A stretch of 64,000 nucleotides of DNA, from contig NZ_FOCX01000022.1 of NCBI RefSeq assembly GCF_900110215.1, positions 1 to 64,000 of the forward strand, written 5' to 3'. Below, one piece after another: positions 1 to 64,000 of the stretch. The notes under the pieces are model-generated. The model was not told the origin of the DNA. It searched no databases and was given only the letters and a program-made list of their open reading frames with translations. Both the position numbers and the translations under genes were made by a program. This DNA comes from Halorientalis persicus (lineage in GTDB: Archaea; Halobacteriota; Halobacteria; Halobacteriales; Haloarculaceae). Positions within the stretch are counted from its first letter, which is position 1. Every line of letters starts with the position of its first letter.

Positions 1-253
1 AGACGTAGATCGTGAAGTACCATTCTTTCAGCGAGAGCTTCGAATGAGCAAATATCGTGCCGGTCTTGTCGTTGAACGTCCGGCCGCAATTCTTACACAG
101 ATACCGCTGATACTCCCGATAGCTGCCGTTTCTGACCGTCAGGTCAGAACGGCAGCGGGGGCACTCAACGCCATCACACCAGCGAACCTGCTGCAACAGG
201 TCCGCTGCAGCCGATTCCGACACGAACCGGCTTATTGGGAACATATCGGGCAC
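1..253 (-). CDS. IS1595-type transposase, N-terminal part (runs off left edge)
   Basis: The minus strand encodes the N-terminus of an insertion-sequence transposase. Visible are a zinc-ribbon pair CPRC then CKNC, followed by a GRTFNDKTGTIFAHSK stretch typical of haloarchaeal IS1595-family enzymes. That family moves DNA with a DDE-type catalytic domain, which would lie beyond the window. The start could be GTG at 253 or ATG at 244, in the same frame. A perfect 9-bp hairpin covers the GTG. The element sits inside the restriction-modification gene to its right. Family assignment rests on recalled motif similarity. Confidence 0.75.
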   Translation of the reverse strand, partial: MPDMFPISRFVSESAAADLLQQVRWCDGVECPRCRSDLTVRNGSYREYQRYLCKNCGRTFNDKTGTIFAHSKLSLKEWYFTIYV

Positions 254-269
254 CGCTGGCGCGGTGCCC
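248..269 (-). promoter_or_regulatory. Perfect hairpin over the transposase start
   Basis: GGGCACCGC and GCGGTGCCC pair perfectly around a 4-nt loop and bury the candidate GTG start at 253. Insertion sequences often use such a hairpin to block translation of read-in transcripts from outside promoters. That role is inferred here. Confidence 0.45.
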
Positions 270-319
270 TTGCCCTCTTCGACATTCAGCCGCAGCTCTC
301 GCTATCAACAATCTCCTTC

Positions 320-2933
320 GCAAGAGCGTCTCGTAGTAATTTCGGTAGTATTCGTCTATATTTTGGATTGAGACGTAGGGCGGATTTCCGATGACTACGT
401 CGAACCCGGGGTTGTCCTTCTCCACGTCGGAGTAATCAATATCGTCGCCATCAGCCACCAGTTCGGGGTCGTAATAGATTTCGGGAAATTCCAACTCCCA
501 GTGGAAGAATGATTCTTCTTCGGCTACATTTTGGGCGCGTTGGAACCAGTCCTTGTCCCGGAACTCCTCCCACTCCTCGTCCCCCTGTGCAGGGTCACCG
601 AGAACATCGGCCATCTCCTCGTATTCCGACGGATCAACCGAAATTTCATCGAGACGATCTGCTGTGAAGACGTTCAGGAGTTCTTGGAAGTGGCGGCGTT
701 GCGGGAGGTTCTGGAAGTCCCGGTACTTCCTTTTGATTTCCTCTGCTGCTTCACGTGTTTCCAGGTCGATGCCGATAAAGTCGGAATACCGTTCAAGCAA
801 CTTCCCGACGATTTCGATCAGCGTCGAATCATAATACGTGAATCGGGTGTTGACGTGGCCATCTTGCTCACTGCTCTGGTCGATGTAGGCATTCTTCACG
901 TCGCCAATCTCAGAACCGATTATCGAGTTCCCGTGCTTGAAGTGGTGGTCAAGGAATGCTAGTGGTTGATCGTTGGCTAGTGTGTGGAGCCAGAGCGACA
1001 TCTTGGCCAACTCGACGGCCATCTCGTTCACGTCTACCCCATAGATACATTCCTGCGTCACCCGCCGTCGTGCATAGTTCAGTCCCAGTGATTCCGGTGG
1101 GTCAATAGGTGGGTCATCTTGTTCTTCCAGTATCCTTCGCTCCTCGTCTGCAACCGTCTCGATCTCGGTTACAAGGTACTCTACAACGTCCCGGAGGAAG
1201 TGACCGCTCCCCATCGCTGGATCGATGATCCGGAGTTCGAGGATGCGGTCCATAAACCGCTCCGTGTACGTTTCATCGTCTGAGTAGTCGAATTCCTCGA
1301 TTAGGCCGAGATCAGATTTGATTTCGTTAATCAGGGGGTCGAGAGAGTTCGAGACGATGTAGTTGACTACCTTTTTTGGGGTGTAATAGGAGCCTGTCGC
1401 ACGCCGCTCGTTATCGTCAGTCCGGAGATAGACTTCTCCTTCCGCTACTTCTGCTTCGAACGGTGGGTCCTCATCGTACTCCTCGAAGTATTCCTCTTCA
1501 GTCGCCCACACCTCAGATCCATCATCATTGACAGTCGTGAGCGGTTCGTTGGCCACCTCTAAGTGGTGTTCGAGCAGTCCTTCGTAGATGGAGCCGATAT
1601 TCCGGATAGAGAGTCGTGAGTAGTCGAAGAACGAGTTCTCCCGGTCAGTGTCTTGCTGGTATGAGACTCGGTAGATCGCTTTGGCTACGTACTCGTTACC
1701 AAGACGGGCGTTGGCTAGGAAGTGGTCGGTTTCGGAGTCTTCCGGGTCTGGGTCAGTGTTGAACAACCCTCCGTCGTAAGCTGGTATGTAGAGCTCATCC
1801 TCGTCGTACCCGAGGTGTTCGCTCCCACGGTCAATCAGTTGAAAGAGGAGTTCGAGCCGGTTCCAAAGGCGCGGATTCTTGTCGTCGTAGTCATGGTTAG
1901 TGTCCTGGATATTGTTCTTAACTTCTTGCTTGAGGTCAACTAACCCATACTCGTTGCGGTATATGGTATTTTCGCGGGGTAAAAGGTGTCTCTCGTCACT
2001 TTCCGCATATAAGACGAATATGAGTCGGTACAGGTAGGTGAGTGAACTCTCGAATACCAATTCCCGTTGTTCGTCGGTGAGATTATCGGTATCGAAGTCG
2101 GTAGCCCCGGGTGTATTGAGGAATCCATCGGCAAGGATTTGGATTGCCTCGTAGATATTGTCTTCTAGATCGTCCCCGAGTTCCCTAGAGATCGCGTTGC
2201 TCCCATCGTAGATTCGGGTTAGGTAGCATCCAGAGACGCCGGTTGACGGGTCGAAAGATTGGCCGCGAAAGAGCATATAGAATTGTTTGAACTCCTTGAC
2301 GCCGAACCTCGTATCTGATAGGATTGTCTGCAGGTTGATTTGATACCAGCGGTCAACTTTCACGCCGTCGCCAGCGTAGTAGAGACGCCATTCGATACCG
2401 TTCGTCAGGACGCCCCATTTTACCTCAGTGTCTCGGAGATATCGGTTGATTTGGGCGCTAGGATTGTCTCGCTCTTTATTGTCTAAATCGGGGTCTGGGT
2501 CAGGCTCACCGTTGTTGCTTGGCCCGTCAAGAGGATGTCCCCAGTCCTTCGCTTCTGCGACAGCGATAGCGGCATCGTAAACATCGGACTCATCCTGCAT
2601 CCGGATTGCTTCCCGCTTCACACTCTCATTTTTGAAGAAGGCGTAATCAGGCTGATCGCCAGAGGTGCCATCTATCGTACCCTCGCGTGCGTACACAACC
2701 CCGAGAGCATCTAATACAGGGTTGATGAACATATCCTGCACTTGGTCTTCGTTCGCGCTTTCCAGTGTGCTGACGTTCTGGTCGTGGAGTTCGTCAACTT
2801 CCTCGTATGCCTCTTCCACGTGATCGTCATCGACCGTCTGCCACGGTTCTGTTTCTTCGAGATGGGTGTTGAGATAGTGTTTGTTGAACAGTCCTTTGTT
2901 TTCGTATGGTGTGAGAGATGCGTTAGTTGCCAT
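320..2933 (-). pseudogene. Single-chain (type IIG-like) restriction-modification enzyme, 3' end lost to IS insertion
   Basis: The protein starts at 2933 and keeps roughly 870 native residues. The N-terminal third has a nuclease-like PD..(E)xK pattern (PDYAFF, then VAEAKDW near residue 130). The middle has the SAM-binding motif DPAMGSGHFL near residue 570, and the preserved end has the amino-methyltransferase motif NPPY near residue 860. Such enzymes both cut and methylate DNA. The reading frame then runs into the insertion sequence and stops at 174 in unrelated residues, so the target-recognition region is missing. Family members are usually some 400 residues longer. It is probably inactive for specific recognition and a leftover of a defence gene on the mobile element. 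Confidence 0.8.
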
Positions 2934-2991
2934 ATTTCGTGATTACGTGGGTATCTTTTATCGCTGATATGTCCATGTGGATATTCACCAA

Positions 2992-3096
2992 TTAGTTGTG
3001 ACTCTGAGGACTCCGTGTATCACCACACACTATCCCGCGGAGGGCGTCGAGAATAGTAGAGGCATCAGCCATATCTTCTCCGATACAGTCAGGCAT
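2992..3096 (-). CDS. Possible 34-aa small protein
   Basis: A short ORF, 39 nt downstream of the 40-aa gene on the same strand. It contains a hydrophilic start and a DASTILDALRGIVCGD core with one Cys. Its position in the cassette behind the SWIM gene is the only support. It is not recognised and could be spurious. Confidence 0.3.
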   Translation of the reverse strand: MPDCIGEDMADASTILDALRGIVCGDTRSPQSHN

Positions 3097-3135
3097 CAAA
3101 AAGGTTGCATCCCTTGGATTGATTGATGGTCGGTT

Positions 3136-3258
3136 CTACTCGTCGGCCTCTATGCGTTTCTCCATCTGGCGTTCGTACACTCGATCTGGTTCCAGCTCGG
3201 ATTCCGGTTCTTCATCGCCTATCTCACCGAGATGCGGCGGGGAGTGTTGAAGCGCCAT
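3136..3258 (-). CDS. 40-aa acidic protein coupled to the SWIM gene
   Basis: Its ATG overlaps the SWIM gene stop codon in a TAATG arrangement, which signals translational coupling. The product is short, charged and rich in Glu (for example GDEEPESELEPDRVYERQ), with no cysteine. No function is recognised. The coupling suggests it acts with the SWIM protein, perhaps as a partner or modulator. Confidence 0.6.
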   Translation of the reverse strand: MALQHSPPHLGEIGDEEPESELEPDRVYERQMEKRIEADE

Positions 3259-3800
3259 TACTCTCCCTCCTCCATGAGTTCGTAGCAGTCAAAGCAAGGG
3301 AGTGAATCCCTGTCCGGCCCGTCGCACCATTCGTTCCCGTTGGCACACGCTTCAGGTTCCTGTGCATCGAGCGGGGGAGAGCTGTTGTCAGTTTGCTTGG
3401 TGGTAGTCCCACCATCTGCACGTAGTCGCTCTTTCATCGTTTGCGTGGTGGTTTCTTCGGTGTCCACCGTGGGGGTTGGACAGTCAACAGCGGCCTGCAG
3501 AACAACCGGGCCACCGACTGTTGCCAGTGCGACCTTGTGCTTGCAATCGTACTCCTCGTTGTACTTGTCCGCCGGGCACTCGCATTCTGCCGGAACCAAG
3601 ACGCCGTCGCGATCCTCGATGCCGACGAGGTAACTGTGGTCTTCTTTCTCGAACCCGTATGAGGCGTTCGTCACACGAACCAGGTGTGGGGCTTCGATGG
3701 CGAACTCCCATGCTTCCCACCCGACACGCTTCGAGGTCTTCGCGCCGAAGTTCAGTTCATTGACGATGCGTTTATCTGCCGCAGTGGTGTTAGCTTCCAT
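3258..3800 (-). CDS. SWIM zinc-finger protein
   Basis: A 180-aa protein with a SWIM zinc-binding motif C73-x-C75-x10-C86-x-H88 (CEC...CKH) after a short beta-rich N-terminal domain. Near the C-terminus is a second four-cysteine cluster (C152, C159, C169, C172). SWIM domains bind DNA or proteins, and small SWIM proteins are common on haloarchaeal plasmids and integrated elements. The start is supported by GGAG about 8 nt upstream. The mRNA should carry a structured leader (3817-3889) and a palindromic operator lies at its promoter. It heads a cassette with the overlapping 40-aa gene. Specific role unknown. Confidence 0.8.
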   Translation of the reverse strand: MEANTTAADKRIVNELNFGAKTSKRVGWEAWEFAIEAPHLVRVTNASYGFEKEDHSYLVGIEDRDGVLVPAECECPADKYNEEYDCKHKVALATVGGPVVLQAAVDCPTPTVDTEETTTQTMKERLRADGGTTTKQTDNSSPPLDAQEPEACANGNEWCDGPDRDSLPCFDCYELMEEGE

Positions 3801-3816
3801 TGGCTTTCTCCTGCTG

Positions 3817-3889
3817 AGAAGGCCACCGTCCGAGTGTTACAGCACTCGGGCTTTCTGCGAACACAAGCCCTGAGGGGCGGCGACCTTCT
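3817..3889 (-). ncRNA. Structured three-way-junction leader RNA of the SWIM gene
   Basis: Read on the minus strand, AGAAGGUCGCCG (3889-3878) pairs over 12 positions with CGGUGGCCUUCU (3828-3817). Two of those pairs are G-U. Inside lie two hairpins: GGGCUU/AAGCCC (3870-3848) and CGAGUG/CACUCG (3848-3831). On the plus strand the two G-U pairs become mismatches, so the fold favours RNA made from the minus strand, the SWIM transcript. The ribosome-binding GGAG follows directly. It may be a cis-regulatory element or a discrete small RNA. Confidence 0.5.
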
Positions 3890-3913
3890 ACCAATAACTA
3901 CGTGGTTATTGGT
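3890..3913. promoter_or_regulatory. Palindromic operator shared by divergent promoters
   Basis: ACCAATAAC and GTTATTGGT form a perfect 9-bp inverted repeat with a 6-nt spacer. The right arm touches a TATA-like TTATAA (about 3912-3918) that could serve both strands. The site lies between the TATA and the predicted start of the SWIM leader on one side, and just upstream of the winged-helix gene on the other. A dimeric regulator, plausibly the 88-aa winged-helix protein, is the likely ligand (inference). Confidence 0.55.
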
Positions 3914-3951
3914 TATAAGTCTTCGCCTTTAACCTCGAAGTCAAAGGGTCT

Positions 3952-4218
3952 ATGAGCATCCCGTGCGTGGTGTACTCTATGGACCGAGAGCGAACTGAGA
4001 GTGGTCAGTATGTTGAGGAGGTAACCCTTGATGCAGTGATCGACGTTTTCGAGGCCGCCGATCTTCCCGTATTAACCGCAAACGAAGTCGCAGAGGCATT
4101 GGACTGTGCCCGACCTACTGCCTACAACAAGCTGGAAGCGTTGGTAGAGCAGAACAAGCTTCGGAAAAAGAAGGTTGGCGCAAGGGCCGTGGTCTACATC
4201 TATCCGGAGAGCATCTGA
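3952..4218 (+). CDS. Small winged-helix DNA-binding regulator
   Basis: An 88-aa protein with an HTH core, LTANEVAEALDCARPTAYNKLEALVEQNKL, followed by a beta wing (KKKVGARAVVYIYPESI). This is the usual compact regulator type on haloarchaeal viruses and plasmids. The start may be ATG 3952, close behind a TATA-like box, or ATG 3979. It is divergent from the SWIM gene with the palindrome 3890-3913 between them, so it probably controls both promoters (inference). Confidence 0.75.
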   Translation: MSIPCVVYSMDRERTESGQYVEEVTLDAVIDVFEAADLPVLTANEVAEALDCARPTAYNKLEALVEQNKLRKKKVGARAVVYIYPESI

Positions 4219-5082
4219 GCTTCTGTCGGCCAATATCGCATAACTACCAGATTAAATTAATAGACAATATTCTTATGTTGGATATACAACTAACCTGCTG
4301 CTCTGTCTTGCCGATAGTATTATTTTCTATTGACAGGTAGTGGTTGTAGCTGTGGTTCTATTATAGTAGTATAGTTGTAGTAGTATAATATAGTAGTAAT
4401 AGTAGTGAGAATATAGAGTATATTAGAGTTCACTAATTAGAGTGGTATACTACACTGCATAATTACCCCGCCTCGATGGGTTACAATTCAGTAGATACAC
4501 TCTGTAGATAGATACTCCCCCAATAGATACTCATACATACCGCCATAACGGCCGACCGGCGAGAGAGGTGTGAGAATGTGGGAGAAGAATGACCATACGA
4601 TTCAAATCTAACGCACCTGATAAGCCGCTGAGTGGTTTTTCCAATACATCGAGTAGGTTGGGACATAATCTGCTGGAAAACCTCACAGGAAAGACGTGAG
4701 CCAATCTATGGATTTGACTGTAGTAAACATAATATATATTATAAAATCAATAAGCTACCAGTTATATTATAATAAATGGGCCAGTTAGAACATTGACTGG
4801 GCCGATCGATGCACGCATAGGTAACGTCCTCTGCGAAATTTTCCCTCTGAGGTCAGGAAATCGGGTAGCCGAAACGCTCGAAAACTGGCCGTAGCGAGAT
4901 CGGTAAAGCCGAGTGTATGGACATAACTATTGGTAATATATTCTCTCTGCCCGGTAGAGGGTTTGTCGATTTAGCAGGACTAATCTGGAGTATCGAGATC
5001 CCCGTTGGCGTCTTCATGTTGCTCCGATTCCCTCTCTAACTCCGCCTCGATGCACCCCAATACGGTAGAGGAGGCTTCCGTT
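4219..5082. other. AT-rich non-coding stretch of the mobile element
   Basis: No convincing gene is seen in this 0.86-kb stretch. It is far more AT-rich than the chromosome around it. It contains a TAGTAGTATA-like repeat block (about 4361-4407), further AT runs (4725-4775), then a more GC-rich island (about 4778-4920) preceded by a TATA-like tract. The island begins with a GGCCAGU/ACUGG-CC hairpin and might be a small RNA. An origin or partition-site role for the AT repeats is also possible. Neither is shown. Confidence 0.4.
4361..4407. repeat. TAGTAG/TATAGT short tandem-like repeat
   Basis: Irregular direct repeats of TAGTAGTATA and TAGTAGTAAT type form an AT-rich block with no coding potential. 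It may be an easily melted or protein-binding segment. It is not a CRISPR array, as there are no spacers. Confidence 0.4.
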
Positions 5083-6096
5083 TTACTCTATGTCAAAGAG
5101 ATCCCGACGGAGATTCCGCTTCTCTGATTCCGTTCGTGCGTCGTAGTGTTCATCGAGGGTGTCGATTCCGACGTTCATTCGTTCGCTGATGAGTTCCTTC
5201 CGGTGTCCTTCATTCAGCCAGTGAGTGATAGCCCCACGTCGGATGGGATGAGGGCTGACTGAGCCGGGACATTGAGCCGCTTTGGTGTACTCTTGGGCCG
5301 CTTCACATTCCTCGATCTCCCGACCGTGGGGACATTCTCCAGTGTAGTGACACGGGCGCGTGAGTCGCCGTATGTGCATCCGAAGGTTCGACCGAACCAT
5401 CCGGCCTTGTTTAGACGAAAACAGCGGTGTGCGTCCGTAGTCGTCTTCTACGTCCGTGTGATTCATCAGCAGGTAGTCGTCGATGATCTCGCACGCCCAC
5501 GTATGCAGATTGACTTCCCGTTCGGCTGGTTCCTTGTTTTTCAGCGAGGTGTCTTCTTCCGGGCGATGCCGGACCTCGATGTATTTCTCATCGGGATAGT
5601 AGTCGTCCACGTCGATAGCTCGGGCAGTACCGAGTCGGATTCCGGTGTCCCATAGGAGAGCGAAGAGCGCGTGGCGTAGTGTCCCATGCTCGTATTTCTT
5701 CAGGTAGTTGCGGATCATCTCGGCTTCCTCGGGGTCGATCTTATCGGAACGCACCTTCTCGTCGGGATCGTTGAGAACCATATCTTCCACGACCCACGAT
5801 TCGACTAACCCCATCGAGCTACACCACTTGAGGAAACTCCGGACTGAGCAGAGGTCATTATAGAGGGTCATTTCGTTGATCCCATCGACCTCGCGACGGA
5901 TTTTCTTGAAGTCTGAGATATGGAAACCGTCTATTTCGCAGATGTTATCGAGATTGCCATCCTGACAGAAGTCTAAGAATCGGTTAAGTGCGGAACTGTT
6001 GTTGTAGTAGGTTGAATCTGCCCACTCCGCCTTCTTGTCAGAGAGGTATCGGTTCACGGCGCGTTCCGGCTTCATCTGAGTTCGCTTTTCGGACAT
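5083..6096 (-). CDS. Tyrosine recombinase / integrase of the mobile element
   Basis: A 337-aa site-specific recombinase. Residues 1-110 form a SAM-like core-binding domain and the catalytic domain follows. Catalytic residues are visible: R154 in TGIRLGT, K186, H283-x-x-R286 in SPHPIRR, and nucleophile Y318 in DEHYDA. Asn308 stands where many relatives have His or Trp. A Cys/His-rich insert (CHYTGECPHGREIEEC) typical of haloarchaeal integrases lies near 249-264. ATG 6096 is chosen because further upstream the frame reads through the tRNA-derived att site. It lies 104 bp from that site, the normal arrangement for an integrase that inserts its element into a tRNA 3' end. Confidence 0.9.
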   Translation of the reverse strand: MSEKRTQMKPERAVNRYLSDKKAEWADSTYYNNSSALNRFLDFCQDGNLDNICEIDGFHISDFKKIRREVDGINEMTLYNDLCSVRSFLKWCSSMGLVESWVVEDMVLNDPDEKVRSDKIDPEEAEMIRNYLKKYEHGTLRHALFALLWDTGIRLGTARAIDVDDYYPDEKYIEVRHRPEEDTSLKNKEPAEREVNLHTWACEIIDDYLLMNHTDVEDDYGRTPLFSSKQGRMVRSNLRMHIRRLTRPCHYTGECPHGREIEECEAAQEYTKAAQCPGSVSPHPIRRGAITHWLNEGHRKELISERMNVGIDTLDEHYDARTESEKRNLRRDLFDIE

Positions 6097-6158
6097 GGTG
6101 ATTCCGAACCGATTCACAAATCCGGGTTCACAGACCTCCATTGGCAAATCCCGCGAAC

Positions 6159-6181
6159 GGCCATATTCCGGCAGTATGGCC
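6159..6181. repeat. Inverted repeat between integrase and att site
   Basis: GGCCATA and TATGGCC flank a 9-nt centre. It is a candidate recombinase arm site or integrase operator. It superficially resembles an anticodon arm but lacks U33 at the proper place. Confidence 0.35.
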
Positions 6182-6199
6182 CGTGAGCGGGCGAAAGCC

Positions 6200-6224
6200 G
6201 GCGGTTCAAATCCGCCCCAACCCA
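6200..6224 (+). other. attR: 3' end of a tRNA gene (probably tRNA-Val)
   Basis: A T-arm (GGCGG, TTCAAAT, CCGCC) is followed by CCAACCC and discriminator A. No pairing GGGTTGG acceptor strand is found at tRNA distance upstream, so this is only the 3' fragment. Haloarchaeal tRNA-Val genes end this way as recalled. The fragment beside the integrase marks the right junction of the element. The complete tRNA should lie at the other junction, left of the window. Confidence 0.6.
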
Positions 6225-6461
6225 TGTTCCCTGACGCTACACCGCGAGCGGAGAGCCGCGGCGTCACGAAGAGACGTGAATCGAACGGACGCGACGGCGC
6301 AGGCCTGGATCACTTCTCGGGTTCCCATGCCGTGAGAATACTCTGGCACCACTTAATCCTCGCTCCCCTGGGTCCGATTGTGGACGTGACTGCTGTGGTT
6401 TTCCCGAGTATGCGGGCGGGAAAGCCGAGACTATAGTTACACGACGAGATCTACAGGGCAT

Positions 6462-8978
6462 ATGCTCGGGACGCTGCAAGGACTCTACGTGGCGGTGTTC
6501 AGCCTCGCTGGGACCATCTGTCTCGGTGCGTTGCTCGGGGTTCGAACGCTGTCTCACTCCGACATCCGCCGTGGGCTCGGTGGGTTGTTTCTGTTGAACG
6601 GGCTCTGGGCACTTTTGATGGCGGTGCGGCTTCTGTTGCCGTCGCTGTCGAGCAAACGTGTCGTATATCTCGTCGGGTTGATCGCCGGCATCGCGACCGT
6701 CTTCGCGTGGCTCTACTTCGCGTCGGCTTACAGTGGCCGCCAGTACCACCGGTCCCGATCCCTGCGGCTCGTCGCCGTCGCCGTGTTCGCCGCGATCGTG
6801 CTGGTCAAGCTTACCAATCCGATCCACGGGGCATACATGGACGTGCAAATCGTCGCGGAACCGTTCCGACACGCTCGTGTCACGCACTTCGCCCCGCACT
6901 GGATGGTGACCGGGTTCTCGTACACCGCCTCCGGAATCGGGTTCTGGTTTCTCTTCGATTCGTTCGCCGAGGCCGATACCCGTCCCACCACGCTGTACCT
7001 GCTCGTGTCGGTCACTGCACTGCCGCTCGTCCCCTACGTCGCCGCCTACTACGACGAGGGTGCGTTACTCGTGTTGAACTACGAACCGATCGGTGTCGCC
7101 ATCTTCGCACTCGGCATCCTCTGGTACGCACGGGGTGAGTTCACCCGACTCAGTAACCCCGATCAGTCGTCCATCGCGGAAAGTATCTCGGAGGGGGCAC
7201 TCATCCTGGACGAGCAAGGAACTGTTCTCAACTACAACGACAGCGCGGCCTCGGTCCTCGAAAACGATCCCGTCCAGGGCCAGTCCCTCGACACCGCCGA
7301 CGCGGAACTGGCGAACTTAGAGCCCGGCGAAAAGACCATCGTCTCCCGGTCCGTCGGCGACCACCGTGTCAAATTCGAGGGCCACCGGACGGACATCGAG
7401 GCCGAGACTGCCTCGGAGGCGATCACGCTCACCGACGTCACCCAGATCGCCCACCTCGAAGACGTTGCCCGCCTCTTTCGCGAACTCAACAAGCTGTTGA
7501 TCCAGGACGGCGATCCGGACGAGTTTACGTCGCTCGTCCCGGAGAAGCTGGCGACCGTCGACGCGTACCGGATGGTCTGGCTGTACGATCCGAGAGACGA
7601 CGAGACCGGCTACGTCGCCGGTCAGCCCGACGGGTACGTCCACCGCCAACGCAGTAACGTCGATACGTCCGACCCGGTGTGCAGGGCGGCCGACACCGAC
7701 GACATCCAGGTCGCCGACGTCGGTTCGGATGGCGAGACGGCGTGGGAAGCCGCCGCTGCCGAGCGCGGTATCACTGCGTGCCTGGCAGTCCCGTTGCACT
7801 TCACGAGCGGCGACGCGTACGTCCTCGGCGTCTACACGACGGTGCCGGACGGGTTCAGTGAAGCCGAAGTCGAGTTGTTCCGGGACATCGCCGAAGCGAT
7901 CCCGAACACGGTGGCGGCGATCGAGGCCCACCAGGAAGCGACGGAGTACCAGAAAGCGGTCGAACACGCCGGCTACGCGATCTTCATCACCGACGTCGAC
8001 GGCGTGATCCGCCACGTCAACCCGGCGTTCGAGGAGATCACCGGGTACACCGCCGACGAAGCCACCGCGGCGACGCCACGCATCCTCAAGTCCGGTGAGA
8101 TGGACGAAGAGTACTACGAACGACTCTGGGACACGATCCTCGACGGCGAGGTGTTCTCCGACGAGATCGTCAACAAGACCAAAACCGGGGACCGGTACCT
8201 CGCCCGCCAGACGATCGCACCGGTCACCGACGAGACCGGCGAGCCGGTCGCGTTCGTCGCCATTCAGGTGGAACTGACCGAAGACCTCGTCCGAAAGCAG
8301 CGGCTGTCCGTCCTGAACCGACTCCTCAGACACAACCTTCGGAACGAACTGAACGTGATCTCGCTCCAGATGGAGACGCTGGAAACCCTCTACGAGTCGT
8401 CGGCCGACGACCGCGAAACGGAAGCCCAGGCCCGCGAGGTCGTCCAGACCGTCCAGCGCGTGACCGAGAAGATCACGGCCCGGTCCGAGAAAGCCCACGA
8501 GATCGAGCGGATCTTCGACCGGCTCGACACGACGGCGGATCGCGTGTCACTGGCGTCCGTCGCGACGTCCGTCCGGGAGATGCTCGACGACGTGGCGGCG
8601 ACGACGACGCTCGACGTCGACGAGGGGCTGGCCGAGTACGAGGTCGACCGCGAGATTCTGACGATCCTGGACGAACTGATCGCGAACGCCGTCGAGCACG
8701 ACCCGGGGTCCGATCCGACGGTGCGCGTCGCCGTGACCCGCAGCGACGACAGCGAGATCCGGGTCTCGGTGAGCGATAGCGGTCCCGGGCTGTCCGCGCA
8801 GGAACAGCGCATCCTGCGGGAGGCCGAGGAAACGCAACTCAGCCACAGCAGCGGGCTCGGCCTCTGGATGGTGACCTGGATCGCGACCTACTGTGGTGGG
8901 ACGGTGACGGCCGACGTCGATGCCGACGGGACCACGATCCACGTCTTCCTCCCGGCCTGGCCACCGGAAAGCGACTGA
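6462..8978 (+). CDS. 7TM sensor histidine kinase with GAF and PAS domains
   Basis: An 838-aa membrane sensor kinase. Residues 1-225 contain about seven hydrophobic helices (7TM sensor type). A PAS-like segment follows (about 230-330), then a GAF domain (about 335-485) and a PAS domain (about 490-610). The phospho-acceptor helix has RLLRHNLRNELNVIS near 620, and the ATPase domain shows ELIANAVEHD, DSGPGL and GLGLWMV. It would autophosphorylate and pass phosphate to an unlinked response regulator. It is the first chromosomal gene right of the integration site. The ligand is unknown. Confidence 0.9.
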   Translation: MLGTLQGLYVAVFSLAGTICLGALLGVRTLSHSDIRRGLGGLFLLNGLWALLMAVRLLLPSLSSKRVVYLVGLIAGIATVFAWLYFASAYSGRQYHRSRSLRLVAVAVFAAIVLVKLTNPIHGAYMDVQIVAEPFRHARVTHFAPHWMVTGFSYTASGIGFWFLFDSFAEADTRPTTLYLLVSVTALPLVPYVAAYYDEGALLVLNYEPIGVAIFALGILWYARGEFTRLSNPDQSSIAESISEGALILDEQGTVLNYNDSAASVLENDPVQGQSLDTADAELANLEPGEKTIVSRSVGDHRVKFEGHRTDIEAETASEAITLTDVTQIAHLEDVARLFRELNKLLIQDGDPDEFTSLVPEKLATVDAYRMVWLYDPRDDETGYVAGQPDGYVHRQRSNVDTSDPVCRAADTDDIQVADVGSDGETAWEAAAAERGITACLAVPLHFTSGDAYVLGVYTTVPDGFSEAEVELFRDIAEAIPNTVAAIEAHQEATEYQKAVEHAGYAIFITDVDGVIRHVNPAFEEITGYTADEATAATPRILKSGEMDEEYYERLWDTILDGEVFSDEIVNKTKTGDRYLARQTIAPVTDETGEPVAFVAIQVELTEDLVRKQRLSVLNRLLRHNLRNELNVISLQMETLETLYESSADDRETEAQAREVVQTVQRVTEKITARSEKAHEIERIFDRLDTTADRVSLASVATSVREMLDDVAATTTLDVDEGLAEYEVDREILTILDELIANAVEHDPGSDPTVRVAVTRSDDSEIRVSVSDSGPGLSAQEQRILREAEETQLSHSSGLGLWMVTWIATYCGGTVTADVDADGTTIHVFLPAWPPESD

Positions 8979-9077
8979 GACCGTTCGGCGCCTTCATCGA
9001 GAGCGGAACCGAAGCCCGATGATGACCGCCTCGTCTGCACAGACGGCGGCGCTCCGTTCCAGGGCCGACCCCCGCCG

Positions 9078-10127
9078 TCACGAGCCGTCCGTCTGCGGGA
9101 ACCGCAGCACGAATTCGGTGCCGGTCTCGCCCGTCTCGAACGTGAGCGACGCCGTCGTTTTCCCGAGAATCCAGCTCACGAGCCAGAGTCCGAGTCCGGT
9201 TCCGTGGCTGAGAGCGGTTTCGGTCCCGCGTTCGATCGCGACCCGTTCCTGTTCGGCGATCCCGGGTCCGTTGTCCCGGATCGTCACCGTGGTGGCGCTC
9301 TCGTCGGTGTCGACCACGACGTCCACGGACGGGTCGTTCGAGTGGTTGTGTCTGGCGGCGTTGTCGATCAGGTTCCGGAACACCAGCGTTATTTCGGGCA
9401 CTTCCTCGATGGTGCACGCCGTCGGACAGTCGAACGTGAACGAGACCGCCGGAAACTGGTCGCGGTACGTTTCGACGAGTGTCCGAAGTTCCTCGTCGAG
9501 GGTGACCGTCGTCGGCACCAGTTCCTGGTCGAGGAAGCGCTCGACGGTCCGGGTCTTCTCGGTGAGGGATTCGAGTTCGTTCGTGACCGAGATGACCCGC
9601 TCGGCGTTTTCGGCGTATTCGCCATCGAGATGCCGGGCACAGTATTCGGCGTGGAATTTGACGATATTCAGTCGGTTGCGGAGGTTGTGTCTGAGCACGC
9701 GTGCCTGGATCTGCTTGAAGCGTTCGAGGTCACGCTTGCGCTGCCTGCGCTCCGTGATATCGCGAGCGATCGCGACGAACTTCTCGATATCACCGTCGGG
9801 TTTCGTGATGGGGGAGATCGTCTGCTCGAAGACGACGGTGTCGCCGCGTTTCGTTTCGTCGACGACCTCCATCTCCCATCGGTCGCCGGACGTGATGGTC
9901 TCCCACAACTCGTCGTAGAACGAGTCGTCGTGTTCGCCGGATTTGAGTATCCGTGGCGTCTTGCCCAGCGCCTCGTCCGCCTCGTAACCGGTCAGTTCCT
10001 CGAAGGCCGAGTTGACGTACTCGATGGTGCCGTCGGTGTCGGTTATGTAGACGGCGTCGGTGGTGTGTTCGACGGCTTTGAGACAGAGCTGTTGGGACGG
10101 CAGGGTGCCTGGGTCAGAGTCACTCAT
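9078..10127 (-). CDS. Soluble PAS histidine kinase in operon with HemAT
   Basis: A 349-aa kinase without membrane segments. A PAS domain (about 12-130, with GYEADEALGKTPRILKSGEH) leads to the H-box RVLRHNLRNRLNIV near 150. The ATPase domain has NLIDNAARHN, DNGPGI and GTGLGLWLV. Its ATG lies 2 nt after the hemAT stop, so the two are almost certainly co-translated. Oxygen or redox signalling together with HemAT is inferred from this arrangement. Confidence 0.85.
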   Translation of the reverse strand: MSDSDPGTLPSQQLCLKAVEHTTDAVYITDTDGTIEYVNSAFEELTGYEADEALGKTPRILKSGEHDDSFYDELWETITSGDRWEMEVVDETKRGDTVVFEQTISPITKPDGDIEKFVAIARDITERRQRKRDLERFKQIQARVLRHNLRNRLNIVKFHAEYCARHLDGEYAENAERVISVTNELESLTEKTRTVERFLDQELVPTTVTLDEELRTLVETYRDQFPAVSFTFDCPTACTIEEVPEITLVFRNLIDNAARHNHSNDPSVDVVVDTDESATTVTIRDNGPGIAEQERVAIERGTETALSHGTGLGLWLVSWILGKTTASLTFETGETGTEFVLRFPQTDGS

Positions 10128-10129
10128 CG

Positions 10130-11692
10130 TCAGTTGCCAGTCAGGCGCTGGACGCTCTCGTTGATCTCCCGGACTTTCGAGGCCTGCTCTTCGTTCGCGG
10201 CGGCGACGTCTTCGATCTCCGTCGCGGCCTGTTCTGCCTGCTCGACGAGTTCGTCGACCATACTTGCGACCTCTTCGGTGGAGGCGGCCTGGTCGTCCGT
10301 CGCGTCGGACACTTCCTGAATGCCCTGGGACGTCTCTTCGACGGCGGTCGCGATCTCTTTGAGCGACTCGACGGTCTCTCTGACCTGGTCGACGCCGCGG
10401 TCGATCTCCTCGGTGGTCGTCTCGAGGTTCTGTACCGTCTCGTCGGTGTCCGCCTTGATATCGTCGACCATACCCTCGATCTCGCTTGCGTGTTCCTGGG
10501 ACTCCTCGGCCAGCTGTTTGACTTCGTCGGCGACGACGGCGAACCCGTCGCCGGCTTCGCCGGCCCGTGCGGCCTCGATCGAGGCGTTCAGCGCGAGGAT
10601 GTTCGTCTGCTCGGCGATGTCGTCGATCACGTCGACGACCTCGTCGATCTCGTCGACGCGTTCCTGCAGTTGATCGACGTCCGTGGCGACCTCCTTGGAC
10701 GAGGCGTTGACCGCCTCCATCACCTCGATGGCCTCGTCGGCGGCTTCCCGCCCCTCGTTGGCCAGCTGTTCGGCCTGGTCGCTGGTCGCCGCGACCTCCT
10801 CGGCCGTGGAGGCGATCTCCTCGACCGTCGCGGACATATCCGCCACCTCCGCGGAGACGTCCTGCATCGACTCGGCCTGTGATCGGGCCAGATCGCTGAT
10901 GCGTTCGGTCGTCTCGGCCGTATCCTGGGCCGTCGCTTCCGTCTCCGCGACTGCCGCCTCGACCTCGGTGGCGACCTCCCGCTGGCGGTCGAGTTCCGTC
11001 TCCAGGTCCTGGCTGTAGGAGTGGATGTACGTGTCGGTCACGACCTGCATATCGAGGTTGATGAGACGCAGGATCGAGAGCAGTTCCTCGATGGCCTCGT
11101 CGACTTCGTCTTCGATCGCGGCTTCGACGGTAGCCGGCGTGAGGCCACTCTCGCCGTCCGACCGGGCCACGGTTTCGGTGCCACCGTCGGCGATCGCGCC
11201 GGTGAGCCGTTCGGTGAGCGACTCGGTCAGTTTGTCGCCCACAAGCGGGAGAATGAGGTCGTAGTAGACGCCGTACTGGCCGAGGTAGTGTTTCATCGGC
11301 ATATCGAGCAGGTCGTGAATCTTGCCGATGCGGGCGCGGTTGCGGAAGTACTCACTGCCGTAGTCGCCCTGTGCTAGCGTGACCAGATACGCCGATTGGG
11401 TGCGCTTGAGTTGCTCGACGGCTTTCGACGAGCGACCGATAACTTCGACCGTCTCGTCGTAATCGGTCAGGTTGTCGTAGAAATCGTCCGCGACAGCCTC
11501 GGCGTGTTCGGCGAAGGCGTCCTGATAGCGCTCCAACCGCTCGGCGTCCGCCCGGTCGAAGCCGACGAACTCCTTGCGCCACTGGATCTCACTGCGATCC
11601 AGTCCGATATCATCCAGCAGTGCATCCGCATCGAGTTGCTCGTTTAAGCCTCCCTGCCCGAAATCCGACGCGCCGAACTCGCCCGAACTCAT
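10130..11692 (-). CDS. hemAT: Globin-coupled aerotaxis transducer HemAT
   Basis: A 520-aa soluble chemotaxis transducer. Residues 30-190 form a sensor globin with likely proximal haem ligand His126 in RIGKIHDLL, followed by MPMKHYLGQY. The rest is a long coiled coil and methyl-accepting signalling domain with the conserved hairpin LNASIEAARAGEAGDGFAVVADEV. No membrane segment is present. Family knowledge: it binds O2 and signals to CheA to steer cells away from or toward oxygen. The histidine kinase gene follows at 2 nt. Confidence 0.95.
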   Translation of the reverse strand: MSSGEFGASDFGQGGLNEQLDADALLDDIGLDRSEIQWRKEFVGFDRADAERLERYQDAFAEHAEAVADDFYDNLTDYDETVEVIGRSSKAVEQLKRTQSAYLVTLAQGDYGSEYFRNRARIGKIHDLLDMPMKHYLGQYGVYYDLILPLVGDKLTESLTERLTGAIADGGTETVARSDGESGLTPATVEAAIEDEVDEAIEELLSILRLINLDMQVVTDTYIHSYSQDLETELDRQREVATEVEAAVAETEATAQDTAETTERISDLARSQAESMQDVSAEVADMSATVEEIASTAEEVAATSDQAEQLANEGREAADEAIEVMEAVNASSKEVATDVDQLQERVDEIDEVVDVIDDIAEQTNILALNASIEAARAGEAGDGFAVVADEVKQLAEESQEHASEIEGMVDDIKADTDETVQNLETTTEEIDRGVDQVRETVESLKEIATAVEETSQGIQEVSDATDDQAASTEEVASMVDELVEQAEQAATEIEDVAAANEEQASKVREINESVQRLTGN

Positions 11693-11709
11693 GTTTCTGT
11701 GAGGTGTTG

Positions 11710-11724
11710 GGAGAAATATAAAAC
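11710..11724 (-). promoter_or_regulatory. hemAT: hemAT promoter (TATA box)
   Basis: The minus strand reads TTTTATATT centred about 26 nt upstream of the hemAT ATG. This is the spacing expected of a haloarchaeal TATA box with a leaderless transcript. Confidence 0.5.
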
Positions 11725-11867
11725 GAACACCTGACTAGTATGGTCTTTCGATTGATTTGAACGACAGAGGGTTAAAAATCCACAAAAACCATTGTACTAC
11801 CAGGTTCGACGGATGGACTTCACAGACTGGGACAATTGCGCCCGTGATTTGACGGTATCTGTTCGTA

Positions 11868-12887
11868 TCACTCTCCTGTCTCTTCGGACAGATTGAGTTC
11901 CGCGAACAGGCGTGCGGTAATGATCTGTTCGACCATCTCGAGCAACTGTGTGTCGTCGGACGTGTAATCGGCGAAGATGCCGAGCGGGATTTCACCGCCG
12001 GCGACGTCGTGGTGGCCGCCCCCGCTCCCGACGTCGTCGAAGGTCTCGTTCAGTACGTTGCCGACGTTGACGCGTGCATCCGGTGATCGGGCGCTGATCT
12101 GAATGGTGTCGTCGACGAGTCCGAACACGATGGCGGTTTGCACGCCTTCCAGTCGCACGAGATAGTCGACGGCCTGGGGGAGTGCATCCCGTTCGGTCGT
12201 CCGGCCGACGTGGGAGATGAGGACCGCGCCGTTTATGATTCGGTTGTCGATGGCGGTCGAGATCGCGTCGAGGGTGCCCCCGGAGATCGACGGCGTCGAT
12301 AGCTGTCGGATCATCTCCTGATCGGCGGACTCGTGTAGATACCCCGCCGCGTCGTAGTCCGTGGCGGTCGCACCCCGGAGAAAGTCCAGAGTGTCCGACC
12401 GGATTGCAAACAGGAGTGCCGTCGCCAGGTCCGCATCCAGATCGATGTCGAGGGTGCGCACGTACTCCGTCAGGATCGTCGCCGCGGCTCCCAGTTCGGC
12501 ACGATGGTCGACGAACCGGGCGTCGATATCCTCGGCGGGGTGATGGTCGATCACGATGTCGACGTCCGTCTCCGGGGGAACCGCGTTGTTCTGACCCGGA
12601 ATCGAGTGATCGACGAACGCCAGCAACGAGTCGGGCTGGCGGTTCTGGAGGGTCGCGGGTTCGAACGGTTCGAGGTCGATATCGAGGAGGTTGACGAACG
12701 CCCGGTTTTGCTGGTGGGAGATATCGCCGCTGTAGAGAATCTGCTGTTCGTCGATGCCAGCCGCGGCCGCGATCCGACCCAGCGCGAGCGCGCTCGCCAG
12801 ACAGTCCGGATCCGGGTTGTTGTGGCAGACGATATTGATCTCGCTGCCCTCCCCGAGAAGTTCGTGGAGCTGTTGTGACTGGCTCAT
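11868..12887 (-). CDS. DHH/DHHA1 family phosphoesterase (NrnA-like)
   Basis: A 339-aa protein with the N-terminal DHH domain motifs NNPDPDCLASA, FVDHS and DHHPAED, and the C-terminal DHHA1 motif GSGGGHHDVAGGEIP. The family uses two Mn ions to hydrolyse short oligonucleotides (nanoRNA), pAp or cyclic dinucleotides in the cytosol. The exact substrate cannot be told from sequence. It stands alone, divergent from the hydrolase gene at 13002. Confidence 0.9.
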   Translation of the reverse strand: MSQSQQLHELLGEGSEINIVCHNNPDPDCLASALALGRIAAAAGIDEQQILYSGDISHQQNRAFVNLLDIDLEPFEPATLQNRQPDSLLAFVDHSIPGQNNAVPPETDVDIVIDHHPAEDIDARFVDHRAELGAAATILTEYVRTLDIDLDADLATALLFAIRSDTLDFLRGATATDYDAAGYLHESADQEMIRQLSTPSISGGTLDAISTAIDNRIINGAVLISHVGRTTERDALPQAVDYLVRLEGVQTAIVFGLVDDTIQISARSPDARVNVGNVLNETFDDVGSGGGHHDVAGGEIPLGIFADYTSDDTQLLEMVEQIITARLFAELNLSEETGE

Positions 12888-13001
12888 CCCGCCGTCGCTA
12901 CGACCTCGATACAGTTACAGTACAGGGTCGCCCCTCGTACTCTTAAACCACCGTATGCATCCGCCACCAGTCTCTCACCCGCCAGCCCGGTATCGAGGGG
13001 T

Positions 13002-13919
13002 ATGGCAACGCAGACGCGCGAGACCGGTCCACCCGGGACCCGAGACGGGAATCGTGACGGTGATGGCAGTCCGACGACCGTCTCACTCGACGGCGGCCGA
13101 CGGCTCGCCTACGCCGAGCACGGTGCGCCGGAGGGGACGCCGGTCGTCTTTCTGCACGGCACACCCGGATCGCGGCGACTGGGCGAACTGTTCGACACGG
13201 CGGCCCGGGCGCGGGGGATTCGGATTCTCGCGCCCGACAGACCGGGGTTCGGAACGTCGTCGCCGTGGCCGGCGCGGTCGATTTCGGATACGGCACGGGT
13301 CGTGACCGCGGTGCTGGAAGACGTGGGCGTCGAGCGTGCCGGCGTGGTCGCGTTCTCGGGCGGGTGTCCGTACGCGCTCGCGACGGCCGCTACCAGCCCG
13401 GAGCGCGTCGACCGAGTCGACGTGATCTCGGGAGCGACGCCACCCGACGCCGGGGACGATCCTGCGATACAGCGCGTGCTGGGTGGGCTGGCGACACGGA
13501 CGCCAACGGTGCTGGGTGGACTCTTTCGCGGGCAGGCGTGGCTGGCCCGGCGTCTCGATCCGTCCGTCGTGGTCTCTCAGTACACCGACGCCGCCGAGGC
13601 GATCCCGGCCGAGACCGCCGAACTGGTCCGTGCGGACTTCGTCGAGGCGTTCGCCACACACCGATCGGGTGCGGTCACCGAGTTCCGGCACGCGGCTTCG
13701 GCGTGGGACATCGAGTTCGACGCGGTCGACGTCCCGGTCCGCTTCTGGCACGGGGACGCCGACGCGAACGTGCCGATCGCGGGCGTGTACCGACTCGCCG
13801 AGTGGCTCCCCGACGCGCGACTCGAGCCGATCGCCGACGCCGACCACCTCCGGACGCTGCTCCGGTGCAGGGCCGACGTTCTGGATCGGCACTGCGGTGG
13901 GACGGCACCGGGACCGTGA
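13002..13919 (+). CDS. Alpha/beta-hydrolase
   Basis: A 305-aa hydrolase. Landmarks are the oxyanion segment FLHGTPGSR, a nucleophile elbow AFSGG (Ala replaces the first Gly of GxSxG), the acid in WHGDADANVP and the base in DADHLRTL. The first 25 residues are a polar tail. Substrate unknown. The gene just downstream (13982) is an HTH regulator on the same strand 62 bp away, possibly controlling it. Confidence 0.85.
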   Translation: MATQTRETGPPGTRDGNRDGDGSPTTVSLDGGRRLAYAEHGAPEGTPVVFLHGTPGSRRLGELFDTAARARGIRILAPDRPGFGTSSPWPARSISDTARVVTAVLEDVGVERAGVVAFSGGCPYALATAATSPERVDRVDVISGATPPDAGDDPAIQRVLGGLATRTPTVLGGLFRGQAWLARRLDPSVVVSQYTDAAEAIPAETAELVRADFVEAFATHRSGAVTEFRHAASAWDIEFDAVDVPVRFWHGDADANVPIAGVYRLAEWLPDARLEPIADADHLRTLLRCRADVLDRHCGGTAPGP

Positions 13920-13981
13920 CGGTCGGCGAGCCGATCCCGCCGGTTAAGACGGCGGCGGGGGAACTCGGGACCGAACGCGGG

Positions 13982-14620
13982 ATGAAACGCATACGGTTCT
14001 CGGTGATCTACCCCGAGCGGTTCGTGCATCCGTTACACCGCCGCCTCGTCGACGACTCGACCGTCACGCGAGTGGAGTTGCTGATGTGGAGTCCGACCGC
14101 CGACGCGACCGCGCTGTGCTGGTGTGACGGCGACCGGGCGGCGACCGCGGCACTCTTCGACGCCGTCGAATCGGTCCACGACCGGACGCTCGTCGGGGAC
14201 GCGGACGGCACCTACGTCGTGCTCCGACAGCGTGAGTACGAGTTCGCGGGGGCGATCCTGGAGGCGGTCGCCGAGGCCGGGGTGATCTTTCTCCCGCCGG
14301 TCGTCTTTCTGGACACCGGTGTGGTGCAGTTCGAGGCGGTCGGGGAGGCGACCGCGCTCAGCGCGTTCCACGACGACCTCGCGACGCTGGGCGACGTGAC
14401 GATCGAGCGCGTCCGCGAGTTCGAGCGCCAGCGCTCGCCCTCCACGCTGACCGACCGACAGCGGGCCGCCCTCGAAGCGGGGCTGGCGGTGGGCTACTAC
14501 GAGGTCCCGCGGGACGGAACGGTCGAGGACGTGGCGGCCGAACTCGACTGCGCGCCCAGCACGGCGGGCGAACTCCTGCGAAAAGCGGAAGCGGCGGTGA
14601 TCGCGGCGCAGGTGGGCTAG
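13982..14620 (+). CDS. HTH-10 (Bat-type) transcriptional regulator
   Basis: A 212-aa regulator. The C-terminal 55 residues show the haloarchaeal HTH-10 pattern LTDRQRAALEAGLAVGYYEVPRDGTVEDVAAELDCAPS and then a recognition helix, STAGELLRKAEAAV. The N-terminal 150 residues are an alpha/beta sensing domain of the Bat family. The start at 13982 is the first in-frame ATG giving a family-like N-terminus. It ends in TAG, showing TAG acts as a stop in this genome. Confidence 0.85.
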   Translation: MKRIRFSVIYPERFVHPLHRRLVDDSTVTRVELLMWSPTADATALCWCDGDRAATAALFDAVESVHDRTLVGDADGTYVVLRQREYEFAGAILEAVAEAGVIFLPPVVFLDTGVVQFEAVGEATALSAFHDDLATLGDVTIERVREFERQRSPSTLTDRQRAALEAGLAVGYYEVPRDGTVEDVAAELDCAPSTAGELLRKAEAAVIAAQVG

Positions 14621-14649
14621 CGGGCAGGGTCGCCCACTCTACGCCGGGG

Positions 14650-15231
14650 TCACTCCTCGCTCATCTCGCCGAACGTCGTGTCGGCGTCGCCGGGCGTATC
14701 GAAGTCGTGGAAGTTCTCGCCTTTCTCCTTCGTGAGGATGTTCAGGGCGGCGGCCGCGCCGTCGCCAGCGGAGATGACGGCCTGCCACTCCTCGGCCCGG
14801 ACCATCGCGCCGGTGGCGTAGGCGTCCTCGACGCTCGTCTCCATGTCCACGTCCACGTCCACCACGTCCTCGTCGGTGAATTCACAGCCCAGATCCTCGG
14901 CGAGGTCGCGGTTCGCGCCGGTCGCGAGCACGAGGTAGTCGGCGTCGTGGTCGCTGTCGTCGGTCGTCACGGTGAAGCCGCTGTCGGCGTCGACGCCGGT
15001 GACTTCGGTACCCTGGTGGCGCTCGACGCCGAAACTGTCGACCTGCGTGCGCAACGTCTCCATGTACGCGGAGCCGTCCTGGGAGCCGACGCCGGGGTAG
15101 TTGAACAGGTGGGCCTTGTGCATCCAGGTCCCGTCGGTGTCGAACACCGTCGCGTCGACGCCGTTTTTCTGGAGGAACAGTGCGGCACTCAGGCCGGCGG
15201 GGCCGCCGCCGACGATGGCTGCGTTGGCCAT
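14650..15231 (-). CDS. Short FAD-dependent oxidoreductase (thioredoxin-reductase-like)
   Basis: About 193 residues from MANAAIVGGGPAGLSAALFLQ, the Rossmann FAD-binding motif. It has an ATG motif, VLATGANRD, and an acidic Asp in AYATGAM for FAD. It is only about 60% of normal thioredoxin reductase length and lacks the NADPH domain and a CxxC redox pair. This short flavoprotein type is common in haloarchaea. Partner and substrate are unknown. Confidence 0.8.
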   Translation of the reverse strand: MANAAIVGGGPAGLSAALFLQKNGVDATVFDTDGTWMHKAHLFNYPGVGSQDGSAYMETLRTQVDSFGVERHQGTEVTGVDADSGFTVTTDDSDHDADYLVLATGANRDLAEDLGCEFTDEDVVDVDVDMETSVEDAYATGAMVRAEEWQAVISAGDGAAAALNILTKEKGENFHDFDTPGDADTTFGEMSEE

Positions 15232-15409
15232 ACGCCCGTACACGACCAGCGGACGGAAGTCCGTTTGGCCTCCGGCGGTGCTGACCGGCTACCTCTCCCG
15301 TCCGTCGGTTCGGCGTCGGCAATGACGACGACTCAAGAATGCTAGTGTGTACGTTTATGTGCGATGACAGAACCACTGATCGTAGGGGTATCAGCGCCCC
15401 GAGCACACA

Positions 15410-16135
15410 ATGGAGTACGAAATTCGCGGCAAGAACGGATTCGCCGACGTAGAGGTCGCCCTGGATTCCAACGAGCAGATCCTCGCGGAACCGGGGGCGA
15501 TGGTCAGCTACGACCCCGGAATCGAGATGACGACCGACACCGGCAGCGGTGGCCTGCTTGACTCGGCCAAGCGGTCGATGCTGGGTGGCGAGTCGGTGTT
15601 CATGAACACGTTTACGGCCCAACAGCCCGGCAGCGTCTATCTCGCGCCGCCGGCACCGGGCGACGTGCGCGCCCGGTTCCTCGAAAACGAGACGGTCTAT
15701 GCCGACTCCGGGTCGTACCTGGCTTCCGAGCCCAACGTCGAGGTCAGCACCGAGTTTCAGGGGGCGTCGAAATTCTTCACGAGCGGCGACGTGTTCCTGT
15801 TGAAGCTCACGGGGACGGGCACGGTCTTCGTCGACAGCTACGGGGCGATGGAGACGATCGAACTGGCGCAGGGCGAGCAGTTCAACGTCGACACCGATCA
15901 CATCGTCGCCTTCGACGCGTCGGTCCAGTACTCGACGTTCCGGCCCGGCGGCGTCAAGAGCCGGGCGTTCGGCGACGAGGGAAAAGTCGCGAAGTTCTCG
16001 GGGCCGGGAACGATCTGGATCCAGAACCGCGACTTCGAGAGTCTCGCCGAGAAGGTCGCCGAGGAGATTCCCGGCGGCGGTGGCGACGGTGGCGGCGGTG
16101 ACGACGACGGGATCGGCGTCGACGACTTCCTCTGA
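15410..16135 (+). CDS. TIGR00266/AIM24 family protein
   Basis: A 241-aa beta-rich protein that starts MEYEIRGKNGFADVEVAL and shows AEPGAMVSY, which mark the AIM24 family. The C-terminal tail is Gly/Asp-rich. In the family the biochemical role is unclear; mitochondrial AIM24 supports inner-membrane organisation. A T-run follows at 16153. Confidence 0.85.
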   Translation: MEYEIRGKNGFADVEVALDSNEQILAEPGAMVSYDPGIEMTTDTGSGGLLDSAKRSMLGGESVFMNTFTAQQPGSVYLAPPAPGDVRARFLENETVYADSGSYLASEPNVEVSTEFQGASKFFTSGDVFLLKLTGTGTVFVDSYGAMETIELAQGEQFNVDTDHIVAFDASVQYSTFRPGGVKSRAFGDEGKVAKFSGPGTIWIQNRDFESLAEKVAEEIPGGGGDGGGGDDDGIGVDDFL

Positions 16136-16152
16136 GGCCGCGGCGCGACCGA

Positions 16153-16158
16153 TTTTTT
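16153..16158 (+). terminator. T-run terminator after AIM24 gene
   Basis: Six T residues occur 18 bp after the AIM24 stop in GC-rich surroundings, matching the oligo-T terminators used by archaeal RNA polymerase. Confidence 0.45.
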
Positions 16159-16210
16159 CGAGCTCGCCGGCGGACCCAGATATTTAGTGGTACAGTCCCT
16201 AGCAAACTCG

Positions 16211-17566
16211 ATGTCCCAAACCCCACCTGGTCCCAAAGGGCAACCGGTCTTCGGAAGCAGTCGCCAGTACGCCCGCGATCCCTTCACGTTCGTGACGACG
16301 CTGGAGCGGGCCTACGGCGGCGTCTCACAGTTCGACATGGGGCCGCTGGAGACGTACATGGTGACAGACCCCGAGGCGATCCAGCGTATCCTCGTCTCCG
16401 ACGCGGCGAACTTCCAGAAACCCGCGTTTCAGGACGACGCTCTCGGCGACCTGCTCGGTGACGGCCTCCTCCTCAGCGAGGGCGAGACCTGGCAGAAACA
16501 GCGTGACCTGGCGAATCCGGCGTTCGATATGTCCCGGCTGTCGGGGATGGCCGACCGCATCGTCGGCCACGCCGAGTCGATGGTCGACGGCTGGGCGGCC
16601 GGCGACGTGATCGACGCCGAGGAGGCGATGACCGGCGTCACGCTGAACGTCATCCTCGACCTGATGATGGGCGTCGAACTCGACGCGGAGCGGGTCGAAC
16701 ACGTCCGCGAGCAACTGGAGCCGCTGGGCAAACGGTTCGAGCCCGATCCGATCCGATTCGCCCTCCCGGACTGGGTGCCCATGCCCGACGACGCCGAGTT
16801 CGAGTCGGCGGTCGCGGAACTGGAGACCGTGATCGACGGGATCGTCGCCCAGCGGCGCGACGATATCGGCGACGAGGGCGACGACGACGCCCCGATGGAC
16901 TTCCTGTCGATCCTGTTGCGAGCGCGGGGCCGCGGCGAGCAGACCGACGAGCAGTTGCGCGACGAGATGATGACGATGCTTTTGGCGGGCCACGACACGA
17001 CCGCGCTGACGCTGACCTACACCTGGTACCTGCTCTCGGAACACCCCGAGGTCGAGCGCCGCGTCCACGCCGAACTCGACGAGGTACTCGACGGCGGCCA
17101 GCCGACGATGGCCGACGCCCGCGCCCTCGAATACACCACCTGGGCTATCGAGGAGGCGATGCGGCTCTACCCGCCGGTGTACACCATCTTCCGCTCGCCG
17201 AAACGGTCCGTCGAGATCGACGGCTACACCGTGCCCGAGGGCGCGAGCATCATGCTTCCCCAGTGGGCCGTCCACCGCTCCGAGGAGTACTGGGAGGACC
17301 CCGAAACTTTCGACCCCGAACGGTTCAGTCCCGAGCGCCGCAAGGACCGACCGCGATTCGCCTACTTCCCGTTCGGCGGCGGGCCGCGCCACTGCATCGG
17401 CAAACACCTGGCGATGCTGGAGGCCCGGCTGATCGTCGCCACCGTCGCGGACCAGTACCGGCTCGACTTTCAGGGCGAGTCCCCGCTGGAACTGCTCCCG
17501 ACGCTGACCGCCCACCCACGCCAGGAGATGTCGATGGAAGTGGTGCCACGCGAGGACCGGGCGTAG
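16211..17566 (+). CDS. Cytochrome P450
   Basis: A 451-aa P450 from MSQTPPGP. Features seen are the proline-rich start, I-helix LLAGHDTTALTLTY, the ExxR motif EEAMR, and the haem loop FPFGGGPRHCIGKHLAM with ligand Cys395. There is no membrane anchor. It would need a ferredoxin partner for monooxygenation, and none lies nearby. The carotenoid oxygenase gene follows on the same strand at 42 bp, so an isoprenoid or carotenoid substrate is a fair guess. Confidence 0.93.
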   Translation: MSQTPPGPKGQPVFGSSRQYARDPFTFVTTLERAYGGVSQFDMGPLETYMVTDPEAIQRILVSDAANFQKPAFQDDALGDLLGDGLLLSEGETWQKQRDLANPAFDMSRLSGMADRIVGHAESMVDGWAAGDVIDAEEAMTGVTLNVILDLMMGVELDAERVEHVREQLEPLGKRFEPDPIRFALPDWVPMPDDAEFESAVAELETVIDGIVAQRRDDIGDEGDDDAPMDFLSILLRARGRGEQTDEQLRDEMMTMLLAGHDTTALTLTYTWYLLSEHPEVERRVHAELDEVLDGGQPTMADARALEYTTWAIEEAMRLYPPVYTIFRSPKRSVEIDGYTVPEGASIMLPQWAVHRSEEYWEDPETFDPERFSPERRKDRPRFAYFPFGGGPRHCIGKHLAMLEARLIVATVADQYRLDFQGESPLELLPTLTAHPRQEMSMEVVPREDRA

Positions 17567-17608
17567 GACCGCCCGCACCTTGATTACTGTCGGCCACCTG
17601 TCGCACCT

Positions 17609-19018
17609 ATGTCACGACGTACGGCGGCGGAGCTGGGGTTTCGCACGCTGCGCGACGAACGAACGGGGGAGTCTCTGCCGGTCGCCGGAACCGTGCCGAC
17701 GTGGCTCTCGGGGACGCTGCTCCGGAACGGGCCGGGGCGATTCGACGCCGGCGGCGGCGTCAACCACTGGTTCGACGGGCTCGCCATGCTCCGCCGGTAC
17801 AGCTTCACGGACGGCGAGGTCGAGTACACGAACCGCTTTCTCCGGACAGAGGCCTACGACCGCGCCGAGGCGGGCGAACCCACTCGCCAGTTTGCCACCG
17901 GCGCGAGCGGGCTGGCCGAACTCCGGCGGTGGATCAGGGCGCTCGGGCCGCCGGAACCGACCGACAACGCCAACGTCCACCTCGCCCGCATCGGCGACCG
18001 CTTCGTCGCCCAGACCGAAGTCCCCCGCTGGATCGAGTTCGATCCCCACACGCTGGAGACCGTCGGCGAGTTCACCTTCGAGGACGGCGTCTCGACCCAG
18101 ATGGCGACGGCGCACTTCGTCGTCGACGACCACTGCGAGGAGTCAATCGGCTACGGACTCTCCTTCGGCCGACGGACGGAGTACGTCGTCTATCGGGTGC
18201 CCCACGGGAGCGACGAGCGCGAGGTGATCGGGCGGGTCACGGCCGAGGGGCCGGGCTACGTCCACAGCCTCTCCGTCACGCCCAACTACGTCGTCCTGCT
18301 CGAACCGCCCCTGCACATCGACGTGCTCCGCGGCCTGGCCCCATGGACCGAGGGGTTCGCCGGGATGCTCTCCTACGACGCCGACGCGGAGACGCGGATC
18401 GTCGTGCTGGACCGGGCGACGGGTGAGATCGTCGCCGATCCCACCGTCGATCCCTGCTTCGTCTTCCACCACGTGAACGCCTTCGAGCGCGACGGCACGG
18501 TCGTCCTCGACCTCGTGGCCTTCGAGGACGCCGACATCGTGGACGCGCTGTCGCTGGCGGAACTCCGATCCGGCGGGTTCGCGGGCGCGCCGGACGGCCA
18601 CCTCTACCGATACCGGGTCGATCCACGGACGGGCGAGGTCGCCACCGAGCGCCGCCACCCTGGTGGGATCGAACTCCCGACGGTGCCACCCGCCGTCCGG
18701 ACGAAGCCGTACCGGTACGCCTACGGCCAGGCGACCGACCGCGCGGGGGCCAACGGGCTGGTGAAAGTCGACGTGGAGGCGGGTACCGCTACGGAGTGGT
18801 GGGAAGCCGGAACATACGTCGAAGAACCTCGCATGGTCCAGCGTCCCGACGGCGACCGCGAGGACGAGGGGGTCGTCCTCGCGACGGCACTGGACACCGA
18901 CGCCGAACGGACGTACCTGCTCGTGTTCGACGCCGAAACGCTGACGCTACGGGCGCGGGCCCGCCTGCCCCACGCGGTTCCCTTCGGCTTCCACGGTCGA
19001 TACTTCCCGGCGCTGTGA
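17609..19018 (+). CDS. Carotenoid cleavage oxygenase (RPE65 family)
   Basis: A 469-aa seven-bladed propeller enzyme. The four iron-binding histidines are visible: H169 (TAHF), H219 (YVHSL), H288 (FHHVN) and H462 (FGFHGRYF). The N-terminal GTLLRNGPGRF is the family signature. It would cleave a carotenoid double bond with O2, giving apocarotenals or retinal. Haloarchaea usually make retinal with Brp/Blh, so this enzyme may serve another purpose. It is likely co-transcribed with the P450 upstream. Confidence 0.9.
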   Translation: MSRRTAAELGFRTLRDERTGESLPVAGTVPTWLSGTLLRNGPGRFDAGGGVNHWFDGLAMLRRYSFTDGEVEYTNRFLRTEAYDRAEAGEPTRQFATGASGLAELRRWIRALGPPEPTDNANVHLARIGDRFVAQTEVPRWIEFDPHTLETVGEFTFEDGVSTQMATAHFVVDDHCEESIGYGLSFGRRTEYVVYRVPHGSDEREVIGRVTAEGPGYVHSLSVTPNYVVLLEPPLHIDVLRGLAPWTEGFAGMLSYDADAETRIVVLDRATGEIVADPTVDPCFVFHHVNAFERDGTVVLDLVAFEDADIVDALSLAELRSGGFAGAPDGHLYRYRVDPRTGEVATERRHPGGIELPTVPPAVRTKPYRYAYGQATDRAGANGLVKVDVEAGTATEWWEAGTYVEEPRMVQRPDGDREDEGVVLATALDTDAERTYLLVFDAETLTLRARARLPHAVPFGFHGRYFPAL

Positions 19019-19019
19019 G

Positions 19020-19850
19020 TCAGGGTGGCTCGCGCTGGTCCGTGTCGGTTTCGAGGGTGCCGGTGGCGTCCGTCCAGCCGTCCTTTGGGCCCTCCAGCGT
19101 CACCGTCACGTCGTCGCGGTACTCGTCGTAACTCCAGCCGAACACCCACCACGCGTTCGTGCCGTACAGCGTCGTCGACGCGTAGACCTCGGTGTCACTG
19201 GTCGTGTCGTAGCTCGCGTACACCGCGGCGTCGAACGCGTAGCACTCGCGCCACTCGGGGCCGGGGGAACCACAGTCGCTCGGTCGGCGGTCGATCCGGG
19301 GCCGGAGCAGGGGCTCGCCAGCCCACGGCGTCCCGGTGTCCACGCTGCGGTCGACGGGCACGGTCACCGCGACGCTGACGCTCCGCGTGTCGTTGACCAC
19401 CATCGAGGGATCGTCGGGATCGTACTCGGACTCTGGGATCTCGACCCGCTCGCCGCGCCCGTTCCGCTCGACGAACTGGTAGTACTCCGGCGTCACGGTC
19501 CACTCGGCGGCCGAGACGGCGAGCATCGGCCCGCGCTCGGTCTCGACGGCCTCGTAGGCCAGCGGTCCGGACTGGTTGGTCCCGCGTTCGACGGCGGCCG
19601 CGCCGAGGTCGGCGGTGTCGGTCGCCTCCGGAACTGGCAGATAGATCGTCGCGTTCGTGAGGGTTCCATTGGTCGCGAGCGTCACCTCGTAGGTGTACTC
19701 GCTCTCGTAGCTGGTGCGGTAGAGGTGCCCGCTGTAGAGCCACACTGCGCCGATCACGACCGCCAGCAGGACGACGACCGCGAGAACGACTCCCAGTGCC
19801 ACCCGCCGCCGGTCGTCGGCCAGCCACGACTCCCCCGTCTCGTCGGTCAT
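19020..19850 (-). CDS. Membrane-anchored exported protein, unknown function
   Basis: About 276 residues. A single hydrophobic helix near residues 20-41 (VVLAVVVLLAVVIGAVWLY) follows a short charged cytoplasmic tail. The rest is an extracellular beta-rich domain with several N-glycosylation sequons (NGT, NAT, NQS, NDT) and a Cys pair (CGSPGPEWREC). The start is placed at MTDETGE. Convergent and nearly abutting with the carotenoid oxygenase. Not recognised. Confidence 0.75.
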   Translation of the reverse strand: MTDETGESWLADDRRRVALGVVLAVVVLLAVVIGAVWLYSGHLYRTSYESEYTYEVTLATNGTLTNATIYLPVPEATDTADLGAAAVERGTNQSGPLAYEAVETERGPMLAVSAAEWTVTPEYYQFVERNGRGERVEIPESEYDPDDPSMVVNDTRSVSVAVTVPVDRSVDTGTPWAGEPLLRPRIDRRPSDCGSPGPEWRECYAFDAAVYASYDTTSDTEVYASTTLYGTNAWWVFGWSYDEYRDDVTVTLEGPKDGWTDATGTLETDTDQREPP

Positions 19851-19890
19851 CGCCCGACAGAACACGGGCGGTCGATATGAAGGTTCGTCC

Positions 19891-20001
19891 TCACCCGACG
19901 ATCTCCTCGATCCCGGCGTGGCCGAAACAGACGCGGCTGCCGGTCATCGCGACGCGTTCACAGCCGTCCTCGGCGCAGGTCTGCAGGGTGGGAAGACACA
20001 T
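19891..20001 (-). CDS. 36-aa zinc-finger microprotein
   Basis: A short ORF beginning MCLPTLQTCAEDGCERVAMT and ending with CFGHAGIEEIVG. C9, C14, C25 and H28 are spaced like a single zinc-finger site. The gap between two longer genes has no other coding. Haloarchaea are rich in zinc-finger proteins of this size, and they are frequently missed by gene callers. Function unknown. Confidence 0.6.
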   Translation of the reverse strand: MCLPTLQTCAEDGCERVAMTGSRVCFGHAGIEEIVG

Positions 20002-20057
20002 CGTCTCGGGGTTGGGCTACGCCGGTTTAGCCCTATCGTTCGGCTCGGCGGTCGAAA

Positions 20058-20999
20058 CTACAGACCCTGCCGCGGGTCGCTCGCTCGGGCGCGCTCCCGG
20101 AGGCGCTCGATGCGTTCGTCGATGGCCGGGTGCGTCGAGAGCACCTGGCCGAGCGTACCGTCCTCGTCGCCGCGGGTGTACAGCGGCGAGAGCAGGCTCC
20201 AGTTCGGGTCGCGCACGCGGTCGATCTTCGCCAGCGCGCGGGCCAGTGCCATCGGGTCGCCGGTCACGGAGACCGCGCGGTCGTCGGCGGCCAGTTCCCG
20301 CCGACGCGAGTGCGCACGGATCGCGAGTGTGAACACGAACAGGAGGACGACGACGCCGTTGCCGATCAGCAGGCGAAACTGTCCGATGGTCCCCTCGGCC
20401 CACCGGGTCGGCCGACCGCGGATCCAGGCCACACCCCGGGCCAGTCCGGTCAGAAAGAGCAGGGCGGGCGACAGCAGGACCGTGACGATGCCGACCAGCG
20501 TGCGCAGGCCGCTGTAGGCCAGCGTCTGGATCAGGCTGTCCCGGCTCTCCAGGTGGGCGAACTCGTGGGCGAGGATACCCTCCAGTTCGGCGGTCGAGAG
20601 CAGGCGAAACAGCGCACGGTCGAGGACCACCGTGCCGTCAGCGGGACTGCCCAGCGCCAGCGCGTTGGGTACCGCCATGTCGGCGACGAGGAGGCGCGGC
20701 GTTTCGATCCGCATCTCCGCGGCCAGGCGGTCGGCGCGGCGGTACAGTTCCGGCGCGCGCTCCCGCGGCAGGTCGGCGGCGTCGACGCTCGCGAGCAACT
20801 GACTGGTGCCGTACTGGTAGCTGAGATAGCCCAGGACGAGCGTCGTGGCCGCGACGATAGCCACCGTCGTCCCCAGCGGCGGTCGACTCGCCCAGACCCA
20901 CACGAGCACCGAGTAGACGGCCCAGGCGGCCAGTCCGTATCCGGCCAGCAAGGAGAGACCGACACCGGCCATGAGCGCTCGCAGTCCCAGTCGACCCAT
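20058..20999 (-). CDS. htpX: M48 family metalloprotease (HtpX-like)
   Basis: 313 residues from MGRLGLRALM, the start chosen because upstream codons overlap a neighbour's promoter. Two N-terminal membrane helices (10-35, 45-65), the zinc motif HEFAH with the second ligand in RRRELAADDRA, and a further membrane pair in between match HtpX. The family degrades misfolded membrane proteins. No heat-shock operator is evident. Confidence 0.9.
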   Translation of the reverse strand: MGRLGLRALMAGVGLSLLAGYGLAAWAVYSVLVWVWASRPPLGTTVAIVAATTLVLGYLSYQYGTSQLLASVDAADLPRERAPELYRRADRLAAEMRIETPRLLVADMAVPNALALGSPADGTVVLDRALFRLLSTAELEGILAHEFAHLESRDSLIQTLAYSGLRTLVGIVTVLLSPALLFLTGLARGVAWIRGRPTRWAEGTIGQFRLLIGNGVVVLLFVFTLAIRAHSRRRELAADDRAVSVTGDPMALARALAKIDRVRDPNWSLLSPLYTRGDEDGTLGQVLSTHPAIDERIERLRERARASDPRQGL

Positions 21000-21095
21000 T
21001 GGCGGGACGTAGCCGTCTCCCGAGCAAAGGCGTGTCGCCTCGAACCTGTCACCGCAGCCCAAAGATTGAAATCGAACGACCGGATAGTGACGCAC

Positions 21096-21341
21096 GTGCC
21101 GACCGTCGAAGTCTCGCTTCCACAGGACGTCCACGCGCAGTTCGAACGGCTCGTCGACGAGGAGTTCGTCACGGAGGAAGAAGCCGTCGAGGAGTTGCTC
21201 TCGGCGGGGCTGGACGCGTACACGCGCGACGTGTCCGGCGACGACCGGGGTCCGACCGACGTAGCGGACGAGTACGCAGACGATATGTGGGACACCGCCG
21301 AGGATCCGGCCGCCAGCGGTCCCGACGACGACTACCTCTGA
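21096..21341 (+). CDS. Small ribbon-helix-helix-like protein
   Basis: 81 aa starting at GTG. The N-terminal 45 residues (PTVEVSLPQDVHAQFERLVDEEFVTEEEAVEELLSAGL) look like a beta strand plus two helices, as in CopG-type or antitoxin-like proteins. The tail is strongly acidic. Divergent from htpX. No toxin partner is seen beside it. Confidence 0.65.
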   Translation: MPTVEVSLPQDVHAQFERLVDEEFVTEEEAVEELLSAGLDAYTRDVSGDDRGPTDVADEYADDMWDTAEDPAASGPDDDYL

Positions 21342-21368
21342 CCCGACGGGCTCCGACTTCGCCTCGCG

Positions 21369-21374
21369 TTTTTT
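21369..21374 (+). terminator. T-run terminator between convergent genes
   Basis: Six T residues close the small RHH-like gene and overlap the stop of the convergent 117-aa gene. Confidence 0.4.
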
Positions 21375-21726
21375 ACTCCGAGTTCGCGACCGTCGCCTCG
21401 TCCAGATACTCCCAGCCGTCCAGCCGTGCGGCCGTCAGGAGGTCCTCGATCAACTGGTCGCCGGTCTCGGTCGCGCTCGTCTCGTCGTCGGCCTCGACGG
21501 TCACCGTCACCGTTCCCTGGACCGTGATCCGGTAGGGGTCGAAGGGGCCAGCCGGGAACTCGAACACGTCGGTGGCCTCGGCGGTGACCGACTCGAACGT
21601 CTCGCCGCTGGCCTCGCGGACTGACTCGCGAATCGACTCGGCGGCGTCGCTTTTGGCCGTACCGGTGGTCCCGGCGCTCTCGGTCGCGACCGTCTCGAAC
21701 GCCCGCCGCACGTGATAGGTAGTCAT
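21373..21726 (-). CDS. 117-aa acidic protein of unknown function
   Basis: A soluble, acidic, Thr/Glu-rich protein (MTTYHVRRAFETVATESAG...). It has predicted alternating helix and strand, no cysteines and no membrane segment. It could be the last gene of the same-strand group that begins at 27029, after a 64-bp gap. Function unknown. Confidence 0.65.
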   Translation of the reverse strand: MTTYHVRRAFETVATESAGTTGTAKSDAAESIRESVREASGETFESVTAEATDVFEFPAGPFDPYRITVQGTVTVTVEADDETSATETGDQLIEDLLTAARLDGWEYLDEATVANSE

Positions 21727-21790
21727 AGTGGGTGCTTGTCGCCCGGACGTATTTAGGTGGGCGGTCTGGACTGCCGTCGGCCCGCCGGTC

Positions 21791-21955
21791 TCAGCGCGGC
21801 CTGGTCGAACTGTCGCGCGCCCGGTGGACCGCTCCGTCCAGCGTGACGACGGTGTCCGACCGGATCCAGGCGTGTGCGTTGTCCGGATTACAGACGATGT
21901 AGTCGCCGTTCCCGACCTCGAACCCGGTACAGCGTCGCTCGGTGTCCTCGCTCAT
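21791..21955 (-). CDS. 54-aa small haloarchaeal protein
   Basis: A short ORF reading MSEDTERRCTGFEVGNGDYI and then VCNPDNAHAWIRSDTVVTL. The YxVCNPDNxxAWIRSD core resembles a small uncharacterised haloarchaeal family as recalled. Two cysteines are present. It lies 69 nt downstream of the PH-like gene on the same strand, with a perfect hairpin between them. Confidence 0.6.
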   Translation of the reverse strand: MSEDTERRCTGFEVGNGDYIVCNPDNAHAWIRSDTVVTLDGAVHRARDSSTRPR

Positions 21956-21999
21956 GGGCACTCGGGAGTTGCAGACGGGGGGTGAAGAACGAGACGGGG

Positions 22000-22018
22000 G
22001 TTCTCAGGGGATGAGAAC
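22000..22018 (-). terminator. Perfect hairpin just after the PH-like gene
   Basis: GTTCTCA and TGAGAAC pair over a 5-nt loop 6 nt beyond the stop of the 439-aa gene. No T-run follows, so this may be an mRNA 3'-end stabiliser or processing site. Confidence 0.3.
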
Positions 22019-22024
22019 GGGCTT

Positions 22025-23344
22025 TCAGGCGAGTGTGTCGACCCTCTCGGTGTCGATCTCTTCGGGGAGGTCGGCGAGGGCTCGCTCGAACCGCTCGGGA
22101 TCACACGACCGGAATTCGGCGGCGACCTGGCGGGCGGATTCGTAGTGCTCGCGGGCGCGGTCGTAGGCCTCGGGGGCCGCCGCGGCGTCACCGGTCTCGC
22201 GTGCGGCGTCGCCGCGGTCACGGGCTTCGTCCGCGACGGTCCGGTGAGCTTCGACCAGTTTCTGGGCGGTCCACTCGACCTGGAAGCGCAGGGAGTCGGG
22301 GTCGCCGTCGAACACGTCCTCGCGACGGAGACAGAGCGTGAGCGCCTCGTGACAGGCGTCCAGTGCCGTCTCCCAGCGGTCGACAGCGGTCTCGGGGTCG
22401 TCGGCATCGAGTGCGGCCTCACAGGCCTCGGTGGCCGCTCTGAGTGGGGCCCCGGTCACCTCGTCGATGGCCTTCTCGACGCCGGCCACTTCCGCGTCCA
22501 TGTCGTCGGCGGCGTGGTACTCGACGCCCTCCGAGCGGTCCATGGCGCGTTCGTACTCCGCCAGCGAGCGACGGTAGGTCTCGTAGGCTTCGACGTACTC
22601 GCCCTCACTCCGGGCGGATTCGGCGTCGCCGGCGAGCTGGCGCGCCCGGGTCCAGTGGGTCCGGATCCGCGCCAGTGACAGCCGCGTCTCCAGCTGGGCG
22701 ATCCGCCGGTGCATCGCGTGGTCGCCGTCGCGGAAGTCCCTGGCTACCTGCTCGGCCTCTTCGAGCAACTCCTCGGTCCGGTTGATCGCGGTCCGGGCCC
22801 GCGCCGGATCGCCGTCTTCGAGTTTGTCTTCGACCGTCGAGAGATGCTCTCTGGCCTTCTCCAGTCGGCGGTCCACGGTGACCCAGTAGGAGATGGCCTG
22901 CTCGACGTACTCTTCGACGTGCCCGTAGTCCTCGCGGCCGCCGAGCCAGAACGTGTACCGATCGCTGGTCCGCGCGGTCAGCGTCAGGCGACTTTTGAGC
23001 ATCCCACTCTTGGTCTCGACCGATCGAATCTCCGTGTAGGGCAGTGAGACGCTCCGGTTCTGCCCGTTGCCGTCATCGTTGCCGCCGACGAGCAACAGGA
23101 CGCGCTCGTCGGTCACCGCCGCTACGGCGTTGTAGTCCGACCCGGGCTTGACGACGCGTTCGCCGTCGCTGTCCTCGTGTTCGATCCCTCGTTTCTCGTT
23201 TGTCAGGACGTACGCCGGCTCCTCGGTGCCCTCGAAGAAGTCTTCGAGCGTCACCCCCGCGAGGTAGCCGTTCCCACCGCCGTCGCTGGACACCGCGTGC
23301 TCTACGTTCGTGCTGCCCCCCATTGTGATCCCGTAACTATCCAC
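22025..23344 (-). CDS. PH-like domain plus long helical repeat protein (paralogue B)
   Basis: A 439-aa protein. Residues 25-150 look like a bacterial PH-type sensor fold (EEPAYVLTNEKRG, AVAAVTDERVLLLVGG, SLPYTEIRSVETKSGML). The rest is about 280 residues of charged amphipathic helices with a TPR-like look (YVEAYETYRRSLAEYERAM). There is no signal or membrane segment. The 462-aa protein at 25641 has the same order and matching phrases (RVLFVVGD, VPYTEIEDVKTRSGMLTKG), so the two are paralogues. They bracket a DNA methyltransferase on the same strand, 23 nt away here. Function unknown. Confidence 0.75.
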   Translation of the reverse strand: MDSYGITMGGSTNVEHAVSSDGGGNGYLAGVTLEDFFEGTEEPAYVLTNEKRGIEHEDSDGERVVKPGSDYNAVAAVTDERVLLLVGGNDDGNGQNRSVSLPYTEIRSVETKSGMLKSRLTLTARTSDRYTFWLGGREDYGHVEEYVEQAISYWVTVDRRLEKAREHLSTVEDKLEDGDPARARTAINRTEELLEEAEQVARDFRDGDHAMHRRIAQLETRLSLARIRTHWTRARQLAGDAESARSEGEYVEAYETYRRSLAEYERAMDRSEGVEYHAADDMDAEVAGVEKAIDEVTGAPLRAATEACEAALDADDPETAVDRWETALDACHEALTLCLRREDVFDGDPDSLRFQVEWTAQKLVEAHRTVADEARDRGDAARETGDAAAAPEAYDRAREHYESARQVAAEFRSCDPERFERALADLPEEIDTERVDTLA

Positions 23345-23367
23345 TATTGATACTCCTCCCTAATCAA

Positions 23368-25545
23368 TCACTCGCCCGGTACCTCCGCTGAGACGACATC
23401 CCTGCCGCCAGCCAGCCACTCCTCTACGAGCCGGTCGATCTCGGTCTCGATGGCCGACAGCGCCGGGTCCTCGTCCGCCGCCTCACCGGCCGCGGCGACC
23501 CGATCGTGTGCGTCGACGGACAGGTCCGCCAGTCGGTCGCTGTGTGGACACTCGGCCGGCGCGGGGAGGTCGAGTTCGGAGACGACCGATTTCGAGAGGC
23601 TGGCCTTCCCGTTCGAGGACAGGTCCCGGAGGGTCCGCTGGTAGGGCGCGGCGTTGAGCAGGGCACAGAGGAAGTGCGCGGTCCGGCGGTCGTCGGTCGC
23701 GAGGAACATATAGTGGTCCCCGGGAATCACCTGCTTCTCGCCCAGGTCCGGGTCCGATCGGGTCGAGACGACGGTGAAGTGGGGCTTGAACCCGAGCCGA
23801 CACCACGCCACCTTGTAGTCGGCCCACGTGTACTCGCCGAGCCCGAATACCGAGTAGAAGGGGCCACGGTCGAGCCACGACGAGGACCGGTCGGTCAACG
23901 GCTCGCGGTTGGCCGCCAGGTAGTCGTAGGTCTCCGGGTACTGCTCGCGGAGCCACGCCTCGTTGTCCTCGCCAGCCTGCGCCTGGGGAACCAACCGCAG
24001 GTCGTGGCCCGTCAACCCCCACTTCCGGACGTGTCGCGACTTGAGATACGGATACACCAGCCCGTGTTCGATCCGGTCCAGGTCGTCCCGTTCGAGTCCG
24101 AACACGGCGTTGGCGTCGTCTTTCAGCCCGTGTCTGATCTCGTGGGCACAGCTACCCAGCGCTGCCCGTTCGGCGTCGGCCCGGAGCCACGCACTCGTCG
24201 TGTCGTCGGGGTCGAGCGGGACGAGTTCGGTCCCCGTCGACGTGGCACTTTCCCGAAACGCGGGACCCGAACCGAAGTCGGGCTGGCCGTCACCCGGCGT
24301 CCAGACCGTCGCCGGCACTGGGAACGACGGCTCGGTGTCGGCCTCGAACGCGTAGACGGCGGCGTTGGCACCCACTTCCGGAAACGGTTCGAGCGCCGAG
24401 AGGTCCTGTACGTCCGCGAGTGCGAGCGATCGGTCGCCGACGCGCAGTCGCCGCAGGACCGCCCCGGCCGGTCCCCGCATCAGATCGCGTTTGAGGACGA
24501 ACGCCGCCGTCCCGCCCGGCCGGAGGTAGCGGTGGACGCAGGTCCAGGCGAACGGCACCGACACGTCGTCGTTGCTGTGGCCCAGCCGAGCGGCGACACC
24601 CCCGTGGGGCTGGAGGTCGAGGGGCTCGACGTACCGCTCCCGCCAGCGGTCCTTGAGCCGCTCGGAGAGCCGTTCCCAGGGGATCCACGGCGGATTTCCT
24701 ACGAGGGTATCGAACGTCGTGTCGAGCGGCTCTCCGCGAAACTCGACCTCGTCGTCGCGAGTCAGTCCGAGTGCATCTGTCAGGAAGACTGGCACCGCAA
24801 ACTGCTCGCGCTCGCTCGCGTCGAGTTCGTCGAACACCGCAGTACAGTACGCGAGGGTGGCCGATTTGACGGCGACCGGGTTCACGTCGATCCCGACGAC
24901 CGAGGTGACGGCGGCGTCGAGAAACGCCTCTGGGGCCCCGCTCCAGGCCGTGCGCTTCCGATCCAGTGCGGCGGTCAGGAAGACGCCCGAGCCACAGCCC
25001 GGATCGAGGACGGTCGCGTCGGCCACCGACGCCGGGAGCGCGTCGAGGGCGAGGTCCGCCACGCCACGGGGCGTGTAGTATTCACCGAGGGCGAGGCGCA
25101 CGTCCCGGGAGATCACCTCCGTGTAGAGGTCCCGGAGCCGATCCGGCGTCAACCGGCGCAGATCGGCGCCGTCGACCGCCGAGACGATCCGCGCTCGCCC
25201 CCGGTCCGGGGACAGCACGCGATCGTGGTGGTCGCCGAGCGCGACACCGGTCGCGCCCGAGTTCGTTCCCGGCTCCCGGTTCGTGATCGTCACTCCCGAA
25301 TTTCCCTCGACGGCATCGAGGAGCGAATCCAGCAGGAAGTCGACGTAACAGGTTTCGACGAACGCCCGGTCGACGGGGTCGTCGGCGCCGAGGTCGGCGA
25401 ACACGTCGCCGTGGGTAGCTCTGACGTACGACGCCCAGCGGTCCCGAGTAGCCGCGAGCGGGCCGCCCTCGTCGAGTCGCTCCCGGGCGGCGTTGCAGTA
25501 GGCTCTGCGCTCGGCGTCGGCGTCGAACTCCGGGAACGGGGCCAT
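23368..25545 (-). CDS. Eco57I-type adenine DNA methyltransferase, apparently without nuclease
   Basis: A 725-aa protein. Residues 150-330 hold the N6-adenine methyltransferase core: LGEYYTPRGVADLAL, SAM motif LDPGCGSGVFLTAA, motif II GIDVNPVAV and catalytic motif LVGNPPWIPW (NPPW near 290). Residues 480-680 resemble a target-recognition domain (GLVYPYLKSRHVRKW, KQVIPGDHYMFLATDDRRTAHFLCALLNA). No PD-ExK nuclease pattern is seen in the 150 N-terminal residues, so it may be an orphan methylase or one part of a multi-gene defence system. It sits between two paralogous PH-like proteins. Confidence 0.85.
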   Translation of the reverse strand: MAPFPEFDADAERRAYCNAARERLDEGGPLAATRDRWASYVRATHGDVFADLGADDPVDRAFVETCYVDFLLDSLLDAVEGNSGVTITNREPGTNSGATGVALGDHHDRVLSPDRGRARIVSAVDGADLRRLTPDRLRDLYTEVISRDVRLALGEYYTPRGVADLALDALPASVADATVLDPGCGSGVFLTAALDRKRTAWSGAPEAFLDAAVTSVVGIDVNPVAVKSATLAYCTAVFDELDASEREQFAVPVFLTDALGLTRDDEVEFRGEPLDTTFDTLVGNPPWIPWERLSERLKDRWRERYVEPLDLQPHGGVAARLGHSNDDVSVPFAWTCVHRYLRPGGTAAFVLKRDLMRGPAGAVLRRLRVGDRSLALADVQDLSALEPFPEVGANAAVYAFEADTEPSFPVPATVWTPGDGQPDFGSGPAFRESATSTGTELVPLDPDDTTSAWLRADAERAALGSCAHEIRHGLKDDANAVFGLERDDLDRIEHGLVYPYLKSRHVRKWGLTGHDLRLVPQAQAGEDNEAWLREQYPETYDYLAANREPLTDRSSSWLDRGPFYSVFGLGEYTWADYKVAWCRLGFKPHFTVVSTRSDPDLGEKQVIPGDHYMFLATDDRRTAHFLCALLNAAPYQRTLRDLSSNGKASLSKSVVSELDLPAPAECPHSDRLADLSVDAHDRVAAAGEAADEDPALSAIETEIDRLVEEWLAGGRDVVSAEVPGE

Positions 25546-25640
25546 TCGCTCGCCGGTTCGAGCGGGCCTGTCAAATAACTCCCGTCCGCGGTCGGGACCC
25601 GCGGGTCACGGTTCGGGAGTGCCGGAAAACCAGAGCGGCG

Positions 25641-27029
25641 TCAGTCGTCCGAGAGCCGGCGCGTCCGTGGATCGCCGTCGGCCATGTCGCCGACGAACTC
25701 GAAGCCGTCGTCGTCGGTCGTGGCGGCGGCGTCGATACACCTGGCGAGCGTGTCGGCGGACGCTTCGAGCATCGGCCGCAGCCCGGGCTTCAGTTCTTTC
25801 GCGACCGTGAGCGCGTGTTCGATCTCGGTGTGTGCGTTCGTACAGGCGCCCTGGGCCGCGTCCGGGTGACCGGACGCCAGGAGACGGGTCCCCGCCGCCA
25901 GGTGGTAGGCGGCCAGCAGGCGACGCGCGTGGACGAGTTCGTCGACGACCCGTTCGATGGTCTCGCGCAACTCGTCGCTATCGCCGGCGAATCGCTGTTC
26001 GTCGCTCCCCCAGTCGAGGACGAGCGCGGTCTGGTACCGTTCCAGCGCCACCTCGAACTGCTCGGCGGCGACGGCCGGTGCGTCCGCGTCCCTGGCACGC
26101 TCGAACGCCGTCTCGGCCCGCCGAAGCGGCGATTTCGAGAGGTGATCGAGACTCTGGGTCACTGTGTCGGCGCTCTCGCGGATGTCGCTCTCGTCGGGGA
26201 AGTCGTGTTCGCGAGCGATGTCGAGCGCCCGCTCGTACTGTGCCCGCGCCTGCAGGAAGGCGTCGTAGGCGTTGTTGTACTGCTCCTGTCGCCACTCGGC
26301 GTTGGCTTCCGTCGCGTGTTGCTCCGCTCGCGAGACGTGGATGGTCATGACGCTGGCGTCGAGGCGCTGTTCGACTTCGTGGACGCGCTCCCAGACGGCG
26401 TCGTCCCGGTTGGTCGTCAGCTCCGGCGCTTTCCGCTGGGCCTCCTCGACGTGGTCCCTGGCTGTGCTGGCGGCCGCGCGGGCCGAGTCGTGGTCGTCGT
26501 CCGAGAGACACTCGTCGACCTCCACGAGGTGTTTCCGGGCGTGTCTGAGCTGACTCTCGACGCGAGACCAGACGACTGCGGCCCGCTCCAGGTACTCCAC
26601 CGCGGGCTCGATGTCGACGGTACTCCGCACCGCGAAGCGCCACTTGACACCCTCGGTCGTCCAGATGTCGATGCCTTTCGTGAGCATCCCGCTCCGGGTC
26701 TTCACGTCCTCGATTTCCGTGTAGGGAACTGCAAAGGAGGTATCGCCCGTCCCGTTGCTGTCGCCGACGACGAAGAGGACACGGGTGTCGGTGATGGCCG
26801 CGATGGCCTGATACCCGTCGCCGGGCGTGAACACCGTCGCGTCCGCGTCAGTCTCCCGCCGGACGCCCTTTTTCTTATTCGATAATAGAAACGCCACGCG
26901 TTCGGCGGCTCCCAGGTACTCGATGAGCGGCTTGTCGTGGAGATAGCCACTCGCGAATACGCCCCCGCTACCCGTCCCTGTGAGCAACTCCTCGTCGGAA
27001 ATCGCGTTCTCGTCCTGGGAAGCCAACAT
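25641..27029 (-). CDS. PH-like domain plus long helical repeat protein (paralogue A)
   Basis: A 462-aa protein with the same architecture as the gene at 22025. A glycine-rich start is followed by a PH-like domain (about 35-160: AERVAFLLSNKKKGV, AIAAITDTRVLFVVGD, VPYTEIEDVKTRSGML) and then about 290 residues of charged helices, including a WRQEQYNNAYDAFLQARAQYERAL repeat-like segment. It is the first gene of the set, 95 nt before the methyltransferase. An AT-rich stretch upstream (27040-27130) probably holds its promoter. Confidence 0.75.
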   Translation of the reverse strand: MLASQDENAISDEELLTGTGSGGVFASGYLHDKPLIEYLGAAERVAFLLSNKKKGVRRETDADATVFTPGDGYQAIAAITDTRVLFVVGDSNGTGDTSFAVPYTEIEDVKTRSGMLTKGIDIWTTEGVKWRFAVRSTVDIEPAVEYLERAAVVWSRVESQLRHARKHLVEVDECLSDDDHDSARAAASTARDHVEEAQRKAPELTTNRDDAVWERVHEVEQRLDASVMTIHVSRAEQHATEANAEWRQEQYNNAYDAFLQARAQYERALDIAREHDFPDESDIRESADTVTQSLDHLSKSPLRRAETAFERARDADAPAVAAEQFEVALERYQTALVLDWGSDEQRFAGDSDELRETIERVVDELVHARRLLAAYHLAAGTRLLASGHPDAAQGACTNAHTEIEHALTVAKELKPGLRPMLEASADTLARCIDAAATTDDDGFEFVGDMADGDPRTRRLSDD

Positions 27030-27398
27030 GGGTTCGCACCGTTACAATGATTCTCGTTGATAATGAGTCATACGCTCGATCAAGGGTGCGTCAGACGTTA
27101 TATTTATAGGAAAAATAATTAAATAAAGGCTCGCTGCTGTCGAGCGATCCTCGCGTGTGCCACAGCGCCGACGCGTGTCTGACTGGGGTTTAGGTGGTCC
27201 CGTCGCCTCCCTCTGTGCTATGCCACGGTTGGCGCTGGAGCTGCCCGACGACCTCAGACGAGTCGAGAACAGTCCCGAGAACGGCGAGAGCCGGGCCGAG
27301 GACGCGTCGGTCCGGAACCGGACGGCGACCGCGACCGGGACGGGAATCGACGACCCGAAAGTTACCCGGTGGCACCGGTGCTGGGCCGGGTCCGGGGA
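27030..27398. other. Intergenic stretch upstream of the PH/methylase group
   Basis: No firm gene is seen. Between 27096 and 27128 lies an AT-rich tract (TTATATTTATAGG and AATTAAATAAAG) unlike the surrounding DNA, a likely promoter zone. A 61-codon ORF at 27220-27405 (MPRLALELPDDLRRVE...) is possible but low in support, because its second half is compositionally biased. Confidence 0.4.
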
Positions 27399-28451
27399 TC
27401 AGTAACTGTCGCTCTCGATCAGGTGGGCGGCGATGCGCTGTGCGCCGACGGTCGCCGAGAGGTCGGGGCGGTCGGGCGCGGTGGCCGTCACCTCACGCTT
27501 TAGTTCCTCGCTCAGGCGCTCCTCGAACTCCTCGACGATGCCCGGGACGCAGGCCATCCCGCCAGTCAGGACGACCGGCTGGTCCAGCGCCAGCTGGTAC
27601 ACCTTCATGTAGTCGTTGGCCAGATCCGGCAGGAAGCTGTTGGCGATCTCGTCGACCACTTCGTCGAGGTAGTCGTTACACGCGTCCATCACGCTCCGTT
27701 CGATGGTGAACTCGTGTGAGCCGCCGCCGGGTTGCTGGATCACGTCGGTAAAGGGCTCGAAGTCGACGAAGTCGGCGTGTTCCTCCTTGTACTCGCGGGC
27801 GGTCGTCTTGTCGATGTTGACCCGACCCTGGGTCTCCTCCTCGACGTTGTTGGCGATCATCCGGTCGATCTCGTTGCCAGTCACCGCGCCGGTCGCGAAG
27901 GGAGTGAGTTGCTCACCCCGGCGGTACGCGGAGGCCTCCAGATTCGTCGAGCCCATGTTGACCGCGGTGAAGATCTCGCTGATCGCCTCCAGATCGTCCC
28001 CGATAGCGGGGATCGAGCCACACAGCGACTCGGGGTAGCTCTGGACGCCCGCCTCGCCGATGGTGCTCTCCTCGATCACGGATTCGAGGTTGGCCAGCCC
28101 CTTCTCGTTGTCGAGGGTCGGGATGGCGTAGACGACGACGCTGTCTTCGGGCACGTCGTGTTCCTCGATGAGGGCGTCGAAGAACTTCTTGGTCAGCTCG
28201 GCCCGGTCGTCGTCCTCGGGCAGGCCCGAGCGCAACATGAACTGCGCGCGGTCGGGGTACTCCGTGGCGGCCTCGTCGCCGTACAGCACCCGTTCCTCGC
28301 CGGTGAGTTGATCCTCGTAGGTCGCCAGACAGGTCAGCGTCCGGATCGTCTCCAGGTCACCCTCGCCATCCGGGAGGGCAATCACGGTCCGGGTACTCCC
28401 CAGTTTGACCCCGACCGGCACTGGTCCGTCCGTATCTTCGTCATCGCTCAT
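27399..28451 (-). CDS. Salactin-type actin homologue
   Basis: A 350-aa ATPase of the actin/Hsp70 fold. Phosphate 1 motif VPVGVKLGSTRTVIA, the connect region AVNMGSTNLEASAYRRG (phosphate 2) and adenosine motif VVLTGGMACVPGI are all visible. The sequence matches the haloarchaeal salactin group as recalled. In Halobacterium, salactin forms dynamically unstable filaments growing from cell poles and affects chromosome partition. The FlaD/E-like gene upstream (28538) on the same strand may share its function. Confidence 0.85.
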   Translation of the reverse strand: MSDDEDTDGPVPVGVKLGSTRTVIALPDGEGDLETIRTLTCLATYEDQLTGEERVLYGDEAATEYPDRAQFMLRSGLPEDDDRAELTKKFFDALIEEHDVPEDSVVVYAIPTLDNEKGLANLESVIEESTIGEAGVQSYPESLCGSIPAIGDDLEAISEIFTAVNMGSTNLEASAYRRGEQLTPFATGAVTGNEIDRMIANNVEEETQGRVNIDKTTAREYKEEHADFVDFEPFTDVIQQPGGGSHEFTIERSVMDACNDYLDEVVDEIANSFLPDLANDYMKVYQLALDQPVVLTGGMACVPGIVEEFEERLSEELKREVTATAPDRPDLSATVGAQRIAAHLIESDSY

Positions 28452-28537
28452 AATCGCCAGCCGCTACTCACGGCTCTGGTATATATTCTCTCCCTATACT
28501 CGGAATCGAAACACGTCGGCACGATAGAATCGGCCGT

Positions 28538-29062
28538 CTACCGCATCGAAACGAGCCGCGCGATGTAGACGAGACTGAGTTTGTGGTCGTCGACGGTCCC
28601 GCCGCGTGGTTCCTCGCTGGGACTCTCCAGCCCGAGCAGGTAGTCGTTCAGGGCCGCCTCCACGTCCTCGGTGAGCCAGCCGACCGACTCGTAGTACTGC
28701 AGGGCCTCGTTGGTCCCCTGATAGCCGAAGTTCGAGAGCAGGAACTCCAGCCACTCGAAGATGACGTACTCGGCGGCGTAGCTCTCCGGCAGGCCGTCGA
28801 GATACGGCTTCTCAAGGTCGTCGACCCCGGCTTCCAGGGGCAGGAGTTCCCGGTAGAGGCCGTTCTGGAACTGGTCGCGCGACGGCCCCTCCGAATCGAG
28901 GTTGTCCCAGCCGTTCGTCTCCGGGCGTGCGCTCTCCTCGCCGTCGCCGGTCGGCGGTCTGGGTGCGTCGCCACCGTCGCCACCCGACCGGGGTCTGTCA
29001 CCCCGCTCCCGGGCCATCTTCCGGAGTTCGTCGAGGTCGTAATCGCGTGGGTTGATCGTCAT
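28538..29062 (-). CDS. FlaD/FlaE (ArlD/ArlE) domain protein
   Basis: 174 aa. After a disordered charged N-terminus (to about 75) comes the archaellum accessory domain: KPYLDGLPESYAAEYVIFEWLEFLL, then LQYYESVGWLTEDVEAALNDYLLGL. In the archaellum this domain forms part of the cytosolic ring that connects to chemotaxis. Here it stands away from any archaellum operon and next to the actin gene at 86 nt. A polar-organising or adapter role is possible (inference). Confidence 0.8.
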   Translation of the reverse strand: MTINPRDYDLDELRKMARERGDRPRSGGDGGDAPRPPTGDGEESARPETNGWDNLDSEGPSRDQFQNGLYRELLPLEAGVDDLEKPYLDGLPESYAAEYVIFEWLEFLLSNFGYQGTNEALQYYESVGWLTEDVEAALNDYLLGLESPSEEPRGGTVDDHKLSLVYIARLVSMR

Positions 29063-29204
29063 GTGTTCTGTTGCGTAGATATTCCGCCCCCAGTATGTTA
29101 AACCTTACACCCGCCCGAGCGCCCTCTGTGGGTTCTCTCCGCCGGAAATCACGCACTGTCTGTCACGCGTCCGACGCGCGACTGACGGGCGACAGCCACA
29201 GCGG

Positions 29205-29627
29205 TCAGCGCGTCCAGTCGTAGTGGCGTCTGGCGAGCCCTTCGGCTTCCGTTCGGAGGTCCGACAGGTGGTACACCACGTCGGTCAGCGTCACGATGCC
29301 GACCAGGTCCAGATCGTCGACGACGGGGAGTTTCTTGATGCCTTCGTCGAGCATTCGTCGCGACGCCAGCCCGACCGACGCGTCGGGTTCGACGGTGACG
29401 AGTGGCTCCTGGGTGAGCGGGCCGGTCGAAAGCTCCGACAGCGGCGTGTCGCGCTCGTGGGCGGCACGGAGAACGTCCGACTCCGTGATCAGGCCCGTGG
29501 GGATACCGTCGTCGACGACCACGACACTCCCGATGCCGTTGTCGAGCAACGCCCCGGTAACCTCCCGGAGCGTCGCCCCCGCTTCGACGGTCACCAGGTC
29601 CGTCGTCATGATCTCGCGGATCAGCAT
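29205..29627 (-). CDS. Two-CBS-domain protein
   Basis: 140 aa made of two CBS repeats: MLIREIMTTDLVTVEAGATL...GIPTGLITESDVL and LTQEPLVTVEPDASV...DLVGIVTLTDVV. Such stand-alone pairs bind adenine nucleotides and regulate other proteins. The start at 29627 gives a standard N-terminus. It is divergent from corA. Confidence 0.9.
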   Translation of the reverse strand: MLIREIMTTDLVTVEAGATLREVTGALLDNGIGSVVVVDDGIPTGLITESDVLRAAHERDTPLSELSTGPLTQEPLVTVEPDASVGLASRRMLDEGIKKLPVVDDLDLVGIVTLTDVVYHLSDLRTEAEGLARRHYDWTR

Positions 29628-29703
29628 AGCGCTCGTACCGCGACCAGAGAAAAGAGTCTGTGGGCGCGCGAACGTTTTTGATCCGCCCGGGCGACGGGTC
29701 GGT

Positions 29704-29772
29704 ATGCACGGCGATCCGAATCCGGGGGCCGAGCCCCCACCCGTCTCGGCACGCGGGAGGGGACGGCCGTGA
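29704..29772 (+). CDS. Proline-rich 22-aa upstream ORF overlapping corA start
   Basis: The frame starts MHGDPNPGAEPPPVS and ends RGRGRP. Its stop TGA (29770-29772) overlaps the corA GTG start (29769-29771). A weak TATA-like TTTTTGA lies near 29675-29681, putting the expected transcript start almost at this ATG. Codons 11-13 are consecutive prolines, a known ribosome-stalling sequence. Bacterial Mg transporter genes (mgtA, corA) have proline-rich leader peptides; an archaeal counterpart would be new. Confidence 0.4.
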   Translation: MHGDPNPGAEPPPVSARGRGRP

Positions 29773-30746
29773 TCGCGGCGGTCGTCTACGGACCCGACGG
29801 CGTGACCGAGTACGACGACCTCGCCACCGCCAGGGACGCGACCGGCACGACGTGGGTCCGTGTCAGCGACGCGGACCCGGGCGAACTCGACACCGTCGCC
29901 GAGACCTTCGGGATCCACTCGCTGGTCGTCGAGGACGTTCGCAACGAGGTCCGAGCCAAGACCCAGCCCTACGACGACTACGCCTTCACGCTGGTCAAGA
30001 CCGTCGAGCTGGCCCGGGGCGACCAGTCCTTCGAAGAGGAAATCCTCGCCGAGGCCGTCGGCATCTGCGTGGGTGAGGACTGGGTGGTCTCGCTGTCGGT
30101 TCCTCCCGACGACCCCGTCGACCGGGTGTGGGACGCGGTCCGTCGGGGGGACAGTCGTATCCTCGACCGCGGTCCTGATTTCACCGCCTACCGAATCGTC
30201 GACATGATCGTCGACGAGTACTTCACCGTCCTCGACGATCTGGAGACGGACATCGAGGCCATCGAGGAAGCGGTCACGGAGTCGACCGATATCGGGACGC
30301 TCGAAGACATCAACGCGCTCCGCCGGGACCTGCTGGCCTTCCGGAAAGTCGCCTGGCCCTGTCGGGAAGCAGTCGGTGTCCTCGCTCGCGGGGGTCCCAC
30401 GCAGGTCCGCGACGAGACCGAGAAGTACTACCGGGACGTGTACGACCACCTCGTCCAGGTCGTCGACCTCACCGAGACCTACCGGGACCTGACCACCGGC
30501 ACCCGCGACATCTACCTCAACACGCTCTCGCAATCGACCAACGAGGTGATGAAGGTGTTGACGGTCATCGCGACCATCTTCCTCCCGCTGACGTTCGTCG
30601 CCGGCGTCTACGGCATGAACTTCGCCGGGAGCCCGTACAATATGCCCGAGTTGACCTGGCGGTACGGCTACCCGGCCGCTCTCGTCGCGATGGGTGCCAT
30701 CGCCGGGGGGATGCTCGTGTACTTCAAACGAAAGGAATACCTGTAG
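29769..30746 (+). CDS. corA: CorA family Mg/Co transporter
   Basis: A 325-aa channel subunit. A soluble N-terminal funnel (1-260) is followed by two membrane helices near 265-285 and 300-318. The ion-selectivity motif GMN appears in YGMNFAGSPYNMPEL, and the C-terminus is basic (FKRKEYL). It works as a pentamer for Mg2+ uptake. The start is GTG, overlapping the stop of a 22-codon upstream ORF, so coupling is likely. It ends with TAG. Confidence 0.93.
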   Translation: MIAAVVYGPDGVTEYDDLATARDATGTTWVRVSDADPGELDTVAETFGIHSLVVEDVRNEVRAKTQPYDDYAFTLVKTVELARGDQSFEEEILAEAVGICVGEDWVVSLSVPPDDPVDRVWDAVRRGDSRILDRGPDFTAYRIVDMIVDEYFTVLDDLETDIEAIEEAVTESTDIGTLEDINALRRDLLAFRKVAWPCREAVGVLARGGPTQVRDETEKYYRDVYDHLVQVVDLTETYRDLTTGTRDIYLNTLSQSTNEVMKVLTVIATIFLPLTFVAGVYGMNFAGSPYNMPELTWRYGYPAALVAMGAIAGGMLVYFKRKEYL

Positions 30747-30803
30747 CTTTCGGCCGTCGACACCGTTCGTGCGGTTAAGTGCCACGCTGGGTTATCCAGG
30801 ATA

Positions 30804-31313
30804 ATGAGCGACTCTCGTCGCTGGTTTCGGCCTGCGGGCCAGGACCGCGCCGTCTCGAACGTCGTCGGCGTCGTGCTGGTCGTCGCGATCGTCGTGATCC
30901 TGGCCGCGGTCGTCGGGAACCTGGTACTGGGCTTTGGGGGTTCCATGGGGACGCCAGCGCCGCAGTTCACTGTCGAAACGCACTACCAGGCAGACGGGGC
31001 GGGCAACGACGCCGGCCGGCCGTACCTCAACGTCACTCACACCGGCGGCGACACCGTCGACGGGACGAACCTGTTCGTCGTCGACAGCGACGGGAACGAC
31101 GTGGCCTGGGCCGACGTGTGGACCGGCAGCCAGGATATCGAGGCGACCGAGTACGTCCACATCGACGGCCACGGGAGCGACAGCGCCCTCAACGCCGCCT
31201 GTGAGGGTGAAACCTACCAGTTGATCTACCGGCCCGATCCGGAAACCTCACACATCGTCCAGGAGATCGAGATCGAACGGCGAGCGACCGGACCGGCAGC
31301 GGCGTACTGCTAG
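30804..31313 (+). CDS. Type IV pilin-like protein
   Basis: 169 aa. The class III signal is clear: a polar N-terminus, then QDRAVSNVVGVVLVVAIVVILAAVVGNLVLGFG, with prepilin peptidase cutting just before the hydrophobic helix. The exposed part is beta-rich with sequons (NVT) and two C-terminal cysteines. It would assemble into adhesion pili. Its last 4 nt overlap the convergent TctA-like gene. It ends with TAG. Confidence 0.88.
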   Translation: MSDSRRWFRPAGQDRAVSNVVGVVLVVAIVVILAAVVGNLVLGFGGSMGTPAPQFTVETHYQADGAGNDAGRPYLNVTHTGGDTVDGTNLFVVDSDGNDVAWADVWTGSQDIEATEYVHIDGHGSDSALNAACEGETYQLIYRPDPETSHIVQEIEIERRATGPAAAYC

Positions 31314-32557
31314 CCAAGCGCCAACGGGACGAGCAACACGCCCATCAGCGTCGCTCGCCGCGACCCGAACCGCGGCGGGACCAGTCCGATCACCGTCGCG
31401 ACCGCGAAGATGCCGATCCCGACCGGGCCGGCGAAGACGAACGAGAGGGCGAGTAACAGCGCGAGCACGGCAACCGACAGCATTCGGTAGTCCAGCGCGC
31501 CGACCAGCGACAGGTAGCGGTCCCCGAGCGTCGGGACCAGGACGAACCCGAGGGCGGCCGCCAGCGCGACGCTGGCCAGCAAGAGCGGGAAGGCCAGCGG
31601 CGCACCGCTCGATTCGAGCGCGACCAGGACCCCCGTCCGCGGCGAACCCAGAGCGCGCAAGGCCAGGAGTGCGAATATGGTATTAGCGGTGTTCACACCG
31701 CTGGTTATCACCACGAAGCCCCGCGCACCGAAGCGGTACGGGACGGCAAGCAGTGCACCCGTCGCCGCCACGGCGCTGGAGACGCCCGGGAGAAACCCCA
31801 CGACTGCACCCGAGAGCGTGCCCGCGACCGAGAGCCCACCGACTGCCGGTTTCGAGAGCGCGAGCGTCGCGTCGTCCTGTGGCGGGACGCCGCCCCCGCC
31901 AAGTGCGTCGATCAGGACTGGCGCGCCGAACAGTCCTGCAAACAGCGGTGCCAGCGTCCCGCCCGCGCTCACCAGGCCGTTCGTCGGGAGATCCAGCGTC
32001 AGGAGGCCGAGAGCACCGCTCGCCGCCAGTGCGAGTCCGGCACCCACCTTCGCGCGATAGCTCCCCTCGGTCGTCACCAGCCCGACCGCCACGGCTGCAA
32101 GCACTGCCGACAGGTTGGCCCGGATCGTCGGATACAGTGCCGTCACGGCCTCCGTGACCGGGATCGCCAGCGGCACGGCGAGCGCGACCGCTAATCCACT
32201 CCCCAGTGCCGACAGCCGCAGGGCTTCCCGGCCTCTGCCGGCCAACACTAACTCGTGGCCAGGGAGTGCGCTCGCGGCCATCGCCGGGTCCGGAACGCCG
32301 AGCGACAGCGCCGGGACCACGTCGAGGAAGGTGTGCATCGTCCCGGCGGCCAGCATCGCCGCCCCGACCAGCCGCGGCGGTCCGGGCACCGCGGACGCCC
32401 CCGCGGCCAGCAACAGTGCCATGTTGTTGGCGTGCAATCCCGGGATCAACCCGCTCACGACGCCGAGTGTGGCACCCCCGGCGACGAAGGTGAGCGCCAG
32501 GGCTGCTGCCGACGGCGCGACCGCGATTCTGACGCCAAGCCAGGTCGTGACTCCCAT
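31310..32557 (-). CDS. Archaeal TctA-like permease
   Basis: A 415-aa protein with about ten hydrophobic helices. The motif SGLIPGLHANNMALLL and its half-repeat VVGFLPGVSSAVAATGALL mark the TctA / tripartite tricarboxylate family in archaeal form (COG1784 type). No periplasmic binding protein gene is nearby, so it may act alone. The substrate is unknown. Confidence 0.8.
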   Translation of the reverse strand: MGVTTWLGVRIAVAPSAAALALTFVAGGATLGVVSGLIPGLHANNMALLLAAGASAVPGPPRLVGAAMLAAGTMHTFLDVVPALSLGVPDPAMAASALPGHELVLAGRGREALRLSALGSGLAVALAVPLAIPVTEAVTALYPTIRANLSAVLAAVAVGLVTTEGSYRAKVGAGLALAASGALGLLTLDLPTNGLVSAGGTLAPLFAGLFGAPVLIDALGGGGVPPQDDATLALSKPAVGGLSVAGTLSGAVVGFLPGVSSAVAATGALLAVPYRFGARGFVVITSGVNTANTIFALLALRALGSPRTGVLVALESSGAPLAFPLLLASVALAAALGFVLVPTLGDRYLSLVGALDYRMLSVAVLALLLALSFVFAGPVGIGIFAVATVIGLVPPRFGSRRATLMGVLLVPLALG

Positions 32558-32612
32558 CGAGACCGGGTGGTCCCGCCCTCTTACTTAAACGATCGTCCGC
32601 AGGACGGCGGTG

Positions 32613-34667
32613 TCAGTCCTCGTTTGCGGGTCGGTTGTCGGCCTGGAGTCGGGGCGACGACTCGTGCTCGCTGTCGAGTGTGTTACCGATCGACGAACCG
32701 TCGTCGGGATGGTCGACTCCGGAAAACTCGAAGCGTGCACCACCCGGCTCGCTGTCGGTGACGCTCACCGCCCAGCCGTGGGCGTTGGCGGCGTCCTCGA
32801 CGATGGCGAGGCCGAATCCGGTTCCGTCGTCGCTGGTGGTGAACCCGTGATCGAGGACCTCGTCTTTCCGTTCGTCGGGGATCCCGAGGCCGTCGTCGGC
32901 CACGAAGAAGCCGGTCGTCCCGTCGCGATCCAGCGCGCCGACGGTGACGGTCACGTCCTCGCGACCGTGTTCTACGGCGTCCTGACGAACTTGCGAGTCA
33001 GGGCTCGTAGAGCCATGCTCTACGGCGTCACCAGACCGCTCCGAGTTCTGGTTGCCTGTCGAGCCGTGCTCGACAGCGTCCTGACGAGTTTGCGAGTTAG
33101 GGCTCGTGGAACCGTGTTCCACGGCGTTGCGAAAGAGGTTCTCGAAGATGGTTCGCACCCGGCCGCGGTCCGCCTCGATCACTGTGTCGGTGTCGACCCG
33201 CAACACGGCATCGGCGGTGTCGACGGTCTCCCAGGCGATCTCGGCGGTGTCGGCCAGGTGGACGGTCTCGGTTTCGGTGACCGCTTTTCCCTCCCGGGCA
33301 AGCGTCAGCGCGTCGTCGATGATGTCTTCCATCCGGTCGGTGGCCCGTTCCAGTTCGCGGACCGTTTCGGCGTCGACCTCGACGGTATCGTCGTCGCCCT
33401 CGATCCGTGCGTCGAACAGTTCCAGATAGCCCGACGTGACGTTGAGCGGGTTGCGCAGGTCGTGGGAGACGATTCCCGCGAACTGGTCCAGTCGTTCGTT
33501 CTGGTGTTCGAGTTGCTGTTTCTGTGACCGCAACGTCTCCTTTTGTTCCTGTAACTGCTCCGCCCGACGCTTCCGGTCGGTGATGTCGTGGAGGAGGATG
33601 ACGTGTGCACGTGCTTTCTCCTCCTCACTCAGTGCGGAGATCGTCACCTGATAGCACCGCTCGCCGTCTGGCGTCTCGACCCACGCCTCGTCGTCGAGTT
33701 CGTGGACCGGTTCGTCCCCGTCGAGTACCGGCCCCACCTCACCACACTCTAGCACCCACTCCGGCCGGACGACGGCGGCCAGGTGCTGCCCGACCGGTTG
33801 ATCCAGTCCGAGCATCCGCTTTGCCGTCGAGTTGACGTCGACGATCCGATCCTCGTCGTCGACGACGATGATGCCGTTGTCGACGGCTTCGAGAACGAAG
33901 TCACGGGCCAGCGGGACGGTGCTGTCGAACCGCGACCCGACCACCGCGAGGACGCGGTCGATGGGGACCATCCGGACGAACGTCACGCTCCCCGTCCCCA
34001 GCAAGAGGACGACGCCGACCACGAGGTAGACGAACGGGACGAGCATGAAGTGCGGAAACGGACTGAGTTTGGTCACCGAGAGGACCGTCACGACGCCGAT
34101 AGCGAGCGTCGACACGGAGATGACCGCGCTGATCTGCCGATAGACGTTCCGGGAGCGGAGCATCCGCCTGGCCAGCAACGCGTTGTAGCCGACGGCAACG
34201 GCGTAGGAGATGACGGCCATCGCGTACACGCCGATCCCGAACTCGTAGGTGAGTTCGGCGAACGACCCGCTCCGGTCGACGCCGGCGTCGACCAGAAAGA
34301 GCCCGTGAATCCCGTCGGTCAGGGTCAGCGCGAGCGTGACCACGGGGAACGCCAGGAGGGCGATCACTCGCGGCCGGGTGAGCCAGTCTCGGCGGCCCAC
34401 GAAGTGAGCGGTGAACAGGCAGGTGGTGACGACGAGCAACGGGATCGTCGGGAGAAAGAGCGCGAACCACAGCCGCTTCCAGAACAGCGACACCGTCGAG
34501 ACGGTCAACAGCGTGAACAGCGACCACAGCGCCAGCGAGATCTGGACGCCCATCGCCCAGATCTCGACGCGGCCCTTCCGCTGACGCCAGGCGATCACCG
34601 CACCGACGGTCGCGATCAGGACCGCAAGCGCCAGCGGTAGCGTGTACGGCGTTGTTTGCCACTCCAT
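32613..34667 (-). CDS. 7TM-PAS histidine kinase with repeated N-box
   Basis: A 684-aa membrane kinase. It has seven hydrophobic helices (about 1-215), a PAS domain (about 245-345), a coiled coil (about 355-385) and the H-box FAGIVSHDLRNPLNVTSGY. The ATPase domain starts with FENLFRNAVEHG (N514) and ends with DDGLGIP and GTGFGLAIV. Between N-box and the next strand, NAVEHGSTSPNSQTRQ-like units occur in tandem (residues 514-567), later copies having Asp for the Mg-binding Asn. The length is otherwise normal. Whether the insertion spoils ATP binding is not known. Confidence 0.9.
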   Translation of the reverse strand: MEWQTTPYTLPLALAVLIATVGAVIAWRQRKGRVEIWAMGVQISLALWSLFTLLTVSTVSLFWKRLWFALFLPTIPLLVVTTCLFTAHFVGRRDWLTRPRVIALLAFPVVTLALTLTDGIHGLFLVDAGVDRSGSFAELTYEFGIGVYAMAVISYAVAVGYNALLARRMLRSRNVYRQISAVISVSTLAIGVVTVLSVTKLSPFPHFMLVPFVYLVVGVVLLLGTGSVTFVRMVPIDRVLAVVGSRFDSTVPLARDFVLEAVDNGIIVVDDEDRIVDVNSTAKRMLGLDQPVGQHLAAVVRPEWVLECGEVGPVLDGDEPVHELDDEAWVETPDGERCYQVTISALSEEEKARAHVILLHDITDRKRRAEQLQEQKETLRSQKQQLEHQNERLDQFAGIVSHDLRNPLNVTSGYLELFDARIEGDDDTVEVDAETVRELERATDRMEDIIDDALTLAREGKAVTETETVHLADTAEIAWETVDTADAVLRVDTDTVIEADRGRVRTIFENLFRNAVEHGSTSPNSQTRQDAVEHGSTGNQNSERSGDAVEHGSTSPDSQVRQDAVEHGREDVTVTVGALDRDGTTGFFVADDGLGIPDERKDEVLDHGFTTSDDGTGFGLAIVEDAANAHGWAVSVTDSEPGGARFEFSGVDHPDDGSSIGNTLDSEHESSPRLQADNRPANED
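32965..33129 (-). repeat. 48/51/48-nt in-frame tandem repeat in the kinase N-box
   Basis: Repeat starts on the plus strand are at 32965, 33013, 33064 and 33112, giving units of 48, 51 and 48 nt and a partial fourth. The first and third units agree at about 40 of 48 positions. Spacing is always a multiple of three, so the frame is kept. Confidence 0.85.
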
Positions 34668-34824
34668 CGTGTTCGAGAACCGACCTTGATTCGGTCTCGA
34701 ACGGACAGCTATGTAAAGCTACGTACTGGGTAACCGTCGGGATCACTCCGCCGTCCGTGAGTGGGGACGCGGAGCGACGCCACTACCGAACGAAAAATAA
34801 ATCGAGAGGATTGTCGGGCCGCGA

Positions 34825-35175
34825 TCAGCCGAACAGCTCGCCGAGGCCTTCGCCGCCGTCGCCTTCGTCTTCGTCGTCGTCGCCTTCGTCTTCGGCTTCG
34901 GCTTCCTCGGCCTCGTCGCCGCCTTCGTCGTCGCCGCCCTCTTCGAGTTCACCGTCGGCGCTACCGCCCGCGGGGGCGGCCGCACCGCCGGCCGGGACCG
35001 CTGCGGCCTGCTCGACGGCTTCCTCGATGTCGATGTCCTCCAGGGCCGCGACGAGGGCCTTGACGCGGGACTCCTCGACGTCGACGCCCGCCGCTTCGAG
35101 GACGCCCGTGATGTTGTCTTCGTTGATCTCTTCGCCAGTCTCGTTCAGGATGAGTGCTGCGTAAACGTATTCCAT
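34825..35175 (-). CDS. rpl12: Ribosomal protein P1 (L12 stalk protein)
   Basis: 116 aa. The N-terminal dimer domain ([56 protein letters not shown]) is followed by an Ala/Gly hinge and a very acidic tail ending GEGLGELFG, the conserved factor-binding end. Several dimers bind L10 to form the stalk that recruits elongation factors. It is the last gene of the L1-L10-P1 operon. Confidence 0.97.
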
Positions 35176-35206
35176 GGTTGGTAGTCTTGTTGGTGGTATT
35201 TAGTTG

Positions 35207-36250
35207 TTAGCCGAACATCGCGCCCATCGCATCGCCCGTGTCACCGTCGTCGTCGTCATCGTCGGTGTCGTCGGGTTCAGCGTCGGCGTCCGCCTGGTCT
35301 TCCTCGCTGTCCTCGTCGTCACCCTCGTCGGGCTCCGCTTCGGTCTCGGGTTCGGCCGTCTCGACGCCCTGGAGCTCCTCGGGGAGCGCCTCGGGGTCGT
35401 CGATCTGGGCCGCCAGCGCCCGGACCTGTCCGTCCGCCTTGCTCAGGAGGTCGGGCATGAGGTCCTCGTCCTCGATGGCCGCCTGGAGGCCGACCGATTT
35501 GGCCTCGCCGGACGCCTTGCCGAGCAGCGACCCCACGGTCTGTGCGGTCGGGTAGACGGCGTTGATCGAGAGGTTGCGTGCGCCCGCGGCGGCGGCCTCG
35601 ATGTCCGCCTGGTACTCCTCGACGTCCAGTTCGAGCTCGTCGGGCTCGAAGAGGACGCCGTCGGCGAACACCGCCTGCAGGTCGAGCCCGACTTCCTTGG
35701 GCTCGATGCCGAGTTCGCTCAGTACGTTGGCGAGCTGGCTGTCGACGGTCTCGCCCGCCTCCAGCACCGTCGAGTCGGCCATGACCTGGATCGAGCCTTC
35801 CTGGATCCGGGCTTCGGCACCGACAGCCTGGAGTTCACCGACGAACTGACCCGGGTCCATCCCGGTGTCGCCCTCCGGAATCACGATGTCGTTGGGGGCG
35901 ACCTCGCCGTCGTTGATCGGCGCGGAGGTCTTGGAGGCCTCCAGCTGCTGGTACAGCGTGAACGGGTTGTCGTTCGTGCCGATGAGGCCGACCTGGCCAC
36001 CGATGTACTCGGTGAGGTCTTCGAGGCCGGCGTCGACTTCGTCGAGGGCGCGCTCCATCAGCGTGTTCCGGCTGACGCGGAGCTCGGCGGTGCCGTGCAG
36101 GTTGGCCCGCATATCCTGGAGCTGACGGCTCGGAATGCCGGCGATGTTGACGATGCCGACCGAGTCGTAGCTCTCCAGTGTGGCGACGAGGTCGTCGACC
36201 TCCTCTTTTTTCCACTGCGGAATGGTCTCTGTCTTGCGTTCTGCGCTCAT
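35207..36250 (-). CDS. rpl10: Ribosomal protein L10 (P0)
   Basis: 347 aa. The start [48 protein letters not shown] is typical of archaeal L10. Helices in the C-terminal third carry the P1 dimers, and the end shares the acidic tail and GAMFG with P1. It anchors the stalk to 23S rRNA next to L11. Its start is 1 nt after the L1 stop. Confidence 0.97.
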
Positions 36251-36251
36251 A

Positions 36252-36890
36252 TTAGGCCACCTCGACGGCCGGGCCCATCGTGGTCTTGACGAACACCGAG
36301 TCGATGTTCAGCGGGCCCTTCTCGAGCTCGGCGTGCAGGCGCCGGAGGATGACGTCGATGTTGTCCGCGATGTTCTCGGCGTCCATGTCCTCCGCGCCGA
36401 CGCGCGTGTGGAAGGTCCGCCGGTCGCGGCTCCGGAGCTGCACCGTGTTTTTCATTCGGTTGACGACCTCGACGACGTCGTCGTCGGGGTCGAGCGGTTC
36501 GGGCATCTTCCCGCGCGGGCCAAGCACCGTACCGAGATAGCGACCGATGTCCTGCATCATGTCCTGCTCGGCGATGAAGAAGTCGGTCTCGTCGGCGAGG
36601 TCCTTGGCCGCGTCGTCGTCGTCGCCCAGTTCTTCGAGGTCGTCGCCGTCCAGCACGTCGTCGGCGGCGTCCTCCGCACGCAGGGCGGTCTCGCCCTCCG
36701 CGAAGACGACGATACTCGTTTCCTGGCCCGTCCCCTCGGGGAGGACGACGCCAGTGTCGACGCGGTTCGACGGGTCGTCGAGGTCTAGGTCGCGCAGATT
36801 GATCGCGAGGTCGACCGTCTCGCGGAAATTCCGCGGCGGTGCGTCCTCGAGTGCGCTAGATACTGCTTGCTCTATGTCCTGATCTGCCAT
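36252..36890 (-). CDS. rpl1: Ribosomal protein L1
   Basis: 212 aa with family landmarks [29 protein letters not shown] and a C-terminal [10 protein letters not shown]. It is part of the mobile L1 stalk near the E site. In archaea L1 also binds its own mRNA to limit translation; the hairpin at 36926-36957 in the leader is the likely site here. Confidence 0.97.
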
Positions 36891-36925
36891 CGTTCACCTC
36901 CGTAGTACGCGTAACGCTCCTACGG

Positions 36926-36957
36926 GTCAGTGAAACAGGCGAAGCCTGTCTCACCCG
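36926..36957 (-). promoter_or_regulatory. rpl1: Leader hairpin before L1, candidate autoregulatory site
   Basis: In the mRNA sense GUGAGACAGG pairs with CCUGUUUCAC over a CUUCG loop. An outer CGGG/CCCG helix is set off by an asymmetric CUGA bulge. A G-U pair in this strand would be a mismatch on the other. Two helices around an asymmetric loop is the general form of L1-binding sites. Binding itself is inferred. Confidence 0.45.
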
Positions 36958-37016
36958 GAAGGTGGCCGATGCGAAACTTAAACCCGTCGAACCGGTCCCG
37001 CGACCGCCCGAATCCG

Positions 37017-38066
37017 CTAGAACGCCCCGGTCCGCAGGCTGAACGAGTTCCCGCCGCCCGTACTCGATCCCTGCTGGCACCGACTGACCGTCTCGCGCGC
37101 CTGCCGGCTGAGACGGTCGCCCTCGGTTCTATCGCCCCGCTCGTAGGCGCGTGCCGCCTCGGCCAGGGTCGGCGACGCGTCGGCGAGCGCTTCGATTCGA
37201 CACCGCACCTGATCGAGGGCCGCCTGCGGGATCACGACCCCGCCGTCGAGACGCGAATCGTCGAACCCGGCGACGGCGTCCCGGTAGTGTGTCCCCGCGG
37301 CCTCGTACCGTCGTTCGGCCCGGGCGAACGATCCGCGGTCCATCGCGGTCTCGGCCGTTTGCAGGTCCGCCATCCCCGCCAGAAACGGCTCCATCCCGTC
37401 GAGGTACACGTCCAGGAAGTCCGCGCGGCGGCGCAACTCCACCACCGCGTCCCGGAACGGTGCGACCGACACCGACAGCTCCGAGAGTGCGCCCGTGTCG
37501 ATCCCGCCGAGCGTGTCTAGCACCTCGTCGGCAACCGGCCGCACGTCCCCGATCGCCCGGTGACTCTCGAACAGCGCCGTCGTCGCCGTCTCGTACCGGT
37601 TCCGGTCGCTGCGCCGTTGCATTTCGCTGTAGCTTTCGGCACCCGTGGCGTAGTCGACGAACATCGGGCCAGCCCGCTCGTGGGCGTCGGCCAGTCCCGA
37701 CAGCGCAGTGACGACACCGTCGGGGGCGTCGGCCGCCGACAGGTTGCGGCGTGCCCGTTCGACCCGGTCGGTCACCGCCCCGTCGTCGAACGTCGTCGGT
37801 GCGTCTTCGACCGAACTGGCGACGGTCTCGGCGTAGCTCTCGAACTGCTCGTTGTTGTCCGCCAGCGCCGCGACCGCGCGCTGTAGCGAGTCCCCTCCCG
37901 CATCCGCATCGTCCGCATCGTCCGTCGCCGCTGTCTCGGCAGGTCCGTCGTCGTCACTCCCACCGTCGTCCCCGCCCCCATCGTCACCGAAGTTGACGGT
38001 CACACACCCCGCCAGCCCCACCGGCAGTGATGCGCCAGCCGCCGTGAGGACGGTTCGTCGCTCCAT
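37017..38066 (-). CDS. Tat-exported lipoprotein of unknown function
   Basis: 349 aa with a twin-arginine signal and lipobox: MERRTVLTAAGASLPVGLAGC, lipidated Cys21. An Asp/Gly-rich linker (30-65) precedes a fully helical domain of about 270 residues without recognised motifs. The gene sits between rpl11 and the rpl1 operon. It is not a ribosomal gene and looks like a later insertion into the cluster. Confidence 0.8.
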   Translation of the reverse strand: MERRTVLTAAGASLPVGLAGCVTVNFGDDGGGDDGGSDDDGPAETAATDDADDADAGGDSLQRAVAALADNNEQFESYAETVASSVEDAPTTFDDGAVTDRVERARRNLSAADAPDGVVTALSGLADAHERAGPMFVDYATGAESYSEMQRRSDRNRYETATTALFESHRAIGDVRPVADEVLDTLGGIDTGALSELSVSVAPFRDAVVELRRRADFLDVYLDGMEPFLAGMADLQTAETAMDRGSFARAERRYEAAGTHYRDAVAGFDDSRLDGGVVIPQAALDQVRCRIEALADASPTLAEAARAYERGDRTEGDRLSRQARETVSRCQQGSSTGGGNSFSLRTGAF

Positions 38067-38197
38067 ACATATGCTTCAGCTGATAAATTCTTCAAAGTAC
38101 GGGTCGCTTCGACGCTCGAACTGTGGTGCGGTCGACCGACCGGTGTCGGGGTCGTAGACCGCAGGAAGAGAGTCGATTTGCGAGTGCTCGCGGCGAC

Positions 38198-38686
38198 TTA
38201 CGCCGAGGCTTCTTCGGCGAACTCGTCGTCGTACTCGCCCTCGTCGATGCGTTCCTTGAACTCGCGGGGGTCGTTGCCCTCGATGGTGACGCCCAGCGAG
38301 GTGCAGGTCCCGACGACTTCCTTGGCGGCGTTTTTCAGGTCGTAGGCCAGCAGGTCCGGGTGTTTCTGCTCGGCGATCTGTTTGACCTGATCGACCGACA
38401 GATCCGCGACGAAGTTCTCCTGGGGTTCGCCGCTGCCGGTCTCGAAGCCGGCCTCGTCTTTGACGAGTTCGGCCGTCGGCGGGACGCCGACCTCGATGTC
38501 GAAGTCGCCCTCGTCGTCGTACTCGACGGTGACGGGGACTTCGGTGCCGTCGAAGGCTTCGGTCTGGTCGTTGATCTCCTGGACGACTGCCTGCACGTCG
38601 ACGGGCGTCGGGCCGAGTTCCGGGCCGAGCGGCGGTCCGGGGTTGGCCTGCCCGCCAGGGACGAGTACTTCGATGGTTCCAGCCAT
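38198..38686 (-). CDS. rpl11: Ribosomal protein L11
   Basis: 162 aa from MAGTIEVLVPGGQANPGPPLGPELG, the proline-rich thiostrepton-loop signature. The C-terminal RNA-binding domain reads LKNAAKEVVGTCTSLGVTIEG. It binds the GTPase centre of 23S rRNA with L10. The start at 38686 matches the family; codons upstream do not. Confidence 0.97.
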   Translation of the reverse strand: MAGTIEVLVPGGQANPGPPLGPELGPTPVDVQAVVQEINDQTEAFDGTEVPVTVEYDDEGDFDIEVGVPPTAELVKDEAGFETGSGEPQENFVADLSVDQVKQIAEQKHPDLLAYDLKNAAKEVVGTCTSLGVTIEGNDPREFKERIDEGEYDDEFAEEASA

Positions 38687-38803
38687 ATCGAACCTATCGT
38701 GGAGGCGCGCTTTTAACGGTTGCTTTCCGCGGCCGGCGTGTCGACGGGGCACACGCTCCGGGTCGAGAGTGACAGAACGGGGACGATGGGCGGTGTCGCC
38801 CGA

Positions 38804-39007
38804 CTACTGGACCGAGATGCCGTTCCGAGAGAGGTACGCGCTCGCTTCCTTGATCTCGACGGGACTGCCGACGATGCGCACCCCCTGCTCTTCGGAACGG
38901 ATCGTTAGCGTAAACCGGTGCTCCAGTTCCTCCCGGAGGCCGTCGAGCGCTTCCTCCGGGAGCAGGATTTGCGTACTGTCGCGCAGCAGGGCCGCGTCGG
39001 GCATCAT
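38804..39007 (-). CDS. Small conserved haloarchaeal protein (VNG_1110C-like)
   Basis: About 67 residues from MMPDAALLRDSTQILLPEEAL, with the core FTLTIRSEEQGVRIVGSPVEIKEASAYLSRNGISV. As recalled, a short family of this type lies next to rpl11 in Halobacterium. A longer start at 39079 is open. The function is unknown. Confidence 0.6.
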   Translation of the reverse strand: MMPDAALLRDSTQILLPEEALDGLREELEHRFTLTIRSEEQGVRIVGSPVEIKEASAYLSRNGISVQ

Positions 39008-39085
39008 CCGAAAAAAGGCCATCTCGCCGTATAGGTGTATCGAAACGGTTCCCGCAGGACGCTCGGCGTCGCCGGCCACCGTCGG

Positions 39086-39742
39086 TTACCCACGTAGTAG
39101 ATTCATGACTTCCTCGGCCACGTCGGGTTCGACAGCGACCACGTAGCGTTTCCCGGGATCCAGCGTCGTCTCCGGCCCGGCGATGCGCTCTCCGTCGTCG
39201 TCGGAGATGACGATCGCTCCGGTGGGGAAGTTGACGTTCGACAGCCGCTTGTTCGCTGCCGGCGCACCCTCGGCGACCCGGACCTGCATGATGTCCAGCG
39301 TCTCGGTCACGTCGCTGATGCTCACCACGTCGCCACCGATAATCTCGTTCGCGGCCATCCGCGCGCCCGCGCGTTCGGGAAACACCACGCCGTCGACGAA
39401 CCGCGTGTACTCCTCCCCACCCAGCCGTTCGACACGGGCGATGGTCCGGAGGTCGTCGCCGTTCATCTCCTTGGCTTCGAGACAGACGGCGAGGTTCACG
39501 CCGGTCGAGGCAGTCAGGCCCGCGATCACGTCGGCGCGTTCCACGTCGGCCTGTTCCAGAATCGCCGGGTCGGTCGCATCACCCTGGATGATCGTCGCGA
39601 CGTACTCGTCGGCGATGGCGTCACACACCTCCGGGTCACGCTCCACGACGGTGATGTCGTGGCCTCTGTCCGCGAGGATGTCCGTTGTCTGGAAACCGAC
39701 GCGTCCACCGCCAACGATGATAACGTTCAGATCCTGAGTCAT
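39086..39742 (-). CDS. trkA: TrkA-type NAD-binding regulatory protein
   Basis: 218 aa. An RCK-N domain with Rossmann motif VIIVGGGRVGFQTTDIL and acidic strand end TVVERD, then an RCK-C domain (about 135-218). The family gates potassium transporters in response to nucleotides. Its ATG lies 2 nt behind the permease stop, so it probably regulates that transporter. Confidence 0.88.
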   Translation of the reverse strand: MTQDLNVIIVGGGRVGFQTTDILADRGHDITVVERDPEVCDAIADEYVATIIQGDATDPAILEQADVERADVIAGLTASTGVNLAVCLEAKEMNGDDLRTIARVERLGGEEYTRFVDGVVFPERAGARMAANEIIGGDVVSISDVTETLDIMQVRVAEGAPAANKRLSNVNFPTGAIVISDDDGERIAGPETTLDPGKRYVVAVEPDVAEEVMNLLRG

Positions 39743-39744
39743 GT

Positions 39745-41214
39745 TCAGTCGTCCTCCTGTGGCACCGCGTCCGCCGTCGTCTCGGGCGGGCCCGAATCGC
39801 TGGTCTCCCCGCGTGACCGCCACCGGTTCAGGCCGAGATAGGCCAGGCCGCCAAGCAGTATCCAACCGACGCTGAGCGCCAGCGCCAGCGGATCCGTTCG
39901 CACCAGATACCAGACGAGTACACCTGTCAGAACGAGGTTCAGCACGATCCCCAGTATCGGCGGTACCGGGTAGTAAGGCATCTCGTAGGGTCGTTTCATG
40001 TCGGGTCGCTCGCGGCGCAACCGGATGACTGCGCCGTTGACGACGATAAACGAGAGCAGGAAAAACAGGCTGGACATATTGCCCGCGCTCTTTGTCGGCA
40101 GGGCCACCGAGCCAAGCATGACGACCGCACTCGCGAGAATCGCCACGAAGGGCGTCCCGAACCGGTGGTGGAGCTGGCCGATAGAGGGCAACAACTGGCC
40201 CTCACGCCCCATCGAGAACGCGACCCGAGACGAGGCGATGACGACGGCGTTCAGCGCGGTCAGCGTCGAGAACACCGCGCCGAAGACGATGATCGCGCCG
40301 CCGTTTTGAATCACCGGTAGCCCCGTCGGCATGAACTCGGTCGCCGCCTGTGCGATGCCTGCCTCCCCGGCCTCGGCCAGGCCCTGGGCCCCGAGGGTCC
40401 CGACGGCGACCGTGACGACCGCCAGGTAGACCACGACGGTCACCGCGAGGCTCAAAAAGATCGCCTTGGGGATGTTCTCACGGGGATTCTCCACTTCTTC
40501 CGTCACCGTCGTGATGAGGTCGTACCCCTCGAACGCGATGAAGGTCAGCCCCATCGCGGGGAGGATGGCGAAGGCACCACCGTCGGCCGGAAAGAGCGGC
40601 TGGAACTCCGCGGTCGAGAACATCGGCGAGAGCGCGCCGAAGGCGACGAACACCACCAGAATGCCGACCTTCACGAGGGTGAAGATGGTCTCGACGCTCC
40701 CGCTGGCGGCGGTCGAGGCGGCGTTCAGCGCGACCAGCAACAGGACCGCGGTGAACGCCAGGCCGACGCTGACTGGGACGGCAGCGTCGAGCAGCGGGAG
40801 CGCGACCGCGCCCACCTGATCAGGGGCCGGCGCGAACCCGTAGACGTGGAGCAGTTCGAGGAAGTTCGGGGCGAAACCCAGCGCGTACAGCGCGCCGGCG
40901 ATCATGTACGCGAACCAGAGCATCCAGCCCATCAGGAACGAGCTCAGGTCGTCGAACACCTCCCGGACGAAGGCGTACCCCCCGCCACTCTTGGGGATCG
41001 CGGAGGCGAGTTCGGCGTACGAGAGGCCGGTGAAGGCCGTGACGACGCCGTTCAACGCGAACACGGCGATCGCGGCCGGGCCGGCGATCTCGGCGGCCAG
41101 GCCGGTCAACACGAAGATGCCCGCGCCGATCATCGCGCCCATGCCGATCATGGTGGCGTCGAGCAGGCCAAGTTCGGCTTCGGGTTTGCGCTCGCCGTGA
41201 CTGCCGCTACTCAT
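39745..41214 (-). CDS. APC superfamily amino acid/cation permease
   Basis: 489 aa, with twelve hydrophobic helices. Helix 1 carries MIGMGAMIGAGIFVLTG, helix 6 has TFIAFEGYDLITTVTEEVENPRENIPKA, both APC signatures. The start is taken at MSSGSHGE; upstream codons do not look like this family. Coupling to a TrkA/RCK subunit suggests regulation by nucleotide or an ion-linked role. Substrate unknown. Confidence 0.88.
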   Translation of the reverse strand: MSSGSHGERKPEAELGLLDATMIGMGAMIGAGIFVLTGLAAEIAGPAAIAVFALNGVVTAFTGLSYAELASAIPKSGGGYAFVREVFDDLSSFLMGWMLWFAYMIAGALYALGFAPNFLELLHVYGFAPAPDQVGAVALPLLDAAVPVSVGLAFTAVLLLVALNAASTAASGSVETIFTLVKVGILVVFVAFGALSPMFSTAEFQPLFPADGGAFAILPAMGLTFIAFEGYDLITTVTEEVENPRENIPKAIFLSLAVTVVVYLAVVTVAVGTLGAQGLAEAGEAGIAQAATEFMPTGLPVIQNGGAIIVFGAVFSTLTALNAVVIASSRVAFSMGREGQLLPSIGQLHHRFGTPFVAILASAVVMLGSVALPTKSAGNMSSLFFLLSFIVVNGAVIRLRRERPDMKRPYEMPYYPVPPILGIVLNLVLTGVLVWYLVRTDPLALALSVGWILLGGLAYLGLNRWRSRGETSDSGPPETTADAVPQEDD

Positions 41215-41402
41215 CGGTTCCCTCCTGGTACCAGTGATCTCGTCTCGTAGCGACGGGCCGGCCGGTTCCGGTGTGCATCCATCCGTGCCCTCTCGCCCGT
41301 CGCTCATAATTCCTCGGCGCGATTCCCAGTCTGTGGGGTCGACGGCCCAGCGACGAGACCCAACGAAAGCGCTTTTGCATCGCGGTTGCCGACTGTCCCC
41401 TA

Positions 41403-42515
41403 ATGGGCCTGGAGGAGGAGATCGAGGAGATCGAAGAGGAGATAGCCGAGACTCCGTACAACAAGTCGACTGAGGCCCACATCGGCCGGCTGAAGTCCAA
41501 ACTCGCACAGAAAAAAGAGGAACTCGAGAAACAGCAGTCCGGGTCGGGCGGTGGCGGCGGCTACGCCGTCGAGAAACACGGCGACGCCACCGTCGCGCTC
41601 GTGGGGTTTCCCAGCGTCGGCAAGTCGACCCTTCTGAACGCCCTGACCAACGCCGACAGCGAGGTCGGCGAGTACGAGTTCACCACGCTCGACGTCAACC
41701 CCGGAATGTTGCAGTACAACGGCGCGAACATCCAGATGCTGGACGTGCCCGGTCTCATCGAGGGGGCCGCCGAGGGCCGCGGTGACGGGCAGGCGGTCCT
41801 CTCGGTCGTCCGGACGGCCGATCTCGTGGTCTTCGTCATGGACGTGTTCGAGATCGACCAGTACGCGCGCCTGCGCGAAGAACTATACAAGAACGACGTC
41901 CGGGTCGACACCGAGCCCCCGCGGGTGACCATCCGCCGGAAAGGGAAAGGCGGCATCGACGTGAACGCCAGCGCGGACCTCGATCTGGACGAGGAGACGA
42001 TCAAGCAGGTCCTCCGCGACCAGGGGTTCGTCAACGCCAACGTGACCGTCGGCGAACAGGTCGACATCGACCGCCTCATCGACGGCGTGATGGACAACCG
42101 GGTCTATCTCCCCTCCATCGAGGTCGTCAACAAGGCCGACCTGATCGAACCCGACTACCTCCCGACCGTGGAGGAGAACCTCCGGGACCACGACATCGAC
42201 CCCGACGAGGCGGTGTTCATCAGCGCCGAGGAGGGGAAAGGGCTGGACGCGCTGAAAGAGCGTATCTGGGACGCGCTCGGACTGATCCGCATCTACATGG
42301 ACAAGCCGGGTCGGGGCGTCGACTACGAGGAACCCCTCATCCTGCGTTCGGGTGCGACCGTCGAGGACGCCTGTGAGAAACTCGGCGGCGAGTTCGAGGA
42401 ACGGTTCCGCTTCGCCCGTGTCTCCGGGTCGAGCGCCAAACACGACGAACAACAGGTCGGACAGGACCACGAACTCGCGGACGAGGATGTGTTGCGGCTC
42501 GTGACTCGCAAGTGA
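41403..42515 (+). CDS. DRG/Obg-type GTPase
   Basis: 370 aa. A helical N-terminus (1-45) leads to the G domain: G1 GFPSVGKST, G2/3 with TTLDVNPGM and DVPGLIEGAAEGRGDG, and G4 NKAD. A TGS domain (about 290-368) closes it. This is the archaeal counterpart of eukaryotic DRG1/DRG2, linked to ribosomes during translation. Confidence 0.95.
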   Translation: MGLEEEIEEIEEEIAETPYNKSTEAHIGRLKSKLAQKKEELEKQQSGSGGGGGYAVEKHGDATVALVGFPSVGKSTLLNALTNADSEVGEYEFTTLDVNPGMLQYNGANIQMLDVPGLIEGAAEGRGDGQAVLSVVRTADLVVFVMDVFEIDQYARLREELYKNDVRVDTEPPRVTIRRKGKGGIDVNASADLDLDEETIKQVLRDQGFVNANVTVGEQVDIDRLIDGVMDNRVYLPSIEVVNKADLIEPDYLPTVEENLRDHDIDPDEAVFISAEEGKGLDALKERIWDALGLIRIYMDKPGRGVDYEEPLILRSGATVEDACEKLGGEFEERFRFARVSGSSAKHDEQQVGQDHELADEDVLRLVTRK

Positions 42516-43012
42516 TGGTAGGGCGATCCGGACCTGACGAATCGGACACGCGACAGCGACTCCATCGCGTTCTCGTGGCCGTCGCCGTCGCCCTCCTTCC
42601 CTGGACCGTCGTGTTCACCCGGCAGTACGTCGACCTGTTCTTTTCGTTCGGGCTCGTCCCGCTGGGTCCGTCAGGGCTGACGCCGATCACCGACTTCTAC
42701 TTCCGGCACACGGCCGGACTACCTGGGTACCTGAACGCCTGGGGACTGGGCGCGTTGCTGTTCGCGGTCGGGCTGGCGAACGCGCTGTTCGGACTGATGA
42801 GCGAGCGGCTCGGGCTCTCCCTGCGGGAAGACCCGCGGGTCACGGCGGCGATGTACGTCTTCGCCGGACTCGGGCAACTCGTGTTCGCTGTCGGGTTCCT
42901 CCGGCGACCCGCCGGGTACGTCGCCGTTCCGTTCGGGACGGTCCTCCTCTGGGGACTGGTCTGGCGGTACTACCGGCGGGACCTGGCCGCAGTGTTCGAG
43001 TACCGCGGCTGA
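42515..43012 (+). CDS. Four-helix membrane protein, unknown (TIGR04206-like)
   Basis: About 165 residues, start overlapping the DRG stop (TGATG). Four hydrophobic helices are evident (about 20-36, 72-92, 108-128, 132-150). It resembles a haloarchaeal membrane family catalogued as TIGR04206, by memory. Coupling to the GTPase gene suggests co-expression only. Confidence 0.65.
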   Translation: MVGRSGPDESDTRQRLHRVLVAVAVALLPWTVVFTRQYVDLFFSFGLVPLGPSGLTPITDFYFRHTAGLPGYLNAWGLGALLFAVGLANALFGLMSERLGLSLREDPRVTAAMYVFAGLGQLVFAVGFLRRPAGYVAVPFGTVLLWGLVWRYYRRDLAAVFEYRG

Positions 43013-43065
43013 CACGCGATTCCCCCGTCGATATCCTTTTCGGCGTTCCACCCCAGCCACTGGGT

Positions 43066-43821
43066 ATGCACGCGACGCTCGACCACACGATGATGCGCGT
43101 CGAGGACTTAGAGGAGTCCCTGGACTGGTACCAGACCCACTTCGACTACGAGGAGTACGGCCGCTGGGAGGCCGACACCTTCACCAACGTCTTCCTCGGC
43201 CCCGCGGACAAACACGAGGACGGAGCGCTACTGGAACTCACCTACAACCACGACGACCGAACCTACGACTTCGGCGACGCGTGGGGGCACGTTGCGGTCC
43301 GCTGTGACGACGTGTACGAGGCCTACGACGAACTGATGGACGAGGGCGTCGAGGACTACCGCGACCCCGACTCCTGTGGCGGGCAGTACGCGTTCGTCAC
43401 CGATCCGGACGGCCACGAGATCGAGATCGTCGAGCGCGACCACGGCGCGAAGTGGAGTCTCGACCACACGATGCTCCGTGTCGAGGACGCCGACGAAGCC
43501 ATCGGCTGGTTCACCCGAAAGCTGGAGTACGACCTCTTCCGCCGCGAGGAGTTCGACGACTTCGCGCTGTACTTCCTCAAGCCCGCCGGGGCCGCCCCCG
43601 AGGAGATGTCCGTCGAACTCACGTACAACTACGACGGGCGCACGTACGACGTGGGCGACGCCTGGGGTCACGTCGCGGTGCAGGCCGACGACCTGCACGA
43701 GTTCTGGGGCACGCTCATGACTCGCCACGCCGCGGACTACCGCGATCCCGAGAGCTGTGGGGATCGCTACGCGTTCACGAAGACGATGGACGGCCACGAA
43801 GTCGAAGTCGTCACGAACTGA
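43066..43821 (+). CDS. Two-domain VOC/glyoxalase-fold protein
   Basis: 251 aa built of two vicinal-oxygen-chelate modules with the same pattern: LDHTMMRVEDLEESLDWYQ and LDHTMLRVEDADEAIGWF, each followed by ELTYN and GHVAV, and ending in GHEIEIVE and GHEVEVV. Metal ligands His and Glu are conserved in each half. A lactoylglutathione lyase-like role, probably with another thiol in haloarchaea, is a family guess. Confidence 0.85.
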   Translation: MHATLDHTMMRVEDLEESLDWYQTHFDYEEYGRWEADTFTNVFLGPADKHEDGALLELTYNHDDRTYDFGDAWGHVAVRCDDVYEAYDELMDEGVEDYRDPDSCGGQYAFVTDPDGHEIEIVERDHGAKWSLDHTMLRVEDADEAIGWFTRKLEYDLFRREEFDDFALYFLKPAGAAPEEMSVELTYNYDGRTYDVGDAWGHVAVQADDLHEFWGTLMTRHAADYRDPESCGDRYAFTKTMDGHEVEVVTN

Positions 43822-44112
43822 TCCCGACCGGCCGACAGGTCACACCTCGGACTCGTTTTTGGTTCTAGATCATCCAGTCTCCACGCTCGTCTACTCCCTG
43901 ACTGGCACTCGCTCCCGGTCTGGAAGCCTTCGTCTACCGTTCCGACTGCGTGCCAGATTCTGACCGCTGTTTCCCGCCTGCTCGTGTCAGACGACTGTTA
44001 GCCGCTGGGCTGACGCCCTCACATCTGAGGCGAAATTCCGGACTCAGAGCCTCGAACCCGCGATATCGGGGTGTGTGGGATGGTGTCAACCCGCGGATTT
44101 GACCACAAAGCA
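43822..44112. other. Intergenic region before the S-layer gene
   Basis: About 290 bp with no supported gene. A short ORF on either strand lacks family resemblance. It ends in the S-layer promoter. Confidence 0.5.
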
Positions 44113-44120
44113 TTTATAAT
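44113..44120 (+). promoter_or_regulatory. S-layer promoter TATA box and long leader
   Basis: TTTATAAT preceded by purine-rich ACAAAG makes a strong haloarchaeal promoter. Transcription would begin near 44142, giving a 120-nt leader before ATG 44263. Long leaders with hairpins (here CCGCGG...CCGCGG, about 44195-44220) are known for S-layer genes of other haloarchaea. Confidence 0.55.
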
Positions 44121-44262
44121 GAGCACCAGTTGTTCTGACCGTACCCCTAACCATGGTGACAGTATCGAGTACGGTTCGACAGTCTCCCCGCGGCGGTTGT
44201 GCAGGCCGCGGCTGTCCTGCGGGAAAGGTGCTGGCACCGCCCGAAAAGCACAAACACAAACT

Positions 44263-47200
44263 ATGACAGGAACACACGACAAGATTCGCAGTCTGTTCCT
44301 CGCGACGCTGATGGTTACGTCGGTATTCGCCGGCTTCATCGCGTTCTCGGGAGCAGCTGCTGGTGCGGCTAACTCCGCATCATATAGCGGTGTTACTACC
44401 TATTCCGGTACTGACACCGTCTCGATCCCTGAAGATGGATCGGCTACGGTTAGTATCGACACGGCAACGAACAGTGACGATATCATCGCAGTCGCGTCAA
44501 AGGACACTTCGTACTCGTCCAACGACGTGGAGTCCGGAACTAGCTCCGGAGCGGGAACGGTTTCGCTCGATTTCACTGGTGCCGCTCCCGGTGCTTACAA
44601 CGTTTACCTTGGAGCCGCCAGTAGCGGCTCCCCGGACCTGAGCGACGGCGATTCGCTCAGTGACTGGGCAGACGTTGAACTGAGCACCCTCTCGCACGGT
44701 CAGGGTGTCATCGCTTCTCAGAGCGACGACGATCCCACCGAACGCCAGAGCAACCGGTTCGACGCGAGACTCGCTTCCGGTGACACCTACTGGCAGGGTC
44801 AGCGCCTCGTCATCAAGAAGCCTGACTTGGCCGACCAGCAGCTCGATATCCGTGAGACTGAGAGCGCCGACGGTGGCGGCGAACGCATCCCGTCCGGTTC
44901 GCTCGTCCGTGAGGTCTCCCTCGACAGCAACGGTGAAGCGGTCATCAACACCGAGAACCTCGAAGGGACCTATGCGATCACCAACGGTCAGGGTAACAAC
45001 GCAGTCCTCAACTTCAACGACGGTGTCGCTGGACCTAAGGACTTCGCCGATGACGACGGTGCAAATAACGGCGAGTTCGACGACAACGGTGAAGTTGACA
45101 CGGACTATGTCAACAACGGTGACAGCGACACGATCAACGATGTCGTTCAGGCTGCATCCTTCGCCGTCACGTCCCAGAACGTGAACATCGGCTTCCAGTC
45201 CGATGAATCGGCGCAGGACGAGATCTACCTTGAGGCTGACTCAGCTCGGACCGGCTACAACCTGCTGGTCGAAGCTGACGGCCTCGACGACGACGAGATC
45301 GTCAACGTCTTCGACGACGAGTTCGAGGACGGTGACAGCGACAACTCGCTCGGTGACGTCTTCGACGCAAGTGAAGGCAGTGCCGACGATGGTGACTTCG
45401 GTGCTGACCTCTCGAGTGACAGCTACGACGACGGTGTTGTCTTCGAGAACGTCAACAGTGACGCCAACATCACGGCCAACTTCTCGACCGTCGACATCGG
45501 CGACTACGAGTTCTCGTTCGAGGTCACCGACACCGGTGTCTCGGACACCTCGTCTGTCTCCGTGACTGAAGAGGACGACGTCAACGCGGAGATCCTTCGT
45601 GGCGGCGTCGCCACGGCCGCACAGGGTGACTTCGCTGTCATCCCGATCCAGCTCGAAGAGACGGACGAAGCCAAGGTCAACGTCGGCTTCAACGACGTCA
45701 ACTTCAACGCGAGCTTCCGGGTCGAAGACGGTAACGACGACGGTGTCGTTACAGTCGAAATGAACACGTTCATCGCGGGTCGGGAAGACGGCGATCTCCC
45801 GGGCTACGTGATCAACGAAATCGGTACTGATTGGACGGACGACGACGATTCCCGGACGGTGTCTGAGAGCAACGACATCGCGAACGAAACGCTAGACCTC
45901 GCTCTCTCGGCTAGCGACAACGAGGACTCGGTCACTACGACGTCTGGCTCCGACGACATCTCGACCGATGAACTCGGTATGGTCGCCCGTAAGGCGGACG
46001 ACCTAGGCGCCAGTCCGCCGACTGCTGGAGTCGGTATCGAAGGTCCGATGGAACCCGACCAGTACGACGTCAACGTCACCTACCAGGGTAACGAACTCGA
46101 CGTCGGTACGGTCCAGGTCGTCGAGCCGCAGGTCTCGGACATCAAGAGCTGGACGATGCCCGGCGATGTCTTCTCCGACGTGGAGGAAGACGAGACCGCG
46201 GAGATCTACGAGTACGTCAACGCTGGCGAACTGACCCAGACCAACAACGTCGCGGAAGAAGACGTGCTGGTCTACCAGATCCAGTCGACCAGTATGTTCG
46301 GCGCGCTGAAGTTCGTGGAAGAAGGCACGAACGACTACGCGAAGGCGCTGAACAAGATCGCCAGCTACGACAACACTGACAGCTTCAAGTTCTCGGTTGA
46401 GCAGACCGAGGATACTACCTCAGCGAACCAGCAGGAGAAAGAGCTGGTTCTCTCCAACAGCAACAACAACGGTATCAAGGTCGTTCCGGACGAGCGCAAC
46501 TCTTCCCTCTTCGTCGTGATGAAGGAAGATAACCTGCAGCTCGTTCGTGAGGACCTGGAAGACACTGTTGCCGGTGGTACCTTCGGTGGAGAAGCCAACC
46601 TCGGCATGGACGACGGCGAGAGCTACGTCGCCAACTGGACCACGTTCGAGGACTCCGACATCGGTGACGACACGCAGACGGTCACCGACCGTGCGTCCAT
46701 CACCGAGAAGTCCATCGAGTTCGACGTCGACGCGGGTGACGTCATCCGCGTCGCCGCCGCAGAAGGCCAGACGGTCTCTGGCTCCACGAGCGTCGCCCCC
46801 GGTACGGAGCTGAACCTCCGACTTCGCTCCACGGGCGACACGCCGTTCCTCGAGGACCCCGAAGCGATCGTTAGCGAGAACCGCACGTTCAGCACGACGG
46901 TCGATCTCTCCGACCGCGCGTAGAACGCGTCGTTCTCCGCCAACGCGCAGGGCTTCGACGAGGACTACGACACGCCCGGCGTCATCGGTGACGCGCCGAC
47001 CGCGGACGTCACCTTCGACGACCAGGAAGTCTCCCAGCAGGGTACCGTCGAAGTCTCCGGTACCCTCTCCGAGGGTGGCTTCGTCTCGATCCGCTCCGGC
47101 TCCGCCGACGGTGAGGTCATCGGTGCGACCGAATACCTCAGCGAAGGCGACTTCACCGAGCAGATCGAAGTGACGCCGCTGTCCAACGAGTCCACCCTCT

Positions 47201-47517
47201 ACGCGGTGGCTCACATGGACACGAACGACAACGAGGCGCTGGACTTCACCGGTCCCGACAGTCCGGACGGTCCGTACATGTTGAACGGTTCGGCCGTGAG
47301 CGACGACGCCACGGTCTCGCCGGCCAGCACGGAAACGCCGGACACGGACACGCCGGACACGGACACGCCGGACACGGACACGTCCACGCCTGACACCGGT
47401 GGCGACGGTGGGACCGACGCAGCCACGACCACCGAGACTGGGCCCGGCTTCACCGCCGTGCTCGCTCTCGTCGCACTGGTCGCCGCTGCGCTCCTCGCAG
47501 TCCGCCGCCGCGACTAA
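44263..47517 (+). pseudogene. csg: S-layer glycoprotein, interrupted by one in-frame TAG
   Basis: The frame codes for 1084 positions. Signal peptide MTGTHDKIRSLFLATLMVTS continues to about residue 36. A long acidic beta-rich ectodomain has many N-glycosylation sequons. Then come a Thr/Asp/Pro repeat (TDTPDTDTPDTDT, 47335-47390) and a PGF-CTERM tail, ETGPGFTAVLALVALVAAALLAVRRRD. Codon 887 (46921-46923) is TAG; 197 codons follow without another stop and with the same composition. A stop here removes the sorting tail that archaeosortase needs. It may be a point mutation (CAG to TAG), a sequence error, or be read through. Only the long reading has the family's expected C-terminus. Confidence 0.85.
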
Positions 47518-47549
47518 CTACCGGAATCCCTTCCGGCCCTAACTGACGC

Positions 47550-47557
47550 TTTTCTTT
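47550..47557 (+). terminator. T-rich terminator after S-layer gene
   Basis: TTTTCTTT lies 33 bp after the stop, in GC-rich DNA. It suits archaeal termination of a strongly expressed gene. Confidence 0.4.
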
Positions 47558-47560
47558 CGA

Positions 47561-47576
47561 CGCTACCCGGGTAGCG
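47561..47576. repeat. Perfect 16-bp palindrome upstream of artA
   Basis: CGCTACCCGGGTAGCG has no spacer. It could be an operator for artA or part of the S-layer 3' end. No role is shown. Confidence 0.35.
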
Positions 47577-47679
47577 ACAGCGCCGTGTCCACGGCGGTAT
47601 CGCGCGGGACGCGCGATCGTGTCCGACACGCTCCAGTAACGACAAGACATATGAGCGACTTCGCCCTACGAATTCCTGA

Positions 47680-48648
47680 ATGATCGAGACGGTGCTGGGC
47701 GTCCTGGCGTGGTTCTCACAGTGGTCGGATCCGCTGGCGTGGCTGGTGGTCGCGACGTTCGTCGTCGGCGCGGTCCTCGACTGGTACGACCTGTCCCGCG
47801 ACGCCGCCCGGACCGTCACCGTCGCCGCGTGGGTGCTGTTCGCGTTCTTCTGGTTCACCCAGATCTACAGCTTCGCGTTCGTCCACAAGAGCATCGTCGA
47901 GGGGATCGGGACGCTGATCGCGGTCCCCGGCAGTCTGTACGTCGCACTCCTGATCCGGCGGGGGCGTGACTCGCTGTTCGTCCTCTCGCGAGCCGTCGCG
48001 GTGATGGGGGCCGTCTTTCTGCCTTTCGAGGCGATCCTCGTCCTGCAGGAAGTCCTCATCGAGCTGGTCACCCGGCAGACCGAGTTCCTGATGAGTCTGC
48101 TGGGGTACCAGCCGGAGGTCGTTCTCGGGAGCACGATCGATTCGAGCCACGAGCCGTTCCGGAACACGTTCGTCTTCCACCCCGAACCGGGCTACCGGAT
48201 CACGTACACGATCATCATCGCGTGTACCGGGATCGGGAGCATGGCGATCTTCGTGGGGCTGATCGCGGCCGTGCGTGCCCCCCTCCAGCGGAAACTCCGC
48301 GCGCTGGCGATCTCGATTCCCGTGATCTACGCGCTGAATCTGGTCCGGAACGTGTTCATCGGGCTCTCCTTTGGCACCATGAAGATGCAGTTGGTTCCGG
48401 AGGCCACCGCGACCGTGTTCGCGTTCGATCTCGCGACGGACCCTGGACTGGTGTCGTACTACTGGGCCGATCGGATCCTCGCCCAGACCGGGTCCGTCCT
48501 CGCGCTGGTCGCGATTACGTGGCTGGTCGTGCGGGAACTCCCCGAGGTCCTGATTGTCATCGAGGATCTGCTGTACATGGCGACTGGAAGCGAGTACGAC
48601 CTCCGCGGGGCGCTCGGGGCCGCGCCCGTGCGCGCCGACGGCGAGTGA
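47680..48648 (+). CDS. artA: Archaeosortase A
   Basis: A 322-aa integral membrane transpeptidase with about eight helices. Active-site positions are in IIIACTGIGSMAIF (Cys) and LNLVRNVFIG (Arg), followed by a YYWADRILAQTGS segment. ArtA cleaves PGF-CTERM proteins and links them to membrane lipid. Its best-known substrate is the S-layer glycoprotein, encoded just upstream, a close physical pairing. Confidence 0.92.
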   Translation: MIETVLGVLAWFSQWSDPLAWLVVATFVVGAVLDWYDLSRDAARTVTVAAWVLFAFFWFTQIYSFAFVHKSIVEGIGTLIAVPGSLYVALLIRRGRDSLFVLSRAVAVMGAVFLPFEAILVLQEVLIELVTRQTEFLMSLLGYQPEVVLGSTIDSSHEPFRNTFVFHPEPGYRITYTIIIACTGIGSMAIFVGLIAAVRAPLQRKLRALAISIPVIYALNLVRNVFIGLSFGTMKMQLVPEATATVFAFDLATDPGLVSYYWADRILAQTGSVLALVAITWLVVRELPEVLIVIEDLLYMATGSEYDLRGALGAAPVRADGE

Positions 48649-48649
48649 G

Positions 48650-49429
48650 CTAGAGCGTTCGATCCGCGACGAGTGTCTCCGGTGCACCTGCGAGTTCGAC
48701 CAGCGCGTCGCGTTCGAGCAAGTGGAGGTCGCCGGGGAGGACCAGCAGGTGTAGCGGTGGGCCGAACTCCCGGTCGGTCAGCGCGTCGAGAGCGTCGGCG
48801 ACGACGGTCGGGTCTGCACTACCGGCCTGGCAGACAGCGACGGCGAGACGGTCGTCGTACTCGGCCGCCAGCAAGTCGGCGGCGGTGTCGGCGGTCATGT
48901 AGTCGTCGTCGGCGGCCTTGATGTCGAGGTAGACGAGGGTGTGGAGCCCTCGATCGGCGTTGTCGTCGACGGTCTCGACGACGCTGTCGGGGACGCCGGA
49001 GCCGCCGTGGGCGCGCTCGAATGGCAGCGTCGTGGCCTTCCCGAAGCGGTAGTTCTGGAGGCCGGTGAGCGAACTCGCGGCGGTCTGAGCGGTCGTGCCG
49101 TGGACGACGCGGGTGTCGATGCCTCGATCGTGGGCACGCAGGCGGAGGTCGACGTGGGTGGTCGAGATCATCGGGTCGCCGGCGGTCAGGAAGACGGCGT
49201 CTCCGTCGACCGCGGCGTCGAGGATCGGGTCGGGATCCTGTTCGACGCCGGCCCGGTCGCGGACCTCGATGTCGACGCCGTGGTGGGCTTCGAGATCGGG
49301 GACGGAGGTGCCGACGAGTTTCGAGGTGTAGAACTCGGCGAACGCTCGGTCTGCGGCGCGGAGGTGCTCCCGGCCCGCGACGGTGATCGAGCGCTCGTCG
49401 TACAGTCCGAGACCGACGAACGTGAGCAT
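48650..49429 (-). CDS. dphB: Diphthine synthase
   Basis: A 259-aa SAM-dependent methyltransferase of the tetrapyrrole-methylase fold. Motifs MLTFVGLGLYDERSITVAG, EFYTSKLVGT, TAGDPMISTTHVDLRLRA and HGTTAQTAASSLTGLQNYRFGKATTLPF are diagnostic. It methylates the modified histidine of elongation factor 2 during diphthamide synthesis. Convergent with artA and divergent from trm5. Confidence 0.95.
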   Translation of the reverse strand: MLTFVGLGLYDERSITVAGREHLRAADRAFAEFYTSKLVGTSVPDLEAHHGVDIEVRDRAGVEQDPDPILDAAVDGDAVFLTAGDPMISTTHVDLRLRAHDRGIDTRVVHGTTAQTAASSLTGLQNYRFGKATTLPFERAHGGSGVPDSVVETVDDNADRGLHTLVYLDIKAADDDYMTADTAADLLAAEYDDRLAVAVCQAGSADPTVVADALDALTDREFGPPLHLLVLPGDLHLLERDALVELAGAPETLVADRTL

Positions 49430-49510
49430 ACCCCTGCTGGGGTGGCGGGGCGGTTAAACGGCCCGACACGGAACCGAAGGCTTACCGCCCGCGGTGGCCC
49501 ACGGAGCAAT

Positions 49511-50500
49511 ATGTCGGTGCCATGCGTGCGTGTCGCCCGCGAGGACGGCGAGCGCGCCCGCCAGGACCTCGCGGCCGCCGAGCTGATCGACGACACCCAC
49601 CAGATCGAACACGACGAGGGATGGCTGTACATCCCCGTCGTCGACCCGGCCGCCGTGCCCGAGGGACTCACCGTGGTCGAGCACGACGCACCGGCCCGCG
49701 AGACCCAGACGATGCCGGCGGATCTGGTCGACTTCGATGTCTCCTACGAACGGATCGGTGACGTAGCGATCGTCGACGAGGACGACGACGAGCGCGCACG
49801 CGCCCTGGCCGACGCCATCGTCGAGTCGGCGCTGCCCGTCCACACCGTCCTGAACCGCGCCTCGAAGGTCAAAGGCGACCTCCGGGTCCGTGACTGGGAG
49901 GTGCTGGCCGGTGACGGGAACGCGACGGAGACGGTCCACCGCGAGTACGGCTGTGAGTTCGCGGTCGATCTGGCCGAGGTCTACTTCTCCCCGCGGCTGG
50001 CGACCGAGCGCCACCGCGTCGCCGAGCAGGTTCGAGACGGTGAGCGAGCGTTCGATATGTTCGCGGGCGTCGGCCCGTTCGTGATTCCGTTCGCGAAGCG
50101 CGGTGCCGAGACCGTCGGCGTCGATCTGAACGGGACGGCGATCGAGTACCTCCGGGAGAACGCCCGTCGCAACGGCGTCGCGGATCGCGTGACCGCCATC
50201 GAGGGGGACGTGCGTGACGTGGCCGGCAAGTACGAGGACTGGGCCGACCGGATCGTGATGAACCTGCCCCACAGTGCCGACGACTTTCTCGACACCGCGG
50301 TGTCGCTGGCGGGCGACGAGGCAGTCCTGCACTACTACGACATCCAGCACGAGGACGATCCGTACGGCCCGGGTGAGCGGGCGATTAGGGCGGCGGCCCA
50401 ACCGGAGTACGACGTGACTGTCGAGACGCGCCACACCGTGCGGTCCTACGCCCCCCACGAACTCAACGTGGTGCTGGACGTGCGGCTGACGCGGGTGTGA
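49511..50500 (+). CDS. trm5: tRNA (guanine37-N1)-methyltransferase Trm5
   Basis: 329 aa from MSVPCVRVAREDGERARQDL. An N-terminal D1-like domain precedes a Rossmann fold with FDMFAGVGPFVIPFAKRGAETVGVDLNGTAIEYL and catalytic NLPHSADDFLD. It methylates G37 next to the anticodon to prevent frameshifting. ATG 49511 is taken because earlier codons lie in the shadow of dphB. Confidence 0.93.
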   Translation: MSVPCVRVAREDGERARQDLAAAELIDDTHQIEHDEGWLYIPVVDPAAVPEGLTVVEHDAPARETQTMPADLVDFDVSYERIGDVAIVDEDDDERARALADAIVESALPVHTVLNRASKVKGDLRVRDWEVLAGDGNATETVHREYGCEFAVDLAEVYFSPRLATERHRVAEQVRDGERAFDMFAGVGPFVIPFAKRGAETVGVDLNGTAIEYLRENARRNGVADRVTAIEGDVRDVAGKYEDWADRIVMNLPHSADDFLDTAVSLAGDEAVLHYYDIQHEDDPYGPGERAIRAAAQPEYDVTVETRHTVRSYAPHELNVVLDVRLTRV

Positions 50501-50641
50501 GTCGCGGTGGCGTCCCTGTGGGACGATCCGATTCGCAACCCTTATTGCGGTTATACGCTCACAATTTGATGCACGCAGACGCGTGCCGGCGTCCTGCAGA
50601 GCGACGCGATGCAGGGCTCGGGATGTACACGAAGTGAGCGT

Positions 50642-50715
50642 GCCGGTGTAGCTCAGACTGGCAGAGCGATTCCTTCGTAAGGAATAGGCCGAGGGTTCAA
50701 ATCCCTCCACCGGCT
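50642..50715 (+). tRNA. tRNA-Thr (anticodon CGU)
   Basis: Acceptor GCCGGTG (50642-50648) pairs with CACCGGC (50708-50714), discriminator T. The anticodon arm ATTCC-TTCGTAA-GGAAT gives anticodon CGT. The T-arm is GAGGG-TTCAAAT-CCCTC. No intron, and CCA is not encoded. The leader has an AT-rich TTATTGCGGTTATACGC stretch about 100 bp upstream. Confidence 0.95.
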
Positions 50716-50771
50716 TTCTGTTGCGAGTGATTCGGAGTAGCGAACGCTCCGTCAGACTCTCTCTTCCAGTC

Positions 50772-52070
50772 TCACGCGTAGCCAAGGTCCTCCAGTCGTT
50801 CGCGGACGGGGTCGGAGAGGGACTCCTCACCGTCGCCGACGGGACGGGGCTCCAGATCGCTTCGGAGGGCACGCAGTCGCGACCGGGGGTCGCCGTCGAA
50901 CTCGCCGACGGTCCCGAAGCCGTCGGTGTGGGTCTCGTAGGCGTAGGAGCCGTCGGCGGCGACGAAGCCCCAGAGCGGTGACCGGCGACGGTCGAGTTCG
51001 TCGAGCGGGGCGTCCCGACGCTCGAACTGCGCGTCGTGGAACGGGAGGGGGCCGTGGTACTCGACGAGGCGGTCCACGGGCTGGGGATCGTCGAGCAGGT
51101 TCTGACCGCGACCCGCTCCCTCGATCCCGGCGAGGTCCGCGACGGTCCGGTGGACGTCGAGGAGGCTGACGACCCGGTTCTCCCGGCCCTCCAGACCGGG
51201 ACCGCTGACGACCAGGGGGACCCGGGTCAACTCGGGGTAGAGGCCGAAGGAGTGGTTGACCATGCCGTGTTCGCCGAACAGTTCGCCGTGGTCGGAGCAG
51301 GTGATGACGTAGTCGAAGGAGTCCCGGAGTTCGGTGAATATCTCGCGGTACGTCTCCGAGAGGGCGGTGACCGAGCGGCGATAGGCGTTGCGGGCCCGGT
51401 CCAGGTCGATCGGGCTCTCGGTGAAGGCGTCGGCGGCGACGACCACGACGGGCTCGTCGCTGGGGTTCGGCGGGTAGTATGGGGTGTGGGCCTCCATGAG
51501 GTTGAGAAAGCAGAACTCGCGGTCGCCGAAGTCGGTCGCTCGCAGGCGGTCGCGGACGGCAGGGGCACCACCGTCGGCCGGCGAGCGGGTGAAGAGGTCG
51601 TACCCTTCACGGAGCGAGCGGGCGGTGTCACAGTCGGCGCGCAGGCACTGCCAGAGGGCATCGAGGTAGCGGCGGTAGCCGGTCGCGGTGCTCTCCTCGA
51701 AGCAGGTGCCCCAGTCGAAGGAATCGGGGTGGTAGGCATCGAGGCTGGCGTATCCGACGACCTCGTCGAACCCACGCTCCCAGCCGTCGTAGCGGCGGAG
51801 TTGCGGGTTCGCGGTGAACGCCCGCGTCCGGTAGCCCGCGGCCGAGAGCCGTTCGGCCAGGGTCGGCTCCATACAGTCGAGGGCAGGGGCCCGGCTGTGG
51901 ACGCCGACTTCGCTGGCGTAGCGGCCGGTGAACAGGGCGGCGTGGACCGGAACGGTCCAGTGAGAGGGCGAGAACGCGCTGGTGAACCGTCGGCCGGGGA
52001 GCCAGTCGAAGGCCCTGGTGAACTCGTCGTACCGTAGCGTGTCGAGGACGACGACGGCGACGTTGTCCAT
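50772..52070 (-). CDS. Sulfatase/alkaline-phosphatase-fold enzyme
   Basis: 432 aa. Metal-binding VVVLDTLRYDEF opens the fold, then HWTVPVHAALFTG where sulfatases have their nucleophile, and late CSDHGELFGEHG. The usual Cys or Ser (C/S-x-P-S-R) is replaced by T-x-P-x-H, so a formylglycine sulfatase is unlikely. A Thr-nucleophile transferase acting on glycans or lipids is more plausible. The flippase gene next door and the nearby S-layer genes suggest an envelope role. Confidence 0.82.
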   Translation of the reverse strand: MDNVAVVVLDTLRYDEFTRAFDWLPGRRFTSAFSPSHWTVPVHAALFTGRYASEVGVHSRAPALDCMEPTLAERLSAAGYRTRAFTANPQLRRYDGWERGFDEVVGYASLDAYHPDSFDWGTCFEESTATGYRRYLDALWQCLRADCDTARSLREGYDLFTRSPADGGAPAVRDRLRATDFGDREFCFLNLMEAHTPYYPPNPSDEPVVVVAADAFTESPIDLDRARNAYRRSVTALSETYREIFTELRDSFDYVITCSDHGELFGEHGMVNHSFGLYPELTRVPLVVSGPGLEGRENRVVSLLDVHRTVADLAGIEGAGRGQNLLDDPQPVDRLVEYHGPLPFHDAQFERRDAPLDELDRRRSPLWGFVAADGSYAYETHTDGFGTVGEFDGDPRSRLRALRSDLEPRPVGDGEESLSDPVRERLEDLGYA

Positions 52071-52246
52071 GTCCCCGGGTCTGGATGGTGGCGTTTGGTT
52101 ATGCGTTCGCTTCCGGGCGACGGGTGGGGGGTCGTAGCTCGACCGTACCGAGATCTGCCGGCGTCAGTCCCGCTCGGACGGTCGGGAGCGCGTGCCGACA
52201 GCCGTGGCTTACCGTAACCGTAGGAACTGATTGTGGCGATCGGGTG

Positions 52247-53746
52247 TCAGGAGACCAGCGATCGGAGGACACGACCGACGGGGGAAGGGACCGTCGCCGC
52301 GACCGCCCGGAGCTCGACGGTGTCGACGGCCCCGGTGGCGAGTGCCACGGCCCAGAACAGGCAGAAGCCGACCAGCGGGACGACGGCCAGTGCGACGACG
52401 GTCGAGCCCACCAGCAGATCCAGGCCGACTATCGACGGCGCGGCGACGGCGACGGTCGCCAGTGCGCGGACGGGGCGCACGCCAGCCAGCGGATCGTACC
52501 CCAGATAGCGGGCACAGACCACCTGCAGGGCGAACATCGACCCGTAGCTCGCGCTGGTCGCCATCCCCGCGCCGATCATCCCGTACCTCGGGATTAGCAG
52601 CCAGTTGAGTGCGGCGTTTCCGCCCGCCGCGACCGTCGTCGCGAGGATCAGTGGCACCAGCCGGCCGCTGGCCTTGTTGATGCCGTACAGCGGGCGGGCC
52701 AGCGAGAACCCGACGGCACCGGGCAACAGGACCAGCAGGGGGCCGAGGACGACCGCGAACTCCTGGCCGTAGTACAGCGGGACGAACCGGTCGGCCAGCG
52801 CGAATACGCCGATCGCCAGCAAGGCGGTGAACAGGAACACGTACCGGGTGACGGTGCCGGCGAGTCGTTCGACCCGTTCGTGGCGACCCTCGGTCCACAG
52901 ATCCGCCGTCGAGTGTAAGAGGAGCGTCTGGATCGCGGTGGGGACGAGCCACATATACTGGGCGAGCGCGAGCGCCGCTTTGTAAAAGCCGGTCCTGGCG
53001 CTGTCGGTCAACACCCCGAGCATCAACACGTCGACGTGGAACAGCGACATCAGGAGCAAGACCAGGACGACGTTGAGGCCGTTGAACGAGAGCAACTCCT
53101 GGTGGGGGAGTGAGCCGTCCCGGGCCGAGAGGGCGCTCCGGATGGACACGCGACGAGCCAGCAGAGCGAAGCCGACGACGGTGAACAGGGTGGCGGCGAT
53201 GGCCTTGGCGGCGAGAAAGCCCGCGACGCCGAACCCGGCCGTCGCCAGCCCGAGGCCGATGCCGACGAACACGAGCTTGCCGACGACCGATAGCGACTCC
53301 GAGTACGGTTCCAGTCCCAGCCCCAGCAGGGCTCGCCGGGTGAACGACCGTAGTTGTGCGGTAAGCACGAGTCCAGCGAGCAGGTAGAAGTACGTCTCGA
53401 ATCGCGGGGCGAGCAGGCGAGAGACGAGGCCCGACCAGGTGACGCCCGCGACGGCGAGACTACCGAGGACGGCGAGGAGGAGGGCGAGCCGGAGGTAAAA
53501 GCCGACGATCCGCTCGCGCCAGGCGTCGGTCCGGTCCTCGGCGACGAACTTCTGGACGCCCTCGGTGACGCCGGAACTCACGAGGATCATCAACAGCGAG
53601 AACGTGGATAGCAGGAAGGCGTAGTCGCCGTAGCCGGTCGGGCCGAGTACTCTGACGATGAGCGGGAGTGTGGCGACGCCGATCAGCGACATCAGGAGCT
53701 TCGCGTTGACGATCGAGAGGAAGCCGCTCGTCAGACTACGTTGCAT
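52247..53746 (-). CDS. Lipid-linked oligosaccharide flippase (MOP/Wzx type)
   Basis: About 499 aa from MQRSLTSGFLSIVNAKLLMS, with some fourteen helices. Motifs LGPTGYGDYAFLLS and NALLxW-like NAALNWLLIPRYGMIGAGMAT are typical. It would move dolichol-linked sugars across the membrane for N-glycosylation or polysaccharide. It is the upstream neighbour of the sulfatase-fold gene on the same strand. Confidence 0.88.
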   Translation of the reverse strand: MQRSLTSGFLSIVNAKLLMSLIGVATLPLIVRVLGPTGYGDYAFLLSTFSLLMILVSSGVTEGVQKFVAEDRTDAWRERIVGFYLRLALLLAVLGSLAVAGVTWSGLVSRLLAPRFETYFYLLAGLVLTAQLRSFTRRALLGLGLEPYSESLSVVGKLVFVGIGLGLATAGFGVAGFLAAKAIAATLFTVVGFALLARRVSIRSALSARDGSLPHQELLSFNGLNVVLVLLLMSLFHVDVLMLGVLTDSARTGFYKAALALAQYMWLVPTAIQTLLLHSTADLWTEGRHERVERLAGTVTRYVFLFTALLAIGVFALADRFVPLYYGQEFAVVLGPLLVLLPGAVGFSLARPLYGINKASGRLVPLILATTVAAGGNAALNWLLIPRYGMIGAGMATSASYGSMFALQVVCARYLGYDPLAGVRPVRALATVAVAAPSIVGLDLLVGSTVVALAVVPLVGFCLFWAVALATGAVDTVELRAVAATVPSPVGRVLRSLVS

Positions 53747-53873
53747 CGACCGGCCCGTCGACGCCAACCGTCATTGTAATGGAGTTTCTAGCTCCGTGAC
53801 TACCGGACGGACACCGACGTTGTGCGCCGAAACGCCCTCAACCCTTAACAGTACACTCACCGAAAGGGCCGAC

Positions 53874-55331
53874 ATGAGTGACGCCGACGTCGATCGGGTT
53901 CGGGTGCTACACGTCGACGACGATCCCGAAATCGTCGACCTGGCCGCGACCTTTCTCCGCCGCGAGGACGACCGCCTCGAAGTGACCTCCGCGGAGACCG
54001 CCGAGGAGGCACTCGACAGCGTCCGCGCGGGTGACGTTCACTGTCTCGTCAGCGACTACCACCTTCCGGATATGGACTGTGCCGAGTTCGTGGCGGCCGT
54101 CCACGACATCGAACCGGACCTCCCGTTTATTCTGTTTACCGGCCGCGATCGCGCGCGCATCGACGCCGACATCGAGTCTGCTATCACCGGCTACCTCCAG
54201 AAGGGGTCGGGCACGGAACGGTACGCGACGCTGGCCGCGGAGATCCTCGCGGCCGTCGGCCAGAGCGAACGCGTCGACACCGACGGAGGATCAGAACCCT
54301 CGGCGCGACCCGAACTGGCCGATCTCGATCTGGGCGGGCAGGAGGCAGTCCTCGCGAACGCACTCGACACCGTCCAGGACGGCTTTTTCGTCCTCGACCG
54401 CGAGCGGACCGTCGTCTACTGGAACGAATCGATTCCCGGTGTGACCGGGTACGAGAACGGAGAACTCGACGGTATGGATCCGACCACGTTCTTCGCGCCC
54501 GGCGATCGCGAGCGGGTCACCGACGCTATCGAGGAGGCCTTCGAGACCGGGCAAGCCACCGTCGAGGCCGCCGTCCAGCGTCGCGACGGCGGCGAGGTTC
54601 CGGTCGAGTTCCGTGGCTCCCGACTGACGGATGAGGCCGGCGAGACCGTCGGCGTCGCCGGGGTCGCCCGTGACATCTCCGACCGGATCGCCTACGAACG
54701 TGAACTCGAACGGCAGAACGAACGCCTCGAAGAGCTGATCGGCGCGGTTTCACACGACCTCCGAAACCCGCTGAACGTCATTTCGGGCCGGCTCCAGCTG
54801 GCCCGCGAACTGGACGACGCCGAGGAACACTTCGACGCGGTCAAGCGCTCGACCGAACGGATGGAGACGCTGATCGACGACCTCGTCACGCTGGCTCGGA
54901 AAGGCAAGCCGGTCGAGGACACCGAATCGGTGGCTCTCGCATCGCTGGTCGAGACCGTGTGGGATGACTGTGAGGCACCCGAGGCGTCGATCCACGTCGA
55001 GACTGACCGTCGACTCCTGGCCGACCGCGACCGCCTCCGGCGATTGCTCGAACAGGTGCTGGACAACGCGGTCACACACGCCGGGCCAGACGTGACCGTG
55101 ACCGTCGCCGACGTGGCCGACGGCTTCTACGTCGCCGACGACGGGCCAGGCATCCCCGAACAGGATCGGGACCGTCTGCTCGAATACGGGGAGACGACCG
55201 ATCACGAGGCCTCCGGGCTGGGACTGGCGCTGACCCGGCGGATCGCCGAGGCACACGGCTGGTCGCTCCGAATCGTAGACAGCACCGACGGCGGGACGCG
55301 CATCGAGATCACCGGCGTCGGGGCCGAGTAA
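53874..55331 (+). CDS. Response regulator-PAS-histidine kinase
   Basis: 485 aa. Receiver domain first (VLHVDDDPEIVDLA, phospho-Asp in LVSDYHLPDMD, FTGR, QKG), then PAS (about 155-275). The H-box is IGAVSHDLRNPLNVISG, and the ATPase domain has VLDNAVTHAG, DDGPGI and ASGLGLALT. No membrane segment, so it is a cytosolic phosphorelay protein. Its stop directly abuts the convergent REC-PAS gene. Confidence 0.9.
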   Translation: MSDADVDRVRVLHVDDDPEIVDLAATFLRREDDRLEVTSAETAEEALDSVRAGDVHCLVSDYHLPDMDCAEFVAAVHDIEPDLPFILFTGRDRARIDADIESAITGYLQKGSGTERYATLAAEILAAVGQSERVDTDGGSEPSARPELADLDLGGQEAVLANALDTVQDGFFVLDRERTVVYWNESIPGVTGYENGELDGMDPTTFFAPGDRERVTDAIEEAFETGQATVEAAVQRRDGGEVPVEFRGSRLTDEAGETVGVAGVARDISDRIAYERELERQNERLEELIGAVSHDLRNPLNVISGRLQLARELDDAEEHFDAVKRSTERMETLIDDLVTLARKGKPVEDTESVALASLVETVWDDCEAPEASIHVETDRRLLADRDRLRRLLEQVLDNAVTHAGPDVTVTVADVADGFYVADDGPGIPEQDRDRLLEYGETTDHEASGLGLALTRRIAEAHGWSLRIVDSTDGGTRIEITGVGAE

Positions 55332-56525
55332 TCACTCCCGTTCGGTCACGTCGCGAAGCACGCCGACCGAGCCCTGAAACTGGTCGTCCTCGTCGGTGAT
55401 GACGGCGACGTTGGCCTCGTAACACCGCACTTCGTCGTCGACAGTCTGGGTCGCGAACTCGAAGACTCCCCAGCGGCGGTCGCGGTCCGCGAGCAGGTCG
55501 GCGATCAGTTCCCGTCCCCGTTCCAGGTCTTCTTCACGCATGAATCGAGAGACGTGTGCGCCCTCGACGAACTCGCGGTCGTACCCGATGTGTTCGAGGA
55601 AGGCTCGATTGACCCACGTGAGTCGCTCGTCGGGGTCGAGCAGGTACACGGGGTCGCCGACGTTCTCGACGACGCGCTGGTACCCCTCCAGATCCTGCTC
55701 GCGACGCTTGCGCTCGTCGATGGCCCGGGTCGTGACGACGAAGCCGTTGACCAGCGGCTCGTCGAGCAGGTTCCGCCCGCGGGCCTCGACCCAGCGCCAG
55801 TCGCCGTCGGCGTCTTCGATGCGGAACTCGGCGCTGGGCGCGCGCTCTTTGTCGATGACGCCGTCGTAGAACTCCTCGCGCAGGCGTCGCCAGTCGTCGG
55901 GGTGGATCCGGTCGTACGGGACGGTGCCTTTCAGGTCATCGACGGAGTGGCCGAGAACCTCCGTGATCGTCTCGTTTTGATACGTGATCGCCGCCCCTGG
56001 GCGGACGACGCTGATCATATCTGGGTTGGCCGCCAGCAGGCGCTGGGCCCGCTTGCCGCGGCGCGTTTCGCTCAGTTCCTCTCGATACGCCGAACAGAGG
56101 TCCACGACGTGTTCGGCGAGTACCCCGGTCGGATCTTCCGTGTCGGTCGTCACGTAGTCGTCGACGCCCGCGGAGATGGCGTCACTGGCGAGTACTTCGT
56201 CGCCGTCCGCGGCAAAGAGGACGATGGGCAGTTCGTCCTGTTTCTTGCGCACCGCGTCGACGAACGCCACTGGGTCGTACTCGGCATCGTCCGTACAGAC
56301 GAGGCAGTCGAACGGCTCCTCCGTGTCGGCCAGCGGACTCCGCATCTGTGGGTCGATCCGCTGTTGGGCTTCGGCGATCCGCTCCAGTCCACCCTCGAAG
56401 GTCTCCTCCACGACCACCGTGACCGCCGGATCGACGCGCTCGAACCCCGCTCGAATCCAGTCAGCCACCTCCTCGCCACCGCCGACGTAACACACTCTGA
56501 GCGGACCTCGACCGACCTGTACCAT
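55332..56525 (-). CDS. Receiver-like plus two PAS domains, no kinase
   Basis: 397 aa. The N-terminal 150 residues resemble a receiver with LVCTDDAEYDP at the phospho site and VLFAADG. Two PAS domains follow (about 160-275, 280-397: LAANPDMISVVRPG; VVENVGDPVYLLDPDERL). It ends at DVTERE, exactly where a kinase H-box usually begins, with no output module. It may be a natural adaptor or have lost its kinase. Confidence 0.83.
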   Translation of the reverse strand: MVQVGRGPLRVCYVGGGEEVADWIRAGFERVDPAVTVVVEETFEGGLERIAEAQQRIDPQMRSPLADTEEPFDCLVCTDDAEYDPVAFVDAVRKKQDELPIVLFAADGDEVLASDAISAGVDDYVTTDTEDPTGVLAEHVVDLCSAYREELSETRRGKRAQRLLAANPDMISVVRPGAAITYQNETITEVLGHSVDDLKGTVPYDRIHPDDWRRLREEFYDGVIDKERAPSAEFRIEDADGDWRWVEARGRNLLDEPLVNGFVVTTRAIDERKRREQDLEGYQRVVENVGDPVYLLDPDERLTWVNRAFLEHIGYDREFVEGAHVSRFMREEDLERGRELIADLLADRDRRWGVFEFATQTVDDEVRCYEANVAVITDEDDQFQGSVGVLRDVTERE

Positions 56526-56954
56526 TGATCATCAACTGCGTGCGTTTCGTGATAAGTGTTGGCAACACATCGAATCCAGCTCGCAGTTTAAACCATCCGG
56601 TCCGTTCTCTACGTTTAATTTCACGTTGACAGGATCGTTTCTTATCTCGATCGTCGCAGTGAACCCTGAACACACGATCGTGGCATTCGCGCGTTCCACT
56701 GCCTGACGGTCGGAAGCGTACGGCCGTTCGACCGTCACGAACCGACGACCATGCCACACGACACGACAGACGCAAGCACCGATTTTGCACCGCTCGTACC
56801 CGAGATGCCCCGGGCCGTCACCCAACCCGATGGCGGTACGCGTGCCGCCGGGTCACGGTCAGAGGCGTTGTCGACGCGCCGCCGATCCGGCGTCCGAGGT
56901 GGACGCGCCGCTGGTGCCGGACCTGCGTTGAACGGAAAACGGAGAATCGCTATC
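56526..56954. other. Intergenic region between REC-PAS gene and cox3
   Basis: About 430 bp. ORFs on both strands are short or biased and resemble nothing known. AT-rich patches (TTTAAACC, TTTAATTTC near 56587-56625) may hold the REC-PAS promoter. Confidence 0.4.
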
Positions 56955-57824
56955 TTAGATGCCGAACTCCGCGCCGACGTAGAGCACGACGACGAGGAAG
57001 ATCCACACGACGTCGACGAAGTGCCAGTACATCGAGACCGTGCTGACCGAGGTGTGACGCTCCGCGGAGTACTGGCCCAGCAGGCCGCGGATGAACACGA
57101 TCGACAGGAGGATCGCACCCAGCGTCACGTGGAGGCCGTGCAGGCCGGTCAGGCCGAAGAAGGCACTGCCGAACACCGCGCCCTGAAACTCCAGTCCACG
57201 GTGGACGATAAACTCGTAGTACTCGTAGACCTGGCCGGCGATGAAGATGATCCCGAGCAGTAACGTCGTGCCCAGCAGTCCGAGGAACTGTTTGCGATTG
57301 TTCTTCAGGAGGCCGGTGTGTGCGAAGTGTAGCGTGAAACTGCTGGCGATCAGGATCAGCGTGTTCACGATCACCAGTGTCCCGAACAGTTCGGGCAGTT
57401 CACCCGGGGGCCACGTGCCCGCCCGGATGAAGAAGTAGTAGACGAACCCGGCTCCGAAGGTGGCGATCTCCGTCCCGAGGAACAGTATCATCGCCAGCCG
57501 CAACGTCGAGTCGTCGTGTTCACCGGTGCCGTGCTCCCAGAAGTTGACCACGAAGGCGTGATAGAGCCAGCCGTACAGGCCGCCGAGGAACAACACCGCG
57601 CTCGCGATGAAGGCCCCCGGCCCGACCATCGGGCCGACGATGGCGCTGTCACCTCGACCCAGCACGTACAGTGCTGCGCCGATGTAGAAGCCGCTCGCAC
57701 CGAGAGCCGTGATGAACGGCCACCAGCTGGCTTCACCGAACCCGCGCGGCCAGTCCTCGACCGCGGGCAGGTGGTGACCGCCGTGGCCACCGTGGTCGTC
57801 CGAAGTTTCGTCTGCGACGCCCAT
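56955..57824 (-). CDS. Cytochrome c oxidase subunit III
   Basis: 289 aa with seven hydrophobic helices. A His-rich N-terminus (HGGHGGHH) precedes family motifs ASWWPFITALG, STLRLAMILFLGTEIATFGAGFVYYFF, FFGLTGLHGLHVTLG and SMYWHFVDVVWIFLV. It belongs to the haem-copper terminal oxidase. Subunits I and II are not in the window. Divergent from the membrane protein at 57975. Confidence 0.95.
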   Translation of the reverse strand: MGVADETSDDHGGHGGHHLPAVEDWPRGFGEASWWPFITALGASGFYIGAALYVLGRGDSAIVGPMVGPGAFIASAVLFLGGLYGWLYHAFVVNFWEHGTGEHDDSTLRLAMILFLGTEIATFGAGFVYYFFIRAGTWPPGELPELFGTLVIVNTLILIASSFTLHFAHTGLLKNNRKQFLGLLGTTLLLGIIFIAGQVYEYYEFIVHRGLEFQGAVFGSAFFGLTGLHGLHVTLGAILLSIVFIRGLLGQYSAERHTSVSTVSMYWHFVDVVWIFLVVVLYVGAEFGI

Positions 57825-57974
57825 ATGTGAATGAGGCTTACGAGTCGACCGGTAAAAACCTGCCCAAGTCGTCGCCGCTGGGCCCCACTCCCGGCCGTTG
57901 CCCGACGCCCTCGGGGTGACCGGTCCCGTCCCATTCCGGAAGCTACTCCACCGGTCCATCCCAAGCGCGGACAG

Positions 57975-59372
57975 ATGGTGGGTACCTCGCTCCGTCGCTA
58001 CTGTGGCTGCCTCCTCGTTCCGGTACTCGCCGGCACCCTGTTCGTGGGGACGGCAGCGGCACACGGCGGCAGTCTCGGCGCTGGCGGCCGGGAGTCCATA
58101 CAGATTCCGACCTGGCTGTTCCTCCTCACCGGCGGCGGCGCGGTCGGAGCCTCGTTCCTGCTCTCGTCGTTCGTCACCGATCGGCTGTTCGTCCGGACGT
58201 TCCACGGCTGGGGTCGCGACGCCATCGTCCCCGCCCGTCGCCTCCTCGTCGTCCTCGGCCAGCTCGCCGGTCTGGCCGGGCTCGCGGCCGTCCTCGTGAT
58301 CGGCTTTCTCGGCCCGGATGCCGCGCTGGCCAATCTGGGCCTGTTGCTCGTCTGGGTCGGCTGGTGGGCCGGATTCACCATGACGGCCTATCTCGTCGGG
58401 AATACCTGGCCGGTCCTCAACCCCTTCCGGACGGTCGCGCGCGTCCTCCCGACGCTCGACTGGCCGTACCCCGACCGCCTCGGAGCCTGGCCCAGCGTCG
58501 TCGGCCTGCTCGCGCTGATCTGGCTCGAAGTCGTCAGCCCGCTGGCCGACGATCCCAGATTGCTCGCGACCACGATCCTCGGCTACGCAGCCGTGACCCT
58601 CGCGGGCGCGTTCCTCTTCGGTCCCGACCGGTGGTTCGCGGACGCCGATCCCGTTGCCCGTGTCTTCCGGTACTACGGCCGGGTCGCACCCCTGACTCGT
58701 GACGACGACGGCGTCCGAATCCGACTCCGGTTGCCCGGGAGCGCGCTCACGGACGCCCGCCTCGTCGACGGCCTCGACGAGGTCGCCTTCGTCGTCGCGC
58801 TCGTCTGGGTCACCACCTACGACGGACTGGTCGCGACCCCGCTGTGGCGCGGATTCGCCACCTGGATCGTCGGCGTCGGCGTCCCGCCCGCGATCCTGTA
58901 CCCGGCCGTGCTGGTCGCCGGCTACGTCGTCTTTCTCGGCGCGTACTGGCTGGCGGCCCGCGGCGCGCGCCGCCTGGCCGACTCGTACGTCTCGACGCGG
59001 GTCCTGGCCCAGCGGTTCGCGCCGCCGCTTTTGGCCATCGCCGCCGGCTACCACCTGGCCCACTATCTGGAGTATTTCCTCTCGCTCGCTCCGGCCGCAC
59101 TCGCGGTCGCGCCGACGCCGCTGGCCGGGCCCGCCACCGGGGAAGTCCCCATCGGCGTGGTTCCCGGCTGGTTCGGGGCGCTCAACCTCACGTTCGTCCT
59201 GCTGGGGCACCTGCTGGCGATCTGGGTCGCCCACGCCGCCGCGTTCGACCGGTTTCCCGGTCGACTCCAGGCCATCCGGAGCCAGTACACGTTCACGCTG
59301 GTGATGATCTGTTACACCATGGCCAGCCTCTGGATCGTCTCGCAACCGACCGTCACCCCACCGTTCCTATGA
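57975..59372 (+). CDS. Polytopic membrane protein, unknown, near oxidase gene
   Basis: 465 aa. A signal-like N-terminus (VPVLAGTLFVGTAAAHGG) is followed by about twelve helices. Paired His residues (AAGYHLAHYLEYF, LLGHLLAIWVAHAAAF) could bind haem or metal. As recalled, it resembles a haloarchaeal family found beside oxidase genes. The stop overlaps the next start (ATGA). Confidence 0.75.
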   Translation: MVGTSLRRYCGCLLVPVLAGTLFVGTAAAHGGSLGAGGRESIQIPTWLFLLTGGGAVGASFLLSSFVTDRLFVRTFHGWGRDAIVPARRLLVVLGQLAGLAGLAAVLVIGFLGPDAALANLGLLLVWVGWWAGFTMTAYLVGNTWPVLNPFRTVARVLPTLDWPYPDRLGAWPSVVGLLALIWLEVVSPLADDPRLLATTILGYAAVTLAGAFLFGPDRWFADADPVARVFRYYGRVAPLTRDDDGVRIRLRLPGSALTDARLVDGLDEVAFVVALVWVTTYDGLVATPLWRGFATWIVGVGVPPAILYPAVLVAGYVVFLGAYWLAARGARRLADSYVSTRVLAQRFAPPLLAIAAGYHLAHYLEYFLSLAPAALAVAPTPLAGPATGEVPIGVVPGWFGALNLTFVLLGHLLAIWVAHAAAFDRFPGRLQAIRSQYTFTLVMICYTMASLWIVSQPTVTPPFL

Positions 59373-59692
59373 CCGGCACCGACAACCCGACCGACCGAAG
59401 CGGTACCACTGCTGGAAACGACCGGAATCCGGTTCCCGAGGAGTACGACCTCCCGCCCGACGCCGACCCGGCGGTCTGTGGCTACTGTGGTGCGCCGTTC
59501 GCCGACGAGGAACTGCTGGCGCTCCACCGCGGTATCGACCACGCCACCGCCCTCGACGCGGCCGAACGGGAGGCGTTCGACGAGGCCTACGAGAGCGAGG
59601 AAGAGCGCCTGCGGCTGTTTCGGCTGAAAGCGCTCGGTGCGCTGGTCCTCCTGTATTTCGGCCTGTTGATGACCTACTCCGTGTTCGCTTAG
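59369..59692 (+). CDS. C2H2-like zinc-finger membrane microprotein
   Basis: 107 aa. A zinc finger C-x2-C-x12-H-x4-H (VCGYCGAPFADEELLALHRGIDH) and one C-terminal membrane helix (ALGALVLLYFGLLMTYSVF). The start overlaps the stop of the membrane protein gene, so the two are translationally coupled. Its end overlaps the convergent prenyl synthase by 4 nt. Confidence 0.78.
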   Translation: MTGTDNPTDRSGTTAGNDRNPVPEEYDLPPDADPAVCGYCGAPFADEELLALHRGIDHATALDAAEREAFDEAYESEEERLRLFRLKALGALVLLYFGLLMTYSVFA

Positions 59693-60753
59693 ACGTCCCG
59701 TTCGATCACGAAACGGGTGAACGCCGCGAGCTTGTCTTTCGGTTCGGGTTCCAGATCCAGTCCGTCGAGGTGGGTCCGCGCCCGCTCGGCGAGCGCCTGG
59801 GCCCGCTCCCGGGCGTACTCGACGGCTCCCGTCGATTGGTAGAGGTCGAGGGCCCACTCGATCTCATCGTCGGTGTTGTCCTCGGCCCAGAGGATCTCTT
59901 CGAGGCGGGCGGCCTCCTCCGGCGTCGCGTTCTCGACGGCGTGGATGGCCATGAGGGTCTTTTTACCCTCCCGGATGTCGTTCCCGAAGGCCTTCCCGAA
60001 CTCGCCGGCCTGGTCCAGCGAGTGCTCGACGTCGAGGATGTCGTCGCCGATCTGGAAGGCGATGGACATCTGCTGGGCGTAGTTGGCGACGGCATCCTCG
60101 ACCGCATCGGACTGCCCGGTGACGATGGCCGCCAGTCGCGCCACGATCCGCCCGAGACAGCCGGTCTTGCAGGCACACATCTCGAGATACTCCGCCTCGG
60201 TGATGTCGACTTCCCGCTCGTTGTGCCAGGTGATGTCCATCCCCTGTCCGAGATGCGTGCGGTTGAGCTCGTGCATCAGCATCTCGTAGGCCGCGAGTCG
60301 CGTCTCGGCGTCGAGATCGCCCGGATCGTGGGTGATGACTTTCAGCGGGAGGAAATACATCGCGTTGCCGGCGTTCAGCGCGATGTCAGTCCCGAACTCG
60401 TGGTGGATCGCCGCCTCGCCACGCCGCATCTCGGCCCCGTCTTCCACGTCGTCGACGATGATCGTCCCATTGTGGAGGATTTCGGGGATACAGGCGTAGG
60501 GCAGGTACTCCTCCGGGTCCTCGCCGAAGGCATCGACCAAAAGCAAGAACACGACTGCTCGCCACCGTTTACCCCCTCTGTCCAGCAGTTCCCAGATCGG
60601 GTCGGCCAGCGCGACCTGGATCGCCTCGGGGTCGTACGCGTAGGTCGGTGGGCCGAAAAACGCCGCGAGATACTCCTCGTCGACGACTCGCGGGAGCAAC
60701 TCCTCGATGGCCTCGTCGACCACCGGACGCCACTCCCTGAGCACGTCTCGCAT
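59689..60753 (-). CDS. Polyprenyl diphosphate synthase (GGPP synthase-like)
   Basis: 354 aa from MRDVLREW. First Asp-rich motif DDVED in IIVDDVEDGAEMRRG and second GDDILD in FQIGDDILDVEHSL are present. GGKRWR starts the substrate site. It joins isopentenyl units, supplying lipids and carotenoids. A Cys pair in CACKTGC is unusual. Chain length cannot be told. Confidence 0.9.
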   Translation of the reverse strand: MRDVLREWRPVVDEAIEELLPRVVDEEYLAAFFGPPTYAYDPEAIQVALADPIWELLDRGGKRWRAVVFLLLVDAFGEDPEEYLPYACIPEILHNGTIIVDDVEDGAEMRRGEAAIHHEFGTDIALNAGNAMYFLPLKVITHDPGDLDAETRLAAYEMLMHELNRTHLGQGMDITWHNEREVDITEAEYLEMCACKTGCLGRIVARLAAIVTGQSDAVEDAVANYAQQMSIAFQIGDDILDVEHSLDQAGEFGKAFGNDIREGKKTLMAIHAVENATPEEAARLEEILWAEDNTDDEIEWALDLYQSTGAVEYARERAQALAERARTHLDGLDLEPEPKDKLAAFTRFVIERDV

Positions 60754-60866
60754 AACCGAGTGGTCGCGCCCGTCCCTCAAAAGCATTCAGAAACGCACGC
60801 GCCCCGCTCGTCGCCACCTCCGTCGAGACCGCACGCTTTTGCCTGCCGGGGCCCCACGGGACACCG

Positions 60867-61634
60867 ATGAGTGATCCAGCCGAGCGGGCGACCGTCGGCG
60901 TCGTCGGGGAGCGAGCGGCCGAGCGCGTCGCCACCGCCGTCGCGGACGCCGGCGGGACACCCGAGACCGGCGATCTCGACTCCGTGCTCGCATCCGCACC
61001 CGACGCCCTCGTCATCGCCGGCGAGAACGCACTGTCGACCCTGGCCGCACGGTCGGAGCTGCCCGAGACGCCGGTGCTCCCAGTCGGTGCGGACCGTGGC
61101 GTCCGGTCGGTTCCGCGGTCGGCCGTCGACGATGCGGTGGACGCTCTCGTCGCCGGTGCGGGCGAGCTCACGCCCTATCCCGTTCTCGGCGTCCACGTCG
61201 GCGACCGCCGCCAGGCTCGCGCGCTCGCGGACGTGACCCTTCTCACTGCCGAGCCGGCGCGCATCTCCGAGTACGCGGTCGCGACCGACGGGACCACCGT
61301 CGCCCAGTTCCGGGCCGACGGCGTGGTCGTCGCCACCCCTGCAGGTTCGCACGGGTACGCGCGCCGCGTCGATGCGCCCGTGGTCGCCCACGGCACCGGT
61401 GTCGCGGCCGTCGTCCCCATCGCACCGTTCGCGACAGACGCTGATCACTGGATTCTCGACCTCGACAGTGTTACCCTGCGCGTCGAACGTGACGAAGTGC
61501 CCGTCGAGTTACTGGCCGACGACCGTCGCGTCGACGGGATCGATCCCGGCGTGCCGGTCTCACTCTCGGTCGTCGACACGCTCTCCGTGCTCACAGTCCC
61601 GGAAAGTACTCACCCCGACACGGGCCCAGGCTGA
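60867..61634 (+). CDS. NAD-kinase-like protein with degenerate motif
   Basis: 255 aa. The C-terminal part keeps the NAD kinase layout: DGVVVATPAGSHGYARRV (normally STPTGSTAY), then VPIAPF. The GGDGT motif that binds phosphate is replaced by AGENALS. So it is probably a catalytically altered paralogue or a sugar/lipid-kinase-like relative. Divergent from the prenyl synthase. Confidence 0.72.
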   Translation: MSDPAERATVGVVGERAAERVATAVADAGGTPETGDLDSVLASAPDALVIAGENALSTLAARSELPETPVLPVGADRGVRSVPRSAVDDAVDALVAGAGELTPYPVLGVHVGDRRQARALADVTLLTAEPARISEYAVATDGTTVAQFRADGVVVATPAGSHGYARRVDAPVVAHGTGVAAVVPIAPFATDADHWILDLDSVTLRVERDEVPVELLADDRRVDGIDPGVPVSLSVVDTLSVLTVPESTHPDTGPG

Positions 61635-61691
61635 CCCGCTCGCGCGGACGGATTGGAAAAACACTAAAGCGTCACGGACGGAGTTTCGGAT

Positions 61692-62132
61692 ATGCAACCT
61701 TCGGTAACGCTGTTTGGCCCGCTGGATGCGATCCTGGGTGGCCAGATGGAGTACGTGCTGTTGGCGCTCGCCGTGATCAACATCGGGACTCGCGCGTTCA
61801 CCTACCGCCAACACGTCAAGCAGGCCGAGGAGGACGGTGCGGACGCGATCTCGCGAAACCCGATCCACGCTGCGAGCAACGTCGTGTTCGTGCTCGCGGC
61901 GTTCTACTACACGACCTTGCACCAGCACTCGGGGATCGTCGCCTCCGTCCTCGTCGTCGGCGTGTTCATCGCTGACTTCTTCGAGTTCGAGGCCCGCAAG
62001 GTCGAGGCTCGCCGCGGCATCGACATCGAACGACCCAAGGGTGCTATCGGCGCGTCCCTGCTCGCGCTGGCGTACATCGCATACCTCAGCCTCTTTTTCC
62101 TGGTCGAGGGCCTCGTCGGTCGGATCATCTGA
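61692..62132 (+). CDS. Small four-helix membrane protein, unknown
   Basis: 146 aa with four hydrophobic helices (about 18-35, 58-74, 80-98, 118-140) and a charged loop (YRQHVKQAEEDGADAISRNP). Common among haloarchaea as recalled, function unknown. Confidence 0.72.
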   Translation: MQPSVTLFGPLDAILGGQMEYVLLALAVINIGTRAFTYRQHVKQAEEDGADAISRNPIHAASNVVFVLAAFYYTTLHQHSGIVASVLVVGVFIADFFEFEARKVEARRGIDIERPKGAIGASLLALAYIAYLSLFFLVEGLVGRII

Positions 62133-62479
62133 TCGCGACCCGTTCTCGACCGCGCCGTTCTCCCCCCAGCCCGCCGTCCAGCGTCCGTCGATTCGATACG
62201 GCGCCTCGAGTGTCTGTCTACTAACTGCCCATGTCAGCGATCGGTGTCCGTCCTGATCGCTCCCCCGCACGTCGAGATATCCCGTCCGTACTGCTCGGGC
62301 AGCGCACCCGCGAGGTTGCTATCCGGACGGGACACGTCCTTCTGTGACTGAACGGAACCCGTCCGAGGTCAGTCTCGACGGGACAGGAATACCTGAGCGC
62401 AACAGTGGCGAGAAGTCGACGGTGATCGTGCCGTCCCACGCGACGGTGGGCGACGGTCGAAAAGTGTCTCGAACTCCGA
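62133..62479. other. Intergenic region
   Basis: About 350 bp. Small ORFs exist but lack support. Nothing else seen. Confidence 0.4.
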
Positions 62480-62746
62480 TCAGCTACCGCGTTCGGCCAG
62501 CGCCTCGCGCGCCTGGTCGAGCAGCGGGATGACGACCCAGAACGTCAGCGCGCCCAGGATCGCGAACCAGAACAGCGCGTCCTTCAGGAACAGGCCGACG
62601 CTGCCGTAGACGTCGGGGTTCGTCGGCGGCGGCGCGAGCAACTGTCCTTCCTCGAAGCTTTTGGTGGTGTACCAGCCTGCGAGCACCATCCAGGCCAGCC
62701 CCGCGGATGTCAGGATTCCGAGACCCTTGGCGAATTCGTCAGCCAT
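62480..62746 (-). CDS. Small two-helix membrane protein of the cytochrome b cluster
   Basis: 88 aa from MADEFAKGLGILTSAGL. Two hydrophobic helices (about 10-26, 54-76). The start overlaps the preceding gene by 8 nt, showing coupling. Likely an accessory subunit or assembly protein of the cytochrome bc-type complex (inference). Confidence 0.72.
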   Translation of the reverse strand: MADEFAKGLGILTSAGLAWMVLAGWYTTKSFEEGQLLAPPPTNPDVYGSVGLFLKDALFWFAILGALTFWVVIPLLDQAREALAERGS

Positions 62747-63125
62747 TATCTGTATTTTCGTCGGTGTCGTCTTTAGACTTTCCCATTCCCTCCGCACGGA
62801 ACCGGGTCGAGAACGCGTAAGCCGCGGCTCCGGCCAGGATGAGCCCGATGGCCACCAGCGCCGCGACCGGCTGGATCTCGTCGAGCGAGGCCGTCGCCCG
62901 GTTGGTCGCCGAGTCCAGCAACACGAACCCGCCGACGACGGTCACGATCGCAAACAGCGTCGTGAACACCGTAACCGCCTTGTAAACCCGCATCGGGACC
63001 TCGATGTCACGGTCGGCACTTCCGTCGCCGTCGGCCCCGGTCACGGCCGATCCGCTCGTCGACGGATCGTCGGGGGTGGTCGCTGTCGGCTCCTCGGACG
63101 GATCGGGCTGGTCGGCGGGTGTCAT
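62739..63125 (-). CDS. Membrane protein of the cytochrome b cluster
   Basis: 128 aa. A disordered acidic N-terminus (1-42) is followed by two hydrophobic helices (about 50-70, 86-105) and a charged tail. It lies 50 nt after the cytochrome b gene and overlaps the next gene, hence one operon. Function unknown. Confidence 0.72.
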   Translation of the reverse strand: MTPADQPDPSEEPTATTPDDPSTSGSAVTGADGDGSADRDIEVPMRVYKAVTVFTTLFAIVTVVGGFVLLDSATNRATASLDEIQPVAALVAIGLILAGAAAYAFSTRFRAEGMGKSKDDTDENTDNG

Positions 63126-63175
63126 GGGAAAAGGATGCGGTGAAATAGGCGGTCGAAATCAGGCGGGTCGGGCCG

Positions 63176-63937
63176 TCACTTCGGCGGCCGAAGTCGGTAG
63201 TACCGACGGTTGAGGGTGAACATATACCCCTCGCGCATCGACTTGAGGATCGCGTAGCTGATGAACCCGCCCACGAACGGGAGCAGGAACGTCAGGTCGA
63301 ACAGGAGGTGCGAACCCATCGGCACCAGGTTCTTGACTGACAGCACGGCGATCGTGAACGCGAAGATGACGCCAAACACGCCGACGGACGCCCAGAAGGG
63401 CTGTTCGACCGGCCGCCGGGCCGCGCCCTTGTTCAGGAACGGCACGATGGTAATCGCGCCGACGATGACCAGGTTCGCCAGGACGCCGTAGGTCCGGTCG
63501 GCCATCAGTTTCTGCCCGCCCAGTAGCGCCAGCTCTGGGTTGAGCGGGCCCAGTTTGAGCAGGCCAAAGGACCAGTACAGATACCAGTCCGGCAGGATGA
63601 CCGCGGGCGTACTCGAGGAGTTCGCCGGCGGCATCATCTCCGGGGGCAGCGTCGCCGAGAGGAAGACGATCATGCCGACGAAGAAACTCGTCAGCGCGAG
63701 GTTCCGGATCATCTCGTGGGGCCAGGCCGGGAAGCCCAGCACGTCACGCTCGACGTAACTGGACTCCTGGCGCAGGTCCTGGTCCTCGCGGCGTGCGCGC
63801 TCGAAGTACTCGTAGGTCAGCCGGGAGAGCCCCTGTGTGCGCTCCTTACGCTCGCTCCAGGTCGGGGTCTCGTCGTCCGGCGGGACGATACCGGTGCCGC
63901 CGTCGGTCTCCGTTTCGGGAGTGTCGTTTCCGCTCAT
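63176..63937 (-). CDS. Cytochrome b subunit, C-terminal type (subunit IV-like)
   Basis: 253 aa. After a polar N-terminus (to about 75), membrane helices follow, with the quinol-site motif LPDWYLYWSFGLLK (PDWY in place of PEWY). Split cytochrome b of b6f type has the haem part in a separate gene, here the partial one at 63942. It transfers electrons from menaquinol toward halocyanin-like carriers. Confidence 0.88.
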   Translation of the reverse strand: MSGNDTPETETDGGTGIVPPDDETPTWSERKERTQGLSRLTYEYFERARREDQDLRQESSYVERDVLGFPAWPHEMIRNLALTSFFVGMIVFLSATLPPEMMPPANSSSTPAVILPDWYLYWSFGLLKLGPLNPELALLGGQKLMADRTYGVLANLVIVGAITIVPFLNKGAARRPVEQPFWASVGVFGVIFAFTIAVLSVKNLVPMGSHLLFDLTFLLPFVGGFISYAILKSMREGYMFTLNRRYYRLRPPK

Positions 63938-63941
63938 TGTA

Positions 63942-64000
63942 TTAGTGTGGTTCCGCGATGCCCTGCATCCAGACGATGCCGATGTGGACCGCGATCAGCC
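63942..64000 (-). CDS. Cytochrome b, haem-binding part, last 18 codons
   Basis: Only the C-terminal end, LIAVHIGIVWMQGIAEPH, and stop are in the window. It lies 4 nt before the next start. Identity rests mostly on the neighbouring subunit. Confidence 0.6.
   Translation of the reverse strand, partial: LIAVHIGIVWMQGIAEPH

Follow-up and report, generated by a model that had tools for sequence, protein, structure and literature searches.

The S-layer-type surface glycoprotein gene in the window, a stretch of 64,000 nucleotides from Halorientalis persicus, is interrupted by an in-frame TAG at codon 887, which is probably a recent nonsense allele of the BGTF-type S-layer gene typical of the genus, created by a C-to-T change in a CAG glutamine codon and tolerated by way of alternative S-layer genes. 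The frame, coordinates and codon number reported by the first-pass annotation were exact, and 197 open codons follow the TAG. The locus is organised as follows.

44096..44262, plus strand: promoter and 5' leader of the S-layer gene, a TATA-like CACAAAGCATTTATAATG and then a long leader ending GACACCGCCCGAAAAGCACAAACACAAACT... ahead of the ATG
44263-47517, plus strand: S-layer-type surface glycoprotein gene, whole frame, from ATG at 44263 to TAA at 47515-47517
44263..46920, plus strand: N-terminal 886 codons with haloarchaeal signal peptide, DUF7827 and the start of BGTF; orthologues in the same genus are 75% (G003), 69% (G002) and 63% (G005) identical
46921..46923, plus strand: in-frame TAG, codon 887, where four close relatives read CAG (Gln)
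46924..47514, plus strand: 197 open codons with the end of BGTF, DUF7282, a Thr-Asp-Pro stalk and PGF-CTERM, from profile matches and orthologue identity
47515..47517, plus strand: TAA with which the gene originally ended, at a position that agrees with the orthologue end
47680..48648, plus strand: archaeosortase A (artA), intact; scores 306 bits with TIGR04125 (cut-off 75)

The segment behind the TAG matches the DUF7282 (8.6e-22) and PGF-CTERM (7e-12) profiles and is 63-73% identical to the corresponding part of three congeneric orthologues, and is therefore real coding sequence and no chance open reading frame. It encodes three sequons (NAS, NES, NGS) and a TPDTDTPDTD stalk, which bears out the earlier description of a tail with sequons, Thr-Asp-Pro stalk and PGF-CTERM in an otherwise intact gene. 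Archaeosortase A was likewise found just downstream, as had been proposed; it starts 162 bp past the S-layer frame and has a counterpart of equal length (322 vs 322 aa, 79% identity) at the same location in the congener G003.

The signal peptide at residues 7-35 scored as that of a haloarchaeal surface glycoprotein (TIGR04207, 35.9 bits; cut-off 24.6), while the Thr-rich stalk and the PGF-CTERM signal (TIGR04126, 44.7 bits) are encoded behind the TAG and not in the same product; in the congeneric orthologues they lie within a single open frame. Against NF041335 (surf_glcprot_Halo, cut-off 1100) the gene scored 114 bits as it stands and 139 bits when read through, so that, judged by profile score, its domains appear related to this equivalog, yet it is not a member. 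HVO_2072 (csg), the ArtA-dependent glycoprotein of the TIGR04216 family, has a signal peptide, a Thr-rich stalk and PGF-CTERM; the body of the window gene, unlike that of HVO_2072, consists of DUF7827, BGTF and DUF7282, and its tail alone matches TIGR04216, with 43.9 bits against a cut-off of 400.

Reading the TAG as Gln places the BGTF domain at residues 826-908. The stop cuts it at about position 62 of the 88 in the profile and removes its last quarter together with DUF7282, the stalk and the sorting signal. The truncated product would end within a domain and so does not have the look of a short form made by design; programmed readthrough at a domain border was rejected on account of the same placement. 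An AlphaFold model of residues 595-1020, again with Gln at the site, predicted DUF7282 well and the BGTF region poorly (mean pLDDT 56.6), and thus does not settle the domain border; a sequence search of solved structures gave no match. Translation would stop at codon 886, and the predicted product would be secreted without the last part of BGTF and without DUF7282, stalk or PGF-CTERM. Because the signal for cleavage and lipid attachment, which is the role of ArtA (PMC7157517), is missing, archaeosortase could not anchor this product, which would be lost or degraded.

The codon at the TAG site is CAG in G003, G002, G005 and Halorientalis pallida (n=4), all of which have an intact gene, and the flanking codons GCG and AAC are identical to those of the window in G003 and G005. 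A single C-to-T change thus explains the TAG. Two more distant congeners have a Ser or a Pro codon at the site, which indicates that the residue is not critical; no stop was seen in any of them, so the stop lacks the conservation across orthologues expected of programmed readthrough. The aligned region was surveyed in 293 genomes of the order, of which 248 had matches, and in the list of about 155 best matches the window gene alone has an in-frame stop. As a separate observation, many genomes of genus g6 in the same family (G012, G032, G180, G185, G234, G245 and others) carry two full-length BGTF-type S-layer genes in tandem, about 3-4 kb apart.

To date the change, we looked for decay in the tail. 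It contained no frameshift and no second stop, pairwise dN/dS values were similar before and after the TAG, and private amino-acid changes in the window lineage numbered 3 in 63 informative columns after the TAG versus 5 in 159 in residues 597-886. The rate test thus detected no excess behind the TAG and did not narrow the age beyond "recent". In the absence of lineage-specific decay, the change would be recent or the tail would still be in use, two readings that the data do not separate.

The main rival explanation is a mistaken base at this site, arising in base calling, in the consensus or from low coverage, with no break in the true gene. In its favour, the TAG is one substitution in a frame that is otherwise perfectly conserved, the tail behind it is free of decay, and the assembly is a draft of 121 contigs. 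However, synteny with G003 over about 50 kb, with some 40 aligned ORFs, revealed no other split, which indicates that errors are infrequent in this contig and rules out a general sequence-quality problem in the window; moreover, deep short-read assemblies seldom contain consensus substitutions of this type. We consider an error unlikely.

It is improbable that the site is variable or the culture mixed, with a nonsense subpopulation selected by viruses or by laboratory growth alongside intact cells. Under pressure from viruses, S-layer mutants appear easily, and one reached 90% of the population (PMC10544981); the substitution is also reversible, but the assembly holds no second allele and gave no sign of heterogeneity. 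The phase-type variation suggested in the first-pass annotation finds no footing here either, the change being a plain C-to-T substitution with no second allele in the assembly and seen in no other genome among the matches listed.

We also examined whether TAG is read as sense. The 39 strongly aligned ORFs in the window, chosen by score rather than curated and with the S-layer rows excluded, end in TGA (23), TAA (9) and TAG (7). All seven TAG-ending ORFs stop where the orthologue stops, and in six the codon is TAG in both species; TAG is an ordinary terminator here. Pyrrolysine decoding is ruled out, since PylS is absent from the genome (best score 25.9 bits; cut-off 178). There were 69 tRNA hits, and all that could be decoded by ARAGORN or by inspection have sense anticodons. 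A CUA anticodon was not found among the decoded tRNAs, a set that lacks the chromosomal tRNA-Trp and tRNA-Gln(UUG), probably missed on account of long introns, and two weak hits that resisted decoding. Only one tRNA-Gln(CUG)-like gene was found. These two weak hits, tRNA-like and related to each other (L140:101-205, 41.9 bits; L142:101-191, 39.7 bits), share the same acceptor arm and have unusual anticodon and variable regions. About 27-28 tRNA genes for most isotypes are packed into 4 kb on the minus strand of contig C22 (C22:16969-21015, equal to L122:2970-7016), near a PIN-domain-like and a VWA/TROVE-like ORF, named by inspection, and look like a mobile-element or virus-type array; this array has sense anticodons only, which rules it out as the source of a suppressor tRNA.

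These results bear on the proposal, made in the first-pass annotation, that readthrough of the TAG yields a mixture of released and anchored protein; the candidate decoders are near-cognate tRNA-Gln(CUG), a suppressor tRNA and pyrrolysine. The undecayed tail is compatible with it, and with an abundant protein even slight leakage could give useful quantities. Set against this are the lack of a CUA anticodon among the decoded tRNAs, the single tRNA-Gln(CUG)-like gene, the PylS and stop-codon results, the position of an unconserved TAG inside a domain, and the fact that readthrough in archaea has been documented solely for selenocysteine and pyrrolysine (PMC8211752); we regard readthrough as very improbable. 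Scarcely credible is a version in which the TAG persists for its benefit to the cell: tRNA-Gln(CUG), as a near-cognate decoder, would restore the wild-type residue in a few chains, so that most of the protein would be released as a soluble virus decoy and little anchored, with the csg-type protein as the main coat.

A search for other S-layer genes, as the first-pass annotation had advised, recovered at least two genes of the csg family above the TIGR04216 cut-off of 400 (C78, 553 bits; C109, 644 bits) and one cut-down copy.

C78: csg-type gene, 911 codons; signal peptide present, runs off the contig within the Thr-rich stalk
C109: csg-type gene, 820 codons; PGF-CTERM present, N-terminus past the contig end
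C105 (L145:1-2897): csg-type fragment, 357 bits, below the cut-off; N-terminal part missing, adjoins a TnpB gene

The C78 and C109 sequences are 66% identical and hence represent different genes. In this assembly of 121 contigs, with an estimated contamination of 4.1%, the small csg contigs are putatively of the same cell, and C78 and C109, both running off contig ends, may not be complete genes. The TnpB DNA beside the C105 fragment is 97.6% identical to the TnpB just upstream of the csg gene in G002. Among the congeners, the csg family is present in G002 alongside an intact BGTF gene; it was not found in five of the seven (G001, G003, G004, G005 and G006), and the sole match in G007 is a 30-residue signal-peptide fragment. 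This patchy occurrence suggests that the family was gained by transfer. The window gene is the ancestral, genus-conserved copy and the csg-type genes are patchy paralogues that were probably acquired. Of the options listed in the first-pass annotation, that of a pseudogenised paralogue comes closest: "pseudogenised" fits best, but the paralogues are the csg-type genes and not the window copy. A second intact S-layer gene together with lack of expression at this locus had been named as evidence against the original idea; the first half of that pair stands, in that other S-layer genes exist.

The 5' leader of the window gene, about 170 bp, is intact; over 169 bp, DNA identity is 88-92% in four congeners and 74-78% in a further three. 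Several of its segments (CACAAAG.ATTTA, CCGTACCCCTA.CCA, GGTGACA and GACACCGCCCGAAA) also precede the csg-type gene on C78, at about 2735-2925 (L143, minus strand). The protein bodies of the two genes are unrelated except for the signal peptide. Since the conserved leader is partly common to both, both genes look equipped for expression at S-layer level.

Under the preferred reading of a recent nonsense allele, a csg-type glycoprotein would build the cell coat, so that the cell could afford to lose the BGTF gene and might even gain from the loss, for instance if a virus receptor disappears with it. Against this reading, G002 carries both S-layer types intact, and the presence of csg alone does not bring about the loss. 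Strains with two S-layer genes are known to survive losing one and to become virus resistant (PMC9973310; PMC10544981). In Halorubrum lacusprofundi ACAM34_UNSW_2.14, Hlac_2976 was lost while Hlac_0412 remains; two divergent S-layer genes occur there and the loss of one was tolerated, as would be the case in H. persicus, but the loss was a large deletion after virus challenge rather than a change in a single codon. The S-layer mutants selected in the laboratory with virus HFTV1 likewise had a large deletion or small duplications, in contrast to the point nonsense change in the window gene. Two distinct S-layer types, those of H. volcanii and H. gibbonsii, have been described in Haloferax (PMC5867893), a comparable case in which related haloarchaea have S-layers of unrelated types, one type being probably acquired from a distant lineage. 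However, the Haloferax types are split by clade, whereas both types occur in one assembly in H. persicus and one of them is broken. Our search of the literature on Halorientalis S-layers returned nothing relevant.

The TAG allele adds one more case to a type of event already known, and no new mechanism. If real, it would be a natural S-layer gene replacement caught early, with one base silencing the ancestral coat gene while promoter and tail are intact, and it would support the published idea that having two S-layer types lets haloarchaea drop one of them, for example to escape viruses.
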